Assembly: GCF_025947185.1 (NCBI RefSeq)
Contig: NZ_CP110001.1
Span: 4,216,001 to 4,280,000, forward strand
Length of the DNA stretch: 64,000 nt
Source: Flavobacterium sp. N2038
Lineage (GTDB): Bacteria; Bacteroidota; Bacteroidia; Flavobacteriales; Flavobacteriaceae
Direction: 5' to 3'
This document shows, piece after piece, positions 1 to 64,000 of the stretch. The notes under the pieces are model-generated. The model searched no databases, had not been told where the DNA came from, and saw only the letters and a list, made by a program, of their open reading frames with translations. A program made the position numbers and the translations under genes. Positions within the stretch are counted from its first letter, which is position 1. Each line of letters opens with the position of its first letter.

Positions 1-2898
1 AGTATACTTTTTACCTTTTGGTAAAACTTCTTCACCCAAATCATTCATTACACCTTGAGATGTTTTTCCGTTAACGATCAGGAATAATTTCTCAACCAAT
101 CTGTCTTTTAATTCAACAAATTTAGTTTCGAATTCCATTTCTAAAGCGCCTAAAGCATCTTTATCCTGAGTACGTTTACGTTTATCTTTCACGGCTCTTG
201 CAAATAATTTTTTGTCAAGAACTACACCATGTAAAGATGGAGAAGCTTTTAATGAAGCATCTTTTACATCACCTGCTTTATCCCCGAAGATTGCACGAAG
301 CAATTTCTCCTCTGGAGTAGGATCTGATTCTCCTTTTGGTGTAATTTTTCCGATCAAAATGTCGCCAGGTTTAACCTCTGCTCCAATTCTAATCATACCG
401 TTTTCATCTAAATCTTTAGTAGCTTCTTCAGAAACGTTAGGAATATCGTTTGTTAACTCTTCGTTTCCTAACTTAGTATCTCTAACCTCTAATGAATAAT
501 CATCAACGTGGATAGAAGTAAAAATATCATCACGAACTACTTTTTCAGAAATTACAATCGCATCCTCGAAGTTATACCCTTTCCATGGCATGAACGCAAC
601 TTTTAAGTTTCTACCTAAAGCTAATTCTCCATTTTGAGTAGCATATCCTTCAGACAATACTTGTCCAGGAATAACTCTGTCACCTTTTCTTACGATAGGT
701 TTCAGGTTAATACTTGTACCTTGATTGGTTTTTCTAAATTTAATAAGGTTGTATGTTTTCTCATCAGCATCAAAACTAACCATTCTTTCGTCTTCTGTAC
801 GATCGTATTTAATAGTAATGATATTTGCATCAACATATTCAACAGTTCCATGCCCTTCAGCATTGATTAATACTCTTGAATCTGAAGCTACCTGACGCTC
901 TAAACCTGTACCTACAATTGGTGCTTCAGGACGGATCAAAGGAACTGCCTGACGCATCATGTTTGATCCCATCAACGCACGGTTCGCATCATCATGCTCC
1001 AAGAAAGGAATCAAAGATGCAGAAATCGATGCAATCTGGTTAGGAGCAACGTCTGTATAATGAACTACAGAAGGTTCAACAACCGGGAAGTCACCTTCCT
1101 CACGAGCAATAACATTGCTAGCTGTAATTTTACCTGTAGCATCCATTTCAATGTTTGCCTGAGCAATCATTTTACCTTCTTCTTCTTCAGCACTTAAGTA
1201 AACTGGAGTACTTTCTAAATCAACTACACCATTAGTTACTTTACGGTATGGAGTTTCGATGAATCCCATTCCGTTTACTTTTGCATAAACACCAAGAGAT
1301 GAAATCAAACCAATGTTTGGTCCCTCAGGAGTTTCAATCGGACATAAACGACCATAGTGAGTATAGTGAACGTCACGAACCTCGAAACCAGCTCTCTCTC
1401 TCGAAAGTCCACCTGGTCCAAGTGCAGAAAGTCTTCTTTTGTGCGTAATCTCAGCTAATGGATTCGTTTGATCCATAAATTGAGATAACTGGTTAGTTCC
1501 AAAGAAAGAGTTGATAACTGATGATAATGTTTTAGCATTGATCAAATCAATTGGTGTAAACACCTCGTTATCTCTAACGTTCATTCTCTCACGAATAGTT
1601 CTAGCCATACGTGCTAAACCAACACCGAATTGCTGAGACAATTGTTCACCAACTGTTCTAACACGACGGTTTGATAAGTGATCAATATCATCAATCTCTG
1701 CTTTAGAGTTGATCAATTCGATCAAATATTTTACAATGGTAATGATATCTTCTTTGGTAAGCACTTGCTTATCCATAGGGATATCTAAGGCCAATTTTTT
1801 GTTCATTCTATAACGACCAACTTCACCTAAGTTGTAACGTTGATCAGAGAAGAATAATTTATCTATAATACCACGAGCAGTTTCCTCATCAGGCGGTTCA
1901 GCGTTACGCAACTGACGGTAAATGTGCTCTACAGCTTCTTTTTCAGAGTTTGTTGGATCTTTTTGTAACGTGTTGTGGATAATAGCATAATCTGCTTGAT
2001 TGTTATCCTCTTTATGTAACAAGATAGATTTAACGTTAGAATCAATGATCTCTTCAACATTATCTTTGTCGATAATAGTATCACGATCAAGGATGATTTC
2101 GTTACGTTCGATAGAAACTACCTCTCCAGTATCCTCATCTACGAAATCCTCGTGCCATGTGTTCAATACACGCGCAGCAAGTCTTCTTCCAATATATTTC
2201 TTAATACCAGTTTTAGAAACTTTAATTTCTTCAGCTAAGTCGAAAATTTCAAGGATATCCTTATCTCTTTCGAAACCGATAGCACGGAATAAAGTTGTAA
2301 CAGGTAATTTTTTCTTTCTATCGATATAAGCGTACATAACGCTGTTGATATCTGTAGAAAATTCTATCCAAGAACCTTTAAAAGGAATTACTCTGGCAGA
2401 ATAAAGTTTAGTTCCATTTGCGTGGAATGATTGTCCAAAGAAAACCCCTGGAGAACGGTGTAATTGAGATACTACAACACGTTCGGCACCATTGATTACA
2501 AAAGTACCACTTGGAGTCATGTAAGGTATTGTTCCAAGATAAACATCTTGCACAATAGTTTCAAAATCTTCGTGTTCTGGATCTGTACAGTATAGTTTCA
2601 ACCTAGCTTTTAAAGGTACACTATAAGTAAGACCTCTCTCTATACATTCTTGAATTGTATAACGCGGCGGATCAACAAAATAATCTAGGAATTCCAATAC
2701 AAAGTTATTTCTTGTATCTGTAATTGGGAAATTTTCCATGAAGGTATTGTATAACCCTTCGTTGCCTCTTTCGTCAGATTTCGTTTCTAATTGGAAGAAA
2801 TCTTTAAAAGATTTAACCTGAACATCCAAGAAATCCGGATAGTCAGGAATATTTTTTGTAGAGGCAAAATTCAATCTTTCAGTCTGATTTGTTATCAT
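1..2898 (-). CDS. rpoB: DNA-directed RNA polymerase subunit beta (3' end cut by window edge)
   Basis: This is the beta subunit of RNA polymerase, the catalytic core of transcription. The reverse strand reads continuously from an ATG at 2898 to the window edge, 966 codons out of roughly 1270 usual for Bacteroidota. Recognisable stretches include the N-terminal protrusion and lobe ([17 protein letters not shown]), the rifampicin region ([19 protein letters not shown], then [18 protein letters not shown]) and [19 protein letters not shown]. The rifampicin region shows the ordinary sensitive-type residues (S, D, H, R, S). It follows rplL in the standard ribosomal-RNAP order, with a hairpin between them. 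rpoC would be expected beyond position 1. Confidence 0.98.
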
Positions 2899-3105
2899 CA
2901 ATGGACAAAATTTTGATTAAAAAAAAGTAATTTTTTTGTGTAAAAACACACTGCTTAGTTTATACTTTCTTTTTAAAATCAATACATCTTTAAAAATAAA
3001 CCGATAAAATTTAGTTCAATTTTCTTTCTTCGTATTGATCAAAAACTTTTTCGTATTTTAAACTATTTGATAATAAAATTTAATGGATTTTATTATACGA
3101 AAAAT

Positions 3106-3142
3106 GGTTTAGGCCTTTGAGTGTTAACTCAGGACCTAAACC
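3106..3142 (-). terminator. rplL-rpoB intercistronic hairpin (possible attenuator)
   Basis: An 8-bp perfect stem (GGTTTAGG at 3106-3113, CCTAAACC at 3135-3142) encloses a second stem (TGAGT/ACTCA). On the minus strand it begins about 22 nt after the rplL stop and is followed by ATTTTTCGT, a weak U-tract. The place matches the partial terminator known between rplL and rpoB in E. coli. Here it would let more ribosomal-protein than polymerase mRNA be made. Function is inferred from position. Confidence 0.6.
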
Positions 3143-3164
3143 TAGTTCTTAAAACCGAGTTGAA

Positions 3165-3536
3165 TTATTTTAATTCAACTACAGCTCCAGCTTCTTCTAA
3201 TGATTTTTTAAGACCTTCAGCCTCTTCTTTAGAAACACCTTCTTTAACGTTGCTTGGAGCTCCGTCAACTACATCTTTAGCTTCTTTCAAACCTAAACCT
3301 GTAAGTTCTTTAACTAATTTTACAACTGCTAATTTAGAAGCACCAGCTTCTTTTAATACAACTGTAAATTCAGTTTGTGCTTCTTCAGCAGCACCTTCTC
3401 CACCACCAGCAGCAACTACTACAGCTGCAGCAGCAGGCTCGATACCATACTCGTCTTTTAATATTGTTGCTAATTCGTTAACTTCTTTAACTGTTAAGTT
3501 AACTAATTGTTCTGCGAATTGTTTCAAATCTGCCAT
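3165..3536 (-). CDS. rplL: 50S ribosomal protein bL12 (L7/L12)
   Basis: This is the stalk protein of the large ribosomal subunit, which recruits and stimulates translation GTPases. At 123 aa it is the normal length. The N-terminal dimerisation helices ([23 protein letters not shown]), the flexible Ala/Gly/Glu hinge around residues 35-52 ([19 protein letters not shown]) and the C-terminal domain ([10 protein letters not shown], then [23 protein letters not shown]) are all present. It lies 89 nt after rplJ on the same strand and forms the L10-L12 stalk with that product. A run of pyrimidines on the plus strand over the start gives an A-rich, SD-free initiation region typical of this phylum. Confidence 0.98.
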
Positions 3537-3625
3537 TTTTTCTATCGTTTAAAATGATTTGTAAAATTATATTTTGTTTATTGTGCGCTATTTAAGCTGC
3601 AAGGAAAAACTCCTTACAATAATTA

Positions 3626-4129
3626 TTAAGCTTCAGCTTCTTCTTCGCTACCAGCGAATTTGTTTTGCAAAGCAGAAATAATTCTTTGAGCTGGAGATTG
3701 TAATAATCCAATAAGTTCTCCAAGAAGCTCTTCTTTAGATTTAATAGTTGCTAACGCATCTAATTGATTATCTCCAATATAGATTTCATTGTTAATGAAA
3801 GCACCTTTTAAAACTGGTTTATCAGATTTCTTACGGAAATCTTTAATAATTTTTCCAGGAGCATTAGCTACATCAGAAATGAATATAGCACTATTACCAG
3901 TCAAAACTGAAGGTAAATCACCATAATCAGTAGAAGAAGCTTCCATTGCTTTTGCAAGCAAAGTGTTCTTTACAACTTCTAATTTGATACCTGCTTTAAA
4001 ACAAGCTCTACGTAAGTTTGAAGTCGTTTCTGCGTTTAATCCAGAAATATCCGATACATAAATAATATTTGTACCAGCTAACTGCGCAGTTAAATTTTCA
4101 ATCGCGATTGATTTTTCTTCTCTAGTCAT
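3626..4129 (-). CDS. rplJ: 50S ribosomal protein uL10
   Basis: This is the base of the ribosomal stalk; it binds 23S rRNA and carries L12 dimers. The 167-aa protein starts MTREEKSIAIENLTAQLAGTNIIYVSDISGLNA and contains the usual core (LRRACFKAGIKLEVVKNTLLAKAM and KSDKPVLKGAFINNEIY). It ends in a helical segment for L12 binding and an acidic tail (GSEEEAEA). In other bacteria the L10-L12 complex represses its own mRNA. The short gap to rplA (22 nt) leaves little room for a separate leader, so any such control would have to act inside the rplKA mRNA. I see no clear L10 leader structure. Confidence 0.97.
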   Translation of the reverse strand: MTREEKSIAIENLTAQLAGTNIIYVSDISGLNAETTSNLRRACFKAGIKLEVVKNTLLAKAMEASSTDYGDLPSVLTGNSAIFISDVANAPGKIIKDFRKKSDKPVLKGAFINNEIYIGDNQLDALATIKSKEELLGELIGLLQSPAQRIISALQNKFAGSEEEAEA

Positions 4130-4151
4130 ACTAAAAATTTTTAACTACCAA

Positions 4152-4841
4152 TTATACTGCTTTTGGATCCAATGCAATAGCTGGACTCATAGTGCTAGTT
4201 AAGTGAATACCTTTAATGTAAGTACCTTTAGCAGCAGTTGGTTTAAGTTTTATTAATGTTTGAATAATTTCGTGTGCGTTGTCAACAATTTGCTCAGCTC
4301 CAAAAGAAACTTTACCAATTCCTGCGTGAACGATACCAGTTTTATCAACTTTAAAGTCAATTTTACCAGCTTTAACCTCTTGAACAGCTTTTGCAACATC
4401 CATAGTTACAGTACCTGTTTTAGGGTTTGGCATTAAACCTCTAGGTCCTAAAATACGACCTAATGGACCTAATTTACCCATAACAGCCGGCATAGTGATG
4501 ATTACATCAACATCTGTCCAACCATCTTTAATCTTTTGTAAATAGTCATCAAGACCTACATAGTCTGCACCAGCTTCTTTAGCTTCCGCTTCTTTATCTG
4601 GAGTAACTAATGCTAATACTTTAACATCTTTACCTGTTCCGTGAGGTAATGTAACCACACCTCTAACCATTTGATTCGCTTTTCTTGGATCTACACCCAA
4701 ACGAACTGCGATATCAACAGACTCATCAAATTTTGCTGAAGCAACAACTTTCAATAATGCCGCAGCATCTTTTAGAGAGTATAATTTGTTCTTTTCAATT
4801 TTTGAAGCAGCCTCTTTTTGCTTTTTTGTTAATTTTGCCAT
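4152..4841 (-). CDS. rplA: 50S ribosomal protein uL1
   Basis: This is the L1 stalk protein that contacts deacylated tRNA leaving the E site. The protein has 229 aa, as in other bacteria. Typical stretches are [27 protein letters not shown] near residue 46, [31 protein letters not shown] near residue 114, and a C-terminal [20 protein letters not shown]. It starts 13 nt after rplK ends, so the two are translated from one mRNA. L1 is a translational repressor of rplKA in E. coli. Whether that holds here cannot be seen from the sequence alone. Confidence 0.98.
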
Positions 4842-4854
4842 GTCTTTTTCTTAA

Positions 4855-5292
4855 TTAAAAAGGAGCATCTCCTGATACAGTTATACCCATAGATCTAGCT
4901 GTTCCAGCAACCATACTCATTGCTTTTTCTACTGTAAAAGCATTTAAGTCAGGCATTTTGTCTTCAGCAATAGCTCTAATTTGTTCCCAAGTAACACTAG
5001 CTACTTTTTTACGATTAGGCTCACCAGAACCAGATTTTAGCTTTGCAGCTTCCATTAACTGAACTGCTGCTGGAGGAGTCTTAACGACAAAATCAAATGA
5101 TTTGTCTTTATACACAGTGATTTGCACTGGGCATATTTTGCCAGGTTTATCCTGAGTTCTAGCATTAAATTGCTTACAAAACTCCATGATGTTTACCCCA
5201 GCAGCTCCTAAAGCAGGTCCAACCGGTGGCGACGGGTTCGCAGCACCTCCCTTAACTTGTAGTTTAACTACCTTACTAATTTCTTTAGCCAT
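4855..5292 (-). CDS. rplK: 50S ribosomal protein uL11
   Basis: This is the GTPase-centre protein, needed for factor binding and for RelA-type sensing. I chose the ATG at 5292 ([29 protein letters not shown]), which gives 145 aa, the family's normal length. The open frame extends 14 codons further upstream but those residues ([14 protein letters not shown]) are not part of the family. The proline-rich linker ([20 protein letters not shown]) and the RNA-binding C-terminal domain ([31 protein letters not shown]) are clear. It heads the rplKAJL-rpoB run and follows nusG by 67 nt. Confidence 0.98.
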
Positions 5293-5359
5293 TTTTAAAA
5301 AATTTAACACTGCAATCAATGGAAGCGATTGCAATGGATATTATATATGTAACAAAAAA

Positions 5360-5911
5360 TTATACTTTTTCAACTTGCATAAAACTTAATTCCAATGGTG
5401 TCTTTCTTCCGAAAATCTTAACCATTACTTCAAGTTTACGCTTTTCTTCATTTATTTTCTCAACTGTTCCGTTAAATCCGTTAAAAGGACCATCGATCAC
5501 TTTAACTGTTTCACCTAAGTTGAATGGAATAGCACGAGTATCTGTATTTACCGCAAGCTCATCTACTTTTCCTAACATTCTATTTACTTCAGAAAGTCTC
5601 AAAGGAACAGGTTCCCCACCTTTAATCTCTCCTAAAAATCCAATTACACTTGTAATAGATTTAATAATATGAGGTATCTCACCAACTAAATTGGCTTCGA
5701 TCATAACATATCCAGGGAAATAAACTTTATCCTTAGACATTTTCTTTCCTTCTTTTACAGTAACTACTTTTTCTGTAGGTACTAAAACTTGGGAAACATA
5801 ATCACCCATACCTAATCTGGCAATCTCAGTTTCGATGTAAGCTTTGACTTTATTCTCTTGTCCGCTTACTGCTCTAACTACGTACCATTTTTTCACATTA
5901 TTATCTGCCAT
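5360..5911 (-). CDS. nusG: Transcription termination/antitermination factor NusG
   Basis: NusG bridges the RNA polymerase clamp and, through its KOW domain, Rho or the ribosome. The 183-aa protein has an NGN domain (KKWYVVRAVSGQENKVKAYIETEIARLG, then VYFPGYVMIEANL) and a C-terminal KOW motif (GETVKVIDGPFNGFNGTVEKINEEKRKLEVMVKIFGRKTPLELSFMQVEKV). I place the start at the ATG at 5911. A GTG immediately upstream (5912-5914) is also in frame but is less likely. It is the second gene of the secE-nusG pair, ten nucleotides after secE. Confidence 0.97.
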   Translation of the reverse strand: MADNNVKKWYVVRAVSGQENKVKAYIETEIARLGMGDYVSQVLVPTEKVVTVKEGKKMSKDKVYFPGYVMIEANLVGEIPHIIKSITSVIGFLGEIKGGEPVPLRLSEVNRMLGKVDELAVNTDTRAIPFNLGETVKVIDGPFNGFNGTVEKINEEKRKLEVMVKIFGRKTPLELSFMQVEKV

Positions 5912-5921
5912 CACAAAAAAA

Positions 5922-6119
5922 TTATCCTTTTAACCAGTTAAAAAATCCAGCCAAAGCTTTTGCAAAAAATTCGTCTACTCCCCATGTTGCCAAAGCGAAA
6001 AGAATCGAAAATACAGCCACAACAATTGTCAATTTTTGAACCTCAGCCCAAGCAGGCCAAGTAACATTTGACTTTAACTCTCCGAAAGCCTCTGATAAAT
6101 AATTCGTAACTTTTGTCAT
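5922..6119 (-). CDS. secE: Preprotein translocase subunit SecE
   Basis: This is a small subunit of the SecYEG protein-conducting channel in the inner membrane. The 65-aa protein has the short single-helix form: an amphipathic N-terminal helix (YLSEAFGELKSNVTWPAWAEVQKLT, carrying the conserved VTWP motif) followed by one transmembrane segment (IVVAVFSILFALATWGVDEFFAKALAGF). It lies between tRNA-Trp and nusG, the same order as in most bacteria. Its ATG at 6119 is 19 nt downstream of the tRNA, so secE mRNA 5' ends are probably produced by tRNA processing or read-through. Confidence 0.96.
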   Translation of the reverse strand: MTKVTNYLSEAFGELKSNVTWPAWAEVQKLTIVVAVFSILFALATWGVDEFFAKALAGFFNWLKG

Positions 6120-6138
6120 TTGATATATTTTTTTATTG

Positions 6139-6209
6139 CACGGGCGGAGGGATTCGAACCCCCATCAACGGTTTTGGAGACCGCTATTCTACCCTTGAAC
6201 TACGCCCGT
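6139..6209 (-). tRNA. tRNA-Trp (anticodon CCA)
   Basis: The minus strand folds into a full cloverleaf of 71 nt: acceptor ACGGGCG with CGCCCGT plus discriminator G, D-arm, anticodon stem GCGGT/ACCG region with loop CTCCAAA giving CCA, and T-arm with GGTTCGAATCC. No CCA end is encoded. It sits between tuf and secE and is probably cut out of the same long transcript. Confidence 0.96.
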
Positions 6210-6213
6210 AATT

Positions 6214-6251
6214 AAAGCCAGTGACTTCAGTTAAGAAAATCAACTGGCTTT
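6214..6251 (-). other. Hairpin between tuf and tRNA-Trp
   Basis: A 9-bp inverted repeat (AAAGCCAGT at 6214-6222, ACTGGCTTT at 6243-6251) starts 16 nt after the tuf stop. On the minus strand it is followed by AATTACGGG, the start of the tRNA, so there is no U-tract. A processing or mRNA-stabilising structure is more likely than a terminator. Confidence 0.5.
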
Positions 6252-6267
6252 TATAGTTTTTATAGGA

Positions 6268-7455
6268 TTATCCTACGATTTCAGTTACCTGACCTGCACC
6301 TACAGTTCTACCACCTTCACGGATAGCAAAACGTAAACCTACGCTCATTGCGATTGGGCTTAATAAAGCAACATTGATAGTCAAGTTATCTCCTGGCATT
6401 ACCATCTCTACTCCTTCTGGTAAAGTAATAACTCCTGTTACGTCAGTTGTACGTACGTAGAACTGTGGACGGTAGTTATTATGGAATGGAGTATGACGTC
6501 CACCTTCTTCTTTTTTCAAGATATAAACCTCAGCTTTGAAAGTAGCGTGTGGTTTTACTGATCCTGGCTTAATGATAACCATTCCTCTTTTGATAGATTC
6601 TTTATCAATACCTCTTAACAATAAACCTACGTTATCTCCAGCTTCACCTCTATCAAGGATTTTACGGAACATCTCAACTCCTGTAATAGTAGAAGTTAAT
6701 TTATCAGCTCCCATACCAATGATTTCAACTGGATCTCCTGTATTAGCAATACCTGTTTCGATACGACCTGTAGCAACAGTTCCACGACCAGTAATTGTAA
6801 ATACATCTTCAACCGGCATCAAGAATGGTTTAGCTACGTCACGCACTGGCTCTTCGATCCAAGCATCAACAGCTTCCATTAATTCAATGATTTTTGGTAC
6901 CCAAGCAGGATCATTATTCAATCCTCCTAAAGCAGAACCTTGAACTACAGGACCATTATCTCCATCATATTCGTAGAAAGATAATAAATCTCTAATTTCC
7001 ATTTCAACAAGCTCTAACAACTCAGCATCATCAACCATATCCACTTTGTTCATGAAAACAACGATTCTTGGAATACCAACCTGACGACCTAAAAGGATGT
7101 GCTCACGAGTTTGTGGCATTGGACCATCTGTAGCAGCAACTACTAAGATAGCTCCGTCCATTTGAGCAGCACCAGTAACCATGTTCTTTACGTAATCCGC
7201 GTGACCTGGACAGTCAACGTGAGCGTAGTGACGGTTAGCTGTTTCATACTCTACGTGTGATGTATTAATAGTAATACCTCTTTCTTTCTCCTCTGGAGCG
7301 TTATCGATTTGATCAAACGATTTTGCTTGACAGTAACCAGCATCAGACAATACTTTTGTAATTGCAGCAGTTAATGTAGTTTTTCCGTGATCCACGTGTC
7401 CAATTGTACCTATGTTTAAGTGCGGTTTGGAACGATTAAAATTCTCCTTTGCCAT
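6268..7455 (-). CDS. tuf: Translation elongation factor Tu
   Basis: EF-Tu delivers aminoacyl-tRNA to the ribosome as a GTP complex. The 395-aa protein starts [29 protein letters not shown]. The G motifs are all visible: GHVDHGKT (P-loop), the switch I region [21 protein letters not shown] (G3) and NKVDMVDD (G4). Domains 2 and 3 follow ([39 protein letters not shown]). The H in the G3 motif that catalyses GTP hydrolysis is kept. It is the only tuf in the window and follows three tRNA genes, an arrangement shared with tufB of enterobacteria. Confidence 0.99.
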
Positions 7456-7510
7456 TTTACTTAATTTTTAATCTTAGTTATATATTAATTTTCAATTTCC
7501 TACTTACTTG

Positions 7511-7582
7511 AGCCAATGTCGGGATTTGAACCCGAGACCTCTTCCTTACCAAGGAAGCACTCTACCCCTGAGCTACACCGGC
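7511..7582 (-). tRNA. tRNA-Thr (anticodon GGT)
   Basis: This is a 72-nt cloverleaf on the minus strand. The acceptor stem is GCCGGTG/CATTGGC (two G-U pairs), the anticodon stem is CTTCC/GGAAG and the loop is TTGGTAA, giving GGT, which reads ACC and ACU codons. The T-arm is CGGGTTCAAATCCCG. It lies 56 nt upstream of tuf and is the last of three tRNAs in the leader of that gene. Confidence 0.94.
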
Positions 7583-7671
7583 AGAGAGTTCTGATTTTAG
7601 ATTTTTGAATTCAAATTTCAGGTTTTAAAAACCCGAAATCTAAGACCCGAAATCTTAACTTCTTTTTTTTG

Positions 7672-7752
7672 TGGGGAGAGCAGGATTCGAACCTGCGAAG
7701 TTCACACAGCAGATTTACAGTCTGCCCTCGTTGGCCGCTTGAGTATCTCCCC
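7672..7752 (-). tRNA. tRNA-Tyr (anticodon GTA)
   Basis: This is an 81-nt type II tRNA on the minus strand. The acceptor stem is GGGGAGA/TCTCCCC with discriminator A, the anticodon stem is GCAGA/TCTGC and the loop is CTGTAAA, giving GTA. A long variable arm (TGTGTGAACTTCGCA region) accounts for the extra length, as expected for tRNA-Tyr. The 89-nt gap to the next tRNA holds only short A/T-rich direct and inverted repeats. Confidence 0.95.
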
Positions 7753-7813
7753 TAATTTTTAAAATTCCATTATTTTAAAAGAACAAATTTCAAATCGCAT
7801 TTGAAATATTTTG

Positions 7814-7887
7814 AGCCGATAGAGGGACTCGAACCCACGACCTGCTGATTACAAATCAGCTGCTCTAGCCAGCTGAGCTACATCGGC
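7814..7887 (-). tRNA. tRNA-Thr (anticodon TGT)
   Basis: This is a 74-nt cloverleaf on the minus strand. The acceptor stem is GCCGATG/TATCGGC, the anticodon stem is GCTGA/TCAGC and the loop is TTTGTAA, giving TGT, which reads ACA and ACG codons. The T-arm is GTGGGTTCGAGTCCC. It is the first gene of the Thr-Tyr-Thr-tuf transcript and starts about 33 nt after the predicted start site. Confidence 0.95.
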
Positions 7888-7895
7888 GAATGCAT

Positions 7896-7923
7896 TAAAA
7901 AAGTCCGCTATTTCTAACGGACT
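7896..7923 (-). terminator. Intrinsic terminator after hpf, overlapping the tRNA-tuf start site
   Basis: On the minus strand the stem AGTCCG...CGGACT (7918-7923 with 7902-7907) is followed by six T residues. It would end transcripts coming from xerC-hpf. Its 5' arm coincides with the predicted start site of the next promoter, so transcripts starting there would carry little or none of that arm and escape. Confidence 0.65.
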
Positions 7924-7924
7924 G

Positions 7925-7953
7925 CAAATGTAGCTATTTTATCTTTTAATCAA
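7925..7953 (-). promoter_or_regulatory. Promoter of the tRNA-Thr/Tyr/Thr-tuf operon
   Basis: A perfect Bacteroidota -7 box TACATTTG (complement of 7925-7932) is preceded, after 18 nt, by TTG (complement of 7951-7953). This fits the TTG-N(17-23)-TAnnTTTG pattern described for Flavobacterium. The predicted start is near 7918-7921. Confidence 0.7.
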
Positions 7954-7978
7954 AACATTTTTTGAAAAAAAATTTCAA

Positions 7979-8281
7979 TTATATGTGTGCTCTTATTTTT
8001 TCTTTCCTTTTTACAAGCAAACGCTCTAAAGATTCTGCCGAAAGCTCAACCGCCTCTTCAAATGTTTTACATTGTTTTTTTACCAAAAAATCATCTCCCG
8101 GAACATTAATCTTAATCTCTACTGCCTTATTCTCCTTATCACTTGTTCTCTCAACCTTTAAAAAAACATCAGACGAAACAACTCGATCATAATATTTTTC
8201 CAATTTACCCATTCTCTCCTGGATAAAATCCACCAATTTTCGGTCAACAGTAAAGTTAACTGCATGAACATCTACCTTCAT
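7979..8281 (-). CDS. hpf: Ribosome hibernation promoting factor (HPF/RaiA family)
   Basis: This short-form hibernation factor binds the 30S decoding site of idle ribosomes. I chose the ATG at 8281 (MKVDVHAVNFTVDRKLVDFIQERMGKLEKYYDRVVSSDVFLKVE), 100 aa, because the family's first beta strand begins right there. An in-frame ATG at 8317 that overlaps the xerC stop would add 12 residues (MISEMFNPKISI). The beta-alpha-beta-beta-beta-alpha fold is suggested by alternating segments ending in FEEAVELSAESLERLLVKRKEKIRAHI. It lacks the long C-terminal dimerisation domain of long HPF. It is co-transcribed with xerC and is followed by a terminator. Confidence 0.9.
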   Translation of the reverse strand: MKVDVHAVNFTVDRKLVDFIQERMGKLEKYYDRVVSSDVFLKVERTSDKENKAVEIKINVPGDDFLVKKQCKTFEEAVELSAESLERLLVKRKEKIRAHI

Positions 8282-8316
8282 AATACTAATTTTAGGGTTA
8301 AACATTTCAGAAATCA

Positions 8317-9210
8317 TTATTTATTCCGAGGATGCGCATCAGCATACACTTTCTTAAGTTCCGCTAAACTATTATGAGTATAAACTTGCGTAGACGCTAA
8401 ACTCGAATGCCCTAATAACTCCTTAACTGAATTTAAATCTGCTCCATTATTTAACAGGTGAGTCGCAAAAGTATGCCGAAGCACATGAGGACTTTTTTTT
8501 ACCTTTTCAGAGACCCTACTAAAGTAAGAATTTATTAATCGATACACAAAAGATTCACTCATTTTTAACCCTTTTTTCGAAATAAAAAAATAATCCCTAT
8601 CAACTATATTTTCAACCAAAGCACGCTCCTCCAGATAAACCCTAAACTGATCAATAATAACCGGCAAAACTGGAACTATACGCTCCTTATTTCTTTTACC
8701 CAAAACCTTAATCACATTTGAAGACATATCAACATTATAAGCCATCAAATGAATCAGCTCCGCCCTACGCATTCCAGTAGTATAAAAAAGATCCACAATT
8801 AACTTATCCCGAATCTCCTCAAAACCAACAGGAGAATTCACCTCCTGCATTAAATCCGTCAATTCCTTTTCAGAAAACGGAATCTGAACAACCTTAGGCG
8901 TTTTTAACGCCCTATGCTTCAACATAGGACTAACCTCTATTTGCTTTGTTTTAAGAAGAAATTTATAAAAAGACTTCAAAGAAGCCATTTTTCTATTAAC
9001 AGAAACATTAGAAATATTTTGATCCACCAAAGAAACAATCCAACTTCTAATCTGACTATAACTCACTTTCTCTATACCATCTTGTTCAAAATGCGTTTTA
9101 TTAAAAACTTCAAAAAACTCAATATCATTTAAATAAGCCAAAACGGTATGATCCGAATATTTCTTCTCCAATTGAAGATAATCTCGAAAAGCATCTTTAT
9201 TTGATTTCAT
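8317..9210 (-). CDS. xerC: Tyrosine recombinase XerC/XerD family
   Basis: This is a site-specific recombinase of the type that resolves chromosome dimers at dif. The 297-aa protein has an N-terminal SAM-like core-binding domain (residues about 1-90) and a catalytic domain. The catalytic residues are visible: R148 in TTGMRRAEL, H242-x-x-R245 in HVLRHTFATHLL, H268 in LLGHSSL and the nucleophile Y277 in STQVYTH. The location next to rpsU and hpf, with no integrase-type flanks, points to the housekeeping enzyme. XerC and XerD cannot be told apart from sequence alone. The stop overlaps a possible upstream hpf start (TAATG). Confidence 0.9.
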   Translation of the reverse strand: MKSNKDAFRDYLQLEKKYSDHTVLAYLNDIEFFEVFNKTHFEQDGIEKVSYSQIRSWIVSLVDQNISNVSVNRKMASLKSFYKFLLKTKQIEVSPMLKHRALKTPKVVQIPFSEKELTDLMQEVNSPVGFEEIRDKLIVDLFYTTGMRRAELIHLMAYNVDMSSNVIKVLGKRNKERIVPVLPVIIDQFRVYLEERALVENIVDRDYFFISKKGLKMSESFVYRLINSYFSRVSEKVKKSPHVLRHTFATHLLNNGADLNSVKELLGHSSLASTQVYTHNSLAELKKVYADAHPRNK

Positions 9211-9249
9211 CAGAACCCATATTATTTACCAACACAAAACCTTGCACCT

Positions 9250-9283
9250 CAAAATTAAGCATAAAAAAAACCGTTAGCATCAA
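9250..9283 (-). promoter_or_regulatory. Promoter of xerC-hpf
   Basis: The -7 box TAATTTTG (complement of 9250-9257) matches TAnnTTTG. A TTG lies 23 nt upstream (complement of 9281-9283), inside the rpsU terminator. This places xerC under its own promoter directly after rpsU termination. Confidence 0.5.
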
Positions 9284-9301
9284 AATATTGATTACTAACG
9301 G
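9263..9301 (-). terminator. Intrinsic terminator of rpsU
   Basis: On the minus strand the stem CCGTTAG...CTAACGG (9295-9301 with 9271-9277), with an inner ATCAA/TTGAT stem, is followed by eight T residues (9263-9270). It lies 25 nt after the rpsU stop. Confidence 0.85.
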
Positions 9302-9326
9302 TAATTATTTTTTAAAAAGTCTGATA

Positions 9327-9521
9327 TTAACTTTCTAGACTATCTCTCAAGCCTTGGATGTAAGCAGCTTTTTGAATTTGAGCTCTTTTGATAACAGAAG
9401 GCTTAATAAAAGCAGTACGTGCTCTTAATTGACGAACAGTTCCTGTTTTATCAAATTTTCTTTTATAGCGCTTTAATGCTCTATCGATATTTTCTCCGTC
9501 TTTAATTGGTATAATTAACAT
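9327..9521 (-). CDS. rpsU: 30S ribosomal protein bS21
   Basis: bS21 is a small basic protein bound near the 3' end of 16S rRNA. The 64-aa sequence MLIIPIKDGENIDRALKRYKRKFDKTGTVRQLRARTAFIKPSVIKRAQIQKAAYIQGLRDSLES matches the family throughout. In Flavobacterium ribosomes, bS21 together with bS6 and bS18 is known to hide the anti-Shine-Dalgarno sequence, which explains why most genes lack SD sites. This gene is the exception: a full SD lies ahead of its start, so translation should rise when bS21 is scarce. It has its own promoter and terminator. Confidence 0.96.
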   Translation of the reverse strand: MLIIPIKDGENIDRALKRYKRKFDKTGTVRQLRARTAFIKPSVIKRAQIQKAAYIQGLRDSLES

Positions 9522-9530
9522 AATATAGAC

Positions 9531-9537
9531 ACCTCCT
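9531..9537 (-). promoter_or_regulatory. Strong Shine-Dalgarno site of rpsU
   Basis: The minus strand reads GAGAGGAGGTGTC, with AGGAGGT at 9537-9531, followed by nine nucleotides and the ATG at 9521. The 8-mer AGGAGGTG is fully complementary to the canonical 16S 3' end. I found no comparable site ahead of the other genes in the window that I inspected. Confidence 0.9.
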
Positions 9538-9550
9538 CTCGTTAAGGTTG

Positions 9551-9558
9551 CAAAAGTA
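9551..9558 (-). promoter_or_regulatory. Promoter -7 box of rpsU
   Basis: TACTTTTG (complement of 9551-9558) matches TAnnTTTG and lies 29 nt ahead of the ATG, giving a short leader that contains the SD site. No clear TTG is seen 17-23 nt upstream. Confidence 0.55.
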
Positions 9559-9716
9559 TATATTAATTATGAATTATGAGTTATAAATTATAAATTATTT
9601 TTGCAATAAAATGTAAAATATAGAAATACAAGCTGTTTTACACCCGTAAAGCTGTACTTTTCGCCACTTCTTTTTACTTTTTCAAATTATCTCTCCACAA
9701 AAAATTACCCTTTATA

Positions 9717-10859
9717 TTACTCTTTCAATAAATTCCTAGAGATAACTACTTTTTGAATTTCAGTAGTTCCCTCTCCAATTGTACAAAGTTTAGAATCTCT
9801 GTAGAATTTCTCTACTGGAAAGTCTTTTGTATATCCGTATCCTCCATGAATCTGAACAGCATCATTTGCAACTTTCACACAAGTTTCAGAAGCATACATC
9901 TTTGCCATTGCTCCAGATGTTGTTACTGGTTTATGCTGTTGTTTTAAATATGCTGCTTTATGCAATAATAGTTCCGAAGCTTCAATCTCGGTAGCCATAT
10001 CAGCCAATTTAAATGAGATTCCCTGAAAACTACTTATAGGCTGGCCAAACTGATATCTTTCCTTTGAATATTTCAATGCAGCTTCGTAAGCTCCCTTTGC
10101 AATTCCTAAAGACAATGCTCCGATAGAAATTCTGCCTCCGTCTAAAATCTTCATTGCCTGAACAAATCCCTGACCAACTTCACCTAATCTGTTTGCATCT
10201 GGAACCCGACAATTATCAAAAACCAATTCAGCCGTTTCACTTGCGCGCATTCCTAATTTATTTTCTTTTTTCCCTGAAGAAAATCCTGGCATTCCTTTTT
10301 CAAAAACAAATGCCGTCATTCCTTTAGAATCACCTTTCTCTCCAGTACGAACAATCACAACAGCAATATCTCCCGAAATCGCGTGCGTAATAAAATTTTT
10401 TGCCCCGTTAACGATCCACGAATCTCCATCCTTGACAGCAGTAGTATTCATACCACCGGCATCAGAACCTGTATTATGTTCTGTTAATCCCCAGGCACCA
10501 ATAAATTCGGCTGTAGCTAATTTTGGCAGCCACTTTTTCTTTTGCTCTTCATTTCCAAAAGTCAAAATATGATTTGTACATAATGAATTATGAGCAGCAA
10601 CAGACAAACCTATTGATGGATCAACTTTTGAAATTTCTTCTATAATAGTAATGTATTCATGGTAACCCAATCCGGATCCGCCATATTCTTCTGGCACCAA
10701 AACGCCCATAAATCCCATTTCTCCTAATTTTTTAAATAATGGAATTGGAAAAATTTGAGCTTCATCCCACTCCATTATATTAGGTCTAATGTTTTTATCT
10801 GCAAAATCCTTAATAGACTGCGCAATCATTAACTGTGTTTCGTTGTAATCAAAATTCAT
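9717..10859 (-). CDS. Acyl-CoA dehydrogenase
   Basis: This FAD enzyme introduces the alpha-beta double bond in an acyl-CoA, passing electrons to an electron-transfer flavoprotein. The 380-aa length is typical of short- and medium-chain enzymes. An N-terminal helical domain (MNFDYNETQLMIAQSIKDFADKNIRP), the FAD/substrate loop (GAWGLTEHNTGSDAGGMNTTA) and the C-terminal signature (IHGGYGYTKDFPVEKFYRDSKLCTIGEGTTEIQKVVISRNLL) are present. The glutamate of the IGEGTTEIQ motif is the usual catalytic base in butyryl-CoA-type members, so a short-chain substrate is likely but unproven. It lies 15 nt after the helix-hairpin-helix gene, probably in one operon, without any obvious functional link. Confidence 0.92.
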   Translation of the reverse strand: MNFDYNETQLMIAQSIKDFADKNIRPNIMEWDEAQIFPIPLFKKLGEMGFMGVLVPEEYGGSGLGYHEYITIIEEISKVDPSIGLSVAAHNSLCTNHILTFGNEEQKKKWLPKLATAEFIGAWGLTEHNTGSDAGGMNTTAVKDGDSWIVNGAKNFITHAISGDIAVVIVRTGEKGDSKGMTAFVFEKGMPGFSSGKKENKLGMRASETAELVFDNCRVPDANRLGEVGQGFVQAMKILDGGRISIGALSLGIAKGAYEAALKYSKERYQFGQPISSFQGISFKLADMATEIEASELLLHKAAYLKQQHKPVTTSGAMAKMYASETCVKVANDAVQIHGGYGYTKDFPVEKFYRDSKLCTIGEGTTEIQKVVISRNLLKE

Positions 10860-10874
10860 TGTGGCTATTTTTTT

Positions 10875-11771
10875 TTAGAACTCCAAATATAAACTAATTA
10901 TTTTTGCTTTTTCAACAGGAAAACCTTTAATTTTTGATAAATCCTCAATATTTTCAAAATTTCCGTTCATACTTCTATAAGTGACAATTTGTTTTGCCAG
11001 TGCATATTTAAAATATGAAAATTGCGACAACTCTTTTAACGAAGCGTCATTTATAGCAATTTTTCTAAAATCTGAAGGCACTACAGTTTTAAAATGAGAA
11101 TTTAATTCTACTAAAACCTGTGGTGATAATCCCCAAATTTCATTCAACTGTTCCATAGAAACAAAACAGCCTAAAATTTCCTTTTGTTTTAAAATTCGCA
11201 ATGATAATGCTTCACCTATTCCGTAAATTTTAATTAAATCTTCCTGAGTTGCCTGATTAATATCCAAAACTTTAATTTTTTCCTTTTTGAAATCCGTTTT
11301 CTGAGCATACTCCTTTCTCTCACTTTTAAAGCTGGGTTTATTCTGAATCCAATCCGGGAATTTAAAGAAAGGCGAAATAACCTTTAATAAAGAATCTGAA
11401 ACTTTTGTCACCTCTTGAAATTCTTCGGCTGAGTTTACATATTTATTTTGTTTTCGAAAACTCAACAATCTGTCAATTTCTTCAACAGACATTCCCAGTT
11501 TGTACCCTTTGTAATCAGAAATAAAATTTGGATTAAAAGAATACACTTTTGGCTTTTGATTATATTGAACAGAATGAATAGAATCTACTTTAACCTGTAA
11601 AGTCATCCATTTCTCTTTATCAGAAAAAGATTGGGCAACCTGTTCAAAGCCTACAAAGAAGTATATCATCTGTAACACAATTATAATTAAAAAAAGTAGA
11701 AAAAGTCCTATCCGCTCCTGACTGGTAAATTTACAATATTGCTGTAAAGCTTTAAAGTAACTTTTCTTCAT
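10875..11771 (-). CDS. Membrane-anchored helix-hairpin-helix (ComEA-like) protein
   Basis: The 298-aa protein has one N-terminal transmembrane segment (IGLFLLFLIIIVLQMIYFFVGF, about residues 22-43). A periplasmic or extracytoplasmic part follows that contains several helix-hairpin-helix units: LGMSVEEIDRLLSFRKQNKYVNSAEEF, DINQATQEDLIKIYGIGEALSLRILKQKEILGCFVSMEQLNEIWG, and INDASLKELSQFSYFKYALAKQIVTYRSMNGNFENIEDLSKIKG. HhH repeats of this kind bind DNA, and ComEA uses them in competence. This family is common in Bacteroidota, where its role is not established. A DNA-binding or uptake function is inference. Confidence 0.85.
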   Translation of the reverse strand: MKKSYFKALQQYCKFTSQERIGLFLLFLIIIVLQMIYFFVGFEQVAQSFSDKEKWMTLQVKVDSIHSVQYNQKPKVYSFNPNFISDYKGYKLGMSVEEIDRLLSFRKQNKYVNSAEEFQEVTKVSDSLLKVISPFFKFPDWIQNKPSFKSERKEYAQKTDFKKEKIKVLDINQATQEDLIKIYGIGEALSLRILKQKEILGCFVSMEQLNEIWGLSPQVLVELNSHFKTVVPSDFRKIAINDASLKELSQFSYFKYALAKQIVTYRSMNGNFENIEDLSKIKGFPVEKAKIISLYLEF

Positions 11772-11968
11772 ATGTATTAAGTTTCATATCGAATACGAAT
11801 ATAAGCAAATTATTTTAATTTGTAAGAAAATTAACACTTAATTAAATTTATAAAGAATTGTATTATTCAAAATTTATGCTGGTATAAATTGATAAATCAC
11901 AGGCTCCAAAGATCGTAAAGCCTTACTTTTATTAATATTTTAAACATTTTATAACTTAAAACATGATA

Positions 11969-12003
11969 ATTGTTTTTATTTTTTACAAAAAACAATACAT
12001 TTG
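11969..12003 (+). promoter_or_regulatory. Promoter of the amino-acid permease with overlapping inverted repeat
   Basis: The -7 box TACATTTG (11996-12003) is preceded by TTG (11970-11972) at 23 nt spacing. The interval is spanned by a perfect 9-bp inverted repeat, ATTGTTTTT (11969-11977) and AAAAACAAT (11988-11996), touching both promoter elements. This looks like an operator, though an A/T-rich chance match is possible. Confidence 0.5.
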
Positions 12004-12035
12004 GAGCTTAATAACAAATAAACCAATATTATAGT

Positions 12036-13487
12036 ATGTCAATTTGGAAAACTAAACCTCTTTCGGTATTGCTTGGTGAAGCATCCGAATCTGAAAAAGG
12101 ATTAAAAAGAACCTTATCTTCACGTTCGCTTGTTGCACTTGGAGTTGGAGCAATTATTGGAGCGGGACTTTTTTCGCTAACCGGAATTGCAGCTGCAGAT
12201 CATGCAGGTCCTGCCGTTACAATTTCTTTTATTTTAGCCGCAGTAGGTTGTGCATTTGCAGGACTTTGTTATGCTGAATTTGCTTCAATGATTCCTGTTG
12301 CCGGTAGTGCATATACGTATTCTTACGCAACTATGGGGGAATTTATGGCATGGATTATCGGTTGGGATTTAGTTTTAGAATATGCTTTAGGAGCTGCCAC
12401 AGTAGGTGTGAGCTGGTCTCGTTATCTTCTTGAGTTACTCGCTAAATTTAACATACATCTTCCTCCTCAATTAATTTGCTCTCCGTGGGAAACCTTAACA
12501 TTAAGTAACGGAACAGTGGTTGAAGGCGGAATTGTAAATTTACCTGCAATATTTATCGTCTCTTTACTTTCTTTATTATTAATAAAAGGTACTAAAGAGT
12601 CTGCATCATTAAACAATTTCTTAGTTGTTGTAAAAGTGGCTGTTGTTCTTATCTTTATTGTATTAGGATGGAAATTTATCGACCCTAGTAATTACACTCC
12701 ATACATTCCTGAAAACACTGGTGTATTTGGAAAATTTGGATGGTCTGGAATTGCTGCCGGAGCCGGAACTGTATTTTTTGCTTTTATTGGTTTTGATGCT
12801 GTTTCAACTGCGGCGCAGGAAGCTAAAAACCCACAAAAAGGAATGCCAATTGGTATTTTAGGTTCTTTAGTAATTTGTACTATATTATATGTACTATTCT
12901 CTCATGTTATGACAGGACTTGTACCTTATTATAAATTTGCCGGAGATGCAAAACCAGCTGCCACTGCATTTGCTGTAACTGGATACGACTTTTTACAAAC
13001 AGGCTTAATTGTTGCCATCTTAGCAGGTTATACTTCTGTAATATTGGTAATGCTTATGGGGCAAAGTCGTGTTTTTTATACTATGAGTAAAGATGGTTTA
13101 TTACCTCCTTTCTTTAGCGACATCCACGCAAAATTCCGTACTCCTTGGAAAACCAATCTTTTCTTCCTTGTATTTGTTAGTTTATTTGCAGGACTTGTTC
13201 CTGTGAGTGATTTAGGACATATGGTAAGTATTGGTACATTACTAGCTTTTGTACTTGTATGTATTGGAGTTATGGTTATGCGCAAAAAAATGCCAGAAGC
13301 ACCAAGAGCTTTCAAAACTCCATGGGTTCCTTTTGTGCCAATTGCTGGTATTGTAATATGTCTGGCTTTGATGTATTCTTTACCAAACGAAAGTTGGGCA
13401 AGACTTGTAATCTGGATGGCTTTAGGTATTCTTATCTACTTTGTTTATGGTAAGAAAAACAGCAAATTAAACAATCCGGAAAAATAA
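12036..13487 (+). CDS. APC-superfamily amino-acid permease (cationic amino acid transporter type)
   Basis: The 483-aa inner-membrane protein has about 12 hydrophobic segments. Its N-terminal part carries the APC signature SRSLVALGVGAIIGAGLFSLTGIAA, with the unwound GAIIGAG motif of TM1. Further conserved stretches are PVAGSAYTYSYATMGEFMAWIIGWDLVLEYALGAATV and AFIGFDAVSTAAQEAKNPQKGMPIGI, which are typical of the CAT/YfnA-type subfamily. It probably imports amino acids by proton symport; the substrate cannot be read from sequence. It stands alone on the plus strand with its own promoter and a bidirectional terminator. Confidence 0.9.
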   Translation: MSIWKTKPLSVLLGEASESEKGLKRTLSSRSLVALGVGAIIGAGLFSLTGIAAADHAGPAVTISFILAAVGCAFAGLCYAEFASMIPVAGSAYTYSYATMGEFMAWIIGWDLVLEYALGAATVGVSWSRYLLELLAKFNIHLPPQLICSPWETLTLSNGTVVEGGIVNLPAIFIVSLLSLLLIKGTKESASLNNFLVVVKVAVVLIFIVLGWKFIDPSNYTPYIPENTGVFGKFGWSGIAAGAGTVFFAFIGFDAVSTAAQEAKNPQKGMPIGILGSLVICTILYVLFSHVMTGLVPYYKFAGDAKPAATAFAVTGYDFLQTGLIVAILAGYTSVILVMLMGQSRVFYTMSKDGLLPPFFSDIHAKFRTPWKTNLFFLVFVSLFAGLVPVSDLGHMVSIGTLLAFVLVCIGVMVMRKKMPEAPRAFKTPWVPFVPIAGIVICLALMYSLPNESWARLVIWMALGILIYFVYGKKNSKLNNPEK

Positions 13488-13510
13488 TTTTCGAAACAAT
13501 AGAAAACAAA

Positions 13511-13548
13511 AAAAGGATCAGAAAGTAAATTTTCTGATCCTTTTTTTT
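13511..13548. terminator. Bidirectional intrinsic terminator between the permease and the PspC gene
   Basis: A perfect 10-bp stem (GGATCAGAAA at 13515-13524, TTTCTGATCC at 13531-13540) is flanked by A residues on the left and T8 on the right. It serves both the plus-strand permease and the minus-strand PspC gene. Confidence 0.9.
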
Positions 13549-13564
13549 ATGATTATGATTATAA

Positions 13565-13792
13565 TTACAAGTCAAAAACCGAACTTCTTTTTGCTCTGAT
13601 TAAATCTTTAAGACGAATCCAAAATGCCAAAGTAAGATAAACTCCAAATCCCAAACCGACAGTAACAAATGAAATATAGATAAAGAATAATCTAACACTC
13701 GTTACTCGCATTCCGAGCTTATCTGCCAATCTGGAGGAGACATGAAAACCGTATTTTTCGAAAAAGAATTTAAGTTTTAAAATTGCAGACAT
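13565..13792 (-). CDS. Small PspC-domain membrane protein
   Basis: The 75-aa protein MSAILKLKFFFEKYGFHVSSRLADKLGMRVTSVRLFFIYISFVTVGLGFGVYLTLAFWIRLKDLIRAKRSSVFDL matches the PspC domain: a short amphipathic start, an R-x-x-F-x-Y motif and one hydrophobic segment. PspC proteins sense or stabilise the inner membrane during envelope stress in other bacteria; the role in Flavobacterium is not known. I chose the ATG at 13792. The open frame reaches 12 codons further up (MYFCFHIKIKSK), which is not family sequence. It lies downstream of the DUF2851 gene, 65 nt away, on the same strand. Confidence 0.75.
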   Translation of the reverse strand: MSAILKLKFFFEKYGFHVSSRLADKLGMRVTSVRLFFIYISFVTVGLGFGVYLTLAFWIRLKDLIRAKRSSVFDL

Positions 13793-13857
13793 TTTGCTTT
13801 TAATTTTGATATGAAAACAAAAATACAAATTATCTGATCATTTTATTTTCTGATTTT

Positions 13858-15129
13858 CTAATTATTTTTCATTAACTCCATTCCTACTGCACATTTCAGA
13901 CAAGCTTTCTTATTACAATACTCATTTTTTAATTCTAATAATGACTGAGTTTCAAAGGCACTTTTTGGTATAATACCGAAGGACTCAAATTTTGTAATTA
14001 TTGCATTATTCTCTCCAGATACCTCATTCATAAATGTTACCAAATCTTCAGAAACAGATTCATCAAATACATTTGAATAAGCAAACTGAAGTGGAATTAT
14101 TGTATTTATAATGATGAGATCTAAAAATTGCTTTGATAAAGGCTTAAGCTTCTTTGGACTTTCTTTATCGAACTGATAATGATTTTGCCAGTATAAACTA
14201 GTTGAAACCGACAGTAAATCGTATACACTTTTAGCAGATCTTAAAAGGATTATCTTAGAAAATAAATTTTGATGAGTATGGTATAAACTTGCTAATTGTG
14301 AAAGTCTAATGGTTGGAAAATTATCCGGACGGTGTTTAAAAAACTGAAGCGGACTAACATATGTTCTTTCTAACTGATATTTATGTAAAAGATAAAAATA
14401 CCTGAATTTTAAATCGAAAAAATAGACATCTTCTTTTTCAGTATCTAATAAGCCCGAAGCTCCAAAAAGCAATGCTTCAAGATTTTCAATCTCAAAACTT
14501 TCTTTTCTAACAATAGTAAATGGAATAGCTTTTGCAATCTGCAAAAATGACTCTCCATTTGTATTTAGTCCAAAATTTTTAGCTAAAAGACAAAACAAAA
14601 CGGCTTCCCAATCATTATTTGTTTCTGCCAGCAGATTAAAAATAAATTTTGATTTGCGCTCCAAACGTTCAAAAAATAGTCTTTCCTGCCAGTTTTTAAA
14701 CACAAAACTATCTATTCCGGCAATTTCTTTTTCACAAAAAATCCAGGACTTAGCACTTATAAGTGATTGATAATTTGAAATAATATCAGATGAAACATAA
14801 TCTCTTAAAATTAATACCGGAATTTCAGAATTATTTTCCCTGTATATCTCTGCATTATGTTCCCAAACAACATGTAGAATCACATTGTCATATGCGCGAT
14901 CTTTCTCATGATGATGCAAATACCAATCGGAAGATTTTAAATGAATTTCGACATTTCCAGCCCATTTTTGTTCTCCGATTTTAATTTGTGCATTAAAGAA
15001 ATCCGGGCCCGACAATTCTAAATAATCACCAGTCTTAATAATGGTAAGTATTTCTTTCTGAGCGGTCTTTAAATTCAAAGTATCAAACTTTTTGAATTTC
15101 CAGAGATAATGAAGAAAGTCTTCTCTCAT
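13858..15129 (-). CDS. DUF2851 family protein
   Basis: The 423-aa cytoplasmic protein is recognisable from its N-terminus: MREDFLHYLWKFKKFDTLNLKT, then GDYLELSGPDFFNAQIKIGEQKWAGNVEIHLKSSDWYLHHHEKDRAYDNVILHVVWEHN. The ND-x-GPDF and GNVEIH-x-x-SDW-x-x-H-x-x-H patterns, with many acidic and histidine residues, resemble a nuclease-like metal site. The C-terminus has a CNKKACLKCAVGMELMK cysteine cluster. Function is unknown. DUF2851 is widespread in Bacteroidota; the nuclease idea is my inference from the motif, not an established fact. Confidence 0.85.
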   Translation of the reverse strand: MREDFLHYLWKFKKFDTLNLKTAQKEILTIIKTGDYLELSGPDFFNAQIKIGEQKWAGNVEIHLKSSDWYLHHHEKDRAYDNVILHVVWEHNAEIYRENNSEIPVLILRDYVSSDIISNYQSLISAKSWIFCEKEIAGIDSFVFKNWQERLFFERLERKSKFIFNLLAETNNDWEAVLFCLLAKNFGLNTNGESFLQIAKAIPFTIVRKESFEIENLEALLFGASGLLDTEKEDVYFFDLKFRYFYLLHKYQLERTYVSPLQFFKHRPDNFPTIRLSQLASLYHTHQNLFSKIILLRSAKSVYDLLSVSTSLYWQNHYQFDKESPKKLKPLSKQFLDLIIINTIIPLQFAYSNVFDESVSEDLVTFMNEVSGENNAIITKFESFGIIPKSAFETQSLLELKNEYCNKKACLKCAVGMELMKNN

Positions 15130-15199
15130 ATTAGATTTTGTTTTATTACAAAATCTAAATTACAAATTTTAATATTATTCCTACAAAATATACAAAATT

Positions 15200-15682
15200 T
15201 TATTGAAGCATATATAATTTGGCACAAGCTCTTGCATCTGATAATGCTTCGTGATGATTTAGCTGAATATTCATTTCACGACAACAATCACTCAGTTTGG
15301 TAGGTTTTACACCTTTTGCTTTATATATTTTAACTGTACATTCCCATTTTGCAGCTATGTTTAAGTCTTCATAATTCAATCCGTAAAGCAGCATTGACTT
15401 CATTAAAACATTACGATCAAAACTTTCATTGTGAGCTACTACAACTCTGTTTTTTAATCTTTTTTCAATTTCCGGATATACCTGTGCAAATGATTTAGCA
15501 TTTACTGTATCGCGAGGATAAATACCATGCACCTGAATAGTATACGGATTGTATATATTATTTGGTGGTTTTATTAAAGTGACAAATTCGTCCACTATTA
15601 CTCCATTTTGAACCGTAACAATCCCTACTGAACACGGATGATAGCTGGTTGCTGTTTCAAAATCTATTGCTGTAAAATTCAT
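15200..15682 (-). CDS. 3'-5' exonuclease, DEDDh family
   Basis: The 160-aa protein contains the three exonuclease motifs: MNFTAIDFETA (Exo I, Asp and Glu), VVAHNESFDRNVL (Exo II, Asp) and HHEALSDARACAKLY (Exo III, His and Asp). The domain matches DnaQ/PolC-epsilon-type proofreading exonucleases, but it stands alone without a polymerase or a UvrC-like extension. It probably trims DNA or RNA ends in the cytoplasm. The residues between motifs (VHGIYPRDT) fit the small PolC-like exonuclease group. It has no evident operon partner: the nearest gene on its strand is 70 nt downstream. Confidence 0.88.
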   Translation of the reverse strand: MNFTAIDFETATSYHPCSVGIVTVQNGVIVDEFVTLIKPPNNIYNPYTIQVHGIYPRDTVNAKSFAQVYPEIEKRLKNRVVVAHNESFDRNVLMKSMLLYGLNYEDLNIAAKWECTVKIYKAKGVKPTKLSDCCREMNIQLNHHEALSDARACAKLYMLQ

Positions 15683-15762
15683 TTTCTATATTTAAAAAAA
15701 ATATCCATAAATCCAATTGCAATATTCAATCAGATTTATGGATAAATTCAATTTATAAAGAT

Positions 15763-17124
15763 CTATTTTATTGATCCGATTATATCATATTTAGTAATAA
15801 TATGATGATGTCCGTTTCCTAAATCAACTAAAACGGCATCGTTTTCTTTTGTGAAAAGTTTAGAAACTTCTTCTATCGGAGTTCCCTTTTTTACAATTGG
15901 AAAAGGCTTACCCATTACTTCTTTAATAGGTTTTTCGGCAACATTTTTATCAGCTACATAACTTCTGAATAGGTCTGTTTCATCAACAGATCCAACAAAT
16001 CCGTTTATATCTACAACCGGAATTTGAGAAATTTTGTATTTACGCATACGCTCAATAGCATGCGATACTAATTCTTCTGTACGCACCACAATTAATTCTT
16101 TATCTATGTGGTCTTTAATAACGTCTTCTGCCTTGGTAATATTCTCTTCAAGAAATCCACGCTCACGCATCCAGTCGTCATTGAACATTTTACCTACATA
16201 ACGACTTCCTGAATCGTGAAAAAGAACCACTACAACATCATCTGGCTTGAAATGTTCTTTTAACTGTAATAATCCTTTAATACAAGCTCCCGCAGAATTA
16301 CCAACAAAAATAGCCTCTTCAAGTGCAATCTTTCTGGTGTAAACTGCTGCATCTTTATCTGTTACTTTTGTAAAACCGTCAATTAAAGAAAAGTCAACAT
16401 TTTTAGGTAAAATATCTTCTCCAATTCCTTCTGTGATATAAGAGTAGATTTCGTTTTCATCAAAAATTCCCGTTTCATGGTATTTTTTAAAAACGGATCC
16501 ATAGGTATCAATTCCCCAAATTTTGATGTTTGGATTTTTCTCTTTTAAATATTTCCCCACACCAGAAATTGTTCCTCCGGTTCCTACTCCAACCACAAAA
16601 TGAGTTATTTTACCTTCTGTTTGTTTCCAGATTTCTGGCCCGGTTTGCTCATAATGTGCCAAAGAATTTGACATATTATCATATTGATTTACGTACCATG
16701 AATTTGGTGTTTCTTCTGCCAAACGCTTAGAAACAGAGTAGTATGAACGTGGGTCTGTTGGCTCTACATCTGTTGGACAAACGACAACTTTTGCACCAAC
16801 AGCACGTAAAATATCCATTTTCTCTTTAGATTGCTTATCCGATATAACACAAATTAGTTTATATCCTTTTACAATTGCAACAAGGGCCAGTCCCATTCCG
16901 GTATTACCAGAAGTTCCCTCAATAATAGTTCCTCCGGGTTTTAGTCTTCCATCAGCCTCTGCGTCTTCAATCATCTTAACGGCCATTCTGTCTTTTACAG
17001 AATTCCCGGGATTAAAAGTTTCGACTTTTGCCAATACTAATGCATCAATTTCAGCAACAATTTTGTTGAGTTTTACTAGTGGTGTATTCCCTATTGTTTC
17101 TAAAATATTTTTTGAAAAGTCCAT
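15763..17124 (-). CDS. PLP-dependent cystathionine beta-synthase / cysteine synthase with CBS domains
   Basis: The 453-aa enzyme has an N-terminal fold-type II PLP domain (ILETIGNTPLVKLNKIV; the PLP lysine in FNPGNSVKDRMAVKMI; the phosphate-binding loop VGTGGTISGVG; substrate loop EGTSGNTGMGLAL). It ends in a tandem CBS pair (residues about 335-453, VSHAIERMRKYKISQIPVVDINGFVGSVDETDLF and VSKLFTKENDAVLVDLGNGHHHIITKYDIIGSI). The layout is that of cystathionine beta-synthase, which condenses serine with homocysteine, but close relatives also act as O-acetylserine sulfhydrylases. The CBS pair suggests control by an adenosyl ligand. There is no visible operon. Confidence 0.88.
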   Translation of the reverse strand: MDFSKNILETIGNTPLVKLNKIVAEIDALVLAKVETFNPGNSVKDRMAVKMIEDAEADGRLKPGGTIIEGTSGNTGMGLALVAIVKGYKLICVISDKQSKEKMDILRAVGAKVVVCPTDVEPTDPRSYYSVSKRLAEETPNSWYVNQYDNMSNSLAHYEQTGPEIWKQTEGKITHFVVGVGTGGTISGVGKYLKEKNPNIKIWGIDTYGSVFKKYHETGIFDENEIYSYITEGIGEDILPKNVDFSLIDGFTKVTDKDAAVYTRKIALEEAIFVGNSAGACIKGLLQLKEHFKPDDVVVVLFHDSGSRYVGKMFNDDWMRERGFLEENITKAEDVIKDHIDKELIVVRTEELVSHAIERMRKYKISQIPVVDINGFVGSVDETDLFRSYVADKNVAEKPIKEVMGKPFPIVKKGTPIEEVSKLFTKENDAVLVDLGNGHHHIITKYDIIGSIK

Positions 17125-17170
17125 TTTATTTAAATTTAATATTTGGTTTTAACGATAAAACAATGCCTTT

Positions 17171-19138
17171 TTATTGGAAGAAATTCCAAACTAAACCAAA
17201 TCGGATAACAAAATCACGATAAGGATTATTAGGCGCTGAGTAATAATTACTTTGAGAAAAAGCAGCATTAAAGTGCTCTGCTTTTAAATAAATTCTGGTT
17301 TGACGAATTCTTGCATTTACAAAAAAATCAAAATTGGCATAGTTTCCAATTTCTTTTGTATTCTGAACAAAAAACTCTCCAACAACCGGGTTATAACTAT
17401 TTCCATAGTATTTGGTAAAATAATTAAATATGATACCTGTTTGCATAAACAATGCTTTCTTGAAAAAATGAGTTGAATAATACAATGTGTTTCTCGTTAC
17501 AAAATCAGGCACATTTAAGATTAAATCGGACTGATCTACTTTTTGATACAAAAGTGTATTGTCTAATGCAAATTTTCCAAACGTAAACTCTCTGCTTGCT
17601 TTTACAGAAAAATAATTGATTGCATTTCCATATTGTGCAGGATTTATAATCTGAACATTTGCTGCTGCCTGAGCAGGAGTCGAAACATCTGCAAAATATA
17701 AATGATCCTTTAATACAGAATATTGTACCTCAGCATTTAACCAGGGTGTAAAAACATTCGCACCTAGCTGATTAATCTTTTCATTTTTAAAATTATTTGA
17801 CCAATTGTATTCTACATAACTGCTTTGGTATAAATTGTAGTTATTGTTTGGCAGTTTATTAATGTTTCTAAATCTGAAATCAAATTGAATTTTTTCATTT
17901 AAATCATATCTCAGCTTTGCATCAAGATCAGAAAGTGACTGATTGGTAATGGAGCGCGTATATAAGAAACGGCCATTCCATTTGTTTTTCTGATATTCAT
18001 ATTGTCCTCCAACATTATTAATCTGCAGGAATAAATTATTTGGAATAACTGTCCCGTCTTTTTTTACAATAATTCGATCGTATTCAAAATTTGATCTGTA
18101 ATCGTCAACAAAAAAATTAAATTTCCCCAATAGTGTATTTTCATATGCTAATCCTACCTTATTATATAGCTTCTCAAAACGAGTCTGGTCATTGATATTA
18201 CCAGTTACGTAAGCTGCACCAAAACGTTGAACAGATGTTGTCCCTACATTAGAAAGCAATGTTGGCTGTTTGTACTCGAAATATTTGCCTTCGTAATTAA
18301 ATTGATGTGTTACATATAAATTATTATCTCCTCCCGTTGGATTTACCCTAAAAGCATGGTCTAAAAAGAATCTTCTTCCTTTTAGCAGAGATTGGGCATC
18401 CGTTAAATACACTTGTAGACGTTGCCTGTTTTTATAGTCCTTATTATCACTTTCAAAATCTTCAGGAGTTGTTATTCCACCATTTTCTTCGTTGGTAACA
18501 TCCTGATAAGTCACGTGAGCATTTAAGGCATATCGTTTATTTGTAGTAGTATAACTGGTTGTAAATCTAAAATTTCCAACACTTACTAATTGATTTATAT
18601 AATCCCCTTCTGAACGCAAACCTCTGTAAGCAATCGAAAAATTAAGGTTTTTGGATGTATTCAACGTAATAAAAGAATCTACGTTTTGACCTTTATTTAT
18701 AGTTGTGTTAAAAAATAACTCTGTTAATGGAGTTGCTGCCGAATAATATCTAATATCCTCCGCCTGCAGGTAATCAAAATGTTTTCCTGAAAAACCAATT
18801 TCCGGATAAGGAGAAAAACTGGTCAGACTATATTGTAATGTATTATAAGTTTGCCCAATGTTCGAAAAAGAGAGTAATCCAAAATTATCTTTTCGAAGAT
18901 AGTTTTGTCTATAAGCGCTTTTTATTGTTAAAGACGTATCAACATAAGTTGTATCATGTTCTAATGTAATTATTTGATATTGATCGATTGTCGCAATTTT
19001 TGCTTTTTTCTTTTTTACAGTATCGGTTATACTTGAATATTTAGAATTCATGTCTAAACCCTTTTTAGAAGTAGTTTTTTCCTGAGAAAACAATAATGTA
19101 GGTACAACTAATAGATATAGAAAAATGAATATTCTCAT
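17171..19138 (-). CDS. Putative outer-membrane porin
   Basis: The 655-aa protein has a signal peptide (MRIFIFLYLLVVPTLLFSQ) and then beta-strand-rich sequence with alternating aromatic residues. It ends in a strand with a terminal aromatic (YRDFVIRFGLVWNFFQ), as expected for a beta-barrel. It resembles the 'putative porin' family common in Bacteroidota, including the early FGLLSFSNIGQTYNTLQYSL segment. It probably forms a pore in the outer membrane; the substrate is unknown. It lies 46 nt after the CBS enzyme start and 250 nt downstream of susD, from which it is separated by a hairpin. Confidence 0.75.
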   Translation of the reverse strand: MRIFIFLYLLVVPTLLFSQEKTTSKKGLDMNSKYSSITDTVKKKKAKIATIDQYQIITLEHDTTYVDTSLTIKSAYRQNYLRKDNFGLLSFSNIGQTYNTLQYSLTSFSPYPEIGFSGKHFDYLQAEDIRYYSAATPLTELFFNTTINKGQNVDSFITLNTSKNLNFSIAYRGLRSEGDYINQLVSVGNFRFTTSYTTTNKRYALNAHVTYQDVTNEENGGITTPEDFESDNKDYKNRQRLQVYLTDAQSLLKGRRFFLDHAFRVNPTGGDNNLYVTHQFNYEGKYFEYKQPTLLSNVGTTSVQRFGAAYVTGNINDQTRFEKLYNKVGLAYENTLLGKFNFFVDDYRSNFEYDRIIVKKDGTVIPNNLFLQINNVGGQYEYQKNKWNGRFLYTRSITNQSLSDLDAKLRYDLNEKIQFDFRFRNINKLPNNNYNLYQSSYVEYNWSNNFKNEKINQLGANVFTPWLNAEVQYSVLKDHLYFADVSTPAQAAANVQIINPAQYGNAINYFSVKASREFTFGKFALDNTLLYQKVDQSDLILNVPDFVTRNTLYYSTHFFKKALFMQTGIIFNYFTKYYGNSYNPVVGEFFVQNTKEIGNYANFDFFVNARIRQTRIYLKAEHFNAAFSQSNYYSAPNNPYRDFVIRFGLVWNFFQ

Positions 19139-19261
19139 TTGATGGCTTTATATAAAATTATTTCGAAAAATTTAGTGAAGCAAAGGTAAAAGATAAATAC
19201 GTATAAATAAAAAAACATAATAGATAATATAAAATCTCAACAGATACTATTATAAGCAAGA

Positions 19262-19290
19262 ACCCCGATCACAAAAGTTGCAATCGGGGT
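19262..19290 (-). terminator. Probable terminator of the susC-susD operon
   Basis: A perfect 8-bp GC-rich stem (ACCCCGAT at 19262-19269, ATCGGGGT at 19283-19290) lies about 100 nt after the susD stop. The downstream U-tract on the minus strand is weak (TTCTTGCTTAT), so termination may be partial. Confidence 0.55.
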
Positions 19291-19389
19291 CCTAAAATTC
19301 AAAATAATTATTGTTTACTATTCTAAGTTAGCATTTGTTTTGATGATTGAATTTATTGAAAACTCTAAACAGCCATCATAAAAACAATA

Positions 19390-20901
19390 TTAAAACTTAT
19401 CCCAGAATAATTTTGTATTCATTAAATCTCCACCAATATCGCTGGCAGCTTTTTTATAATTTGTTCCGTTAACTGACTGCTCAACTCCTGGATAAGTATA
19501 TCTAACCGGAACTGTAAGGATGTTTTTATTTACAGCAGTAGTTGGTGATTTCAAAATAGGGAAATCTAATCTTCTGTAAGATGTCCATGCCTCAAATCCT
19601 CTATTATAAAGAGCAAACCAAGCTTGCATACCAATTTTCTCTTTCCAGGTTGCTCCACTTAATGGGTTTGTATAACTTACTTTTGGTTGTGCCAAATAAG
19701 TCGTAATACTTGCTGGTGCTACTCCCCAATCTGTCATCGAAGCAGTAATCGCAGCATCATAATACGTTTTTGCTGCAGCCGAACCACCAGGAATTAAGCC
19801 TTTCTCAGCTGCTTCAGCCAATAAAAATTGCAATTCAGAATAGTCAAATATTGTAGCTGGATAAGCTGGATTATTTAATGTAGCGCTTATATGTGAGTAC
19901 GTTGCAAAAACGTTAGCTTCACCATAAGTACCTCCAACAAAAGTTCTTCCTGCTGGAATAACCGGAGCTGGTTTTGTAGCATTAACAAAATATTTTGTCA
20001 TCCTTGGATCTCCACCTGGTACAACAGCATCCATTGCTGCAACAAAAGTTTCAGCCGGAATAAAATCATCTCTCTTACTAACCACTAGATCAGCATATAA
20101 AGGGTTTTGATTTCCTGAAGTAGTTAAGTAAACTAATTTAGTATTATCTGCATTAGCAGTCATTACACCAGAAGCAATAGCTGCCTGAACCTGAGTAGCT
20201 GCATAAGCCTGATCTACATCTGAAATGTTTACTGCTAATCTTACGATTAATGAGTTAGCAAATTTTACCCATTTTCCATTACTTGCTGCATCACCTGCAT
20301 AAATAATATCTGCACCACCAAAGTTTGGACTTGCGGCATTTTTTTTCAATACTGCAACATCAGCTGCTAATCTTGTAATAAGATCTTTGTAGATTGTCTG
20401 AGCATCATCATAAGCTGGTAATGGATATTTTACAATATCACCTGCTTGTGTGTAAGGAACGTTTCCGAAAGTATCCACTAAAATACTATAAGTATAAGCT
20501 TCTAAAATATCAATAAGAGCTAATTTATTTTGCTTAACATTAGCAGCTTCGTCAGATTCAGTAACTTGCTTATTAATCATCCCTTTAGCATCATAAAAAT
20601 CAGCTAAGACATCTCTGTACAAAACACGAAAATGGCTATCCGGAATTTTTCTTGCTGTTAGATCGTATTGACTTTCATTAGGATAAGTCGTTTCTGCCCA
20701 TTGTTGAGCAAACAATCTAAAAACGTTTAAGTTAACACTTGTACTTGCCATCTGGTCTACTAATTTCTTTTCAGCATTAGTAAACATGTATTCTGCTTTG
20801 GTTGTCGTTGGTCTTTTAGGATCAACGTTCATATCTGTAATATCAGTACTACATGATGTAGCAATACCGATAAAAGACATTAATAAAAGTATTTTTTTCA
20901 T
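19390..20901 (-). CDS. SusD/RagB-family outer-membrane lipoprotein
   Basis: This is a surface lipoprotein that caps a SusC-type transporter and captures nutrient. The 503-aa protein has a lipoprotein signal (MKKILLLMSFIGIATSCS, lipobox cysteine at 17) followed by a helical SusD fold (TTKAEYMFTNAEKKLVDQMASTSVN; NKLALIDILEAYTYSILVDTFGNVPYTQAGD; YSELQFLLAEAAEKGLIPGG; WFALYNRGFEAWTSYRRLDFPIL). The last stretch is the typical W-x-x-L-x-x-RGFEAW-x-x-RR motif of the SusD-like 2 group. It is three nucleotides from susC. No glycosidase, sulfatase or peptidase is nearby, so the substrate cannot be guessed. Confidence 0.93.
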   Translation of the reverse strand: MKKILLLMSFIGIATSCSTDITDMNVDPKRPTTTKAEYMFTNAEKKLVDQMASTSVNLNVFRLFAQQWAETTYPNESQYDLTARKIPDSHFRVLYRDVLADFYDAKGMINKQVTESDEAANVKQNKLALIDILEAYTYSILVDTFGNVPYTQAGDIVKYPLPAYDDAQTIYKDLITRLAADVAVLKKNAASPNFGGADIIYAGDAASNGKWVKFANSLIVRLAVNISDVDQAYAATQVQAAIASGVMTANADNTKLVYLTTSGNQNPLYADLVVSKRDDFIPAETFVAAMDAVVPGGDPRMTKYFVNATKPAPVIPAGRTFVGGTYGEANVFATYSHISATLNNPAYPATIFDYSELQFLLAEAAEKGLIPGGSAAAKTYYDAAITASMTDWGVAPASITTYLAQPKVSYTNPLSGATWKEKIGMQAWFALYNRGFEAWTSYRRLDFPILKSPTTAVNKNILTVPVRYTYPGVEQSVNGTNYKKAASDIGGDLMNTKLFWDKF

Positions 20902-20904
20902 GAT

Positions 20905-23900
20905 TTAGAATTTTAATGTTAGATTACAACCAATGTTTCTTGTTGTAGGTAGTGACCCTCCTGAATAACCTGAAGACAAGTTACCTGAACTGATTCCACT
21001 CTCCGGATCTGCATCTGGAAGATTTTTATGAATGATCCATAAGTTAGATCCAACTAAAGAAAGTCTTAAATCTGTTAATTTTAATTTAGAAACCAATGTT
21101 GATGGGAAACTGTAAGTAATATTCACTTCTCTTAATTTCACATAACTTGCATCGTATACGAATGCTTTTTGTGGGTTTTTAGTATATCCGTAGATACCTC
21201 CTGCTACTTCTGGAGCTGGTGTTCTTGTTGTATTTGGTGTACCGTCAGCATTCACACCTGGAAGAATAACTCCACCACCATTAGCCAATGTATTTCTTAC
21301 TGGGTTTCCTAACTCGTTAACTCCGGCTGTAGACTCATACAAACCTGAGTTTTGTCCGTAATATTGATCTAAAGAGAAAATATCACCACCTTTTTGCATA
21401 TCAATTAAGAATCCTAAAGAAACTTGTTTGTATGTAAATTTGTTACGAATTCCACCAATCCAGTCTGGAGTAACATTTCCGATTACATTAGTAACAGATT
21501 CAGTCATTAAATAAGTTCCTCCTTTAGTTACTTTTTGTCCGTCTGCAGCATACACGTAATCTTTACCAATGATATCACCATAAGCATGACCTGGTTTTGC
21601 AATAATACTTACACCACCTTGGAATGTTCCTAAAGTTAATGTTTCAATTCCTGGCGCTAAAGCCTCAACTGTGTTTTCGTTTTTAGACCAGTTTACAAAA
21701 ATATCCCATTGAAAATCTTTTGATCTTACCGGAGTTGCATTAAACTGCACCTCAATACCTCTATTCTCAACAGAACCTGCATTTGCATATCTTGAAGAAT
21801 ATCCTGAAGATGTAGAATAATCTACAGGGAAAATCTGATCAGAACTTAAACTTTTATAAACACTTGTTTCAAAACCTATTCTTCTATCAAAAAATTGCAT
21901 CTCTAAACCAATCTCCTGAGATTTAGTTTTTACAGTATGTAAATCCGGATTAGCACTAATATCAGGTCTTGAGTACAACGGGTTTGATCCGAAGTTATTG
22001 AATTTGCTAAAAACGCTTTGTAATGCATACAAGTCAATATTTCCTTGTGGGTTTTCAGCATAACTTGCTCTTAATTTTCCAAAAGTCAACCATTCTGCGT
22101 TAACATGTTTAGTGAAAACGTAACTTGCAGATGTAGAGAATGTATTTACAGAGTTACCTCCTTTTGGTAATGTAGAAAACGCATCATTACGTACAGTACC
22201 ATCTAAGTATAAAAAGTCTCTGTAACCTAAAGAAGCAGATGCATAAGCACTGTTTACTCCAGAATTATCTTCAGCTTCGATTGAATATGGAGCTGGATTT
22301 AATGAATTAGATAATGCATAAATTCCAGGAATAATAAGTCCTCCATCTGTAGAACCAAGTGTAGAAGTACGTCTTGTTCTTAAAGCATTAAGACCTGCTA
22401 AACCGTTTAACGAAATATCTTCAGTTAATTTATGATTAAAATTCAACGTTAACTGATAGTTTTGCTCAGAAAACATTCCACTATACTTTTGGTATCCTGA
22501 ACCTACTGCTAATCTGTTTATTCCAAATGTAGCCGGTAAAGAACCTACTGCTTTTCTTTCTTCACGTAATTCAGAATAACTATCTGTACTTACTTTTCCA
22601 GTTGCAGATAACCAGTTTGCAAATTTATAATCTAACTGAGCGTACCCGATAAAACGGTTTCTCTCATCAGACTGATAATTATTGTATCTTGTAAAATAAG
22701 GATTATCAGCATATTTAGGGCTAGTATTTCCGTTCGCAGGATCTGCCATATTCCAAGATATGTTTTGTCCTCCTGATTTTTCATAAACATCTTTTTGAGC
22801 CTGAATATCAACGTTTGTTGCCCACCATTGACGGAATGACCCCATGATATTATCTCCACCATATCCTGTTGTATTTCTACCAACCGTATTTTGAGTCATA
22901 TAGTTTGCAAATACATTAGCAGAAAGTCTATCTGTAAACTTATGATTGATTTTAACACTTAAATTGTTTTTCTTTAATTCACTATTTGGTAATATTCCGT
23001 TTTCTTTATAGTTATTGAAGTTCAAAACAAAATTAGTTTTGTCATTACCATCCTCCATAGAGACAGAATTGTTGAATGTAGTCGCTTTCTGAAAAAAGGT
23101 AATAGGACCATTTTTAGCTGCTTTCCATTCTGTTTTTTTACCGTAGTTTGGAGAATAAATAGAATAAGCATCCCATTGATACACAGAAAGACTTGGATCA
23201 AAAGCTACACCATAAGAAGCATCATCTGTTGTAGTTGCCACTTGGTTTCCTTTACTGTCAATTGTAAAGAAAGCTCCTGTTGGTCCAACCGGAACACCTT
23301 TAGGATTACCATTAGCATCATAAGTTGGTCCATAACCCTGACCGTATTTGTTTTGATAAACAGGGAACGTTTTTTTATCTACTGAACCTACAGTAAATTC
23401 ACTAGAAACAGTTATTCCCAATCCTTTTTTAGCTTTTCCTTTTTTGGTTGTAATCATAATTACACCATTTCCAGCCTGCCATCCATACAATGCAGCTGCT
23501 GCCGCACCTTTCAGAACGTTTAATGTTTCAATATCATCCGGATTAATATCCATAGCAGCGTTACCATAATCGTATGTGTTACGTGCTCCTTCAGTTTGTT
23601 TTCCTGCACTTGAATTTGTATTAGCATTATTGATAGGCATACCATCAATAACAATAAGCATTTGGTTATCTCCTGTTAAGTTTTTAACACCTCTGGAAAC
23701 TACGTTTGTAGACCCTCCAAAATTGGTATTCTTTCTAATATTTACACCAGCAGCTTTTCCAGAAAGCTCATTAAGAAAGTTTCCACTTGCAACCCCTGAA
23801 TTTAAATCAGCACCTTTAATTTCTTGTGAAGCGTAACCTAAAGATTTTTTCTCTCTTTTAATCCCTAATGCTGTTACTACTACACCTTCAAGTTCAACTG

Positions 23901-24192
23901 ATGAACTTACTAATTTTACATTTACTGCAGTTGAGCTAGCTGCTAATTCTTGAGATCTCATCCCAATATAAGTAAATACCAAGATTTGACTTGGTGCTGC
24001 TTTGATAGAATATTTTCCATCAAAATCTGTTTGTGTTCCAACTTTTGTCCCTTTAACTAATACACTCACACCTGGCAAAGGCATTCCTGCATTATCGGAA
24101 ACAATTCCTGAAACAGCTCTTTCTTGCGCAAAGGTAAGTTGCGCCATAAGTACTAGTAGTAGCACTAAGAATCCATTAAACTTTAGTTTCAT
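20905..24192 (-). CDS. SusC/RagA-family TonB-linked outer-membrane transporter
   Basis: This TonB-dependent transporter moves nutrients through the outer membrane, using proton-motive energy. The 1095-aa protein has a signal peptide (residues 1-22), a carboxypeptidase-like beta domain (VSGIVSDNAGMPLPGVSVLVKGTKVGTQTDFDGKYSI) and the SusC plug with VEGVVVTALGIKREKKSLGYASQEI. A variant of the DGMP-N motif (VIDGMPINNANTNS) and a large beta-barrel follow, ending LPTTRNIGCNLTLKF. It is paired with susD. No anti-sigma/ECF sigma gene or AraC regulator is adjacent, so its regulation is not obvious. Confidence 0.95.
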   Translation of the reverse strand: MKLKFNGFLVLLLVLMAQLTFAQERAVSGIVSDNAGMPLPGVSVLVKGTKVGTQTDFDGKYSIKAAPSQILVFTYIGMRSQELAASSTAVNVKLVSSSVELEGVVVTALGIKREKKSLGYASQEIKGADLNSGVASGNFLNELSGKAAGVNIRKNTNFGGSTNVVSRGVKNLTGDNQMLIVIDGMPINNANTNSSAGKQTEGARNTYDYGNAAMDINPDDIETLNVLKGAAAAALYGWQAGNGVIMITTKKGKAKKGLGITVSSEFTVGSVDKKTFPVYQNKYGQGYGPTYDANGNPKGVPVGPTGAFFTIDSKGNQVATTTDDASYGVAFDPSLSVYQWDAYSIYSPNYGKKTEWKAAKNGPITFFQKATTFNNSVSMEDGNDKTNFVLNFNNYKENGILPNSELKKNNLSVKINHKFTDRLSANVFANYMTQNTVGRNTTGYGGDNIMGSFRQWWATNVDIQAQKDVYEKSGGQNISWNMADPANGNTSPKYADNPYFTRYNNYQSDERNRFIGYAQLDYKFANWLSATGKVSTDSYSELREERKAVGSLPATFGINRLAVGSGYQKYSGMFSEQNYQLTLNFNHKLTEDISLNGLAGLNALRTRRTSTLGSTDGGLIIPGIYALSNSLNPAPYSIEAEDNSGVNSAYASASLGYRDFLYLDGTVRNDAFSTLPKGGNSVNTFSTSASYVFTKHVNAEWLTFGKLRASYAENPQGNIDLYALQSVFSKFNNFGSNPLYSRPDISANPDLHTVKTKSQEIGLEMQFFDRRIGFETSVYKSLSSDQIFPVDYSTSSGYSSRYANAGSVENRGIEVQFNATPVRSKDFQWDIFVNWSKNENTVEALAPGIETLTLGTFQGGVSIIAKPGHAYGDIIGKDYVYAADGQKVTKGGTYLMTESVTNVIGNVTPDWIGGIRNKFTYKQVSLGFLIDMQKGGDIFSLDQYYGQNSGLYESTAGVNELGNPVRNTLANGGGVILPGVNADGTPNTTRTPAPEVAGGIYGYTKNPQKAFVYDASYVKLREVNITYSFPSTLVSKLKLTDLRLSLVGSNLWIIHKNLPDADPESGISSGNLSSGYSGGSLPTTRNIGCNLTLKF

Positions 24193-24850
24193 TTTATAAA
24201 TTTTGAATTAGTATGCGGCAAACATCATAATATTTTCTTAAAACAACAATGCTATTTCTTAACATTGCTAAAATCTATTTTAATATTATTTTAACATTTG
24301 TTTATATTTATGTATTTAATTATCACAAAATAAGTACTATATGTAATTTTATGCATAAAATACTGTAATTTTGTTAATATCAATATTAACATTTAATTAA
24401 CATTTAAAGGAAGAATATCCTCAATAAAAAAGAAACAAACTTAAAAAAAATATAGCTTTAATCCTACAAAAAAAGACGAAATAAAAACATTCTCTATTGA
24501 AAATGTTTTTATTTCGTCTTTTTTAAATTTACAAGCCATCATTTGACCGTAATAAATTGTAATTCAATTCTTCTAAGTTTTACATTCTCGTACTTTCTCT
24601 TTTTAATGTAGATTTTCTAAAAAATTCCAACTAAAAATTTCGCAAAAAAAATCTTAAAAACTCAACGTTTCCTCTGTTTTTACAGTAGATCACAGATTTA
24701 AACTCATTTTTATTTATTACCGGATTTATGCCAATTTTGCTTTTTAATATAAGTATTCCAAAAAAACAAATAGGCCTCTGTAATCCGTTTGAATCTATTT
24801 ATGATTTTTAGAAAAAAAAGTACAATATTTGCTTTTTTAAAATTTAAAAA
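24193..24850. other. Long intergenic region between susC and rnhB
   Basis: This is 658 bp of very A/T-rich DNA between divergent genes. It holds the susC leader and promoter (a partial -7 box TGATGTTTG about 40 nt ahead of the ATG on the minus strand), many TTAACATT-like repeats between 24255 and 24405, and an orphan hairpin at 24469-24524. The rest shows no open frame with coding character. Confidence 0.7.
24469..24524. terminator. Orphan perfect 23-bp hairpin with A- and T-tracts
   Basis: Positions 24469-24491 and 24502-24524 are exact reverse complements around a 10-nt loop, with six A at one end and six T at the other. This is a textbook bidirectional terminator, but no annotated gene ends within 270 nt on either side. 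It may end an unseen small RNA or a leader transcript, or be what is left of a lost gene. Confidence 0.75.
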
Positions 24851-25516
24851 ATGCTCGAAAAAAATTACTCAGGATTTGTTTTGGAAGCCGGAACCGATGA
24901 AGCCGGAAGAGGATGTCTCGCCGGACCAGTTACTGCCGCAGCTATAATTCTGCCAGCCGATTTTGAGAATCAAACCTTGAATGACAGTAAACAATTATCT
25001 GAAAAAACAAGAGCACTCTTAAAACCTGTTCTGGAAAAAGAGGCATTATGCTTTGCGGTTACACATTTATTTCCTGAAGAAATTGATGAAATAAACATTC
25101 TTAACGCATCCATGAAAGGTATGCAGGAATGTATTCTAAAATTAAAACAAACTCCTGAATATATTATCGTAGATGGGAACCGTGCTCTAAATGCTAAACT
25201 AGGCATTAAAAACACCTTTGGTAAACAATTCTCTACAACTGAAATGGAGCTTTTAAAATCGATTCCAAATCAAAGCATTATAAAAGGAGATGCCAAATAT
25301 TTAAGTATTGCCGCAGCTTCTGTTTTGGCCAAAACGTATCGAGATGAATACATGGATCAGATTCACGAAGAATTCCCTATGTACAACTGGAAACAAAATA
25401 AAGGATATCCAACAAAAGAGCACCGGGAAGCGATTAAAGAATTTGGAACAACAAAATATCACAGAATGAGTTTTAGACTTTTACCCGAACAACTCACTTT
25501 AGATTTCTTTGAATAA
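24851..25516 (+). CDS. rnhB: Ribonuclease HII
   Basis: RNase HII removes single ribonucleotides from DNA. The 221-aa protein has the active-site signature [16 protein letters not shown] (D16, E17), the next carboxylate in YIIVDGN, and [17 protein letters not shown] with the fourth acidic residue. The GRG tripeptide that recognises the 2'-OH junction is present. It ends LTLDFFE, a PIP-like tail seen in RNase HII proteins that bind the sliding clamp. It is transcribed alone, and its stop codon lies in a perfect terminator palindrome. Confidence 0.96.
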
Positions 25517-25550
25517 TAAAAAACGACCTGATATCAGGTCGTTTTTTATT
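25515..25550. terminator. Bidirectional terminator overlapping two stop codons
   Basis: This is an 18+18 bp perfect palindrome centred on GATATC (25530-25535), with A- and T-rich ends. It begins in the last bases of the rnhB stop and reaches the stop of the opposing gene at 25549, so both convergent transcripts end on the same hairpin. Confidence 0.92.
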
Positions 25551-26400
25551 ACTTTTTACTTTTCAAAAATTCAGCAAACTGTTTAGTATCAAAATAAAAG
25601 GGCCTTACGGCAGTAATTTTTCCATTCTTTAAATCAAAATGTTCTGAAATCGGCACAGACATTGTCTTCCCTGACTTCTTAGCCCTACAACTTATGGTAA
25701 AATAAATAATCACCTCATTCTTAGAAGCGTCACTAAAATAAGTTGGTTCTTTTTCTATTTGCAAATCAAAAAACTCATTTGACTTTGTAAACATTTTAGT
25801 CCATTCGCTAAAACCTATATAAGTCCCTCCGTAAGGCAAACCTACTGCCTGATTGTAAACAGCGCCATCTTCAATTAAAGTTGCCATGGTATTAAAATCT
25901 TTTGTTTTAAAAAGACATTCATAATACTTTGCAACCACATTCAGATTCTCTGCTTCCAGATTTTTAAGTATATCAGCCTCTGATAATGTTGCCGTTGTAT
26001 CCCAAAAACTTATAATTTTACTGACTTGCCCTTTTCCGTTTAATCTGGCAAAGTCCCTACCCGCCATTATTAGTTTATTTTTTGAATCCAGAATTTTCCA
26101 TTCCCACGTTACATAATTATCTTTTACAACTTTAGCTCCTGAAGTTAAAATTGCATCCGGATATTTTTTGTAAAACTCATTTATAACATTATTAAAAGGA
26201 ACAATTCCCTTTATAGAAGCCGAAGGATCTTCAAAGGTACTATCGTCTAACCAAATCGATTTAATCAATTTTAGTCGCGCATCACTGTTTTTTTCTTGCC
26301 AGACTTTTTCGTAAATCGTAACAGGATATAATTTATCTTTCTTTTGAGCAAAAAGACCATTAAGCATAAACAGGAAACATACAAAGTAGATTTTTCTCAT
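25549..26400 (-). CDS. Secreted protein with two SnoaL/NTF2-like domains
   Basis: The 283-aa protein starts with a signal peptide (MRKIYFVCFLFMLNGLFAQ). Two halves of similar layout follow, each of about 120 residues: residues about 28-140 (ARLKLIKSIWLDDSTFEDPSASIKGIVPFNNVINEFYKKYP ... GRDFARLNGKGQVSKIISFWD) and about 150-275 (VAKYYECLFKTKDFNTMATLIEDGAVYNQAVGLPYGGTYIGFSEW ... SEHFDLKNGKITAVRPFYFD). Both end in the x-F-x-L-x-x-GKI-x-x-x-x-x-F pattern typical of SnoaL-like polyketide-cyclase folds. A ligand-binding or isomerase role is possible. The function is unknown. Confidence 0.7.
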   Translation of the reverse strand: MRKIYFVCFLFMLNGLFAQKKDKLYPVTIYEKVWQEKNSDARLKLIKSIWLDDSTFEDPSASIKGIVPFNNVINEFYKKYPDAILTSGAKVVKDNYVTWEWKILDSKNKLIMAGRDFARLNGKGQVSKIISFWDTTATLSEADILKNLEAENLNVVAKYYECLFKTKDFNTMATLIEDGAVYNQAVGLPYGGTYIGFSEWTKMFTKSNEFFDLQIEKEPTYFSDASKNEVIIYFTISCRAKKSGKTMSVPISEHFDLKNGKITAVRPFYFDTKQFAEFLKSKK

Positions 26401-26448
26401 AAGTTGTTGGATTAGATTTCGTTAATAGCTTATATTAAAGTATAAAAC

Positions 26449-26456
26449 CAAATTTA
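26449..26456 (-). promoter_or_regulatory. Possible -7 box of the SnoaL-like gene
   Basis: TAAATTTG (complement of 26449-26456) matches TAnnTTTG and lies about 48 nt ahead of the ATG at 26400. No TTG is found at the usual spacing, so the call rests on the -7 element only. Confidence 0.35.
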
Positions 26457-26574
26457 CCATAAAAACATCAAAAAACCACGATATTGTTGCAATTTACCAT
26501 CAATTGAAAATCTAAGTTCTGAACCGACCATTTTTAGTTTTTTTTCAATGATTCTTTTAAAAAATAAATTTCTA

Positions 26575-27171
26575 TTAAAAAACAGAAACTTCATCAATCT
26601 GTTTAAAAGCATTTTTAAGCTCATTTTCCCATTCTAAAACACTTTCTGCCGAAGCTCTGTCTGCCTTGTCAAAATAAAAATGCTGTTTGACTTCTAGTCC
26701 ACAATACCTAAAAACTCCGGTATCTGAAGTTAATTCCAAAGCTTTATCCATTCCCATTGCTTCATATTCAGCATTTGATTTTCCGTGAGAATTTACAATA
26801 ATGGCTTGTTTTCCTGTCAGAAGACCTTTTTGGACGCCCTGATCGTATCGATATGCAAATCCGTAACTAAAAACGCGGTCAATATAACCTTTCATAATAG
26901 CCGGCATTCCGGTCCACCAAATTGGGTAAACAAAAATAATCTGATCTGCCCACGAAATAAAATCCTGTTCTGTTTTGATATCCTCTGCAACTTGTCCCAT
27001 TCTTTGCCCCTGCATATCCTGCAAAGAAAGAATAGGATTAAAATTGATTTCGTTTAAATCACGAACCACAATTTCCTGCCCTGATTTTTCTAAAGATTCT
27101 ACAATTGTGTTTTTGAAGAAATGATTTAAACTTGCTTCATTTGGATGTGCGTAAATAATTAAATTTTTCAT
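26575..27171 (-). CDS. NAD(P)H-dependent flavodoxin-fold oxidoreductase
   Basis: The 198-aa protein belongs to the NAD(P)H dehydrogenase (quinone)/KefF-like family of flavoproteins. The N-terminal strand and FMN loop (MKNLIIYAHPNEASLNHFFKNTI), the central FVYPIWWTGMPAIMKGYIDRVFSYGFAY motif and IIVNSHGKSNAEYEAMG are all typical. It probably reduces quinones or electrophiles with two electrons. It is transcribed away from the disrupted AraC-family gene that precedes it, which would be a natural regulator of such an enzyme. This link is an inference from adjacency. Confidence 0.88.
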   Translation of the reverse strand: MKNLIIYAHPNEASLNHFFKNTIVESLEKSGQEIVVRDLNEINFNPILSLQDMQGQRMGQVAEDIKTEQDFISWADQIIFVYPIWWTGMPAIMKGYIDRVFSYGFAYRYDQGVQKGLLTGKQAIIVNSHGKSNAEYEAMGMDKALELTSDTGVFRYCGLEVKQHFYFDKADRASAESVLEWENELKNAFKQIDEVSVF

Positions 27172-27199
27172 GTTTTCTAGTTTTTAAGATTGAACATGA

Positions 27200-27207
27200 C
27201 AAATGTA
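27200..27207 (-). promoter_or_regulatory. Promoter -7 box of the oxidoreductase gene
   Basis: TACATTTG (complement of 27200-27207) matches TAnnTTTG and lies 28 nt ahead of the ATG at 27171, in the gap after the AraC-family gene. Confidence 0.5.
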
Positions 27208-27250
27208 TAACGCAGGTTTGGGGAGTAATTGTAAGAAAACGAAATCGGTC

Positions 27251-28068
27251 TTATAGAGGTTTTGAACTACAGATATCGCTTTGAAATTTGAGGAACTTTG
27301 TTGGCGAAATATTCATATAATATTTAAAGTCGTGAATAAGCTGGCTTTGATCATAATATCCGCATTCGTCAACAATCGTTAACCAGTCTATTTTTAACTC
27401 GTTTAGAATATTTTTTTGAATTTGATCAACGGCTTTTAAAAATCGTTCATAGCGATTGGCTTCTTTAACCGAATATCCAAAAACCTTTTTTTGATTGAGC
27501 TGAATGTTTCTTTCGGTTTGATTTATCTGTGAAGCAATCGCTTTTATGGGATTTAAATTCTCGTCCTGAAAATCGTTTAAAAGAGTCGTAATTGTCGTTT
27601 GTTCCCGCAAATAAGGTTTACAGAAATCTAAAATAAAATCGACACGTTCTTTTGGATCAGGAATATTTTGAAGTTCTTCCCATAAAACCGTAAAACAGTT
27701 TTCATTAATTAAATCATCAGGATGAATGGGCATCGAATCAAAAAGCGCATTGCCAAAGAATCTGTAAAAGCATCTTCTTTAAAATTGGCAACCAAAATTT
27801 GCGAACCAGGTTCTAAAGTATAATCAAAAGCTTGTTTGATTGGTCCCAAAACAATGCATTTTTCTACTTCTAAAAAAGTATTCTGCTGCGATTTTAAAGA
27901 GGATTTTGTTCCGAAGTTAAAAGCCAGAACGCTTTGAAAACTTGGCAATAAAGTTTTGGTTATAGGAAATTCTGTTTTATTTTCAGCAAAGTAGAAATGC
28001 GAAAAAACAGTTTCAAATGCTGAAGGAACAGCAATTCTATAATTGTTATTTTCTTCAGCATTTTTCAT
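27251..28068 (-). pseudogene. AraC-family transcriptional regulator, broken by a -1 frameshift
   Basis: Two open frames together make one regulator. The upstream part (28068 to about 27770) encodes an N-terminal sensing domain (RIAVPSAFETVFSHFYFAENKTEFPITKTLLPSFQSVLAFNFG). The downstream part (27733-27251 in another frame) carries the AraC helix-turn-helix (FLKAVDQIQKNILNELKIDWLTIVDECGYYDQSQLIHDFKYYMNISPTKFLKFQ). Restoring one T in the TTTT run (plus-strand A run 27766-27769) joins them as FKEDAFYRFFGNALFDSMPIHPDD with no gap. Either the gene is truly broken or the base is a sequencing error in a homopolymer. It lies 21 nt after lipB. Confidence 0.85.
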
Positions 28069-28089
28069 ACTATATAAATTTTCAAAAGC

Positions 28090-28791
28090 TTAATTAATAA
28101 ACTCAGCTTCAAATAATTCGGTTAAATGTTTGATGATTTTAGCCTTAACTTCTTCTTCATCGACCTTTTCAACACCAAGTTCTACGTTTAAAGAGGTAAC
28201 ACCTTTTCCGCGAATTCCACACGGAATAATATTATCAAAATAACCTAAATCCACATTTACATTTAATGCAAATCCATGCATGGTTACCCAGCGTGAAGCA
28301 CGAACACCCATTGCGCATATTTTACGGGCAAATGGTGTTCCAACTCCTAACCAGACACCGGTTTCACCTTCGCTTCTGCCCGATTCTAAACCATATTCGG
28401 CCAGAGTGAGGATAATAGATTCCTCAAGCAAACGAAGATATTTATGAATATCAGTAAAGAAATTTTCTAAATCAAGAATCGGATAACCAACAATTTGTCC
28501 CGGACCATGATATGTAATATCACCACCACGATTGATTTTATAAAAAGTAGCTCCTTTTGCTTCGAGCTGTTTTTCATTTAATAATAAATTTTCAAGATCA
28601 CCGCTTTTACCCAATGTATAAACATGTGGATGCTCTACAAATAACAAATAATTTGGAGTTGACAGATCTAGTTCTTCTCTTCTGTTTTTGATTTTTAAAT
28701 CGACGATAGCTTTAAAAAGCTCTTCCTGATATTCCCAGGTAGATTTATAATCTCTGTTACCCAGATCCTGAAGTTGGATTTTTTTATTCAT
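28090..28791 (-). CDS. lipB: Octanoyltransferase (lipoate biosynthesis)
   Basis: LipB moves the octanoyl group from octanoyl-ACP to lipoyl domains of 2-oxoacid dehydrogenases. The 233-aa protein contains NRGGDITYHGPGQIVGYPILDL, the catalytic lysine in ARKICAMGVRASRWVTMHGFALNVNVDL and the catalytic cysteine in FDNIIPCGIRGKGVTSLN. The length and order match the family. It follows three lipoprotein genes with a 5- to 6-nt gap and precedes the broken AraC gene, so it is probably read from the lipoprotein operon. There is no lipA in the window. Confidence 0.96.
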   Translation of the reverse strand: MNKKIQLQDLGNRDYKSTWEYQEELFKAIVDLKIKNRREELDLSTPNYLLFVEHPHVYTLGKSGDLENLLLNEKQLEAKGATFYKINRGGDITYHGPGQIVGYPILDLENFFTDIHKYLRLLEESIILTLAEYGLESGRSEGETGVWLGVGTPFARKICAMGVRASRWVTMHGFALNVNVDLGYFDNIIPCGIRGKGVTSLNVELGVEKVDEEEVKAKIIKHLTELFEAEFIN

Positions 28792-28796
28792 TTTAA

Positions 28797-29549
28797 TTAT
28801 TTTTCAAACTCAACATCAAAGTTAAGTTTGTCAGGATTCTCCATATAATCCGTAAAAGTGTATTGAATTGTAATTGATTTTCGATCGTCACTAAACAGCG
28901 CATTCGGGTTAGAGACTTTCTTTATCTTTTTTGGAAAGTGATATTTTAAAATATAATTTGACGAAGCAAAAATCATTTTAGACATGTCTGCTGCAGAATC
29001 TTTAGCTTTTGCAGCTCGTTTTTGTTCATCAATTACTGCTTTTCTGGTAAATTTCTTTCCGTCGTACGTGTAACTTAATTTACTGTTATTGTCTCCAAAA
29101 CCACTGCCCATTGGGTTTGCACTTGCCCCACCTTCCAGTTTCTGAAGCGTTCCCATTGTTTGCAAAATATCCTGAAGCTCATTTACATTTTTAAAGTCAG
29201 TCGATAAGGTCATTAAGAATTGTTTCTTAGCAGAACTCATTTTTGTATCCACTACAAAATTTTCTAATTTTTTAAGCTCTTTTTGAGTTTCAGGAGAAAG
29301 CTTGGCAATACTGTCTTTTTTCTCTTCAAACAATTGTTTAAAAGTAAAAGTAGAATCGATATCTTTTTTTGCATCGGCCCCCATTTGGCTGCCAATTTGG
29401 TCCCCTGCCATTTCCATCAGGGCAGAACCGTCCATATTTACAGAGAATTTTCCGGAACCATTATCGTTAACATAAATATTTTCGGTAAAAGTGCAACTTG
29501 TTAATGTTGCTAATAAGAAGAAAAAACTTAATAGTTTATATAATTTCAT
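28797..29549 (-). CDS. Lipoprotein, third of three tandem paralogs
   Basis: I chose the ATG at 29549 (MKLYKLLSFFFLLATLTSC), which gives 250 aa with a lipobox cysteine at position 19. An in-frame ATG at 29555 is equally possible, and the longer open frame to 29618 adds residues before the signal peptide. It shares with its two upstream neighbours the N-terminal ENIYVNDNGSGKFSVN, a central STFTFKQLFEEKKDSIAKLSPETQKELKKLENF, YTYDGKKFTR and a C-terminal YILKYHFPKKIKKVSNPNALFSDDRKSITIQYTF. The family is not one I can name. It is probably anchored in the outer or inner membrane facing the periplasm. Confidence 0.8.
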   Translation of the reverse strand: MKLYKLLSFFFLLATLTSCTFTENIYVNDNGSGKFSVNMDGSALMEMAGDQIGSQMGADAKKDIDSTFTFKQLFEEKKDSIAKLSPETQKELKKLENFVVDTKMSSAKKQFLMTLSTDFKNVNELQDILQTMGTLQKLEGGASANPMGSGFGDNNSKLSYTYDGKKFTRKAVIDEQKRAAKAKDSAADMSKMIFASSNYILKYHFPKKIKKVSNPNALFSDDRKSITIQYTFTDYMENPDKLNFDVEFEK

Positions 29550-29620
29550 CGTCATGTAATTTTTATCAAATATACGAACTCTATTTCTAATAGTTTTATT
29601 GTCGCTTTTATACTGCATTA

Positions 29621-30397
29621 TTAATTTTCAAATAATACTTTGAATCCCAATTTTTCTTCATCATCCGGAAGTTCTTTAATTGGAATATCCAAAGTAAAGC
29701 TCTTCTTATCTTTTGATATGACTGCATTTTTCAATGAAATTGTCTTGATTCTTTTCGGAAAATGGTATTCCATTGAATATTTGCATTCCTTAAAAACCTT
29801 ATCCATTTGTTTTCCTAAGGCATTTTCCTCCTCTTTTTCCTTTTTCTTATTTTCTTTCTTTATTTTATCAATATCTCCTTTAATTAAAATCTTTTCAAAA
29901 ATCTTCCCATCATAATTATATGTAAACCTGCTTTTTTTCTTTTCTTCCTCCGGAACTGCATTTAATGCTCCTAATTGTTTACCCGGCCCTAATTTTGGCA
30001 TCGCTTCAAGTCCTTCTAAAGGTGAAATCATATTTTTAAGACTATCTGTTGATGGAAAATTATATTCCATACTAAATTCAAATTGTTTTTTATCTTCATT
30101 TGACTTAACACTTACTTTAAATTTTTCAAGTGCTTTTATTTTTTGTTTATCTGCATCAGATAATTTAGCAATACTATCTTTTGCTTTTGCAAAAACCTCT
30201 TTAAACGTAAAAACAGTATCTAGCACCTGCTTCTTTTTTATAGAATCATTACTCTTAAATCCCATTTTAAACATTCCTGATAAATCGAAACTGTATAAAA
30301 AACTTCCTGAACCATTCTCATTTATCACCATTTTTTCCTTCATTACACAGCTGGAAATAGTAAAAACAACAACTAAACAAACTAAAATTTTCTTCAT
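29621..30397 (-). CDS. Lipoprotein, second of three tandem paralogs
   Basis: The 258-aa protein begins MKKILVCLVVVFTISSCVMKEKMVINENGSGSFLYSFD, with a lipobox cysteine at 17. The family layout is the same as its neighbours: VFTFKEVFAKAKDSIAKLSDADKQKIKALEKFKV, YNYDGKIFEK and YSMEYHFPKRIKTISLKNAVISKDKKSFTLDIPI. A lysine- and glutamate-rich stretch (DIDKIKKENKKKEKEEENALGKQM, about residues 173-196), probably a coiled coil, is inserted before the last block and is not matched in the same form in the others. It lies 33 nt after the first paralog. Confidence 0.8.
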   Translation of the reverse strand: MKKILVCLVVVFTISSCVMKEKMVINENGSGSFLYSFDLSGMFKMGFKSNDSIKKKQVLDTVFTFKEVFAKAKDSIAKLSDADKQKIKALEKFKVSVKSNEDKKQFEFSMEYNFPSTDSLKNMISPLEGLEAMPKLGPGKQLGALNAVPEEEKKKSRFTYNYDGKIFEKILIKGDIDKIKKENKKKEKEEENALGKQMDKVFKECKYSMEYHFPKRIKTISLKNAVISKDKKSFTLDIPIKELPDDEEKLGFKVLFEN

Positions 30398-30430
30398 TCT
30401 TTTTTTTTTAAAATCTTTTAAATTAATGTA

Positions 30431-31156
30431 TTATTCCAAAACCACTTCCAGATTAGTACTCTCAGGATTTTTTAAAAAAGCTAAAAGCTGAAATTCTATG
30501 GTTAAGGATTTTTTATCTGAGCTCACAATTGCTTTTTGATTTGAAACTGATTTTATTTTCTGCGGAAAATGATATTTTAAAACATAAGATTGTGTCAGAG
30601 AAAACGAACCAAATTTGTTTTCAAATTTTTTACATTCTTCTCTTGCCTTTTCTAATTCAGCTGTATTTATAATTGAAACCGCACGTTTAAATACTTTTTC
30701 ATCAAAAGAATAGCCAATTCGGTAATAATGATTTTCTGCTGTCAGGGCATAATTATGCTGAATATCTGAGGCATAATTTTCGGTTTTATATAAATCGGGA
30801 ATTTCAGAGACTTTATCAAAGTGTAGTGAAAATATATTTTTGTATTCTTTTTCGAAAGAACTTTTCTTAAGATGCACTCTTACATTGGCATATTTTTGAA
30901 ATATTTTTTGCTCTTCAGGCGTATATTTTAAAAACGTTTCATTGTACTTATTAATATATTCTTTAAAAACATAAGTCGTATCCTGAAATACATTTTCTTT
31001 AGAATATTCTTCACCTGCAATTTGCATATAACTATTTTCATCCCTAAACTGAACTACTTCTATATCGCCGCTCCCATCTGGATTGATTATGATTGTTTCG
31101 GTAATCTGACAACTTGCAAAAGAAATTAAGAACAAAAAGGCTAATAAATATTTCAT
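30431..31156 (-). CDS. Lipoprotein, first of three tandem paralogs
   Basis: The 241-aa protein has a lipoprotein signal (MKYLLAFLFLISFASC, cysteine at 16) and the shared blocks TETIIINPDGSGDIEVVQF, TTYVFKEYINKYNETFLKYTPEEQKIFQKYANVRV, YSFDEKVFKRAV and SYVLKYHFPQKIKSVSNQKAIVSSDKKSLTIEFQL. It is the most divergent of the three in the middle. It heads the run that continues through the other two lipoproteins, lipB and the AraC gene, all on the minus strand with short gaps. The function is unknown. Confidence 0.8.
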   Translation of the reverse strand: MKYLLAFLFLISFASCQITETIIINPDGSGDIEVVQFRDENSYMQIAGEEYSKENVFQDTTYVFKEYINKYNETFLKYTPEEQKIFQKYANVRVHLKKSSFEKEYKNIFSLHFDKVSEIPDLYKTENYASDIQHNYALTAENHYYRIGYSFDEKVFKRAVSIINTAELEKAREECKKFENKFGSFSLTQSYVLKYHFPQKIKSVSNQKAIVSSDKKSLTIEFQLLAFLKNPESTNLEVVLE

Positions 31157-31290
31157 TTTTTTGATAGCGAATAAAATTTTAAGCAGCTAAGGTAATAAGA
31201 TTTTTAGTTGATTTCTTACAATAAATTTTTATTTAAAAACGTAAAAAACATCCTTATCAAAGCTTCTTTTAAAAACAAAAAAATCTAATC

Positions 31291-31370
31291 TGGCTCAGGT
31301 AGAAGCGGCATCCTTAATTTTTCTTTTTATACAAAAAAGATACATCATTTCGATAACTACCGGAATAGTA
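31291..31370 (+). ncRNA. Degenerate copy of a Flavo-1-like repeat/RNA element
   Basis: The sequence AGAAGCGGCATCC (31301-31313), a small CTTTTT/AAAAAG hairpin, AAAAAAGATA (31333-31342) and CCGGAATAG (31360-31368) follow the same order as the better-kept copy at 44881-44970. It fills part of the 323-nt gap before lysS. The rest of that gap is direct CTAAAATCT repeats and the lysS promoter. The name rests on my memory of the family and needs a covariance search. Confidence 0.4.
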
Positions 31371-31448
31371 CAAAATGTGATTGAAAGACAATAAATTGAT
31401 GGTACAAAAAATCTAAAATCTGCATTCTAAAATCTACATTCTTTTCTT

Positions 31449-31456
31449 TATCTTTG
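31449..31456 (+). promoter_or_regulatory. Promoter -7 box of lysS
   Basis: TATCTTTG at 31449-31456 matches TAnnTTTG and lies 23 nt ahead of the ATG. Direct repeats (CTAAAATCTGCATT, then CTAAAATCTACATT) lie directly upstream. Confidence 0.55.
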
Positions 31457-31479
31457 CACTCTTAAAAAAAGAGCACAAA

Positions 31480-33180
31480 ATGGCATTATCAGAACAAGAA
31501 ATCATCCGAAGAGAAAAACTTCAAAACTTACGAAGCTTAGGAATCAATCCTTATCCAGCTAATCTTTTTCCTGTAAATCATACTTCTAAGCAAATTAAGG
31601 AGTCGTTTGAAGAAGGTAAGAAGGTCATTGTAGCAGGTCGTTTGATGAGCGTTAGAGATCAGGGAAAAGCTTGTTTTGCTGAATTGCAGGATAGCGAAGG
31701 ACGTATACAATTGTACGTGAATCGCGATGTTTTGTGTGAAGGTGACGATAAAACTTTATACAATCAGGTATTCAAAAAATTAACCGATTTAGGTGATTTT
31801 ATTGGTATTGAAGGAGAATTGTTTACAACACAAGTTGGTGCAAAATGTATTCGTGTAACTGGTTTTACTTTCTTGAGCAAAACATTACGTCCGTTACCGT
31901 TACCAAAAGTTGACGAAGAAGGAAATGTGCACGATGCATTTAATGATGCTGAATTACGTTACAGAATGCGTTATGTAGATTTAACAGTAAATCCGCAGGT
32001 TAAAGAAACTTTTATCAAACGTACAAAGTTATTTACTGCGATGCGTGGTTATTTTAATGATGCAGGATACCTTGAAGTAGATACTCCAGTTTTACAATCA
32101 ATTCCTGGTGGAGCATCGGCGAGACCATTTATTACGCACCACAACTCGCTTGATATTCCGCTTTACATGCGTATTGCGAATGAATTATATTTAAAAAGAT
32201 TAATTGTTGGTGGATTTGAAGGTGTTTATGAGTTCTCAAGAAACTTCCGTAACGAAGGAATGGACAGAACGCATAATCCTGAATTTACTGCAATGGAAAT
32301 ATACGTAGCCTACAAAGACTACAACTGGATGATGGAATTTGCTGAAGGCTTATTAGAGCATTGTGCAATTGCTGTAAATGGCACAAGCGAAGTTACTTTT
32401 GGCGAGCACAAAATCAACTTTAAAGCACCTTATGCACGTGTTACGATGACAGATTCTATCAAACATTTTACTGGATTTGATATTTCAGGAAAATCAGAAG
32501 AAGAATTGTTTGAAGCTGCAAAAGGAATGGGTATTGAGGTTGACAAAACAATGGGTAAAGGAAAATTGATTGATGAAATTTTTGGAGCAAAATGTGAAGG
32601 AAATTATATTCAGCCAACTTTCATTACAGACTATCCAAAAGAAATGTCTCCGCTTTGTAAAGAGCACAGAGATAACCCAGATTTGACAGAACGTTTTGAA
32701 TTAATGGTTTGTGGTAAAGAAATCGCAAATGCATATTCTGAATTAAACGACCCGATTGATCAGAGAGAGCGTTTTGAAGATCAAATGCGTTTGGCTGCAA
32801 AAGGTGATGATGAAGCAAACGGAATTATCGATGAAGATTTCTTAAGAGCACTTGAATACGGTATGCCACCAACTTCCGGAATGGGAATTGGAATGGATCG
32901 TTTGATTATGTACTTAACAAACAATGCTTCTATTCAGGAAGTTTTATTGTTCCCACAAATGCGTCCGGAAAAGAAACAACTAGTTGAATTATCTGATGAA
33001 GAGAAATTTATCGTAGATTTATTGAAAGGAAACGAAAATAAAATGGATTTAACGCAATTAAAAATTACTGCAAATTTAAGTGGTAAAAAATGGGATGCGT
33101 CTATGAAAAACTTATCTAAACATGGCTTGACTAAAGTTGTTGTTGAAGGTGAGTTTAAATTTGTGGAATTGGCAGGATAA
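31480..33180 (+). CDS. lysS: Lysyl-tRNA synthetase, class II
   Basis: LysS charges tRNA-Lys. The 566-aa protein has an OB-fold anticodon-binding domain (VIVAGRLMSVRDQGKACFAELQDSEGRIQLYVN) and the class II core: motif 1 near FIKRTKLFTAMRGYFNDAGYLEVDTPVL, motif 2 YEFSRNFRNEGMDRTHNPEFTAMEIYVAY and motif 3 GMPPTSGMGIGMDRLIMYLTN. It is about 60 residues longer than the E. coli enzyme because of a C-terminal extension (LSDEEKFIVDLLKGNENKMDLTQLKITANLSGKKWDASMKNLSKHGLTKV). That extension looks like a winged-helix or RNA-binding tail and is common in Bacteroidota homologs. Confidence 0.97.
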   Translation: MALSEQEIIRREKLQNLRSLGINPYPANLFPVNHTSKQIKESFEEGKKVIVAGRLMSVRDQGKACFAELQDSEGRIQLYVNRDVLCEGDDKTLYNQVFKKLTDLGDFIGIEGELFTTQVGAKCIRVTGFTFLSKTLRPLPLPKVDEEGNVHDAFNDAELRYRMRYVDLTVNPQVKETFIKRTKLFTAMRGYFNDAGYLEVDTPVLQSIPGGASARPFITHHNSLDIPLYMRIANELYLKRLIVGGFEGVYEFSRNFRNEGMDRTHNPEFTAMEIYVAYKDYNWMMEFAEGLLEHCAIAVNGTSEVTFGEHKINFKAPYARVTMTDSIKHFTGFDISGKSEEELFEAAKGMGIEVDKTMGKGKLIDEIFGAKCEGNYIQPTFITDYPKEMSPLCKEHRDNPDLTERFELMVCGKEIANAYSELNDPIDQRERFEDQMRLAAKGDDEANGIIDEDFLRALEYGMPPTSGMGIGMDRLIMYLTNNASIQEVLLFPQMRPEKKQLVELSDEEKFIVDLLKGNENKMDLTQLKITANLSGKKWDASMKNLSKHGLTKVVVEGEFKFVELAG

Positions 33181-33240
33181 ATTATTAAAATTCCAATTTT
33201 TGGAAATTCCAAATTCCAAGTTGGGTTCTATAATATTTCA

Positions 33241-33279
33241 AACCCGACAGGTTTTTAAAACTTGTCGGGTTTTGCTTTA
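33241..33279. terminator. Bidirectional terminator after lysS
   Basis: A 9-bp stem (AACCCGACA at 33241-33249, TGTCGGGTT at 33263-33271) is extended by inner pairs and followed by TTTGCTTTATTTTT. It lies between the convergent lysS and the lipoprotein gene at 33283. Short TTCCAAATTCCAA repeats precede it. Confidence 0.8.
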
Positions 33280-33282
33280 TTT

Positions 33283-33879
33283 TTAAAACGAATACTTCAC
33301 AAATTTTTTATCTGTAATACTCAAAACCTTGGTACTTTCTTTCGGGATTTGTTCCTTGTATACTTCCTGAACAGAAGGATTTGAAGGGTATTTCCCATTC
33401 TTCATTTTTAAATAATGAAATTTACCTCCGCTTTCAAATATTAGATCATAAAATTTTTCGCTTGAAGAAGTCATTACATAAATTGGAAAATCGGTTACAG
33501 AAAAATGATTAATTACACTTCCGTCATTGTTTAAAATATAACCCGAACAGCCTCCACTTCCACAGAAATACGAATTAGAGAAACCAACAAAGTATTCGTT
33601 TTTCTTATCGTTGTTTAAATCAAACTCTTCATAATAAAATGACCGGTCATCTTTTGTCATTGCCGGAAGATCTTTTTTTAGCAAAACATTTAATTGTTTC
33701 CGAATCAGCTCGACAGCTTTGTCATCTCTGGGCGGAGCATCACTTAAATCTGCTGTTCCTCCAATTGTTTTCGACAAAGTGTCCTGCACAATAGTTTTAA
33801 TAATATTTTTTGATTCGTTTTTATTCTGGCAGGAATACAAAGCCAAAATTCCCATTAGGATTAAAATTTTATTCTTCAT
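33283..33879 (-). CDS. Hypothetical lipoprotein
   Basis: The 198-aa protein has a lipoprotein signal (MKNKILILMGILALYSC, cysteine at 17) and no family I can name. It contains EEFDLNNDKKNEYFVGFSNSYFCGSGGCSGYILNNDG (about residues 87-123). The aspartate-rich DLNNDKKNEYF loop resembles a calcium-binding repeat, and the CGSGGCSG pair of cysteines could form a disulfide; this combination recurs in small periplasmic proteins of Gram-negative bacteria. It is convergent with lysS and 62 nt downstream of the D-lactate dehydrogenase-like gene. Confidence 0.65.
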   Translation of the reverse strand: MKNKILILMGILALYSCQNKNESKNIIKTIVQDTLSKTIGGTADLSDAPPRDDKAVELIRKQLNVLLKKDLPAMTKDDRSFYYEEFDLNNDKKNEYFVGFSNSYFCGSGGCSGYILNNDGSVINHFSVTDFPIYVMTSSSEKFYDLIFESGGKFHYLKMKNGKYPSNPSVQEVYKEQIPKESTKVLSITDKKFVKYSF

Positions 33880-33941
33880 AGTCTTATATTTTAAATTCTT
33901 ATTTACGTTTCAAACCCGATAGGTTATCCAATTAGGATAAC

Positions 33942-34970
33942 TTATACTAACAACGCTGCCTTATTTTCAATATCATGCTGCTCTAGCAGAGATTTGATAT
34001 TATTAAAAGTAACCAAAGCAATCTGTGTTAAAGCTTCATTGGTAAAAAAGGCCTGATGTGCTGTTACCAGAACATTCGGAAAACTCATTAACCGCTGAAT
34101 GGCATCGTCCTGGATAATATCTGCAGAAAGATCTCTAAAAAACAGTTTTTCTTCCTGTTCGTAAACATCGATTCCCAGATAACCAATTTTACCTTCTTTT
34201 AAACCTTCAATAACAGATGAAGTTTCTATTAACCCGCCACGACTTGTATTGATAATCATAACACTGTCTTTCATCAAAGTAATTGATTTTTGATTCACAA
34301 CATGTTTCGTCTGAGCGTTTAATGGACAATGGAGCGAAATAATATCACTTGACTTAAATAGTTCTTCTAAACCTACAAAAGAAACCCCATCTTTTATCAT
34401 TTCATCATTTTCAACAATATCATAAGCCAAAACCTTACATCCAAAACCTAAGGCAATTTTAGCGAACGCTTTTCCAATATTTCCAGTTCCTATAATTCCA
34501 ATTGCTTTTCCGAATAAATCAAATCCTAATAACCCATTTAACGAAAAATTCTGCTCGCGAACCCTGTTATAAGCTTTATGCGTTTTTCGGTTTAAAGTTA
34601 AAATCATTGCCATCGCATGTTCTGCAACTGCCTGCGGCGAATAAGCAGGAACACGACATACTTTTAAATTGTATTTTTTTGCCGCTTCTAAATCGACATT
34701 GTTAAAACCCGCACAACGCAAAGCTATAATCTTTACATTTTTCTCTGCTAGTTGTTTAATAACCGATTCGTTGACAATATCATTTACAAAAACACAGACA
34801 ATCGATGTATTTTCAATTAGAATTACGGTTTGTGGATTAAGCTGTGTTTCGAAGAAATCCATTTCAAAACTAAAATCTGCATTATATTTATTGAAGAACA
34901 ATTTATCATAAGGCTGCGTAGAAAAAAAAGCAATTTTGGTATTGGCTGATATAGTAGCATTTAAGCTCAT
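33942..34970 (-). CDS. D-2-hydroxyacid dehydrogenase (D-lactate dehydrogenase type)
   Basis: The 342-aa NAD-dependent enzyme reduces a 2-oxoacid such as pyruvate to the D-hydroxy acid. It shows the substrate-domain part (LRCAGFNNVDLEAAKKYNLKVCRVPAYSPQAVAEHAMAMILTLNRK), the Rossmann loop GIIGTGNIGKAFAKIALGFGCKVLAYD and the catalytic Arg in INTSRGGLIET. The Glu/His pair lies in the C-terminal part (LVTAHQAFFTNEAL). These are features of LdhA-like D-lactate dehydrogenases rather than phosphoglycerate dehydrogenase. It has no operon partner. Its upstream region has a TACTTTTA box close to the -7 consensus. Confidence 0.88.
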   Translation of the reverse strand: MSLNATISANTKIAFFSTQPYDKLFFNKYNADFSFEMDFFETQLNPQTVILIENTSIVCVFVNDIVNESVIKQLAEKNVKIIALRCAGFNNVDLEAAKKYNLKVCRVPAYSPQAVAEHAMAMILTLNRKTHKAYNRVREQNFSLNGLLGFDLFGKAIGIIGTGNIGKAFAKIALGFGCKVLAYDIVENDEMIKDGVSFVGLEELFKSSDIISLHCPLNAQTKHVVNQKSITLMKDSVMIINTSRGGLIETSSVIEGLKEGKIGYLGIDVYEQEEKLFFRDLSADIIQDDAIQRLMSFPNVLVTAHQAFFTNEALTQIALVTFNNIKSLLEQHDIENKAALLV

Positions 34971-35162
34971 AGTAATTTATTTTTCAGATTCTCTAATTAT
35001 TTACATCTTAAAAGTAAACAATTTATTCTGTAATTTTAATACACAACACTCTTTAATACTTTATCAATCAAATTGTTAATTAAACTATAATTTTATAGAT
35101 CAGATTAAACCAATTAATTTTTGCAAAGTCTAAAATCGTATAACAATTAAAAAACTTACATC

Positions 35163-35582
35163 ATGAAAAAATTATTTATTGCAGCAATGTTGTTCATCGG
35201 AATAGCAAGCTTTGCACAAGACATGGGAAAAAGAGAAAAACTTACTCCGGAACAACGTACAGAAAAGCAGTTAAAAAAACTGACTACCGAATTAAATCTG
35301 GACGCCAATCAACAGATCCAGGTTAAACAACTTCTGACTGACCGAAATGCTAAAGCAGAAAAATTTAAAGAAACCCGCAAAGAAAAAAAAGAGAGCAATG
35401 TAAAACCAACTGCAGCTGAGAAGGAAGCCTTTAAAAAAGAAGTGATGGCCGAAAAAGAGGCAAATGATGCTAAAATGAAATCAATTCTGAATGCTGACCA
35501 ATATACAAAATGGAAAAAAATTCAGGAAGAGAACAAAGACAAAGCAAGAGAAAAAATGAAAGAATATCGTAAAGAAAACTAA
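35163..35582 (+). CDS. Small periplasmic Spy/CpxP-like helical protein
   Basis: The 139-aa protein has a signal peptide (MKKLFIAAMLFIGIASFAQ) and a highly charged, lysine-rich helical body. Two LTPEQR/LNADQ-type motifs (KLTPEQRTEKQLKKLTTELNLDANQQIQVKQLL and MKSILNADQYTKWKKIQEE) resemble the LTxxQ motif of Spy and CpxP, which are periplasmic chaperones. The likeness is at motif level only. A -7-like element (TTAATTTTTG) lies 38 nt ahead of the start, and an intrinsic terminator follows directly. Confidence 0.65.
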   Translation: MKKLFIAAMLFIGIASFAQDMGKREKLTPEQRTEKQLKKLTTELNLDANQQIQVKQLLTDRNAKAEKFKETRKEKKESNVKPTAAEKEAFKKEVMAEKEANDAKMKSILNADQYTKWKKIQEENKDKAREKMKEYRKEN

Positions 35583-35583
35583 T

Positions 35584-35612
35584 AAAAAAGGAGGCTTAAT
35601 AGCCTCCTTTTT
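35584..35612. terminator. Bidirectional terminator between the Spy-like gene and hemL
   Basis: The stem AAAAAGGAGGCT/AGCCTCCTTTTT with a TAAT loop lies between the convergent stop codons at 35582 and 35617, with A- and T-tracts on both sides. Confidence 0.92.
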
Positions 35613-35616
35613 ATAT

Positions 35617-36903
35617 TTAAAATGTTTTTGAAACTTTATCAATCGCATTAATTGTAAAATCTAAATCTTCATAAGTTAATGCATCTGTAATAAACCATGT
35701 TTCATAAGCTGAAGGTGCAATATAAACACCTTCCTGAAGCAATCCGTGAAAAAACTTCTTAAATGTTTCATTATCTCCTTTTGCAGCCGTTTGAAAATCG
35801 GTAACCGGATTTGCATCAAAATGTACCGAAATCATAGAACCTACTCTATTGATTGTAAACGCAATATTATTTGCTTTTAAAACTCTGTCTATCCCGGCTT
35901 CTAAATAAGCTGTTTTCTCTTCTAAACGGGTAAAAATTTCACGGTCATTATCTAATGCTTTTAACATTGCGTATCCTGCCGCCATTGCTAAAGGATTTCC
36001 TGATAATGTTCCAGCCTGATAAACTGGTCCAAGTGGCGCAAGATAATTCATGATTTCTTCACGCGCAGCAAAAGCTCCAACCGGAAGTCCTCCTCCAATT
36101 ACTTTCCCAAAAGTTACAATATCAGCATTGATATTATACAATTCCTGAACTCCTCCGCGAGCCAAACGGAAACCGGTCATTACCTCATCAAAAATCAGTA
36201 AAATTCCGTTTGCTGTACACAATTCTCTTAATCCTTCTAAAAATCCTTTTTGAGGCGGAATACACCCCATATTTCCGGCAACTGCTTCTATAATAATAGC
36301 AGCGATTTCGCCTTTATTAGCTTCAACCAACGTTTTTACATTCTCTAAATCATTGTATTTTGCCAACAAAGTATCTTTTGCAGTTCCTTCTGTTACACCT
36401 GGACTATTTGGTGAACCAAAAGTTACTGCTCCACTTCCTGCCTGAATCAAAAATGAATCAGAGTGTCCGTGGTAACAACCTGCAAATTTTACAATTTTAT
36501 CTCTTTTTGTAAATCCGCGAGCCAGACGAATCGCGCTCATACAGGCTTCTGTACCTGAATTTACAAAACGTATTTTATCAATATTCGGAACCATAGAAAC
36601 GGCCAAAGCCGCGATTTCAGTTTCCAGTTCTGTTGGCATACCAAATGAAGTTCCAAGCTTTGCTTTTTCGATTACGGCATCAACAACCGGCTGATAAGCA
36701 TGTCCCAAAACCATTGGTCCCCAAGAATTAATGTAATCTATTAATTTGTTTCCGTCTTCATCATATAAATAAGCACCTTTGGCACTTTTTACAAAAATTG
36801 GAGTCCCACCAACCGCTTTAAAGGCTCTAACTGGTGAATTTACTCCTCCGGGAATTACTTTTTCTGCTTCAGCAAAAAGCTGACTACTTCTTTTATATAA
36901 CAT
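35617..36903 (-). CDS. hemL: Glutamate-1-semialdehyde 2,1-aminomutase
   Basis: HemL makes 5-aminolevulinate from glutamate-1-semialdehyde, the C5 route to heme. The 428-aa PLP enzyme has [37 protein letters not shown] at the start, the [16 protein letters not shown] region, the conserved [10 protein letters not shown] and the PLP lysine in [18 protein letters not shown]. The length and order fit the family. It is 53 nt downstream of the GH73/LysM gene on the same strand, separated by an A/T-rich repeat (AATTATGAATTGTAAATTAT). The link between them is probably only positional. Confidence 0.96.
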
Positions 36904-36956
36904 TTTTTATTTTTGATTATCTCAATAATTGTAAATTATCAATTATGAATTGTAAA

Positions 36957-37856
36957 TTATTTCACTTTCAATCTTTGCCCTATTGAAATGGCATTATCAG
37001 TTAAGTTATTTTTCTGTTTCAAGTCATCAACCAATACATTGAATTTCTTTGAAATGGAATATAGTGTATCTCCTTTTTGAACTTCGTACAAATTCGGGTC
37101 GTTTGAACTTGAATTTGGCTTTGTATTAGATGTCGCTACCGAAGATGAACTTTTAGTTGGGACTGTTTTATTGATTGGTGAATAGTTTTTTCCGGTAATC
37201 TGGCAATCGTATTGATGTAGATTATATCTTTCGATATAACTAATTAATTTGTCCGGATAATTAGGATCTGTAGCATAACCACAAGCTCTTAACCCTTTTG
37301 CCCAAGCTTTATAATCATCTTTTTCATAAGTAAATAAGGAGGCATATCTTTTTTTTCCAACCAAAAACAGGGCATGATCACGATATGATTCTGATGCTTC
37401 AGTATATTTTCTAAAACATTCCTGAGCCGAATCATCATCATGGCGTACACTTTCTCCAAGCCAATCTTTATGACATTTAATTCCGAAATGATTATTGGCA
37501 TCAATCGCCAAATCACCTTTTCCTGCACCAGATTCCAAAATCCCCTGAGCCAGAATAATACTTGCAGGAATACCATATTTCTGCATATTTCCCATTGCAA
37601 TATCTTTAAACTGCAAAATATAATTATTAACTAGATCACTGGTGACAACTGTTTTTGAAGTAGATTGAATAACCTCAGTTGTATTATTTGTAGAAGGGTA
37701 ATTTTTTCCGATAGGTTTAACAGGGTTACTTCTTTTTGTCGAAGCTGTCCTGGTCTGAATTGCTGCCGCTTTTTTAGTCGTCGCGATTGCAGGCTTACTA
37801 GATGAGCAACTTGCTATGGCTAATATTACGAGAAGTAATACAATTTTTTTAATCAT
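36957..37856 (-). CDS. GH73 glucosaminidase lipoprotein with LysM domain
   Basis: This is a peptidoglycan hydrolase of the FlgJ/LytG type. The 299-aa protein has a lipobox signal (MIKKIVLLLVILAIASC, cysteine at 17) and a Ser/Thr/Lys-rich linker. The GH73 domain (ILQFKDIAMGNMQKYGIPASIILAQGILESGAGKGDLAIDANNHFGIKCHKDW), with the catalytic Glu in LESGAG, extends to KLISYIERYNLHQYD. A C-terminal LysM follows (YEVQKGDTLYSISKKFNVLVDDLKQKNNLTDNAISIGQRLKV). It probably trims cell wall from the outer-membrane side. Its start overlaps the end of the PLP-enzyme gene by 8 nt, so the two are co-translated. Confidence 0.92.
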   Translation of the reverse strand: MIKKIVLLLVILAIASCSSSKPAIATTKKAAAIQTRTASTKRSNPVKPIGKNYPSTNNTTEVIQSTSKTVVTSDLVNNYILQFKDIAMGNMQKYGIPASIILAQGILESGAGKGDLAIDANNHFGIKCHKDWLGESVRHDDDSAQECFRKYTEASESYRDHALFLVGKKRYASLFTYEKDDYKAWAKGLRACGYATDPNYPDKLISYIERYNLHQYDCQITGKNYSPINKTVPTKSSSSVATSNTKPNSSSNDPNLYEVQKGDTLYSISKKFNVLVDDLKQKNNLTDNAISIGQRLKVK

Positions 37857-38757
37857 GTGTTTTGAGTATTGGTAATTTTTTCTGCATCAATTTTATGTTC
37901 ATTCCTTCAATTCCCTGTAATCCGCCAGTATGAATGAGTAAAATTTTTGAATGTGCAGGAAAATAATTTTTGCTGATTAAATCTATAACGCCAAAAACCA
38001 TCTTTCCTGTATAAATTGGATCTAAGGGTACTTTATTCTCTTCAAAAAAAGCATTAATAAATTCGATTAACTCTAAATTTACCTTGCCATAGCCTCCAAA
38101 ATGATAGTCAGAAATTAAATTCCAGTTATCTTGTTTTGCAAAAATACGAATTTCATCTTTTAAAAAGTCACCTTTTAATGCCGGAAATCCCAAAATTTTC
38201 TGATTTGGCAATGCACTATTTATTAATCCGGAGATTGTTCCACCGGTTCCAACTGCGCAACAAACATAATTAAAAACCGAATCTTCTGCTGTTAAAATTT
38301 CTTCGCAGCCTTTTACAGCCAAATCATTTGTTCCGCCTTCTGGTACCAGATAAAAATTACCAAACTTATCTTTCAGCTTTTCAATAAAAGAATCCTCACT
38401 CTTGAGACGATACTCTTCTCTCGAAACAAATTCAAATTCCATTCCGTTTTCCTTAGCAAATTTCAGTGTTGGATTTTCTTCGATTTTATCCAAAAGCTCA
38501 TCTCCGCGAATAATTCCGATGGTCTTAAAACCTTGCTCTTTTCCTGCGTAAGCTACTGCTGCGATATGATTTGAAAATGCGCCTCCAAAAGTTAACAGCG
38601 TCGTTTTGCTTTCGGCTTTTGCCTGAAGCAAATTATATTTTAACTTTCTGAATTTATTTCCGGAAACAAACGGATGAATTAAATCTTCACGCTTAATTGT
38701 CAAAGAAATAGAGTTCGGAAAATGAATATGAATTGGCTGATTGAAAACTGGTTTCAT
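37849..38757 (-). CDS. PLP-dependent ACC deaminase / D-cysteine desulfhydrase-like protein
   Basis: The 302-aa fold-type II PLP enzyme has the PLP lysine in IHPFVSGNKFRKLKYNL, the LTFGGAFSNHIAAVAYAGKEQGFKTIGIIRG segment and the phosphate loop CAVGTGGTISGLI. The family holds 1-aminocyclopropane-1-carboxylate deaminases and D-cysteine desulfhydrases. The Bacteroidota version is rarely characterised, so the true substrate is open. It overlaps the GH73 gene downstream by 8 nt and the small HExxH protein upstream by 4 nt, so it is the middle gene of a three-gene operon. Confidence 0.85.
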   Translation of the reverse strand: MKPVFNQPIHIHFPNSISLTIKREDLIHPFVSGNKFRKLKYNLLQAKAESKTTLLTFGGAFSNHIAAVAYAGKEQGFKTIGIIRGDELLDKIEENPTLKFAKENGMEFEFVSREEYRLKSEDSFIEKLKDKFGNFYLVPEGGTNDLAVKGCEEILTAEDSVFNYVCCAVGTGGTISGLINSALPNQKILGFPALKGDFLKDEIRIFAKQDNWNLISDYHFGGYGKVNLELIEFINAFFEENKVPLDPIYTGKMVFGVIDLISKNYFPAHSKILLIHTGGLQGIEGMNIKLMQKKLPILKTHD

Positions 38758-39089
38758 TTTAATCTGATGTAATTTAAAACCTCAAAAAAAGATCGGTTTT
38801 TTAAATAATTTAAATTGGTTTCGTTTGTATAAGCTTCTCGCTCAAAACTAATGTTACGATAGGCTAAATCCTTGTTTTTATATTGAATTAAACGAATTAA
38901 AAACTCTGCAAAATACCAAACAAAAAACGGAATTACTAAAAGTTCTAATTGTTGCCTTAAATGTATTTTTTCGTGATTTACAAATATTCCATTTGTTTTA
39001 TCAAAACCATATTTCACAACAACAAACGGAAACACAGCCATTCCCCGATATCCTTTCGGAATTAAATATTTAGCAACAATCAGAAACAT
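38754..39089 (-). CDS. Small membrane protein with an HExxH motif
   Basis: The 111-aa protein has hydrophobic segments near residues 1-25 and 48-66 and the sequence GIFVNHEKIHLRQQLELLVIPFFVWYFAEFLIRLI. HEKIH fits the zinc-metalloprotease HExxH pattern, and a downstream FEREAYTNE could supply the third ligand (Glu). This resembles a very short version of the M56/BlaR-like or M48-like core, without the rest of the domain. Whether it is an active enzyme is uncertain. It heads the operon with the PLP enzyme (ATGA overlap) and the GH73 hydrolase. Confidence 0.65.
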   Translation of the reverse strand: MFLIVAKYLIPKGYRGMAVFPFVVVKYGFDKTNGIFVNHEKIHLRQQLELLVIPFFVWYFAEFLIRLIQYKNKDLAYRNISFEREAYTNETNLNYLKNRSFFEVLNYIRLK

Positions 39090-39205
39090 TGGCTGTAAAA
39101 TTTATAAATTTGTAGCTATAAAATTGTTTCATTTCAATAAAATCATAATCAAATATTTTTATTTTTGATTTTAGGTTTAATTGAAACTGAACCACAAGCA
39201 GATTT

Positions 39206-39388
39206 ATGAAAGAGCAAAGTAATGAAAATAAATTAATCGAAGGTGAAGATTTTTATTATACACCAGAAGGTTATAAATGCTTTACTGAGAAACACCATCT
39301 AAAGCGTGGTTACTGTTGTAAAAGCGGATGCCGCCATTGCCCTTACGGATTTGATAAAAGAACGGGTGAAATCAGGAAGAAAAACTAA
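39206..39388 (+). CDS. DUF5522 small cysteine-rich protein
   Basis: The 60-aa protein MKEQSNENKLIEGEDFYYTPEGYKCFTEKHHLKRGYCCKSGCRHCPYGFDKRTGEIRKKN matches DUF5522. The block YTPEG-x-x-C-FTE-x-HHLKRGYCC-x-x-GCRHCPYG is almost fully conserved in the family, with five cysteines and two histidines that could bind a metal. Function is unknown. It begins 116 nt after the divergent HExxH gene. Confidence 0.85.
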   Translation: MKEQSNENKLIEGEDFYYTPEGYKCFTEKHHLKRGYCCKSGCRHCPYGFDKRTGEIRKKN

Positions 39389-39770
39389 TTATAAAATGTG
39401 TCAATTTGATCATGAGATAATTTAAAAAATACGCTACAATCTAAAATCAATAATCTAAAATAATTATATGGATATCCATTCACAAAAATTCAGGATTACA
39501 ATCCACAAATCCTATCACAGGTCGGATATCCGCTATCCCTAGTTTTTTTAATTAGAAAATGTGTCAATGTGGGAATTAGATAATTTAAATAAATTCCAAT
39601 CCCAAAACCTTGGGATAAATTCCAAATTCCAATTGTATCAATTAAATATTGTCCACATTTAAAGCCCAACAGGGTGATATAATCTAAAAAACAAAAAAAA
39701 TTAATCTGTTGTTAATCTAACAAAAATACCTTAGCGTCTTAATAGCTTAGCAACTCAGCATCTTAAAAAA
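39389..39770. other. Repeat-rich intergenic region ahead of hutU
   Basis: There is no coding frame of quality in these 382 bp. They hold small palindromes (ATGGATATCCAT at 39468-39479, CGGATATCCG at 39523-39532, GGATTACAATCC at 39493-39504), two copies of an AATGTGTCAAT...GATAATTT motif (39396-39424 and 39557-39582), and a TTCCAAATTCCAA stretch shared with 33205-33220. This looks like layered short repeats. I cannot point to a hutU promoter with confidence. Confidence 0.65.
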
Positions 39771-41747
39771 ATGACTTTTAAAGAACAAATACAACAAGGG
39801 ATCCCTTCAATATTACCTCCAAAGGCAGCATACGATTTAGCAATTAATCATGCGCCAAAACGAAAAGAAATTCTTTCGGCAGAAGAAAAAAAACTAGCCT
39901 TAAAAAATGCTTTGCGTTATTTTAGTGCCAAAGATCATGCTGAATTAATTCAGGAATTCTCAGAAGAATTAGAAACTTACGGACGTATCTACATGTATCG
40001 TCTTCGTCCTGATTACAAAATGTATGCTCGCCCAATTGATGAATATCCGGGAAAATCATTGCAGGCAAAAGCCATTATGCACATGATTCAGAATAATCTG
40101 GATTATGCTGTAGCACAACACCCGCATGAGTTGATTACATATGGCGGAAATGGAGCCGTTTTTCAAAACTGGGCTCAATATTTATTGACAATGCAATATT
40201 TGTCTGAAATGACAGATGAGCAAACTTTAACTATGTATTCTGGACATCCAATGGGACTATTCCCTTCACATGCTGAAGCGCCAAGAGTTGTAGTTACAAA
40301 CGGAATGGTAATTCCAAATTATTCTAAACCGGACGATTGGGAAAAAATGAATGCTTTGGGCGTTTCGCAATACGGACAAATGACTGCTGGAAGTTATATG
40401 TACATTGGTCCACAAGGAATTGTACACGGAACGACGATTACAGTTTTGAATGGTTTTAGAAAAATAAAACAAAATCCGGAAGGAAGTTTATTTGTAACTT
40501 CCGGATTAGGCGGAATGTCGGGTGCACAGCCAAAAGCAGGAAATATTGCGGGTTGTATAACAGTTTGTGCCGAAGTAAATCCGAAAATCACTAAAATTCG
40601 TCACGAGCAAGGATGGATCAATGAAGTGGTAACTTCTACAGATGAACTGGTTGCCAGAGTAGCTTTGGCAAAAGCAAATAAAGAAACTGTTTCTATTGCT
40701 TATTTAGGAAATGTTGTGGACGTTTGGGAACGTTTTGATCAGGAAAACATTAAAATTGATTTAGGATCAGATCAGACTTCATTACATAATCCTTGGGCCG
40801 GAGGTTATTATCCGGTTGGAATTTCCTTTGAGGAAGCAAATGAAATGATGGCTAATAATCCGGAATTATTTAAAGAAAAAGTTCAGGAAACTTTACGTCG
40901 TCACGCTGCTGCAATTAACAAACACACTGCAAAAGGAACTTACTTTTTTGATTACGGGAATGCCTTTCTATTAGAAGCTTCACGTGCCGGTGCAGATGTA
41001 ATGGCAGAGAATAATATCGTTTTTAAATATCCTAGTTATGTTCAGGATATTATGGGTCCAATGTGTTTTGACTATGGATTTGGCCCATTTAGATGGGTTT
41101 GTACATCTGGAAAACCTGAAGATTTACAAAAAACTGATACTATTGCAAGTCAGGTTTTGGAAGAAATGGCAAAGACGGCTCCAAATGAAATTCAGCAGCA
41201 AATGCAGGACAATATCAAATGGATCAAAGGTGCACAGGAAAATAAACTGGTTGTAGGTTCTCAGGCTCGTATTTTATATGCAGATGCCGAAGGACGTATT
41301 AAAATTGCCGAAGCTTTTAATCAGGCGATTGCTAAAGGAGAAATTGGAACTGTTGTTTTAGGACGTGATCATCATGACGTTTCAGGAACAGATTCTCCTT
41401 ACAGAGAAACTTCAAATATCTACGACGGTTCTCGCTTTACTGCAGATATGGCCATTCATAATGTTATTGGAGACAGCTTTAGAGGTGCAACCTGGGTTTC
41501 GATTCATAATGGCGGCGGAGTTGGCTGGGGAGAGGTCATAAACGGCGGATTTGGTATGGTTCTTGATGGCTCTAAAGAGGCTTCAAAACGTTTAGCATCA
41601 ATGCTTTTCTGGGATGTTAACAACGGAATTTCAAGAAGAAGCTGGGCGCGAAATGACGAAGCTATTTTTGCTATAAAAAGAGCAATGGAAGTTCAGCCTT
41701 TACTAAAAGTAACTTTACCTAATATAGTTGACGAATCTCTATTTTAG
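39771..41747 (+). CDS. hutU: Urocanate hydratase
   Basis: HutU converts urocanate to imidazolonepropionate, the second step of histidine breakdown, with tightly bound NAD. The 658-aa protein is about 100 residues longer than the E. coli-type enzyme, as is usual in Bacteroidota. Core stretches are YGGNGAVFQNWAQYLLTMQYLSEM, TLTMYSGHPMGLFPSH, ITVLNGFRKI, FVTSGLGGMSGAQPKAG, DQTSLHNPWAGGYYPVG and the catalytic region GPMCFDYGFGPFRWVCTSG. No other hut gene is in the window. Confidence 0.95.
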   Translation: MTFKEQIQQGIPSILPPKAAYDLAINHAPKRKEILSAEEKKLALKNALRYFSAKDHAELIQEFSEELETYGRIYMYRLRPDYKMYARPIDEYPGKSLQAKAIMHMIQNNLDYAVAQHPHELITYGGNGAVFQNWAQYLLTMQYLSEMTDEQTLTMYSGHPMGLFPSHAEAPRVVVTNGMVIPNYSKPDDWEKMNALGVSQYGQMTAGSYMYIGPQGIVHGTTITVLNGFRKIKQNPEGSLFVTSGLGGMSGAQPKAGNIAGCITVCAEVNPKITKIRHEQGWINEVVTSTDELVARVALAKANKETVSIAYLGNVVDVWERFDQENIKIDLGSDQTSLHNPWAGGYYPVGISFEEANEMMANNPELFKEKVQETLRRHAAAINKHTAKGTYFFDYGNAFLLEASRAGADVMAENNIVFKYPSYVQDIMGPMCFDYGFGPFRWVCTSGKPEDLQKTDTIASQVLEEMAKTAPNEIQQQMQDNIKWIKGAQENKLVVGSQARILYADAEGRIKIAEAFNQAIAKGEIGTVVLGRDHHDVSGTDSPYRETSNIYDGSRFTADMAIHNVIGDSFRGATWVSIHNGGGVGWGEVINGGFGMVLDGSKEASKRLASMLFWDVNNGISRRSWARNDEAIFAIKRAMEVQPLLKVTLPNIVDESLF

Positions 41748-41797
41748 CCTAAAGCTTTCTTATTTAATTAAAAATGAGAACATTAAATCTTAAATAT

Positions 41798-42337
41798 ATG
41801 AAAACATTCAAATTAGTACCCGTTTTTCTGCTTTTAATTCTTGTAGCGTCATGCGATACCATCAGTGTTTATTCTGATTATGACAGAAACGTAAATTTTG
41901 CGCCTTATAAAACTTATGCTTTCTTTAAGCCGGGAATTGATAAGGTCGAGATCTCTGATTTGGATAAAAGACGTATCCTTCGTGCCATTGACGATCAAAT
42001 GCAGGCCAAAGGTTTTACTAAAAGCGAAAATCCAGATTTACTGGTAAATATTTTTACCAAATCGAGAGAGCAAATAGATGTAAACCAGTTTAGTGCCGGT
42101 TGGGGTTATGGATGGGGATATGGATGGAATCCTTACATGATGTACGGAGGAACAACTACCGTTTCAAGCTCTACTGAAGGAACTTTATATATTGATTTAA
42201 TCGATGCTAAAAAGAAAGAAATGATCTGGCAAGGTGAAGGTGTTGGTACTCTGACCCGAAACGTCGATAAAAAAGACGAAAAAATTGCCGAGTTTGTGGG
42301 CAAAATTTTAGCTCAATATCCTCCGGTAAAAAAATAA
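41798..42337 (+). CDS. DUF4136 lipoprotein
   Basis: I chose the ATG at 41798 (MKTFKLVPVFLLLILVASC), 179 aa, so that the lipobox cysteine follows a normal signal peptide; the frame also has an ATG eight codons earlier at 41774. The family blocks are VYSDYDRNVNFAPYKTYAFFKP, RAIDDQMQAKGFTKSENPDLLVNIFTKS and GTLYIDLIDAKKKEMIWQGEGVGTL. A glycine/tryptophan/tyrosine-rich loop (GWGYGWGYGWNPYMMYGG) lies in the middle. It is an envelope protein of unknown function. It lies 50 nt after hutU, and the ilvA promoter begins directly after it. Confidence 0.85.
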   Translation: MKTFKLVPVFLLLILVASCDTISVYSDYDRNVNFAPYKTYAFFKPGIDKVEISDLDKRRILRAIDDQMQAKGFTKSENPDLLVNIFTKSREQIDVNQFSAGWGYGWGYGWNPYMMYGGTTTVSSSTEGTLYIDLIDAKKKEMIWQGEGVGTLTRNVDKKDEKIAEFVGKILAQYPPVKK

Positions 42338-42342
42338 TTAAT

Positions 42343-42350
42343 TACATTTG
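42343..42350 (+). promoter_or_regulatory. Promoter -7 box of the ilvA leader
   Basis: TACATTTG at 42343-42350 matches TAnnTTTG exactly. The predicted start site is near 42355, so the leader peptide ATG at 42369 would lie about 14 nt into the transcript. There is no TTG at 17-23 nt upstream. Confidence 0.6.
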
Positions 42351-42368
42351 TTTTTCAAACAATTAAAA

Positions 42369-42428
42369 ATGACAAACTTTAGTAACATTATTATCGCTAT
42401 TATCAGCATTATTGCAATTCAGCAATAA
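42369..42428 (+). CDS. ilvA leader peptide rich in isoleucine
   Basis: The 19-codon frame encodes MTNFSNIIIAIISIIAIQQ and then TAA. Eight of its 19 residues are isoleucine (codons 42387-42419; ATT six times, ATC twice), grouped in runs. An A-rich sequence before the ATG (CAATTAAAA) suits initiation in this phylum. It stands between a promoter and a transcription terminator ahead of ilvA, whose pathway product is isoleucine. This is the layout of a leader peptide for ribosome-mediated attenuation. Translation has not been shown. Confidence 0.75.
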   Translation: MTNFSNIIIAIISIIAIQQ

Positions 42429-42500
42429 TGGCGAGGTGTTATATAAATAAGTAAAATATAATTTATAAGAACCTCCCACATCGGGAGGTTTTTTATTTTA
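42407..42500 (+). promoter_or_regulatory. Transcription attenuator of ilvA (alternative hairpins plus terminator)
   Basis: Three structures can form. A pause hairpin (CATTATTGC 42407-42415 with GCAATAATG 42422-42430) encloses the leader stop. An antiterminator pairs GAGGT (42433-42437) with ACCTC (42471-42475), extended by TT/AA and ATAAAT/ATTTAT (42443-42448 with 42461-42466). The terminator pairs AACCTCCC (42470-42477) with GGGAGGTT (42483-42490) and runs into TTTTTTATTTT. Antiterminator and terminator share the ACCTC arm, so only one can form. A ribosome at the leader stop would cover GAGGT and favour termination. Confidence 0.75.
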
Positions 42501-42521
42501 AGAAAGTTTAAGACAAATATG

Positions 42522-42589
42522 TTTTGCCACAGATTTCACAGATTCACCCAGATTAAAAATCATTACAATTCTTTTAATCTGTGGCAAAA
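42522..42589. repeat. 14-bp inverted repeat between the attenuator and ilvA
   Basis: TTTTGCCACAGATT (42522-42535) and AATCTGTGGCAAAA (42576-42589) are perfect reverse complements around a 40-nt loop. GCCACAGATT ends of this kind look like an interspersed intergenic repeat of the same style as the element at 47685-47801. It ends 18 nt ahead of the ilvA start, where the hairpin could affect translation. Confidence 0.6.
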
Positions 42590-42607
42590 AAATAAAAACA
42601 AAACACC

Positions 42608-43852
42608 ATGAGTTTATTCAACGAAATCCTTAATGCAAAAAAGCAGCTCGAAGATGTAGTTGCGGCGACGCCCCTTACACAAAATTTAAATCTTTCAGAA
42701 GAATTCAAATCAACTATTTTATTAAAAAGAGAAGATTTACAAATTGTAAGATCATACAAAATCAGAGGAGCTTTCAACAAGATTTCTTCGTTAACTGATG
42801 CTGAAAAACAAATCGGTGTAGTATGTGCCAGTGCAGGAAATCATGCGCAGGGAGTGGCTTATTCCTGTAATCTTTTGAAGATTAAAGGTAAAATCTATAT
42901 GCCTAAAACAACTCCAAAACAAAAAGTAAAACAAGTACAGTTATTTGGAAAAACGTTTGTTGAAATTGTCCTTACCGGAGATACTTTTGATGACGCTTAT
43001 GCATCAGCGACGGCTGACGCTATCAAAAATCATAAAATATTTATTCATCCTTTTGATGATGAAAAAGTAATTGCCGGCCAGGGAACTGTAGGTCTGGAAA
43101 TTCTGGAAAGCTTTAAAGAACCAATCGATTACGTTTTTGTACCAATTGGCGGTGGAGGACTTGCTTCCGGTTTATCAGAAGTATTCAGGCATTTAAGTCC
43201 GAATACGAAAATTATTGGTGTTGAGCCAAAAGGTGCACCATCTATGAAAACATCAATCGAAGAAAATAAAAATACAGCTCTAAAAACAATAGACAAATTT
43301 GTAGATGGCGCCGCAGTAAAACAAGTTGGTGATATGACTTTTGAAATCTGCCGATACAATCTTGAAGATATTGTTTTAGTTCCGGAAGGAAAAGTATGTA
43401 CGACTATCTTACGTCTGTACAATGAAGAAGCAATGGTGGTAGAACCTGCAGGAGCTTTAACAATTGCGGCATTAGACTTTTATAAAGATAAAATTAAAGG
43501 CAAAAATGTAGTTTGTATAGTAAGCGGAAGTAATAATGATATTGAAAGAACTGCCGAAATAAAAGAGCGTTCTCTACTTTATGAAGGTTTAATGCACTAT
43601 TTCATGATTCAGTTTCCACAACGTCCGGGAGCTTTAAAAGAATTTGTAAATAACATTTTAGGTCCCGATGATGATATCACTTATTTCCAGTTTGCAAAGA
43701 AAAACAGTCGTGAAGTAGGTTCTGTTGTTGTAGGTCTGGAATTGAAAAACAAAAAAGACATTATGCCAATTAAATTAAAAATGACTCAAAATGGTTTTGA
43801 ATTTCAATATTTAAATGACAATCAGGATCTTTTTACCCAGTTAATAGGTTAA
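42608..43852 (+). CDS. ilvA: Threonine ammonia-lyase, biosynthetic
   Basis: IlvA converts threonine to 2-oxobutanoate, the first committed step to isoleucine. The 414-aa PLP enzyme has the lysine in QIVRSYKIRGAFNKI, the serine-asparagine loop CASAGNHAQGVAYS, the phosphate loop PIGGGGLASGLSE and VVEPAGALTIAAL. A C-terminal ACT-like domain (FPQRPGALKEFVNNILGPDDDITYFQF, then VGSVVVGLEL) of about 80 residues is present in single copy, as in Bacillus-type IlvA. That domain suggests allosteric control on top of the transcriptional attenuator upstream. No other ilv or leu gene is in the window. Confidence 0.93.
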   Translation: MSLFNEILNAKKQLEDVVAATPLTQNLNLSEEFKSTILLKREDLQIVRSYKIRGAFNKISSLTDAEKQIGVVCASAGNHAQGVAYSCNLLKIKGKIYMPKTTPKQKVKQVQLFGKTFVEIVLTGDTFDDAYASATADAIKNHKIFIHPFDDEKVIAGQGTVGLEILESFKEPIDYVFVPIGGGGLASGLSEVFRHLSPNTKIIGVEPKGAPSMKTSIEENKNTALKTIDKFVDGAAVKQVGDMTFEICRYNLEDIVLVPEGKVCTTILRLYNEEAMVVEPAGALTIAALDFYKDKIKGKNVVCIVSGSNNDIERTAEIKERSLLYEGLMHYFMIQFPQRPGALKEFVNNILGPDDDITYFQFAKKNSREVGSVVVGLELKNKKDIMPIKLKMTQNGFEFQYLNDNQDLFTQLIG

Positions 43853-43899
43853 TAATTTCCTAATGATAAATATCATAGAATAAACAGTATACGAAATCG

Positions 43900-43907
43900 T
43901 ATTTTTG
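43900..43907 (+). promoter_or_regulatory. Promoter -7 box of the truncated globin gene
   Basis: TATTTTTG at 43900-43907 matches TAnnTTTG and lies 23 nt ahead of the ATG. A preceding ATACGAAATCGTAT (43890-43903) is a perfect 6-bp palindrome with a 2-nt centre that overlaps the box and might be an operator. Confidence 0.5.
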
Positions 43908-43930
43908 CAATTCAATTTAGACAACAAAAC

Positions 43931-44317
43931 ATGGAAACGCTTAAAGATATTTCAACCTTAGAAGACATTAAACAAATGGTAGACAGCTTTTATGCCAATG
44001 TGAGAAAAGATGATCTTCTTGGTCCAATCTTTAATGATAAATTACAAGATCGCTGGGCTGAGCATTTACAAAAAATGTATGGTTTCTGGCAGACTATTTT
44101 ATTTGATGTTCGCGCTTATTCAGGAACTCCATTTCCGCCGCATAAACAATTACCTGTAGATAAAACTCATTTTGATCGCTGGATTGAAATTTTTAATACT
44201 ACAATTGATACTCAATTTTCAGGACCGATTACAGACGAAGCAAAAATGCGTGCCACAAATATGGCATTTATGTTCAATCATAAAATTGAATATTTTAGAA
44301 ACGCAAACCATCATTAA
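43931..44317 (+). CDS. Group III truncated hemoglobin
   Basis: The 128-aa protein fits the group III 2/2 globins: a shortened N-terminus (DIKQMVDSFYANVRKDDLLGPIFNDKL), the distal region WAEHLQKMYGFWQTILFDVRAYSGTPFPPHKQLP and the heme-binding THFDRWIEIFNTTIDTQF, with the proximal histidine in THFDRW. It probably binds oxygen or nitric oxide in the cytoplasm; the physiological ligand is not known for this group. It has its own promoter after ilvA, and no flavohemoprotein or nitrite regulator is near. Confidence 0.92.
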   Translation: METLKDISTLEDIKQMVDSFYANVRKDDLLGPIFNDKLQDRWAEHLQKMYGFWQTILFDVRAYSGTPFPPHKQLPVDKTHFDRWIEIFNTTIDTQFSGPITDEAKMRATNMAFMFNHKIEYFRNANHH

Positions 44318-44400
44318 TTTAAAATTGTAGGGTATTTCTCTTTATAGTGTTGGATTAGAAATTTTAAATAGCTAAGTTTGGCTTCAACAATATTTGAAAT

Positions 44401-44841
44401 ATGATAAAAGCAATACTCTCTTTTTTTCTTTCACTTTTTATTTTTAACAGTACTCAGGCGCAAACAGTTAAATCTATTTTATACAAAGGTACTATTGACG
44501 GAAAAACCGCTGTAACTTTTTATATAAAAGCTGAAAATCATCCTTGCAACGCTGATCTCATGTATACTTCGATGTATCGTTACGACAAATCCGGCAATTG
44601 GATTCAGTTAAATGCTACTCAAAATAAAAAAAATGAGAGCGAATTTGTATTTGTTGAACAAGGATTTACCGGTGTCATGATTTTAAAGAAAGATAACGCT
44701 ACTTTTAATGGTCTATGGATAAGTCCCGATACCAAAAAGCAACTAAAAACAGAGTTGAAGAAAGTCCCCATGACATCAAAAGATATTGAATTCTATGAAG
44801 ACAAAATGGAAAAGGTAAATTATGAAAACAATGATTGCTAA
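44401..44841 (+). CDS. Hypothetical secreted protein
   Basis: The 146-aa protein begins with a signal peptide (MIKAILSFFLSLFIFNSTQAQ) and contains beta-rich sequence without a recognised domain: YKGTIDGKTAVTFYIKAENHPCNADLMYTSMYRYDKSGNWIQLNATQNKKNESEFVFVEQGFTGVMILKKDNATFNGLWISPDTKK. The layout of 'GTIDGK-x-x-V-x-x-x-L ... F-x-G-x-W' resembles small lipocalin-like or FABP-like secreted proteins, but this is a weak likeness. It lies 83 nt after the globin gene and has no other partner. Confidence 0.55.
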   Translation: MIKAILSFFLSLFIFNSTQAQTVKSILYKGTIDGKTAVTFYIKAENHPCNADLMYTSMYRYDKSGNWIQLNATQNKKNESEFVFVEQGFTGVMILKKDNATFNGLWISPDTKKQLKTELKKVPMTSKDIEFYEDKMEKVNYENNDC

Positions 44842-44880
44842 AGCCTTACTTCTATAATAATTTAAAAGACTCTTTTAAAA

Positions 44881-44970
44881 CTAAAACCATAGCCCTTATG
44901 GAAGCGGCATCCATTTGTGTCTGCCACAGCGGACACAAAAGATTAAGCAGACAGTAGAAAACAGCTCCCG
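44881..44970 (+). ncRNA. Flavo-1-like RNA/repeat element
   Basis: The sequence has a fixed order of blocks: AAAACCATAGCCC, GGAAGCGGCATCC (44900-44912), a perfect hairpin TTTGTGTC/GACACAAA (44914-44921 with 44932-44939), AAAAGATTAAGC, CAGACAG and CAGCTCCCG. I recall this pattern as a multi-copy intergenic element in Flavobacterium, probably the Flavo-1 RNA family. A decayed copy lies at 31291. It fills most of the gap between 44841 and phhA. Confidence 0.5.
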
Positions 44971-45107
44971 AAAATCAAAATAAACGATAAGCCAATACCT
45001 AAAGAAACTGCAATAAAAAATCATTTCGAGCAAAAAAATTGTGATGAATAGCAAAAAATAGCGTCTTAAATTCGTAATTTTACATTCTAATCTACAACGT
45101 TTTCGAA

Positions 45108-46874
45108 ATGAATGCAAGTATTGAAACAAACCCATTATTAGAGCGATTGCCTAAACATTTAAAGCAATTTATTAAACCTCAGGATTATAGCGATTATACG
45201 CCAATAAATCAGGCGGTTTGGCGCTATGTAATGCGTAAAAATGTAGATTATCTTTCAAAAGTTGCTCATAGTTCCTATTTAGACGGTTTACGCAAAACCG
45301 GAATTGAAATTGATTCTATTCCCAGCATGTACGGAATGAACCGAATTCTAACCGAAATTGGCTGGGCTGCAGTTGCTGTTGATGGTTTTATTCCGCCAAA
45401 TGCTTTTATGGAATTTCAGGCCTATAATGTTTTGGTTATTGCCTCAGATATCAGACAATTAGAACATATTGAATACACCCCTGCACCAGATATTATTCAC
45501 GAGGGTGCCGGCCACGCCCCTATTATTGCCAATCCTGAATATGCTGAATATTTAAGACGTTTTGGCGAAATAGGATGTAAAGCGATTTCTTCTCATAAAG
45601 ATTATCAAATGTATGAAGCAATTCGTTTGCTTTCAATTTTAAAAGAAGCCGAAGATACACCTCAGGAAAAAATCGACGAAGCCGAAAAAGCAGTTGCCGA
45701 TTTACAAAACAATATGGGCGAATTATCTGAAATGGCTCAAATTCGTAATTTACATTGGTGGACTGTTGAATACGGATTGATTGGAACAGTTGAAAACCCA
45801 AAAATATATGGTGCCGGTTTACTTTCTTCGATTGGAGAAAGTGCCTGGTGCATGACCGATAATGTTAAAAAGATCCCTTACGACATTTCTGCTGCAAATC
45901 AGAATTTTGATATTACACAGTTACAACCTCAACTTTATGTAACACCAAACTTCTCTTACTTAAGCTTGATTTTGGAAGAATTTGCCAATAAAATGGCACT
46001 GAGAACCGGTGGTTTGTCCGGAATTCAGAAATTGATTCAATCCAATGCTTTAGGAACAATTGAGTTGAGCACCGGTTTACAAGTTTCTGGCGTTTTTACT
46101 AATGTTATTGAAGACGAAGGAAGACCAATTTACATCCAGACAACTGGACAAACAGCTCTGTCCTATCGTGAAAAAGAATTAGTTGGTCACGGAACATTGA
46201 CACATCCACATGGATTTGGAAGTCCGATTGGAAAATTAAAAGGGTTCAATTTGGCGATTGAAGATATGAGTCCGAAAGATTTACAGGCTTACAGTATTGT
46301 TGAAAACGAAACCGTAAAACTAGAATTTGAAGGTAATATTAAAGTTGAAGGTGAAATCATTACAGGATCACGAAACCTGCACGGAGAAATTATCTTAATT
46401 AGTTTTAAAAATTGCACCGTAACACATGGCGAAACCATTTTATTTCAGCCGGAATGGGGCAATTATGATATGGCAATTGGTAAAAAAGTGGTTTCTGCTT
46501 TTTCCGGTCCAGCTGATGTGAATAGTTTTGACTTAATTAATATTGTTCCGACGACTAAAACTATAAAAGCAAAACATACCCACGAACGTGATGAATTGGA
46601 GGAATTATATTCGACAGTTCGAAACATCCGAAATAATAAAGATTCTGAAACCGATCTAAAATCTGTTTTCGAAAAAGTTAAACACAATCATCCTAACGAT
46701 TGGTTATTAACTGTTGAAATTGCAGAACTTCTGAAAGATTCAGACGAAAAACAACTTTTACAGGAAGTATTGGTTTACTTAGATCAACTAAAAGAAAGAC
46801 GTCCTGAAGTGGCACATTTAATTTCTGGGGGATTGGATTTGATTTTTGATAGTTCTTTGCCACAATCCCGATAG
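45108..46874 (+). CDS. phhA: Phenylalanine 4-monooxygenase, long Bacteroidota form
   Basis: This enzyme hydroxylates phenylalanine to tyrosine with a pterin cofactor and non-heme iron. The three iron ligands are visible: H131 and H136 in APDIIHEGAGHAPII and E221 in HWWTVEYGLIG. The hydroxylase fold covers about residues 30-330. Roughly 250 further residues follow (LSYREKELVGHGTLTHPHGFGSPIGKLKGFNLAIEDMSPKDLQAYSI, and a C-terminal KHTHERDELEELYSTVRNIRNNKDSETDL). Monooxygenases of this type in other bacteria are about 270 aa, so the 588-aa length is a fusion or extension of unknown use. Its stop codon lies in a palindromic repeat. Confidence 0.9.
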   Translation: MNASIETNPLLERLPKHLKQFIKPQDYSDYTPINQAVWRYVMRKNVDYLSKVAHSSYLDGLRKTGIEIDSIPSMYGMNRILTEIGWAAVAVDGFIPPNAFMEFQAYNVLVIASDIRQLEHIEYTPAPDIIHEGAGHAPIIANPEYAEYLRRFGEIGCKAISSHKDYQMYEAIRLLSILKEAEDTPQEKIDEAEKAVADLQNNMGELSEMAQIRNLHWWTVEYGLIGTVENPKIYGAGLLSSIGESAWCMTDNVKKIPYDISAANQNFDITQLQPQLYVTPNFSYLSLILEEFANKMALRTGGLSGIQKLIQSNALGTIELSTGLQVSGVFTNVIEDEGRPIYIQTTGQTALSYREKELVGHGTLTHPHGFGSPIGKLKGFNLAIEDMSPKDLQAYSIVENETVKLEFEGNIKVEGEIITGSRNLHGEIILISFKNCTVTHGETILFQPEWGNYDMAIGKKVVSAFSGPADVNSFDLINIVPTTKTIKAKHTHERDELEELYSTVRNIRNNKDSETDLKSVFEKVKHNHPNDWLLTVEIAELLKDSDEKQLLQEVLVYLDQLKERRPEVAHLISGGLDLIFDSSLPQSR

Positions 46875-46883
46875 CTATCGGGA
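46866..46883. repeat. 18-bp palindrome overlapping the phhA stop
   Basis: TCCCGATAGCTATCGGGA at 46866-46883 is a perfect palindrome, and its TAG (46872-46874) is the phhA stop codon. The last two codons (Ser-Arg) are encoded by the repeat. It precedes the inverted-repeat element at 46921. Confidence 0.8.
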
Positions 46884-46920
46884 CTAAGACGCTAAGATTT
46901 TTTCACGCTGATTTTTTTTT

Positions 46921-46995
46921 AATCTCGCAAAGACGCAGAGTCGCAAAGTTTTTACTTCATAAGTTTGCTTTGCGACTCTGCGTCTTTGCGAGATT
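46921..46995. mobile_element. 75-bp gene-less element with 28-bp perfect terminal inverted repeats
   Basis: Positions 46921-46948 (starting AATCTCGCAAAG) and 46968-46995 (ending CTTTGCGAGATT) are exact reverse complements around a 19-nt loop. The same 28-bp ends bound the 612-bp GxxExxY element at 60621-61232. This copy has no gene and looks like a non-autonomous, MITE-like derivative. It also lies between the convergent phhA and DUF4230 genes, where its hairpin could end transcription. Confidence 0.75.
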
Positions 46996-47007
46996 CTTTT
47001 TTACAAC

Positions 47008-47637
47008 TTATAATTTCAAATCCTGATTCAACTCAGTCTCTGACTCAATAGTTTTTCCATTGTATTGCAGTTTCCAGCCCATTGAATTAGTCATAATTAA
47101 AATCTTAGACAATTCGCTTATTAATCGGTTTTCGGCATTTGTTTTTAATGACGACGTTTCTATTTTTTTTGCCAGATTTGCTTTTACCGATTTATTGATT
47201 TTATTGTAATCATCTCCCGTAAACGGATTCAGTTTACTTTGTTCCACATCATAAAACTGAATATCAGGATTGATGGTAATTTCTTCTTTTGGAATATTTA
47301 AAATCGTAATCGTTTTATTCTTTTCGTCAATATCATATTTCATTTTATGCAGATCGTAGGCTACTGTAACATTTGCATTTACAACCACAAGTGCTTTCTT
47401 CTCAAAAGAAATCATGTCCATGAAATATTTCTGCTGATTTTTATAGGTAATGACTTCTGAAAAATGTCCTTCGGTGACCACCAATTTCCCAACATTAAGT
47501 ATCTGTTGCTGAATTAAATTGGTATTATACTGAATATCAGAATCGTCTTCTTTCTTGAATTGGCAATATTTGAAAGCCAAAATAATGACTAAAACAATAA
47601 CACTAACACCAATAATTCTTTTGATCAAGTTTTGCAT
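47008..47637 (-). CDS. DUF4230 membrane-anchored protein
   Basis: The 209-aa protein has one N-terminal transmembrane segment (KRIIGVSVIVLVIILAFKYC) and a long soluble part: LIQQQILNVGKLVVTEGHFSEVITYKNQQKYFMDMISFEKKALVVVNANVTVAYDL, KTITILNIPKEEITINPDIQFYDVEQSKLNPFTGDDYNKINKSV. This corresponds to DUF4230, which is found across bacteria with unknown role; the core is compatible with a band-7 or lipid-binding-like fold, but that is a guess. It is bordered by the 75-bp element and by another inverted repeat. Confidence 0.85.
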   Translation of the reverse strand: MQNLIKRIIGVSVIVLVIILAFKYCQFKKEDDSDIQYNTNLIQQQILNVGKLVVTEGHFSEVITYKNQQKYFMDMISFEKKALVVVNANVTVAYDLHKMKYDIDEKNKTITILNIPKEEITINPDIQFYDVEQSKLNPFTGDDYNKINKSVKANLAKKIETSSLKTNAENRLISELSKILIMTNSMGWKLQYNGKTIESETELNQDLKL

Positions 47638-47684
47638 TCCTTTAAAATATTTTAGACCAATTTACTTCATTTTTTTCTTTTTTA

Positions 47685-47801
47685 GCCACGAATTTTCGCT
47701 AATCTCTTTGTCTAATAATTTTTCCAATTTCACAAATTAAAATTTATAAAATTCAATCATAAATATCCGCATAGATTAACGAAAATTCGTGAATTCGTGG
47801 C
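47685..47801. repeat. Imperfect inverted repeat between DUF4230 and tamL
   Basis: The left arm GCCACGAATTTTCGCTAATCT (47685-47705) matches the complement of the right arm (47773-47801, ending ATTCGTGGC) apart from an 8-nt gap in the left arm and one mismatch. The 67-nt middle is A/T-rich. It resembles the GCCACAGATT repeat ahead of ilvA and is probably an interspersed element. Confidence 0.65.
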
Positions 47802-47822
47802 GGAAAAAAAATGACAAAAAAA

Positions 47823-50138
47823 CTAAAACGGATATCCAATAGCGATATTCAAAATCAGATTGTCTTTTCTCCAGGAACTGCTTCCCAAATTTATATTATC
47901 AATCACCCATCTTTGCCCGTCTGGCAACGTGGGATTTCTAAGCGGAATAGCTAAATCTGTTCTCAAAACAAAGAACGATAAATCAAAACGTAAACCGGCG
48001 CCGGCACCAATGGCAATCTCTTTCATGAAATCTTTTGAAATTTCAGCACCGGGTTTATCCGGATCAGCATGCAAAAGCCAGATGTTTCCAGCATCTAAAA
48101 ATAAGGCCCCTCTAACAATGCTAAAAAGTTTTGCACGATATTCCGTATTGAATTCCAGTTTTAGATCAGCGGACTGATCAGGTGTATAATTTGAATTTGT
48201 GGTTGGCGGAATTACATAACTACCGGGCCCAAGTGTTCTTGCTCTGAAAGCTCGGATACTGTTGGTTCCTCCTACCACAAACTGTTTGGATGCTGGAAGT
48301 GTATTCGAATTTCCATAAGCAAATCCCGCTCCCACAATCAATCTGCTGGCCAATTCACTTTCTTTTCCCAATTTTAAATAATGTCTGAAATCAGATCTGA
48401 TTTTTACATATTGACTAAACGGAACATCAAATATTGTTTTTACATTATTTGGATAGTCTGCACCCGTAACTAACCCCGTAAGATTTCCCGCCAAATCAAA
48501 TTCACCATTAAAATAAATGGTATTCTTTCGGCGTTTCTGCATTGTATTGGTATAGGTATAATTGTAAGTTGGACCAAAAATCAATTGTTTTTCAATTACC
48601 TTCCCTAATGCCGGATCATCTTTAATATCTTCTAAATATTCTTCGGTAACATGATTCGGACTCACATAAGTCACATCTACAATATTTAACTGGTGTTCTT
48701 TTCGGATATTTTCTTTCCATAAATAACCGAAAGTAGAATTAAAAGAATTCAGTGCATACAACTGCGTTCTTTTTTGATATTCGTATCTTAAAGTGGCCTT
48801 GGTTCTCGGCACAAAGTCACTGTTTCCTTCTATATTAAAAGGTGTAATAAATCTTGGCCAGGTCAAACTAACTTCTCCTCCAAGCTTATAAATATTCTTT
48901 CCTTTATTGACACCGCCTAACTGAAAATCGGCACCGCCAAAAATTGACGCTGTAAACATTTCTGCGCCACGAAAAAAGTTTCTGTTATTCCAATTTAAAT
49001 TGACTTCTGTACCCGTGTAACTTGCCGAATTCGTTTTTCCGATAACCTCAACTCTTATAAACTTTTTAGGTAAAAGTGTCAAATAATAATAGGAATCCAA
49101 TGCATTTTCAATACTATCAGAAGGCTTAAATTCATTTTTTACAAAACTAAAAGTCCCAAGATTCACAAAACGGTTTAGCGTTAAATTATGGTCTTTTCTA
49201 TTATATAAATCTCCTTTTTTAAAATAAATCGTTCGATCGAAAACTCTTGGTTTAAAGGTTTCTGTTGTATCTATAATAGTAAAATCTTTGTATTTTGTAC
49301 TATTTTTTTTTCTATACACAGCACTGTCATTTCCGAAAGAATAATTTGGATACACAAATATGTTGTTGATTTTATAAGCAGTTAAAGCCTTAACCGGCGT
49401 TTCGTCTTTTATAACCAACCTTATTTTTACTTCGTGATCGCCTTTACTGCTGTCTACTTTTGCTAAAATATAATCCGGATTAAAATAGAAATAGCCTTTT
49501 TCTTTTAATCGCGCATCGATGCGTTCTCTTTCTGCTTTTATAACATCCAAATCATACGGATTTCCAACTTTCAGTAAACTTCTTCGGCTTGATCTGGCAA
49601 TTATTTTTGACATTTTAAGAGAATCATCAGGAAAAGTCACACTCTTAATAATATATTGCTTTTTTGGCACAACGATATATTCTGCAGTTACCCTTTTGTT
49701 TCGAACAGTTGAATCGGCACTTACCCGAGTTTTAAAATAACCTCTGTTTTCGGTAAAATTGCGCAAAACCGATGCATTATATTCTAAATCTACTTTACTG
49801 AAAAGTACCGGTTCTTCTCCCACTTTATTCTTCAGCCAGTATCTGAATCCTTTTTGTTTTTTTGGTGTACCGGCAATATTATAAAACCATAGTTTTGGAC
49901 GTAAACCTAAAAAAGTTTTATTGGGTTTCGGGCGAAGCAATCCTTCAAGTTCAATTTCCAGTGCTTTTCTTTCTTTCTTTTTTATGATAGAATCCTTGAC
50001 CTCTACTGAACCACCAGTATAAAGCAAATCGCCTTCCGGAAGATATTTTGTATTACTGCATCCTAAAACAAAAAACAAGGATATCAGCACAAAATACTTT
50101 GCAAAATGATCTTTTATATGATTATGTTTTTTGTTCAT
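47823..50138 (-). CDS. tamL: TamL: lipoprotein-type BamA/TamA family outer-membrane protein
   Basis: The 771-aa outer-membrane protein belongs to the Omp85 superfamily. It has a lipoprotein signal (YFVLISLFFVLGCSNTKYL), the hallmark of the Bacteroidota TamL type. POTRA-like repeats follow (about residues 140-330: YIIKSVTFPDDSLKMSKII, IDARLKEKGYFYFNPDYILAKVD, VKIRLVIKDETPVKALTAYKI). A beta-barrel follows, ending FDLSFFVLRTDLAIPLRNP and WRKDNLILNIAIGYPF. The RAFRARTLGPGSY stretch matches the VRGF/Y-type motif of the lid loop. It overlaps tamB by 17 nt, so the two are co-translated; TamL would be the outer-membrane partner of TamB. Confidence 0.9.
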   Translation of the reverse strand: MNKKHNHIKDHFAKYFVLISLFFVLGCSNTKYLPEGDLLYTGGSVEVKDSIIKKKERKALEIELEGLLRPKPNKTFLGLRPKLWFYNIAGTPKKQKGFRYWLKNKVGEEPVLFSKVDLEYNASVLRNFTENRGYFKTRVSADSTVRNKRVTAEYIVVPKKQYIIKSVTFPDDSLKMSKIIARSSRRSLLKVGNPYDLDVIKAERERIDARLKEKGYFYFNPDYILAKVDSSKGDHEVKIRLVIKDETPVKALTAYKINNIFVYPNYSFGNDSAVYRKKNSTKYKDFTIIDTTETFKPRVFDRTIYFKKGDLYNRKDHNLTLNRFVNLGTFSFVKNEFKPSDSIENALDSYYYLTLLPKKFIRVEVIGKTNSASYTGTEVNLNWNNRNFFRGAEMFTASIFGGADFQLGGVNKGKNIYKLGGEVSLTWPRFITPFNIEGNSDFVPRTKATLRYEYQKRTQLYALNSFNSTFGYLWKENIRKEHQLNIVDVTYVSPNHVTEEYLEDIKDDPALGKVIEKQLIFGPTYNYTYTNTMQKRRKNTIYFNGEFDLAGNLTGLVTGADYPNNVKTIFDVPFSQYVKIRSDFRHYLKLGKESELASRLIVGAGFAYGNSNTLPASKQFVVGGTNSIRAFRARTLGPGSYVIPPTTNSNYTPDQSADLKLEFNTEYRAKLFSIVRGALFLDAGNIWLLHADPDKPGAEISKDFMKEIAIGAGAGLRFDLSFFVLRTDLAIPLRNPTLPDGQRWVIDNINLGSSSWRKDNLILNIAIGYPF

Positions 50139-53100
50139 TCCCTTTAATTTGATTTTCCTGATTTTCCTCCTGCTTCTCCTTTTCTTTCTCTTTTTGCTTT
50201 TGCTTTTCTTTTCGCAGTTTTTCTTCTCTTATCAATTCTTTTTCTTTTTCTGTACGATGAAAAAGTTCTCTGAATTTATTGTAACTCATCGTTATAACAA
50301 AAGCAATTCCCGTTTCTACGACCTGACCTTCTACTGCTACCTGATATTGATTTTTTCTATACGCACGAACCATATATCGGCCATCTTTTGTAAGCTGATA
50401 ATCGAGTGCTACATCTCCTGCAATATTGGTACTTTCTTCATTGGCACGTTCCTCGCCTTCTACTCCAAAACTGCTTCCAACGGTCACTTTTAAACGGTCA
50501 TCCAATAATCTTTTTGAAACTTCAACATTCAGATCGGTTCTGTTTTGCATGGTTCCTGTAGTATAATCTTCTGTTGATTCTAAATCAAAATTGACTTCAA
50601 ACCCTGTGATTAATTCTCCTGCAAGATTATTTAATTGTTGTGAAAGAATTTTACTCACACTCTGTCTCGCCATAGATTCTGCGCTTGTACCGCCACTTTC
50701 GCTGGAAAACGGATTTTCGCCTACAAATCGGTTTAACAATAAAAGAGCAAAGACCTGCTTGTTTAACTCCGCCGGATCTTGTTCTATCTGTTTTAATTTT
50801 GACTGAGTCATAGTTACGACAGCTGCAGAAACATCGTAATTGCCGTCTGGAAGATCAATTCCGAACGAAATTTCAGGTTTCATTAATTCTCCGTTCATTT
50901 TCAATAAAGTCTGAAAAGGAAGCTTTTGTTTATACGTATTTTTTTCAGCCTGCTCCTTACCTGCTAACTGATTCCCAAGCAAATCTATCGGAGCTGCATT
51001 GACTTTATAAATCGCGGTAATATTTACATTAGCCTGAGTAGGTTCTCCATTCCAGGTAATATAACTGCCTTTCTGAATGTCGAATTTTCTTTTGATTCCA
51101 TTGAAGTTCATTTCGTACGATCCATCCGAAAACTCATATTTTCCAGTCAAAGTGGTTTTTCCTGATTGATCAATTCCTCCAACTAATTCTGCTTCGCCTT
51201 TTAATTTTAAATAATCGCCGTTTGTTTTATCAATCAGCAAAGTCAATTCAGCTTCTTTGTCAATCGAAATGGCGACATTCACATTCATTCCTTTCAATTC
51301 CGATTGATCTAATTTATTTTTCATGTCAACTGTTTGTTTCAGATACATATTATCTTCATCAACAAACTCAACAATTCCTTCCCGATCTGCAATTGACGGA
51401 TCTGACTGAGGCATGACAACCGTAAACTTCGTTTCTTTATTTATTTTAATCGTTCCGTCAACAACCGGACTTTCTAAACTTCCTTTAATATTTAGTTTTG
51501 TATCCAAAAATAAATCGCCGTAAAACAAATCATTATCTGCCGCTTTAGAATTAATAGCTCTAAAATCACTAGCCTCTACAAGAAGATTAAAATTGTATTT
51601 AACAAAATCCGCAGATTGAATTGTTCCGTTGACAAACAATTCATTATCATTTTCATCTAAAAGAGAAAACTTATCAAATGAAATCGTTCCCTCATTAAAA
51701 ATGATTTTTTCTTTTCCTGTTTTAAAATAAGAATTAAGCTGTGTGACTCTAAAACCGGCATCATTAAAGTTTAATTCGCCATTAACTTTTGGAGCCGAAG
51801 TATTTCCAGTAATTTTGAAATTTCCTGATAAAAAACCTTTCCCTTCGGTAATATTTCCCATACTAAAACCCTGAATACTTTTAATATTCAGTTTGTTGAT
51901 AGCAACATCCAAATCAAAATTGCTTTCCTCTATTTTATATTCGCCAGTAAGCTTTACATCATTTCCTTCATCACTCAAAACTACATTAGCAAAAAGCGTA
52001 TCAGCTGTTTTATTGTCTACTTTTATTTCTAAATCTCCAACTTTTTCTCCTTTAAAAGTAAAATCATCTATTTTTAAATCAGAAGTAAAAATCGGATTTG
52101 TCATTACATTTTCGACCAAAGCATTTCCGTTTACCAAACCTTGAATCAGCGATTGATCTTTGGAAATCATATTCATGATAGTCCCAATTTTGAAATTCAC
52201 AAAATCAACTTGCAAAGGCGCATTACTTTGTGTTCCCTGAGACTGAATCTTCAATCCGTCGCCTTCATGATTCAAATAAAATTTATTGATATAAAGTTTC
52301 TTATCTCCAAATTCGATTGCATTTTCCGGATCAACATTCCATTTTTCATAATTCAAAACGAAGTTTTCCGCATCAATTTTAAAAATATTTTTAGAATCTT
52401 CAGCTTTAAATTCTCCTCCAACAAAATACTGCTGTTTGTCTTTTGCATCTTTTACCTCAAGTGCATAATCCAAGATATTATTTTCTACTTTACCTGATAA
52501 ACTGGTAAATGGAATTTTGAGAGAACCGCTTTCGATCGTGGCTACAGAAACCAAATATTCTAAAGCGTTCTCTTTTGTTTCTATATTTATTTTCCCATCC
52601 GAAATTGTATTGCCATCGTAAACAATTCGCGGAATTGCCCCTTTTATTTCTAAAGAATCGACTACATTATTATATTTTCCGGCGATTTTAATTGGCTCCA
52701 AACCTGTAAGTTTCGGAATCAATTTAAATAAAATCGGGTCGTTATCAACCGTTAACGTAAAAGCCAATCTTTGTTCATCAGATTCTCCATTTACTTTCGG
52801 GTTTTTCAGATCAATATATTTTGAAAGTGATTTTTTGACTGCAGCAGCTAATGTTGTCAATTTATATTTTCCGTCAACTTCTGCTTTTAAAAACTGTGAC
52901 GAAATTTTGATATTATTTCGGGTATTATCTGAAAAAGCAATTACATGCACCGAATCTAAAACAATTGGTTCTTTGTCCTGCAAAATCTGAATGTTTGAAA
53001 GAAACACTTTTCCGTTTAAAAAATCAGGATTGCTGTTGGCAATATCGGCATCAATATTCCCGCGAAGTTTCATTGGTCCGGCGTGAAGATTCAGTTTTTC

Positions 53101-55221
53101 TAAATCGGCTATATCCAGATTCAGCTTTAATTTTATTGCCGGATATTTCTCTTTTGTATTTCCGCTGGCAACCAAATCAAAATTCAAATTTGGATCTTTC
53201 ATTCCAGATTTTACAGCAAAAGATCCATTTTCGATATTTCCTTTTAATGCTAAATCTTTATATGTATATTTATTAAAAACAGCTTTTTGAACCAGTCCAT
53301 CCACTACTGCATTTGCCGTTTTTGGGTCTAAACCAATTCCTTTGACTTTCGCTTTAAGCGTAATTTTTCCGACAGAATCATTTTTGATTAATCTTCCTAA
53401 ATTAAAATCCAATAAATAAACCGTTGCATCGTATTTCTCTCTTTTTTTAACACGCTGATCAAATAAAGCATCCACTTTTGCATTTCCGAAACTACTGTTC
53501 AACGCCAGATTTGTTTTAAAATTCTGAACTGTACCTTGAAAATTTCCCTGTAAACTTAATTGCGAAGGAATTTGAATATTCTTCGGAATTGTTCCAGCCG
53601 GCACAAACATATTAATGTCTTTTGCCGTGCTCGAAATCTTTTTAATATTTAAATCGTAATACGCTTTTTGCGCATCTGGCAATCCAGCAATTTTTCCCGA
53701 AAGAGAAACTTTTGTAGAACCAATTCCACTCATTTCAAATTTCGAAATAGTCAAATCTTTTACTTTTCCGCTTACACGGCTATCTACATACAAAATGGCA
53801 TTCGGATTGCTTTTGAACGGATTGGTATTTTGAAGATCTGGAACAAACAAAAGAATGTCTTTGAAACCAATTTTAGATTGTTTTAAATTGGCATCGATAG
53901 CCAGATTTCCTAAATCTTTTTGGAGTGATTCAAGTGATTTATATTGCGCTCTAATTTTATCTTGAACAAGCGTTTGCGGTGTTTTTAAATACAGATTTTC
54001 CAGTGAAGCATTTTTTGGTCCGTAAAAGAAATCGGTTTTAAAAGCCTGAATCTCTAAACCGCTTTTTTCGTTTACTGTCACTCTTTTAATGCTTCCTGAA
54101 ATGGTATCGTTTCCATAATACAATTTCTCCGCTTTAAAATTGAATTTACTCAGATCAAGATGCGCATAATCAATTCCTTTTGAGAGCGGTTTTGACTGCA
54201 TATCATCAAATTTGAAAGCAATATTTTCCAGATTGGTTTCCTTCAATTTTACTTTCCAGCCTGCTTGTTTTATGGCTGTTGAATCTAAATCTGGAGTTTG
54301 AATTTGTTTGTCTTTTGCACCTAATCTTAAATTTCCGCTAAGATTTTTTAGTTCGAAAGTATCAAAATCCAAGAGCTGTTTATTCAAATCGATTTTATTT
54401 ACTGCTAAATTCAGATTCCCTAAACGTATCCCCGAATTGAGTTTTGAATCCTTATTATCATATAAAATATCAATTTTTGAAAGACTTATTTTGCCCAGAT
54501 TCAAATTGAAATCTTGTCGCTTCGAAATGGTATCGACGGTTTTCACCGAAACTTCCGCAATTTTTTCTACAATATCCTGATTCAGGACTACTTTTAAGCC
54601 ATTCAAATTGATGTTTGGAATATTGAAATCCATTTTATCTAAATCAAATCTCTTAAATTTTGTATCAAAATGTGTCAGATTCACCCGAATATCATTTTTC
54701 GAAAAATCATCTTTAAAATTGAATTTAACCTGATCCAGATTTACTTTTACAACTGATATTTTGAAAGGTTTACTATCCGGGTCTTCTACTTTTGGCTCCT
54801 TGGATTCGAATGCTTTTATGATATAATCAAAATTGAATACACCATCTTTGTTTCGGGAAATATTGACTTTGGTATTTTCTAAAGAAATCGAATTAATTTC
54901 AAGTTCACTGCTGACCAGTTTAAAAAGATCAACATCAAGTTCTAATCTTTTACCTGCCAGCAAAATGTCTTTTTTTTGATCTTCAAAATAAAAACCTTCC
55001 AGCACTACGTCTTTTGGAAATTTTATAGCAATATAATCTAAAGAAACTTTGGTTTTAATTTTATCCTGAAGATAAGTTACCGCTTTGTCCTTTACAAAAT
55101 TCTGAACCGAAGGAACCTGAATTAAAATGATGACAAGTAATAACAGCGTAACCACAGAAACCATGCACCAAAGCAGTACACGCAGTGTTTTTTTTAGAAA
55201 ATGAACGGATTTTTTATTCAT
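50122..55221 (-). CDS. tamB: TamB: translocation and assembly module inner-membrane component
   Basis: This 1699-aa AsmA/TamB-family protein is anchored by an N-terminal transmembrane helix (VLLWCMVSVVTLLLLVIILIQVPSVQNFV). It is made of long beta-helical repeats that bridge the periplasm. The AsmA-like start (YLQDKIKTKVSLDYIAIKFPKDVVLEGFYFED), many 'GxLxxxxGxxxxPxxxGxLxxxx' units (GFLSGNFKITGNTSAPKVNGELNFNDAGFRV; DTKLNIKGSLESPVVDGTIKIN) and the DUF490 C-terminal block (FALLLLNRFVGENPF ... GELITGFEVNFDLES) are present. The C-terminus is very charged (EKELIREEKLRKEKQKQKEKEKEKQ). It likely carries phospholipid or assists outer-membrane protein assembly with TamL. Confidence 0.93.
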   Translation of the reverse strand: MNKKSVHFLKKTLRVLLWCMVSVVTLLLLVIILIQVPSVQNFVKDKAVTYLQDKIKTKVSLDYIAIKFPKDVVLEGFYFEDQKKDILLAGKRLELDVDLFKLVSSELEINSISLENTKVNISRNKDGVFNFDYIIKAFESKEPKVEDPDSKPFKISVVKVNLDQVKFNFKDDFSKNDIRVNLTHFDTKFKRFDLDKMDFNIPNINLNGLKVVLNQDIVEKIAEVSVKTVDTISKRQDFNLNLGKISLSKIDILYDNKDSKLNSGIRLGNLNLAVNKIDLNKQLLDFDTFELKNLSGNLRLGAKDKQIQTPDLDSTAIKQAGWKVKLKETNLENIAFKFDDMQSKPLSKGIDYAHLDLSKFNFKAEKLYYGNDTISGSIKRVTVNEKSGLEIQAFKTDFFYGPKNASLENLYLKTPQTLVQDKIRAQYKSLESLQKDLGNLAIDANLKQSKIGFKDILLFVPDLQNTNPFKSNPNAILYVDSRVSGKVKDLTISKFEMSGIGSTKVSLSGKIAGLPDAQKAYYDLNIKKISSTAKDINMFVPAGTIPKNIQIPSQLSLQGNFQGTVQNFKTNLALNSSFGNAKVDALFDQRVKKREKYDATVYLLDFNLGRLIKNDSVGKITLKAKVKGIGLDPKTANAVVDGLVQKAVFNKYTYKDLALKGNIENGSFAVKSGMKDPNLNFDLVASGNTKEKYPAIKLKLNLDIADLEKLNLHAGPMKLRGNIDADIANSNPDFLNGKVFLSNIQILQDKEPIVLDSVHVIAFSDNTRNNIKISSQFLKAEVDGKYKLTTLAAAVKKSLSKYIDLKNPKVNGESDEQRLAFTLTVDNDPILFKLIPKLTGLEPIKIAGKYNNVVDSLEIKGAIPRIVYDGNTISDGKINIETKENALEYLVSVATIESGSLKIPFTSLSGKVENNILDYALEVKDAKDKQQYFVGGEFKAEDSKNIFKIDAENFVLNYEKWNVDPENAIEFGDKKLYINKFYLNHEGDGLKIQSQGTQSNAPLQVDFVNFKIGTIMNMISKDQSLIQGLVNGNALVENVMTNPIFTSDLKIDDFTFKGEKVGDLEIKVDNKTADTLFANVVLSDEGNDVKLTGEYKIEESNFDLDVAINKLNIKSIQGFSMGNITEGKGFLSGNFKITGNTSAPKVNGELNFNDAGFRVTQLNSYFKTGKEKIIFNEGTISFDKFSLLDENDNELFVNGTIQSADFVKYNFNLLVEASDFRAINSKAADNDLFYGDLFLDTKLNIKGSLESPVVDGTIKINKETKFTVVMPQSDPSIADREGIVEFVDEDNMYLKQTVDMKNKLDQSELKGMNVNVAISIDKEAELTLLIDKTNGDYLKLKGEAELVGGIDQSGKTTLTGKYEFSDGSYEMNFNGIKRKFDIQKGSYITWNGEPTQANVNITAIYKVNAAPIDLLGNQLAGKEQAEKNTYKQKLPFQTLLKMNGELMKPEISFGIDLPDGNYDVSAAVVTMTQSKLKQIEQDPAELNKQVFALLLLNRFVGENPFSSESGGTSAESMARQSVSKILSQQLNNLAGELITGFEVNFDLESTEDYTTGTMQNRTDLNVEVSKRLLDDRLKVTVGSSFGVEGEERANEESTNIAGDVALDYQLTKDGRYMVRAYRKNQYQVAVEGQVVETGIAFVITMSYNKFRELFHRTEKEKELIREEKLRKEKQKQKEKEKEKQEENQENQIKGNEQKT

Positions 55222-55470
55222 ACGTCAAGAAAACACATTAGATTAAAATTGAACCTTTGGCAAAGCCAAAACATCGTTTTTACAAAATTGGAAAAATTAA
55301 TACCCCAACAATTTACATAATTATGTGCAATTATTCTAAAATTCTGCGGTGAAATAGTTAAATTCTTACTTTTAGATTTTAAGTCATAAAGGTGCAAAAA
55401 CACAAAGTTTTCTTATTCTATGCTGTTGAGAATCGCAATTGGTTAAAATAAATAATTATGATTGTGCTAA

Positions 55471-56421
55471 TTAGAATTTAATATGTGGCAATTTTTCTCC
55501 CAAAAGACCAATTTTCTTCTGAAGCTTTTCTAAGAATTTTATATGTTGATCTGAATCTGGGTTAAAACTGCGATGACGAAGACTTTTCTGAATTTCATCA
55601 ACTTCTTTCATAACAGAAAAACTATTTTCAGAAACGTAATTTTCGCTAAAAAGCTTCCAGATATAATCAATAGCAATTTGGTTGGGATGCAACATATCTT
55701 CATTATAAAAACGATAATCACGAAGTTCATCCATCATAATCTCATAGGAAGGGAAATAGTTGAAAGTCGAAAGTCGAAAGTCAAAAGTTTTATGCAAAGC
55801 TGTAAATAAATGGGATTTGCTTAGTTGATTTTCGACAAATCCGTCTTTTATGTGACGCACTGGCGAAACAGTAAAAATGAAGTTTATTTCTGGATTTATA
55901 TGCTGAATTAAGTCAATTGTATTTTGAATACTCTCTTCAATAATTTCAACTGGTAACAATTCTTTTGAGAATTGTTTTTGTGGTACTTTATGACAATTGG
56001 CTACAATTTCTTCGCTTTCATTATTTCTGTAAATCCATGAAGTTCCAAGCGTGATAATAATATGTGTGGCTTCTTTAATTTGTTTATTAGTTTCTGTAAT
56101 GGCTTTATTAAGTGTTTCCAGTAATTCTTGTCTGTCGGCATTACTTAAATCAGAATGAACCTCAAAACTATGCCAGCGTTCATTATGGAAGAAAACGTCT
56201 TTTTCCTGAAAGAAATTCTTTTCACAAACTCTTCGAAACAAATTCTCAATTGAAACCGGATTAAAAATAATTCCAAACGGATTGGTTTCATTTTGAAATT
56301 TAAAATAATCAAATTTCTCCGCCATATTCTCTGCAAAACAGGAACCAATAGAAAGTATCTTCGAATTATAATCGATTGGATTATTACTTTTTGAAATTGG
56401 AATTTGGGTTCTGAATTGCAT
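55471..56421 (-). CDS. GSCFA domain-containing protein
   Basis: The 316-aa protein starts with the namesake motif (MQFRTQIPISKSNNPIDYNSKILSIGSCFAENMAEKFDYFKFQNETNPFGIIFNPVSIENL). It continues with IIITLGTSWIYRN, NPEINFIFTVSPVRHIKDGFVENQLSKSHL and MDELRDYRFYNEDMLHPNQIAIDYIW. GSCFA proteins look like SGNH-type hydrolases: Ser in GSCF and Asp/His in ED-MLHPN could be the catalytic set. The substrate is unknown. The TFDFRLSTFNYF segment (55763-55790) is coded by a CGACTTT direct repeat that looks intrusive. Confidence 0.9.
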   Translation of the reverse strand: MQFRTQIPISKSNNPIDYNSKILSIGSCFAENMAEKFDYFKFQNETNPFGIIFNPVSIENLFRRVCEKNFFQEKDVFFHNERWHSFEVHSDLSNADRQELLETLNKAITETNKQIKEATHIIITLGTSWIYRNNESEEIVANCHKVPQKQFSKELLPVEIIEESIQNTIDLIQHINPEINFIFTVSPVRHIKDGFVENQLSKSHLFTALHKTFDFRLSTFNYFPSYEIMMDELRDYRFYNEDMLHPNQIAIDYIWKLFSENYVSENSFSVMKEVDEIQKSLRHRSFNPDSDQHIKFLEKLQKKIGLLGEKLPHIKF

Positions 56422-56462
56422 GAAATTATTTTCTGTAAATTTCGGTTATTTTTTACAAACAA

Positions 56463-56492
56463 AAAAGCCAGCTGTATTAACAACTGGCTTTT
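56463..56492 (-). terminator. Terminator of the lipoprotein gene at 56509
   Basis: A 9-bp stem (AAAAGCCAG at 56463-56471, CTGGCTTTT at 56484-56492) is followed on the minus strand by TTTTTTG. It begins 17 nt after the stop at 56509. Confidence 0.8.
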
Positions 56493-56508
56493 AGTACCGA
56501 AAAAAATA

Positions 56509-57336
56509 TTAGTATGTGTAAATTATATCATACTCAGATTCATCTGATTTTTTAGTTAGCGGGTATCCATTTTTATCATAAGTATAAATATAATTTTCTG
56601 AATAATTTGTGGTACCGCTATTATCTCTTACATGAGTAATTTTTTTTATAATATTATTTAATCCAAAATCATTTATTCCGAAATCTCCATTTGCCATATC
56701 GTGACCATTATATAAATTTCCATCAAACAATATTAAATTAAGTCCTACAATATTCTTTAGAGGATTATTTTTACTGTCGTAATTAAATTCACAATCATTC
56801 GTGTACGGTGCTTGACTAGAATATTCGGTGCTTATTTTGGCAAGATTACCGTTTTTAAACGTCAAAATTTGTTTCCCGTCTTCTGCAGTATCTGGTGCAT
56901 CATGGCGAAATGTTTCATACGAAATAGTACCATCTGCATTATGAGAATAAACTTTCTTAACATAAAATTCATTAGTTGAACTACCATTTGGGAGCGTTAA
57001 AACAGCTTCTTTCAGTTTATCTTTACTATATAAATAATGAGTCGTACTGACTATTTCATTGTTTACAAATCCTTCAGTTTTAGTAATAAGATTTCCGTTG
57101 TAAGTAAAAACAGTTTTCATAATTTTATCATAAGCTAAACGTGATACGCTTACAATCTTATTACCACTATAAACAAAAGTATTTGTTTGTATTTCATTAT
57201 TAACTTTTGACTGAAATGTTATTGTTTTTGGTAAAACTTGAGGAATTTCTGTTGGTTTCTTGATTTCGATATCGTTAGAACAGGAAGCAAACACAAAAAA
57301 GGAAGCTGTTAGGCAATAAAATAATTTCTTTTTCAT
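56509..57336 (-). CDS. Lipoprotein with YD-like repeats, paralog of the one at 57849
   Basis: I chose the ATG at 57336 (MKKKLFYCLTASFFVFASC), 275 aa, since the nine earlier codons lie outside the signal peptide. The mature part has repeated YxYxxNGxL-type units (FVYSGNKIVSVSRLAYDK, FTYNGNLITKTEGF, YLYSKDKLKEAVLTLPNG) and a C-terminal DSKNNPLKNIVGLNLILFDG with YTYDKNGYPLTKKSDESEYDIIYTY. The same C-terminal block occurs in the 57849 gene. It is probably a surface or periplasmic protein; the function is not known. Confidence 0.75.
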   Translation of the reverse strand: MKKKLFYCLTASFFVFASCSNDIEIKKPTEIPQVLPKTITFQSKVNNEIQTNTFVYSGNKIVSVSRLAYDKIMKTVFTYNGNLITKTEGFVNNEIVSTTHYLYSKDKLKEAVLTLPNGSSTNEFYVKKVYSHNADGTISYETFRHDAPDTAEDGKQILTFKNGNLAKISTEYSSQAPYTNDCEFNYDSKNNPLKNIVGLNLILFDGNLYNGHDMANGDFGINDFGLNNIIKKITHVRDNSGTTNYSENYIYTYDKNGYPLTKKSDESEYDIIYTY

Positions 57337-57449
57337 AACAATTGTTTTAATGATTAAAAACAAAAAAAATCATTTACAACTAAAACAAAGACATGTAAAA
57401 GTTTATTTTATAATAGTTTAAGCTATTTAAACTTAAATTCTATCCATAA

Positions 57450-57795
57450 AAAAGAGACTATATCAGAGATCCAAATAAGGTATATGAATATTACAGTAAC
57501 TTACAGGGGTGGCCTAAGGATGAAATAGATAATTTTATTATTAATAAAAGGAATTTGGAGTGTAGGACATCCATTCTATAGAAATGCATCATGTTATTTG
57601 CAATCAAATAGAAATATCGTAATTAAAGGAATGGGGCCAGATTTTTCTCTAGATGAAAGTATGGTCTGGACAAGCAATACGGCTGAATATCCCGGATCAA
57701 CACTACAGTTACAAGATGATGGCAATCTCGCACTAATTTATAATGAAACCATTACATGGTCTTCTAAAAATGGCAAATCAAAAATAGCATTCTAG
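57450..57795 (+). pseudogene. Remnant of a bulb-type (mannose-binding) lectin gene
   Basis: There are two overlapping partial frames without a normal start. The first (about 57450-57548) reads YIRDPNKVYEYYSNLQGWPKDEIDNFIINK. The second (from 57529 to the stop at 57795) reads LIKGIWSVGHPFYRNASCYLQSNRNIVIKG, then SNTAEYPGSTLQLQDDGNLALIYNETITWSSKNG. The LQDDGNLALIY and TWSSKNG blocks match the beta-prism unit of B-type lectins (QxDGNLVLY). A frameshift near 57545 would join them. This looks like a decayed gene piece between two paralogous lipoproteins. Confidence 0.6.
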
Positions 57796-57811
57796 CTAAT
57801 TTTTAATTATA

Positions 57812-57843
57812 CAAAAAAACCAAATACCGAAGTATTTGGTTTT
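57812..57843 (-). terminator. Terminator of the lipoprotein gene at 57849
   Basis: The stem AAAACCAAATAC (57816-57827) with GTATTTGGTTTT (57832-57843) has a TTCG loop on the minus strand and is followed by T residues. The plus side is also A/T-tracted, so it may end both directions. Confidence 0.9.
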
Positions 57844-57848
57844 GATAA

Positions 57849-58631
57849 TTAATATAAATATTTTGTAATATTTGTTATTTGTCCTCCTTCTCCTTTATAA
57901 TAAGTCTCTAAATTTGGATAACCATTAGGATCGTACTCGTACTTTTTTATATCAAAATAAGTACCTGAATCAGCAGAAGAACGACTTAAACGGTTATTAA
58001 GAGATGATTTTTCATCATTTATCAATAAACTCATTCCTATAATATTTTTAAAAGGAGAATTCATATTATCATAAACATATCTAAGTCCATAAGAAGGGAT
58101 ATTAGTTTTTGTATTTACAACAACTTCTTTAATCCGATTTCCATTTTTTACTGTAAGTAAAGAAAAATAATCTTCTTCTGTTTCAATCTTTGTTAAATAG
58201 TCAGTACTAAATCTTTGTTCTTTAATTAATGTATCTGCTAAATAGGTGTAAACTGATCTTATATTAATTTTTTTAGGATATGTTGATGTAAAAATGTCAA
58301 GATATTTAATTGATGCTAGTTTCCCTTTTGTGTAAGCATAGGTTTCTTCATTAACTTTAACTTCTTTACCTTCTACAATGTTATAATAAGCTTTTCTATT
58401 AATCAAATTTTCCTCATAATAGTAGTAAACTTTATACTTTTTATAGGCTATGCTTTTAATTTTCATATCATCATAAGAAACTAAAGCAGTATCAGAACTA
58501 AATCCGGGGTAAATAGATATTATGGTTTTAGGTAGTGTAGAATCTTTTGGTTCTAAAGGCGGATTTTCATCACTTGAACAAGAACTCACTATTAAAGATA
58601 ATACCGTAAACAGTAATAAAAGTTTTTTCAT
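57849..58631 (-). CDS. Lipoprotein, paralog of the one at 56509
   Basis: The 260-aa protein has a lipobox signal (MKKLLLLFTVLSLIVSSC, cysteine at 18). Tyrosine-rich repeats follow (KYKVYYYYEENLINRKAYYNI, YAYTKGKLASIKYL, YTYLADTLIKEQRF). Its C-terminal DNMNSPFKNIIGMSLLINDEKS and YEYDPNGYPNLETYYKGEGGQI mirror the 56509 paralog (NNPLKNIVGLNLIL; YTYDKNGYPL). The two probably arose by duplication, with the lectin remnant now between them. It has its own promoter. Confidence 0.75.
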   Translation of the reverse strand: MKKLLLLFTVLSLIVSSCSSDENPPLEPKDSTLPKTIISIYPGFSSDTALVSYDDMKIKSIAYKKYKVYYYYEENLINRKAYYNIVEGKEVKVNEETYAYTKGKLASIKYLDIFTSTYPKKINIRSVYTYLADTLIKEQRFSTDYLTKIETEEDYFSLLTVKNGNRIKEVVVNTKTNIPSYGLRYVYDNMNSPFKNIIGMSLLINDEKSSLNNRLSRSSADSGTYFDIKKYEYDPNGYPNLETYYKGEGGQITNITKYLY

Positions 58632-58655
58632 TTTTATCGATTAAGCTTTGAGATT

Positions 58656-58685
58656 CAAAAATACAAAACTCATTCTGAAAATCAA
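58656..58685 (-). promoter_or_regulatory. Promoter of the lipoprotein gene at 57849
   Basis: The -7 box TATTTTTG (complement of 58656-58663) and TTG (complement of 58683-58685) are spaced by 19 nt, a full match to TTG-N(17-23)-TAnnTTTG. It lies 24 nt ahead of the ATG. Confidence 0.7.
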
Positions 58686-58827
58686 TAAATTCTTACATTA
58701 ATTAATATTTAAAATGTAAAATTAAGATGAGTAATTAATATGTCAAGCAAAATATCAGATACAAGTTTAAAATAAAAAATTACACTTTTAATAACAGAAA
58801 TCAACTATACAAACTAAAACAATTCCT

Positions 58828-58835
58828 TACTTTTG
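58828..58835 (+). promoter_or_regulatory. Promoter -7 box of the ABC transporter
   Basis: TACTTTTG at 58828-58835 matches TAnnTTTG and lies 27 nt ahead of the ATG at 58863. No TTG lies at the usual distance. Confidence 0.5.
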
Positions 58836-58862
58836 TATCCTGCACTTTTCTAAAAATCTTAT

Positions 58863-60608
58863 ATGAAATTACTATATTCTTATATAATCAAACATAAAAT
58901 GCTTTTGTTTTTTGCTTTGATTATGGCCTCTATAAACATTTGTTTCAGTTTGTCAGACTCTATTATTACGGGTAAATTAATGCAGGACTGTGGTGTTGGA
59001 CTGCATAAATATGACGGAAATGCAGCCGGATTTATCAAATCGTTGTCTTTCTGGCTTGGTCTTTCACTTGGAGCGGCAATGATTTCCAGAATTACCAAAA
59101 ACTTTCAGGATTATTTTACCAATATTGTAATTCAGAGAACGGGTGCCCAAATGTATACAGATGGTATTAAAAAATCGCTCGATTTGCCTTATGCTGAATT
59201 TGAAGATCAGCGAAGTGGTGAAACTTTAAGCAAACTAACCAAAGTACGATCTGATTCTGAAAAATTAATCACACTTTCTATTTCACTAATTTTCCAAACC
59301 ATTATCGGATTCATCTTCGTGATTCTTTATGTGGCGAGAATTGATTTTCGGATTTCACTTATCTTTTTAATTACGGCGCCAATTATTGCTTTGGTAAGTT
59401 CTTATTTAGGTAAAAAAATTAAAGTGGTTTCTAAAAAAATTGTAAATCAAACGAATGCTTTGGCAGGCTCAACAACCGAAAGTTTGCGAAATATTGAACT
59501 TGTAAAAAGCCTTGGTTTAACCTATCAGGAAGAAAAGCGTCTGAACTTAAATACGTTTAAAATTTTACATCTTGAACTGGAAAAAGTTCGCTACATACGA
59601 AGTTTAAGTTTTATTCAGGGAACAACGGTTCACTTTTTAAGAACCTGCGTAGTTTTTACTTTATATTATTTCTTGTTTGGAGGAAAAATTATAGTAGGTG
59701 ATTTATTGACGATGGTATTCTTTACTTTCTTCATTTTTGGCCCATTGCAGGAACTTGGAAACTTTATCATTACAGTAAATGAAACCAAAGTTTCAATGGA
59801 AAATTTCAGAGTACTTCTGAATGCTCCGAAAGAATTTCGTCCTAAAAATCCAAAACATGTTGGAGCAATTCAGTCTTTATTGTTTTCAAATGTGAGTTTC
59901 AAGCATAAAACGGCCAAATTTAAAGCTGTTGAGAACATCAATTTCGAAATCAAGCAAGGACAGACTGTTGCCTTTGTTGGTCCGTCTGGTTCAGGAAAAA
60001 CTACTTTGGTAAAACTATTAGTTGGCTTGTATACCCCGGCCGAAGGTCAGGTTCTTTATAATGACATTGATTCGACCGAAATTGATTTACTGGATCTTAG
60101 AAAACAATTGGGTTTTGTAACTCAGGATGCTCAATTATTTTCGGGAACAATTCGTGAAAATCTGTTATTTGTAAAACCAAATGCAACCGATGAAGATATT
60201 TATGACGCTCTGAAAAGAGCCAGTTGCGAAAAACTCCTAAAACGAGCCGAAGATGGTTTAAACACAACAATTGGCGAAGGCGGAATTAAGGTTTCCGGTG
60301 GAGAGAAACAACGATTATCTATTGCGAGAGCAATTTTAAGAAATCCAAATTTATTGATTTTCGATGAGGCAACATCCGCTTTGGATTCTATTACCGAAGA
60401 AGAAATCAACGCTACAATCCGAAATATCTCAGATAAAAACCGAATCACAGTTTTAATCGCACACCGTTTATCAACTGTTATGCACGCTGACAGAATTTTT
60501 GTTTTAGAACAAGGTAAAATCATCGAGCAAGGTAAACACGAGGACTTAATCGTGGAGAAAGGACTATATTATGCTATGTGGCGCCAGCAGATTGGGGAGC
60601 GTAAGTAG
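58863..60608 (+). CDS. ABC transporter, fused permease and ATP-binding protein
   Basis: The 581-aa half-transporter has six transmembrane segments in residues about 1-310 (LLFFALIMASINICF; LGLSLGAAMISRI; LIFQTIIGFIFVILYVARIDFRISLIFLITAPIIALVSSYLG). A nucleotide-binding domain follows: Walker A GPSGSGKTTLVKLL, Q-loop VTQDAQLFSGTIRENL, signature KVSGGEKQRLSIARAIL, Walker B LLIFDEATSALD and switch HRLSTV. It resembles MsbA-like exporters that act as homodimers. The substrate, possibly a lipid or drug, is unknown. The 28-bp inverted-repeat element begins 12 nt after its stop. Confidence 0.92.
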   Translation: MKLLYSYIIKHKMLLFFALIMASINICFSLSDSIITGKLMQDCGVGLHKYDGNAAGFIKSLSFWLGLSLGAAMISRITKNFQDYFTNIVIQRTGAQMYTDGIKKSLDLPYAEFEDQRSGETLSKLTKVRSDSEKLITLSISLIFQTIIGFIFVILYVARIDFRISLIFLITAPIIALVSSYLGKKIKVVSKKIVNQTNALAGSTTESLRNIELVKSLGLTYQEEKRLNLNTFKILHLELEKVRYIRSLSFIQGTTVHFLRTCVVFTLYYFLFGGKIIVGDLLTMVFFTFFIFGPLQELGNFIITVNETKVSMENFRVLLNAPKEFRPKNPKHVGAIQSLLFSNVSFKHKTAKFKAVENINFEIKQGQTVAFVGPSGSGKTTLVKLLVGLYTPAEGQVLYNDIDSTEIDLLDLRKQLGFVTQDAQLFSGTIRENLLFVKPNATDEDIYDALKRASCEKLLKRAEDGLNTTIGEGGIKVSGGEKQRLSIARAILRNPNLLIFDEATSALDSITEEEINATIRNISDKNRITVLIAHRLSTVMHADRIFVLEQGKIIEQGKHEDLIVEKGLYYAMWRQQIGERK

Positions 60609-60620
60609 ATGCGCGTAAAG

Positions 60621-61232
60621 AATCTCGCAAAGACGCAGAGTCGCAAAGTTTTTTTTAAGCTTTGCGACTCTGCTTTTTTATTTAAGTTTTTTAAAGGCTT
60701 TATTAAAGATTTGAAACTACTCTTTTAATTCCAAATTTGATAATTGGCACGTTAAAGTTAATCAGTAAGCCTAACTTCATTTTTGTGATTTTAAGATACG
60801 TTAAAACTTGTTTTGCATGTATATCTGTCAATTGTTCAATGGATTTAATTTCTAGAATTACTTTATTCTCAACTATTAAATCTGCTCGAAATCCAATATC
60901 CAGATTTATTTGGTCCCAAATTACAGGTAACGTTTTTTGCCTTTCTACATTTAATCCTCTTTTAGTTAATTCATGAAACAAAATTGCTTCATAAACAGAT
61001 TCTAATAATCCAGGACCTAATTTTACATGTATTTTATAACAAACATCAACCACAACAGCTGAAATTTCATTCTCACTCATTTTTACAAAATTAAAGTATA
61101 AACTTACAAAAATAAAATTTAAAAGCTTTGCACCTCTGCGACTTTGCTAGATTAAAACGTCTTCAAATTAACTTAAAAAAAAAAGTCGCAAAGCTTAAAA
61201 AAAACTTTGCGACTCTGCGTCTTTGCGAGATT
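60621..61232. mobile_element. 612-bp unit with 28-bp terminal inverted repeats carrying a GxxExxY gene
   Basis: The left end 60621-60648 (starting AATCTCGCAAAG) and the right end 61205-61232 (ending CTTTGCGAGATT) are exact reverse complements over 28 bp. Each end forms its own hairpin with inner copies: 60635-60648 with 60660-60673 (14 bp, followed by T6), and AGTCGCAAAG (61184-61193) with CTTTGCGACT (61205-61214). A degenerate copy lies at 61135-61153. The same ends occur at 46921-46995. No clear target-site duplication is seen. Confidence 0.65.
60703..61080 (-). CDS. GxxExxY protein (PD-(D/E)XK nuclease-like fold)
   Basis: The 125-aa protein has the namesake GPGLLESVYEAILFHELTKRGL. Its central part, GFRADLIVENKVILEIKSIEQL, contains D...ExK in the arrangement of the PD-(D/E)XK nuclease active site. 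The C-terminal part (HAKQVLTYLKITKMKLGLLINFNVPIIKFGIKR) completes the family pattern. Function is unknown; nuclease activity is predicted from the fold, not shown. It is the only gene inside the inverted-repeat unit at 60621-61232, and the terminal repeats lie 55-150 nt from its ends. Involvement with that repeat is my inference. Confidence 0.85.
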   Translation of the reverse strand: MSENEISAVVVDVCYKIHVKLGPGLLESVYEAILFHELTKRGLNVERQKTLPVIWDQINLDIGFRADLIVENKVILEIKSIEQLTDIHAKQVLTYLKITKMKLGLLINFNVPIIKFGIKRVVSNL

Positions 61233-61238
61233 AAAAAA

Positions 61239-63878
61239 TTACTTCACGAAATCTACAGCCTTAGCCAAAGCCTCAGCAATTCCGTCAACGTTTTTACCTC
61301 CTGCAGTTGCGAAGAAAGGCTGTCCGCCTCCTCCACCTTGGATATATTTTCCTAATTCGCGAACAACTTGTCCAGCATTTAAGTTTTTCCCTGCTACAAT
61401 TTCTTTAGAGATATAGCACGTTAACATTGGTTTTCCTTCGTGAGCTGTAGCAAAAACTACAAACAGATTATGATAAGCATTACCCAATTCGTAAGCTAAA
61501 TCTTTTGCTCCATCTGGATTTAAATCCACTTGTTTTGCTAAAAACTGAACTCCATTGATTTCCTGTAACTCTTTAGCTAAATCACCTTTCATATTTTTAG
61601 CTTTATCTTTCAATAAAACTTCCAATTGTTTTTTCAATTGTGCATTTTCATCTTGCAATGCCTGAATTGCTTTTACAGGATCCTGAGCATTTTTAAGTGC
61701 TTCTTTAATTTCGGTAAAAGCAACTGCCTGTGATTCAAAATATTCTTTAGCCGCTTCACTTGTAATTGCTTCAATTCTTCTAATTCCAGATGCAACCGCA
61801 CCCTCTGAAACAATTTTAAAGTGCCAGATATCAGAAGTATTAGCAACGTGAGTTCCTCCACATAATTCGACAGAATCACCAAATTTGATTGTACGGACTA
61901 AATCTCCATATTTCTCTCCAAATAAAGCTATTGCTCCATCTTCAAGCGCCTGATCTTTTGGGATTGCTCTTTTTTCGATTAGTGGTAAACTCTCACGAAT
62001 TCTCGCATTTACAAAGTTTTCTACTTCCAGTAATTCCTCATCAGAAACTTTAGAGAAATGAGAAAAATCAAAACGCAATGAAGCATTACGAACCATAGAT
62101 CCTTTTTGCTCAATATGTGTTCCTAAGATTTTACGTAAGCCCTGGTGCAATAAATGCGTAGCCGAGTGATTTGACGACGTTTTAGCTCTTTGCAAAGCAT
62201 CTACAACAGCATTAAAAGTTCCAGTAAGATTTTCTGGTAACGATTTTGCTAAATGTATCGTTTGATTGTTTTCTTTTTTAGTATCAATAATATAAATGAT
62301 ATCTCCGTTTTGAGCTTCTAAGTATCCTTTATCTCCAGTTTGTCCTCCGCTTTCTCCGTAAAATGGAGTTGCATTGAAAACTAACTGAAAAATTTCTCCA
62401 TCTTTTGCGCTTTCAACTCTTCTGTACTTCGTAATTTTTACCTGTTGTGATAATCTGTCGTAACCAACAAATTCCTGAATATCATCTTCTATAATAACAT
62501 TCCAGTCTCCAGCCGTTACTTTTGATGCAGCACGAGATCTTTCTTTTTGTAATTGCAGTTGTTCCTGAAATCCTTTTTCATCCAATTTCAATCCTTTTTC
62601 AGAAAGAATCAAAGCAGTTAAATCGATTGGGAATCCATAAGTATCATACAGTTCAAATGCTTTTTTACCATCGATTGTATCTCCTGCATTATTTAAAATT
62701 ACAGCATCTAAAAGAATTAATCCCTGATCTAATGTTCTCAAGAATGAATTTTCTTCTTCACGAATAACATTTGAACAAAGTGCTTTCTGAGTTCTGATTT
62801 CCGGGAAAGAATCTCCCATTTGCTCACTTAAAGTTTCTACCAATTTATAGATAAAAGCTTCTTTGGTACCTAAGAAAGTAAATCCGTAACGAATAGCACG
62901 ACGTAAAATTCTACGAATTACATATCCTGCTCCTGTATTAGATGGCAATTGTCCGTCAGCAATAGCAAAAGCTACAGCACGAACGTGATCTGCAACTACA
63001 CGAATCGCGATATTCATTTTATTTTGTTCATCACTAATGTTTGTTACTTCATTAGGTGTATACTTTGCTCCGGTAATCGTTTCAATTTCTCTAATTAAAG
63101 GCATGAAAACATCCGTATCATAGTTTGATGTTTTTCCTTGTAATGCCATGCACAAACGCTCAAATCCCATTCCGGTATCAACGTGCTGTGCAGGAAGTTT
63201 CTCAAGTGACCCATCTGCTTTACGGTTGAATTCCATAAATACGTTATTCCAGATTTCAACAACCTGAGCATTATCACCATTAACTTCTCCTTTTCCAGGT
63301 TTCAGCGCTTTTTCTTCTTCAGAACGTAAATCAACGTGAATTTCAGAACAAGGTCCGCAAGGCCCCTGATCTCCCATTTCCCAGAAATTATCTTTTTTAT
63401 TTCCTAAAACAATTCGGTCTTCGTCGATTAACGTTTTCCAGATATCCCAAGCTTCCTGGTCAAAAGGAACATTATCTTCTTTGCTTCCTTCAAAAACAGA
63501 AACGTAAAGATTTTCTTTTGGAATTTTATAAACTTCTGTCAATAATTCCCAAGCCCAGTTGATTGCTTCTTTTTTGAAGTAATCACCAAAAGACCAGTTT
63601 CCTAACATCTCAAACATAGTATGGTGGTACGTATCAATACCAACCTCCTCAAGATCATTATGTTTACCTGAAACACGAAGACATTTTTGCGTATCGGCTA
63701 TCCTTTTACTTTTTGGAGTTCCGTTTCCTAAGAAAAATTCTTTAAACTGGGCCATACCCGAGTTATTGAACATTAAGGTTGGGTCATCTTTAAGTACAAT
63801 AGGAGCCGAAGGAACAATAGTATGCCCTTTACTCTCAAAAAAATCTAAAAATTGTTTACGTACGTCTTGTGATTTCAT
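61239..63878 (-). CDS. alaS: Alanyl-tRNA synthetase
   Basis: AlaRS charges tRNA-Ala and clears mischarged Ser and Gly. The 879-aa protein has the class II catalytic core ([65 protein letters not shown]), then [17 protein letters not shown]. An editing domain follows, with [16 protein letters not shown] and [12 protein letters not shown] (the zinc-binding H-x3-H and C-x3-H motifs), and then a C-Ala domain ([43 protein letters not shown]). The stop is 6 nt from the GxxExxY repeat unit, so that hairpin probably serves as its terminator. Confidence 0.98.
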
Positions 63879-64000
63879 GTTTTATAATGAGATAATTTGA
63901 TAATGTGGCAATTAGATAGTTCATCAATCTGAAAATGTGATCATTAGCTTTTTTTATTAAAAAATTCAAAATTCAAAACAATAAATTTCGTTTTTAATGC
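63879..64000. other. Upstream region of alaS
   Basis: The final 122 bp are A/T-rich. A GATAATTTGATAATGTGGCAATTAG run at 63891-63915 repeats the AATGTG-TCAAT-GATAATT pattern seen at 39396-39424 and 39557-39582. I see no strong promoter box and no coding frame. Confidence 0.5.

Follow-up and report, generated by a model that had tools for sequence, protein, structure and literature searches.

Between positions 60621 and 61232 of the 64,000-nucleotide stretch of Flavobacterium sp. N2038 DNA analysed here (hereafter the window), a single small gene lies enclosed by inverted repeats, flanked by two convergent genes which we take from their sequences to be an ABC transporter gene and alaS (Table 1). 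The outer arms are identical as inverted repeats at 28/28 bases, and each end of the element carries a stem followed by a T-run that points at the incoming neighbour gene. A scan for terminator-like structures returned three sites, two of them the element ends, against a shuffled mean of 0.5 (sd 0.7). Folded as single-stranded DNA, the left end reaches -19.1 kcal/mol (z -6.1), the right end being weaker at -11.7 (z -2.1; 7/200 shuffles fold equally well). A first-pass annotation of this DNA had recorded exact 28-bp terminal repeats around a single gene, subterminal hairpins at each end and a D...ExK nuclease-like motif; all of these are borne out, the repeats extending to 68 nt at 91%, the right hairpin being the weaker, and the motif corresponding to D67, E77, and K79.

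Table 1. Positions of the element, its neighbours, and two gene-less palindromes in the window
Feature	Position	Strand	Remarks
Left outer arm	60621..60648	+	28 nt; words TCGCAAAG-ACGCAGAG-TCGCAAAG
Right outer arm	61205..61232	-	Exact inverted copy of 60621-60648
Extended left inverted repeat	60621..60688	+	68 nt, 91% complementary to 61165-61232
Extended right inverted repeat	61165..61232	-	
GxxExxY gene	60703..61080	-	125 aa; predicted PD-(D/E)XK Cas4-like nuclease
Subterminal hairpin and T-run, terminator-like	60635..60673	+	Faces ABC transporter gene
Subterminal hairpin and T-run, terminator-like	61182..61216	-	Faces alaS; fold less stable than the left one
Diverged extra arm copy inside right end	61121..61157	-	86% to 61200-61236
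ABC transporter gene (presumed)	58863..60608	+	Left neighbour, convergent
alaS (presumed)	61239..63878	-	Right neighbour, convergent
Gene-less palindrome (solo copy), same family as the 60621-61232 arms	46921..46995	.	75 bp, 28-mer at both ends
Gene-less palindrome, second family (GCCACAGATT words)	42522..42591	.	

The gene product matches TIGR04256 (GxxExxY) with 146.4 bits against a cut-off of 35, and PF13366 (PDDEXK_3), the only Pfam family matched, with 139.3 bits against a cut-off of 22. D, ExK, and QxxxY are the catalytic motifs of Cas4/RecB-like PD-(D/E)XK nucleases; among 43 proteins from the genus, E27, D67, E77, K79, and Y95 are invariant, and Q91 is kept in at least 90%. In modelling, the protein comes out as a Cas4-like PD-(D/E)XK nuclease that has retained its catalytic residues and not as an HUH transposase of the REP/RAYT kind, and its structural matches include restriction-enzyme-like folds. 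Cas4 proteins typically carry the cysteines of an Fe-S cluster; since the translation contains only one cysteine, a cluster of the Cas4 type is not expected here. An orthologue in another genome (G008) shares 95.2% of its protein sequence at a gene DNA identity of 85.2%, which indicates purifying selection.

With PF13366 as the sole Pfam match, both an HUH Y1 transposase (REP/RAYT) and the DDE transposase of an insertion sequence were ruled out for the gene between the arms, and a known anti-phage defence family was likewise rejected (PADLOC, 0 families matched). Rfam returned three matches up to E 1, all well under gathering scores, the best PDB match by sequence was an unrelated protein (E 0.089), and the sole PHROG match, weak and partial (E 7e-5), is described as 'CRISPR/Cas system associated'. 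The family is large, with at least 7,999 homologues in one search. Among the open-licence PMC papers searched, GxxExxY is named in two, in passing both times, and PF13366 in one; the available excerpts report an expansion of PF13366 in Arctic microalgae and list a GxxExxY gene for an algal virus genome (PMC9756366, PMC12085832).

Inverted word arrays around GxxExxY genes

Eight GxxExxY genes are present in the N2038 genome. Read by eye, their flanks contain inverted arrays of short imperfect words, a different word for each gene: CGCAAAG/CGCAGAG at the window gene, and CACAGATT, AACCGCAAGG-TTCGCAAAGG, CGCAGATT, CACAGAG, CACGAATT, and ATATAAG beside others. Scored by local alignment of the left flank with the reverse complement of the right flank (IR score), seven of the eight genes reach 36-111, while the eighth (L022) stays at background with 20.

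The survey was extended to 77 loci of the genus (8 own, 29 returned, and 40 fetched; one, L056, gave no gene match and another held two), which, being drawn from the top of the match list, represent strong members of the family and no random draw, many of them sharing sites. The median IR score of 77 Flavobacterium genes was 41, against 21 for 87 control ORFs (95th percentile 27.7, 99th 47.6, highest 51); 51/77 scored 35 or more, the 95th percentile of 400 mismatched flank pairs, and 26/77, including L022, scored less. Seventeen of the 77 exceeded 53.1, the 99th percentile of the mismatched pairs, a value that no control ORF surpassed. The first-pass annotation had suggested that the gene and the 28-bp repeat may form one mobile unit, to be doubted if GxxExxY genes occurred away from that repeat and the repeats spread independently of the gene. 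The seven other genes of this genome do lie away from it, yet clear arms with words of their own accompany six of them, so that the recurring unit stands and the 28-mer becomes one of many arm families. At a separate site (L018), part of the 3' end of the gene upstream recurs in the downstream flank beyond the GxxExxY element, as if duplicated on insertion.

Arms and proteins vary together. Across 76 distinct genes (L065 and L084 are the same gene, and one was dropped from the comparison of protein pairs), arm similarity climbs with protein identity, between different sites too; with one gene taken per site over 19 sites, rho was 0.37 (0/2000 permutations; 20 random draws 0.21-0.50). Two loci at other sites, L080 and L103, encode proteins about 70% identical to that of the window (L016) and carry the same arm family, and in one relative (L101) two 83%-identical copies adjoin successive genes of what is presumably a sugar-nucleotide cluster. 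Close homologues, however, lie mostly at one and the same site: the 76 genes fall in 19 sites, and 107/112 pairs at least 80% identical share a common site.

Twenty further Bacteroidota loci, some of them the same site in different genomes, showed both-sided inverted arrays by reading in 16 cases, with one-sided arrays at L348, L349, and L360 and direct copies at L362; in some of the 16 the arrays fill the narrow gap from a stop codon to the start codon that follows. The sample across phyla comprised the best 80 of at least 568 confirmed candidates, from named loci, with 79 scorable flank pairs. IR scores of 30 or more were found at 43/79 loci (compared with 1.3% of 670 windows taken within the loci and 9.8% of 1000 pairs of mismatched flanks), scores of 40 or more at 28/79 (0.15% and 1.8%, respectively), and scores below 30 at 36/79. 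By record titles, the loci scoring at least 30 belong to eleven phylum-level groups, namely Pseudomonadota, Verrucomicrobiota, Chloroflexota, Desulfobacterota, Acidobacteriota, Planctomycetota, Gemmatimonadota, Cyanobacteriota, KSB1, SAR324, and Bacteroidota. All 11 Sphingomonas-titled records among L191-L204 score below 30, and a twelfth (L234) scores 40.

The GxxExxY protein is nearly absent from plasmids (8/72,556 records), and a search of 50,697 phage records gave no match. By eye, five of the eight plasmid relatives have inverted arrays and three have direct repeats instead; arms are visible in a Sphingomonas plasmid relative, between fabD and fabG, and a full palindrome stands on either side of the gene in a Gemmatirosa one. 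Annotated plasmid relatives lie mostly beside ordinary genes. The match on Gemmatirosa kalamazoonensis plasmid 1 (L153) comes in two pieces, and its reading frame may be broken.

These observations, taken together, are those of a gene-and-repeat unit that is real and general.

Gene-less arrays and the turnover of sites

A gene-less copy with the same 28-bp ends had been noted at first pass and proposed as a derivative of the gene-bearing element; it is indeed a 75-bp palindrome with the 28-mer at both ends, a gene-less relative of that unit, and folds as single-stranded DNA with -36.1 kcal/mol (z -11.8). The right arm of the second palindrome in the window (42522-42591) matches, at 94.6% over 37 nt, an arm of another GxxExxY gene of the same genome (G000:C1:4332636-4332980). 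The 24-base core of the 28-mer occurs four times in the window at up to 3 mismatches, and 0 times in 100 shuffles. The genome-wide search for the 28-bp sequence, suggested with the first annotation, gave 15 places within 3 mismatches in the 4.67 Mb single contig, and a reversed-pattern control gave 0.

Solo copies were also sought in the window together with a 400-kb sample of the genome, for the families whose inverted repeats scored high enough (L022 among the own families and two of the absent ones fell short). Seven families with the gene present gave 27 matches and nine families with the gene absent gave 9, with 1 in the reversed-sequence control; in these raw counts two present families had 0 matches and one absent family had 4, and some absent-family matches coincide with places of present-family matches. 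The direction of the difference fits a pairing of gene and repeat.

The association was examined at large scale by counting CRCNRAG-type arrays and GxxExxY genes in 395 Bacteroidota genomes, a genome being called array-rich if its array count was 4 or more and no less than 3 times that of the reversed control. The gene was present in 82/86 array-rich genomes against 104/309 others (p 3e-27), and 0/20,000 family-stratified shuffles, in which relatedness within families is only partly controlled, reached 82 (mean 66.8). Because the arms of the genes themselves inflate the association, two arrays were subtracted per gene, whereupon 50/186 carriers and 4/209 non-carriers remained array-rich. Gene number and array number were correlated (rho 0.60) outside f32, one large, nearly gene-free family. 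Of the 186 carriers, 104 are not CRCNRAG array-rich; the pattern misses other word families, and several such carriers that were examined have other words. Within the genus, 109/299 genomes contain the 24-mer at up to 2 mismatches, with up to 67 copies per genome, forward and reverse summed (G224). GxxExxY was found in 78/101 genomes sampled; the 24-mer is present in 33/78 carriers against 0 of the 20 gene-free genomes listed, out of 23.

Orthologous sites show how the arrays change. At the best 30 ABC-alaS junctions from 299 genomes, the gene with CGCAAAG arms occupies 19, of which one (L176) shows a CTAAG array at the left end as well; the other 11 lack the gene and carry an array of CTAAG words at one or both ends. 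In these 11 relatives (L180-L190) the CTAAG arrays bound stretches with terminators or other genes and no GxxExxY, and no nuclease belonging to the CTAAG family was found there. The L018 site, read at 28 loci, holds the gene in 12, while in 16 there is a short inverted array that belongs to either of two other families. The site of the 75-bp palindrome was readable in 27 of 28 loci, with the palindrome in 5, the right arm only in 4, and other arrays or repeats in the rest; in two relatives at this site (L286 and L287) about 1.3 kb that we take to resemble an insertion sequence lies beside a word array. Five relatives of the site at window position 42505 comprise four with a palindrome of the CACGAATT type, a different word family, and one, G053, with nothing; the latter is the only near-clean empty site found, and may reflect a deletion. 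Since orthologous sites so often carry arrays of other families, arrays turn over at fixed intergenic places and are sometimes nested, and no target duplication is visible.

Arms of one element are slightly more alike than arms of different ones: at the alaS site (19 loci), left/right identity is 25.6/28 within genomes and 25.2 between genomes (permutation p 0.009). Any concerted evolution of the arms is nevertheless weak, as right arms of different species are equally alike (25.7). G004 departs from the usual layout, its cognate palindrome being placed entirely upstream of the gene and not around it.

The idea of a mobile unit advanced at first pass survives in part. Gene and repeat recur as a unit, but active transposition does not follow, with 107/112 close pairs at the same site; and the comparison with empty alleles gave no polymorphic insertion with precise ends, because the gene-less orthologous sites that were read nearly all hold arrays of other families and most close homologues share sites. 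Neither of the two window elements (60621-61232 and 46921-46995) showed a target duplication, and among the orthologous sites compared, clean empty sites were almost absent and no clean pair of filled and empty sites was found.

Interpretation and relation to known systems

The evidence suggests a nuclease-and-repeat system spreading between genes. With middling confidence, we read the locus as an example of a widespread intergenic element in which a Cas4-like nuclease gene (GxxExxY) sits between inverted word arrays, the gene-less palindromes being its non-autonomous relatives. The nuclease would recognise its own word array, as a folded single strand or as duplex, and would cut at that array or at array-like intergenic sites; repair of the break could then copy the array, with or without the gene, into it. 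Copying through nuclease-induced breaks is our best guess; it would account for the location between genes, the lack of a target duplication, the nested or swapped families at one site, and the terminator-like ends, which make insertion behind a stop codon tolerable. More tentatively, and with rather less confidence, GxxExxY proteins may be the enzymes of pan-bacterial intergenic elements, spread by a Cas4-like nuclease alone without a transposase or recombinase of their own, each nuclease lineage recognising its own word and the inverted arrays repeatedly rewriting intergenic DNA, terminators included.

Several other explanations were weighed. The protein might be a domesticated nuclease of the host, acting on hairpins or junctions at the ends of genes, the arrays being bidirectional terminators that are needed or held in check, with nothing selfish involved. 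We regard this as unlikely, since a host function sits poorly with different word families for each gene inside one genome, with families that swap at one site between species, and with the patchy presence of the gene (78/101 genus genomes and 186/395 phylum genomes).

Less probable still is that another transposase, for instance a Y1 HUH enzyme of the IS200/RAYT type, moves the arrays, GxxExxY having been trapped between two of them as a passenger. HUH enzymes with terminal inverted repeats differing from gene to gene are known, according to the available part of PMC3733652 (TIRYTs). Y1_Tnp genes, counted in a control of 79 genomes from three families, occur in 68 of them, with 4 in the N2038 genome, and array-rich genomes number 41/68 with Y1_Tnp against 1/11 without (p 0.002; p 0.04 within GxxExxY carriers). 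In that control, however, the array association of Y1_Tnp is weaker (p 0.002) than that of GxxExxY (6e-7): among genomes with Y1_Tnp, 41/58 with GxxExxY are array-rich against 0/10 without (p 3e-5), and one genome (G516) has 37 array matches and 6 GxxExxY genes but no Y1_Tnp match. Nor would one readily expect a passenger to come from a single gene family throughout eleven phylum-level groups.

An ordinary vertical gene accompanied by neutral local repeats, produced by slippage or gene conversion in AT-rich spacers and linked to it merely by a common spacer location, is very doubtful. It would accommodate the mostly vertical inheritance at fixed sites and the composition of the arms from short tandem words, but not the rarity of such arms at control ORFs and control windows, the genome-wide association with its dose effect (rho 0.60 outside f32), or a 24-mer that reaches 67 copies per genome (G224, both strands summed). 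A defence or decoy role, in which the nuclease restricts incoming DNA and the arrays serve as self labels or as bait, is highly improbable, for its restriction-enzyme-like fold matches are set against the lack of a PADLOC match, the weak and partial PHROG match (E 7e-5), and the company of an ABC transporter gene and alaS in the window and mostly of ordinary genes on annotated plasmids.

Elements consisting of an enzyme gene and repeats are known in several forms. Insertion sequences with MITEs combine an autonomous copy bearing terminal inverted repeats with short non-autonomous palindromes, a division also seen here between gene-bearing copies with inverted repeats and short gene-less palindromes; the present elements differ in having no DDE transposase, no target duplication seen, and terminal repeats that change from copy to copy within one genome. 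Homing endonuclease genes can spread through break repair without a transposase of their own, as the present nuclease gene possibly does, but GxxExxY sites are intergenic and not inside a target gene or intron, and gene-less copies are common. The GxxExxY protein is set apart from Cas4/RecB-type nucleases by its one cysteine and by the far smaller size of its unit, and no Cas1 was recognised by eye among the window ORFs listed. Casposons use Cas1 and carry PolB, whereas the GxxExxY element has a single 125-aa gene; the likeness lies in a Cas-type nuclease and inverted repeats, casposons being presented as mobile units linked to both in the excerpt of PMC4046053.

The unit works most like REP/RAYT, yet lacks the HUH enzyme, one of the defining features of that family. 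In that system, as far as the accessible text of PMC8266576 and PMC3733652 goes, an HUH enzyme gene is accompanied by cognate palindromes with which it has co-evolved, many gene-less copies being mostly intergenic. The REPtrons of RAYTs (TnpA_REP) and the GxxExxY units alike pair a small enzyme gene, flanked by its own repeats, with gene-less copies dispersed between genes; the GxxExxY protein differs in being PD-(D/E)XK and not HUH/Y1, and its arms are degenerate word arrays, of which several families coexist in one genome. By eye, the 28-mer has no GTAG on either strand, and CGTC occurs inside its reverse complement and not at the end. The layout comparable to REP/RAYT with a different kind of nuclease, as first proposed, holds, the gene with dispersed gene-less repeats encoding a PF13366 protein in place of an HUH enzyme. 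In TIRYTs/TIRtrons, inverted repeats likewise differ from gene to gene, as they do among GxxExxY genes within one genome, and some belong to dispersed repeat families; there, in the available text, the enzymes are HUH tyrosine transposases and no PD-(D/E)XK nuclease is described (PMC3733652). The layout is accordingly of a known kind, the REP/RAYT and TIRYT pairings having been described already; the accessible portions of those papers (PMC3733652, PMC8266576) describe neither this enzyme nor arms made of word arrays nor such a spread across phyla. No description of GxxExxY/PF13366 paired with inverted repeats was found in the titles and abstract openings of the open-licence PMC literature.

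GxxExxY is a large and little-studied family, to which the link with arrays gives a testable substrate, and a common kind of unexplained intergenic repeat gains a candidate enzyme. Should copying indeed be driven by the nuclease, a REP/RAYT-like system would exist on a different nuclease fold in many phyla, and the evolution of bacterial intergenic regions and the turnover of terminators would be read differently.

Another intergenic palindrome type is the CGTC-tagged REP, also present in Bacteroidetes, for which the authors, in the excerpted text of PMC3733652, found no dedicated transposase; by that description, its 8-9 bp stems and unpaired CGTC end set it apart from the 28-nt arms of repeated words. 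A palindromic repeat of a second type (TTTGTCATTTCGACGAAGGAGAAATC...), also dispersed in Flavobacterium intergenic regions, lies between word arrays at several of the loci L181-L190 and L277-L290, and its TGTC start is reminiscent, by resemblance only, of the CGTC/TGTC-tagged REPs in the available part of PMC3733652.
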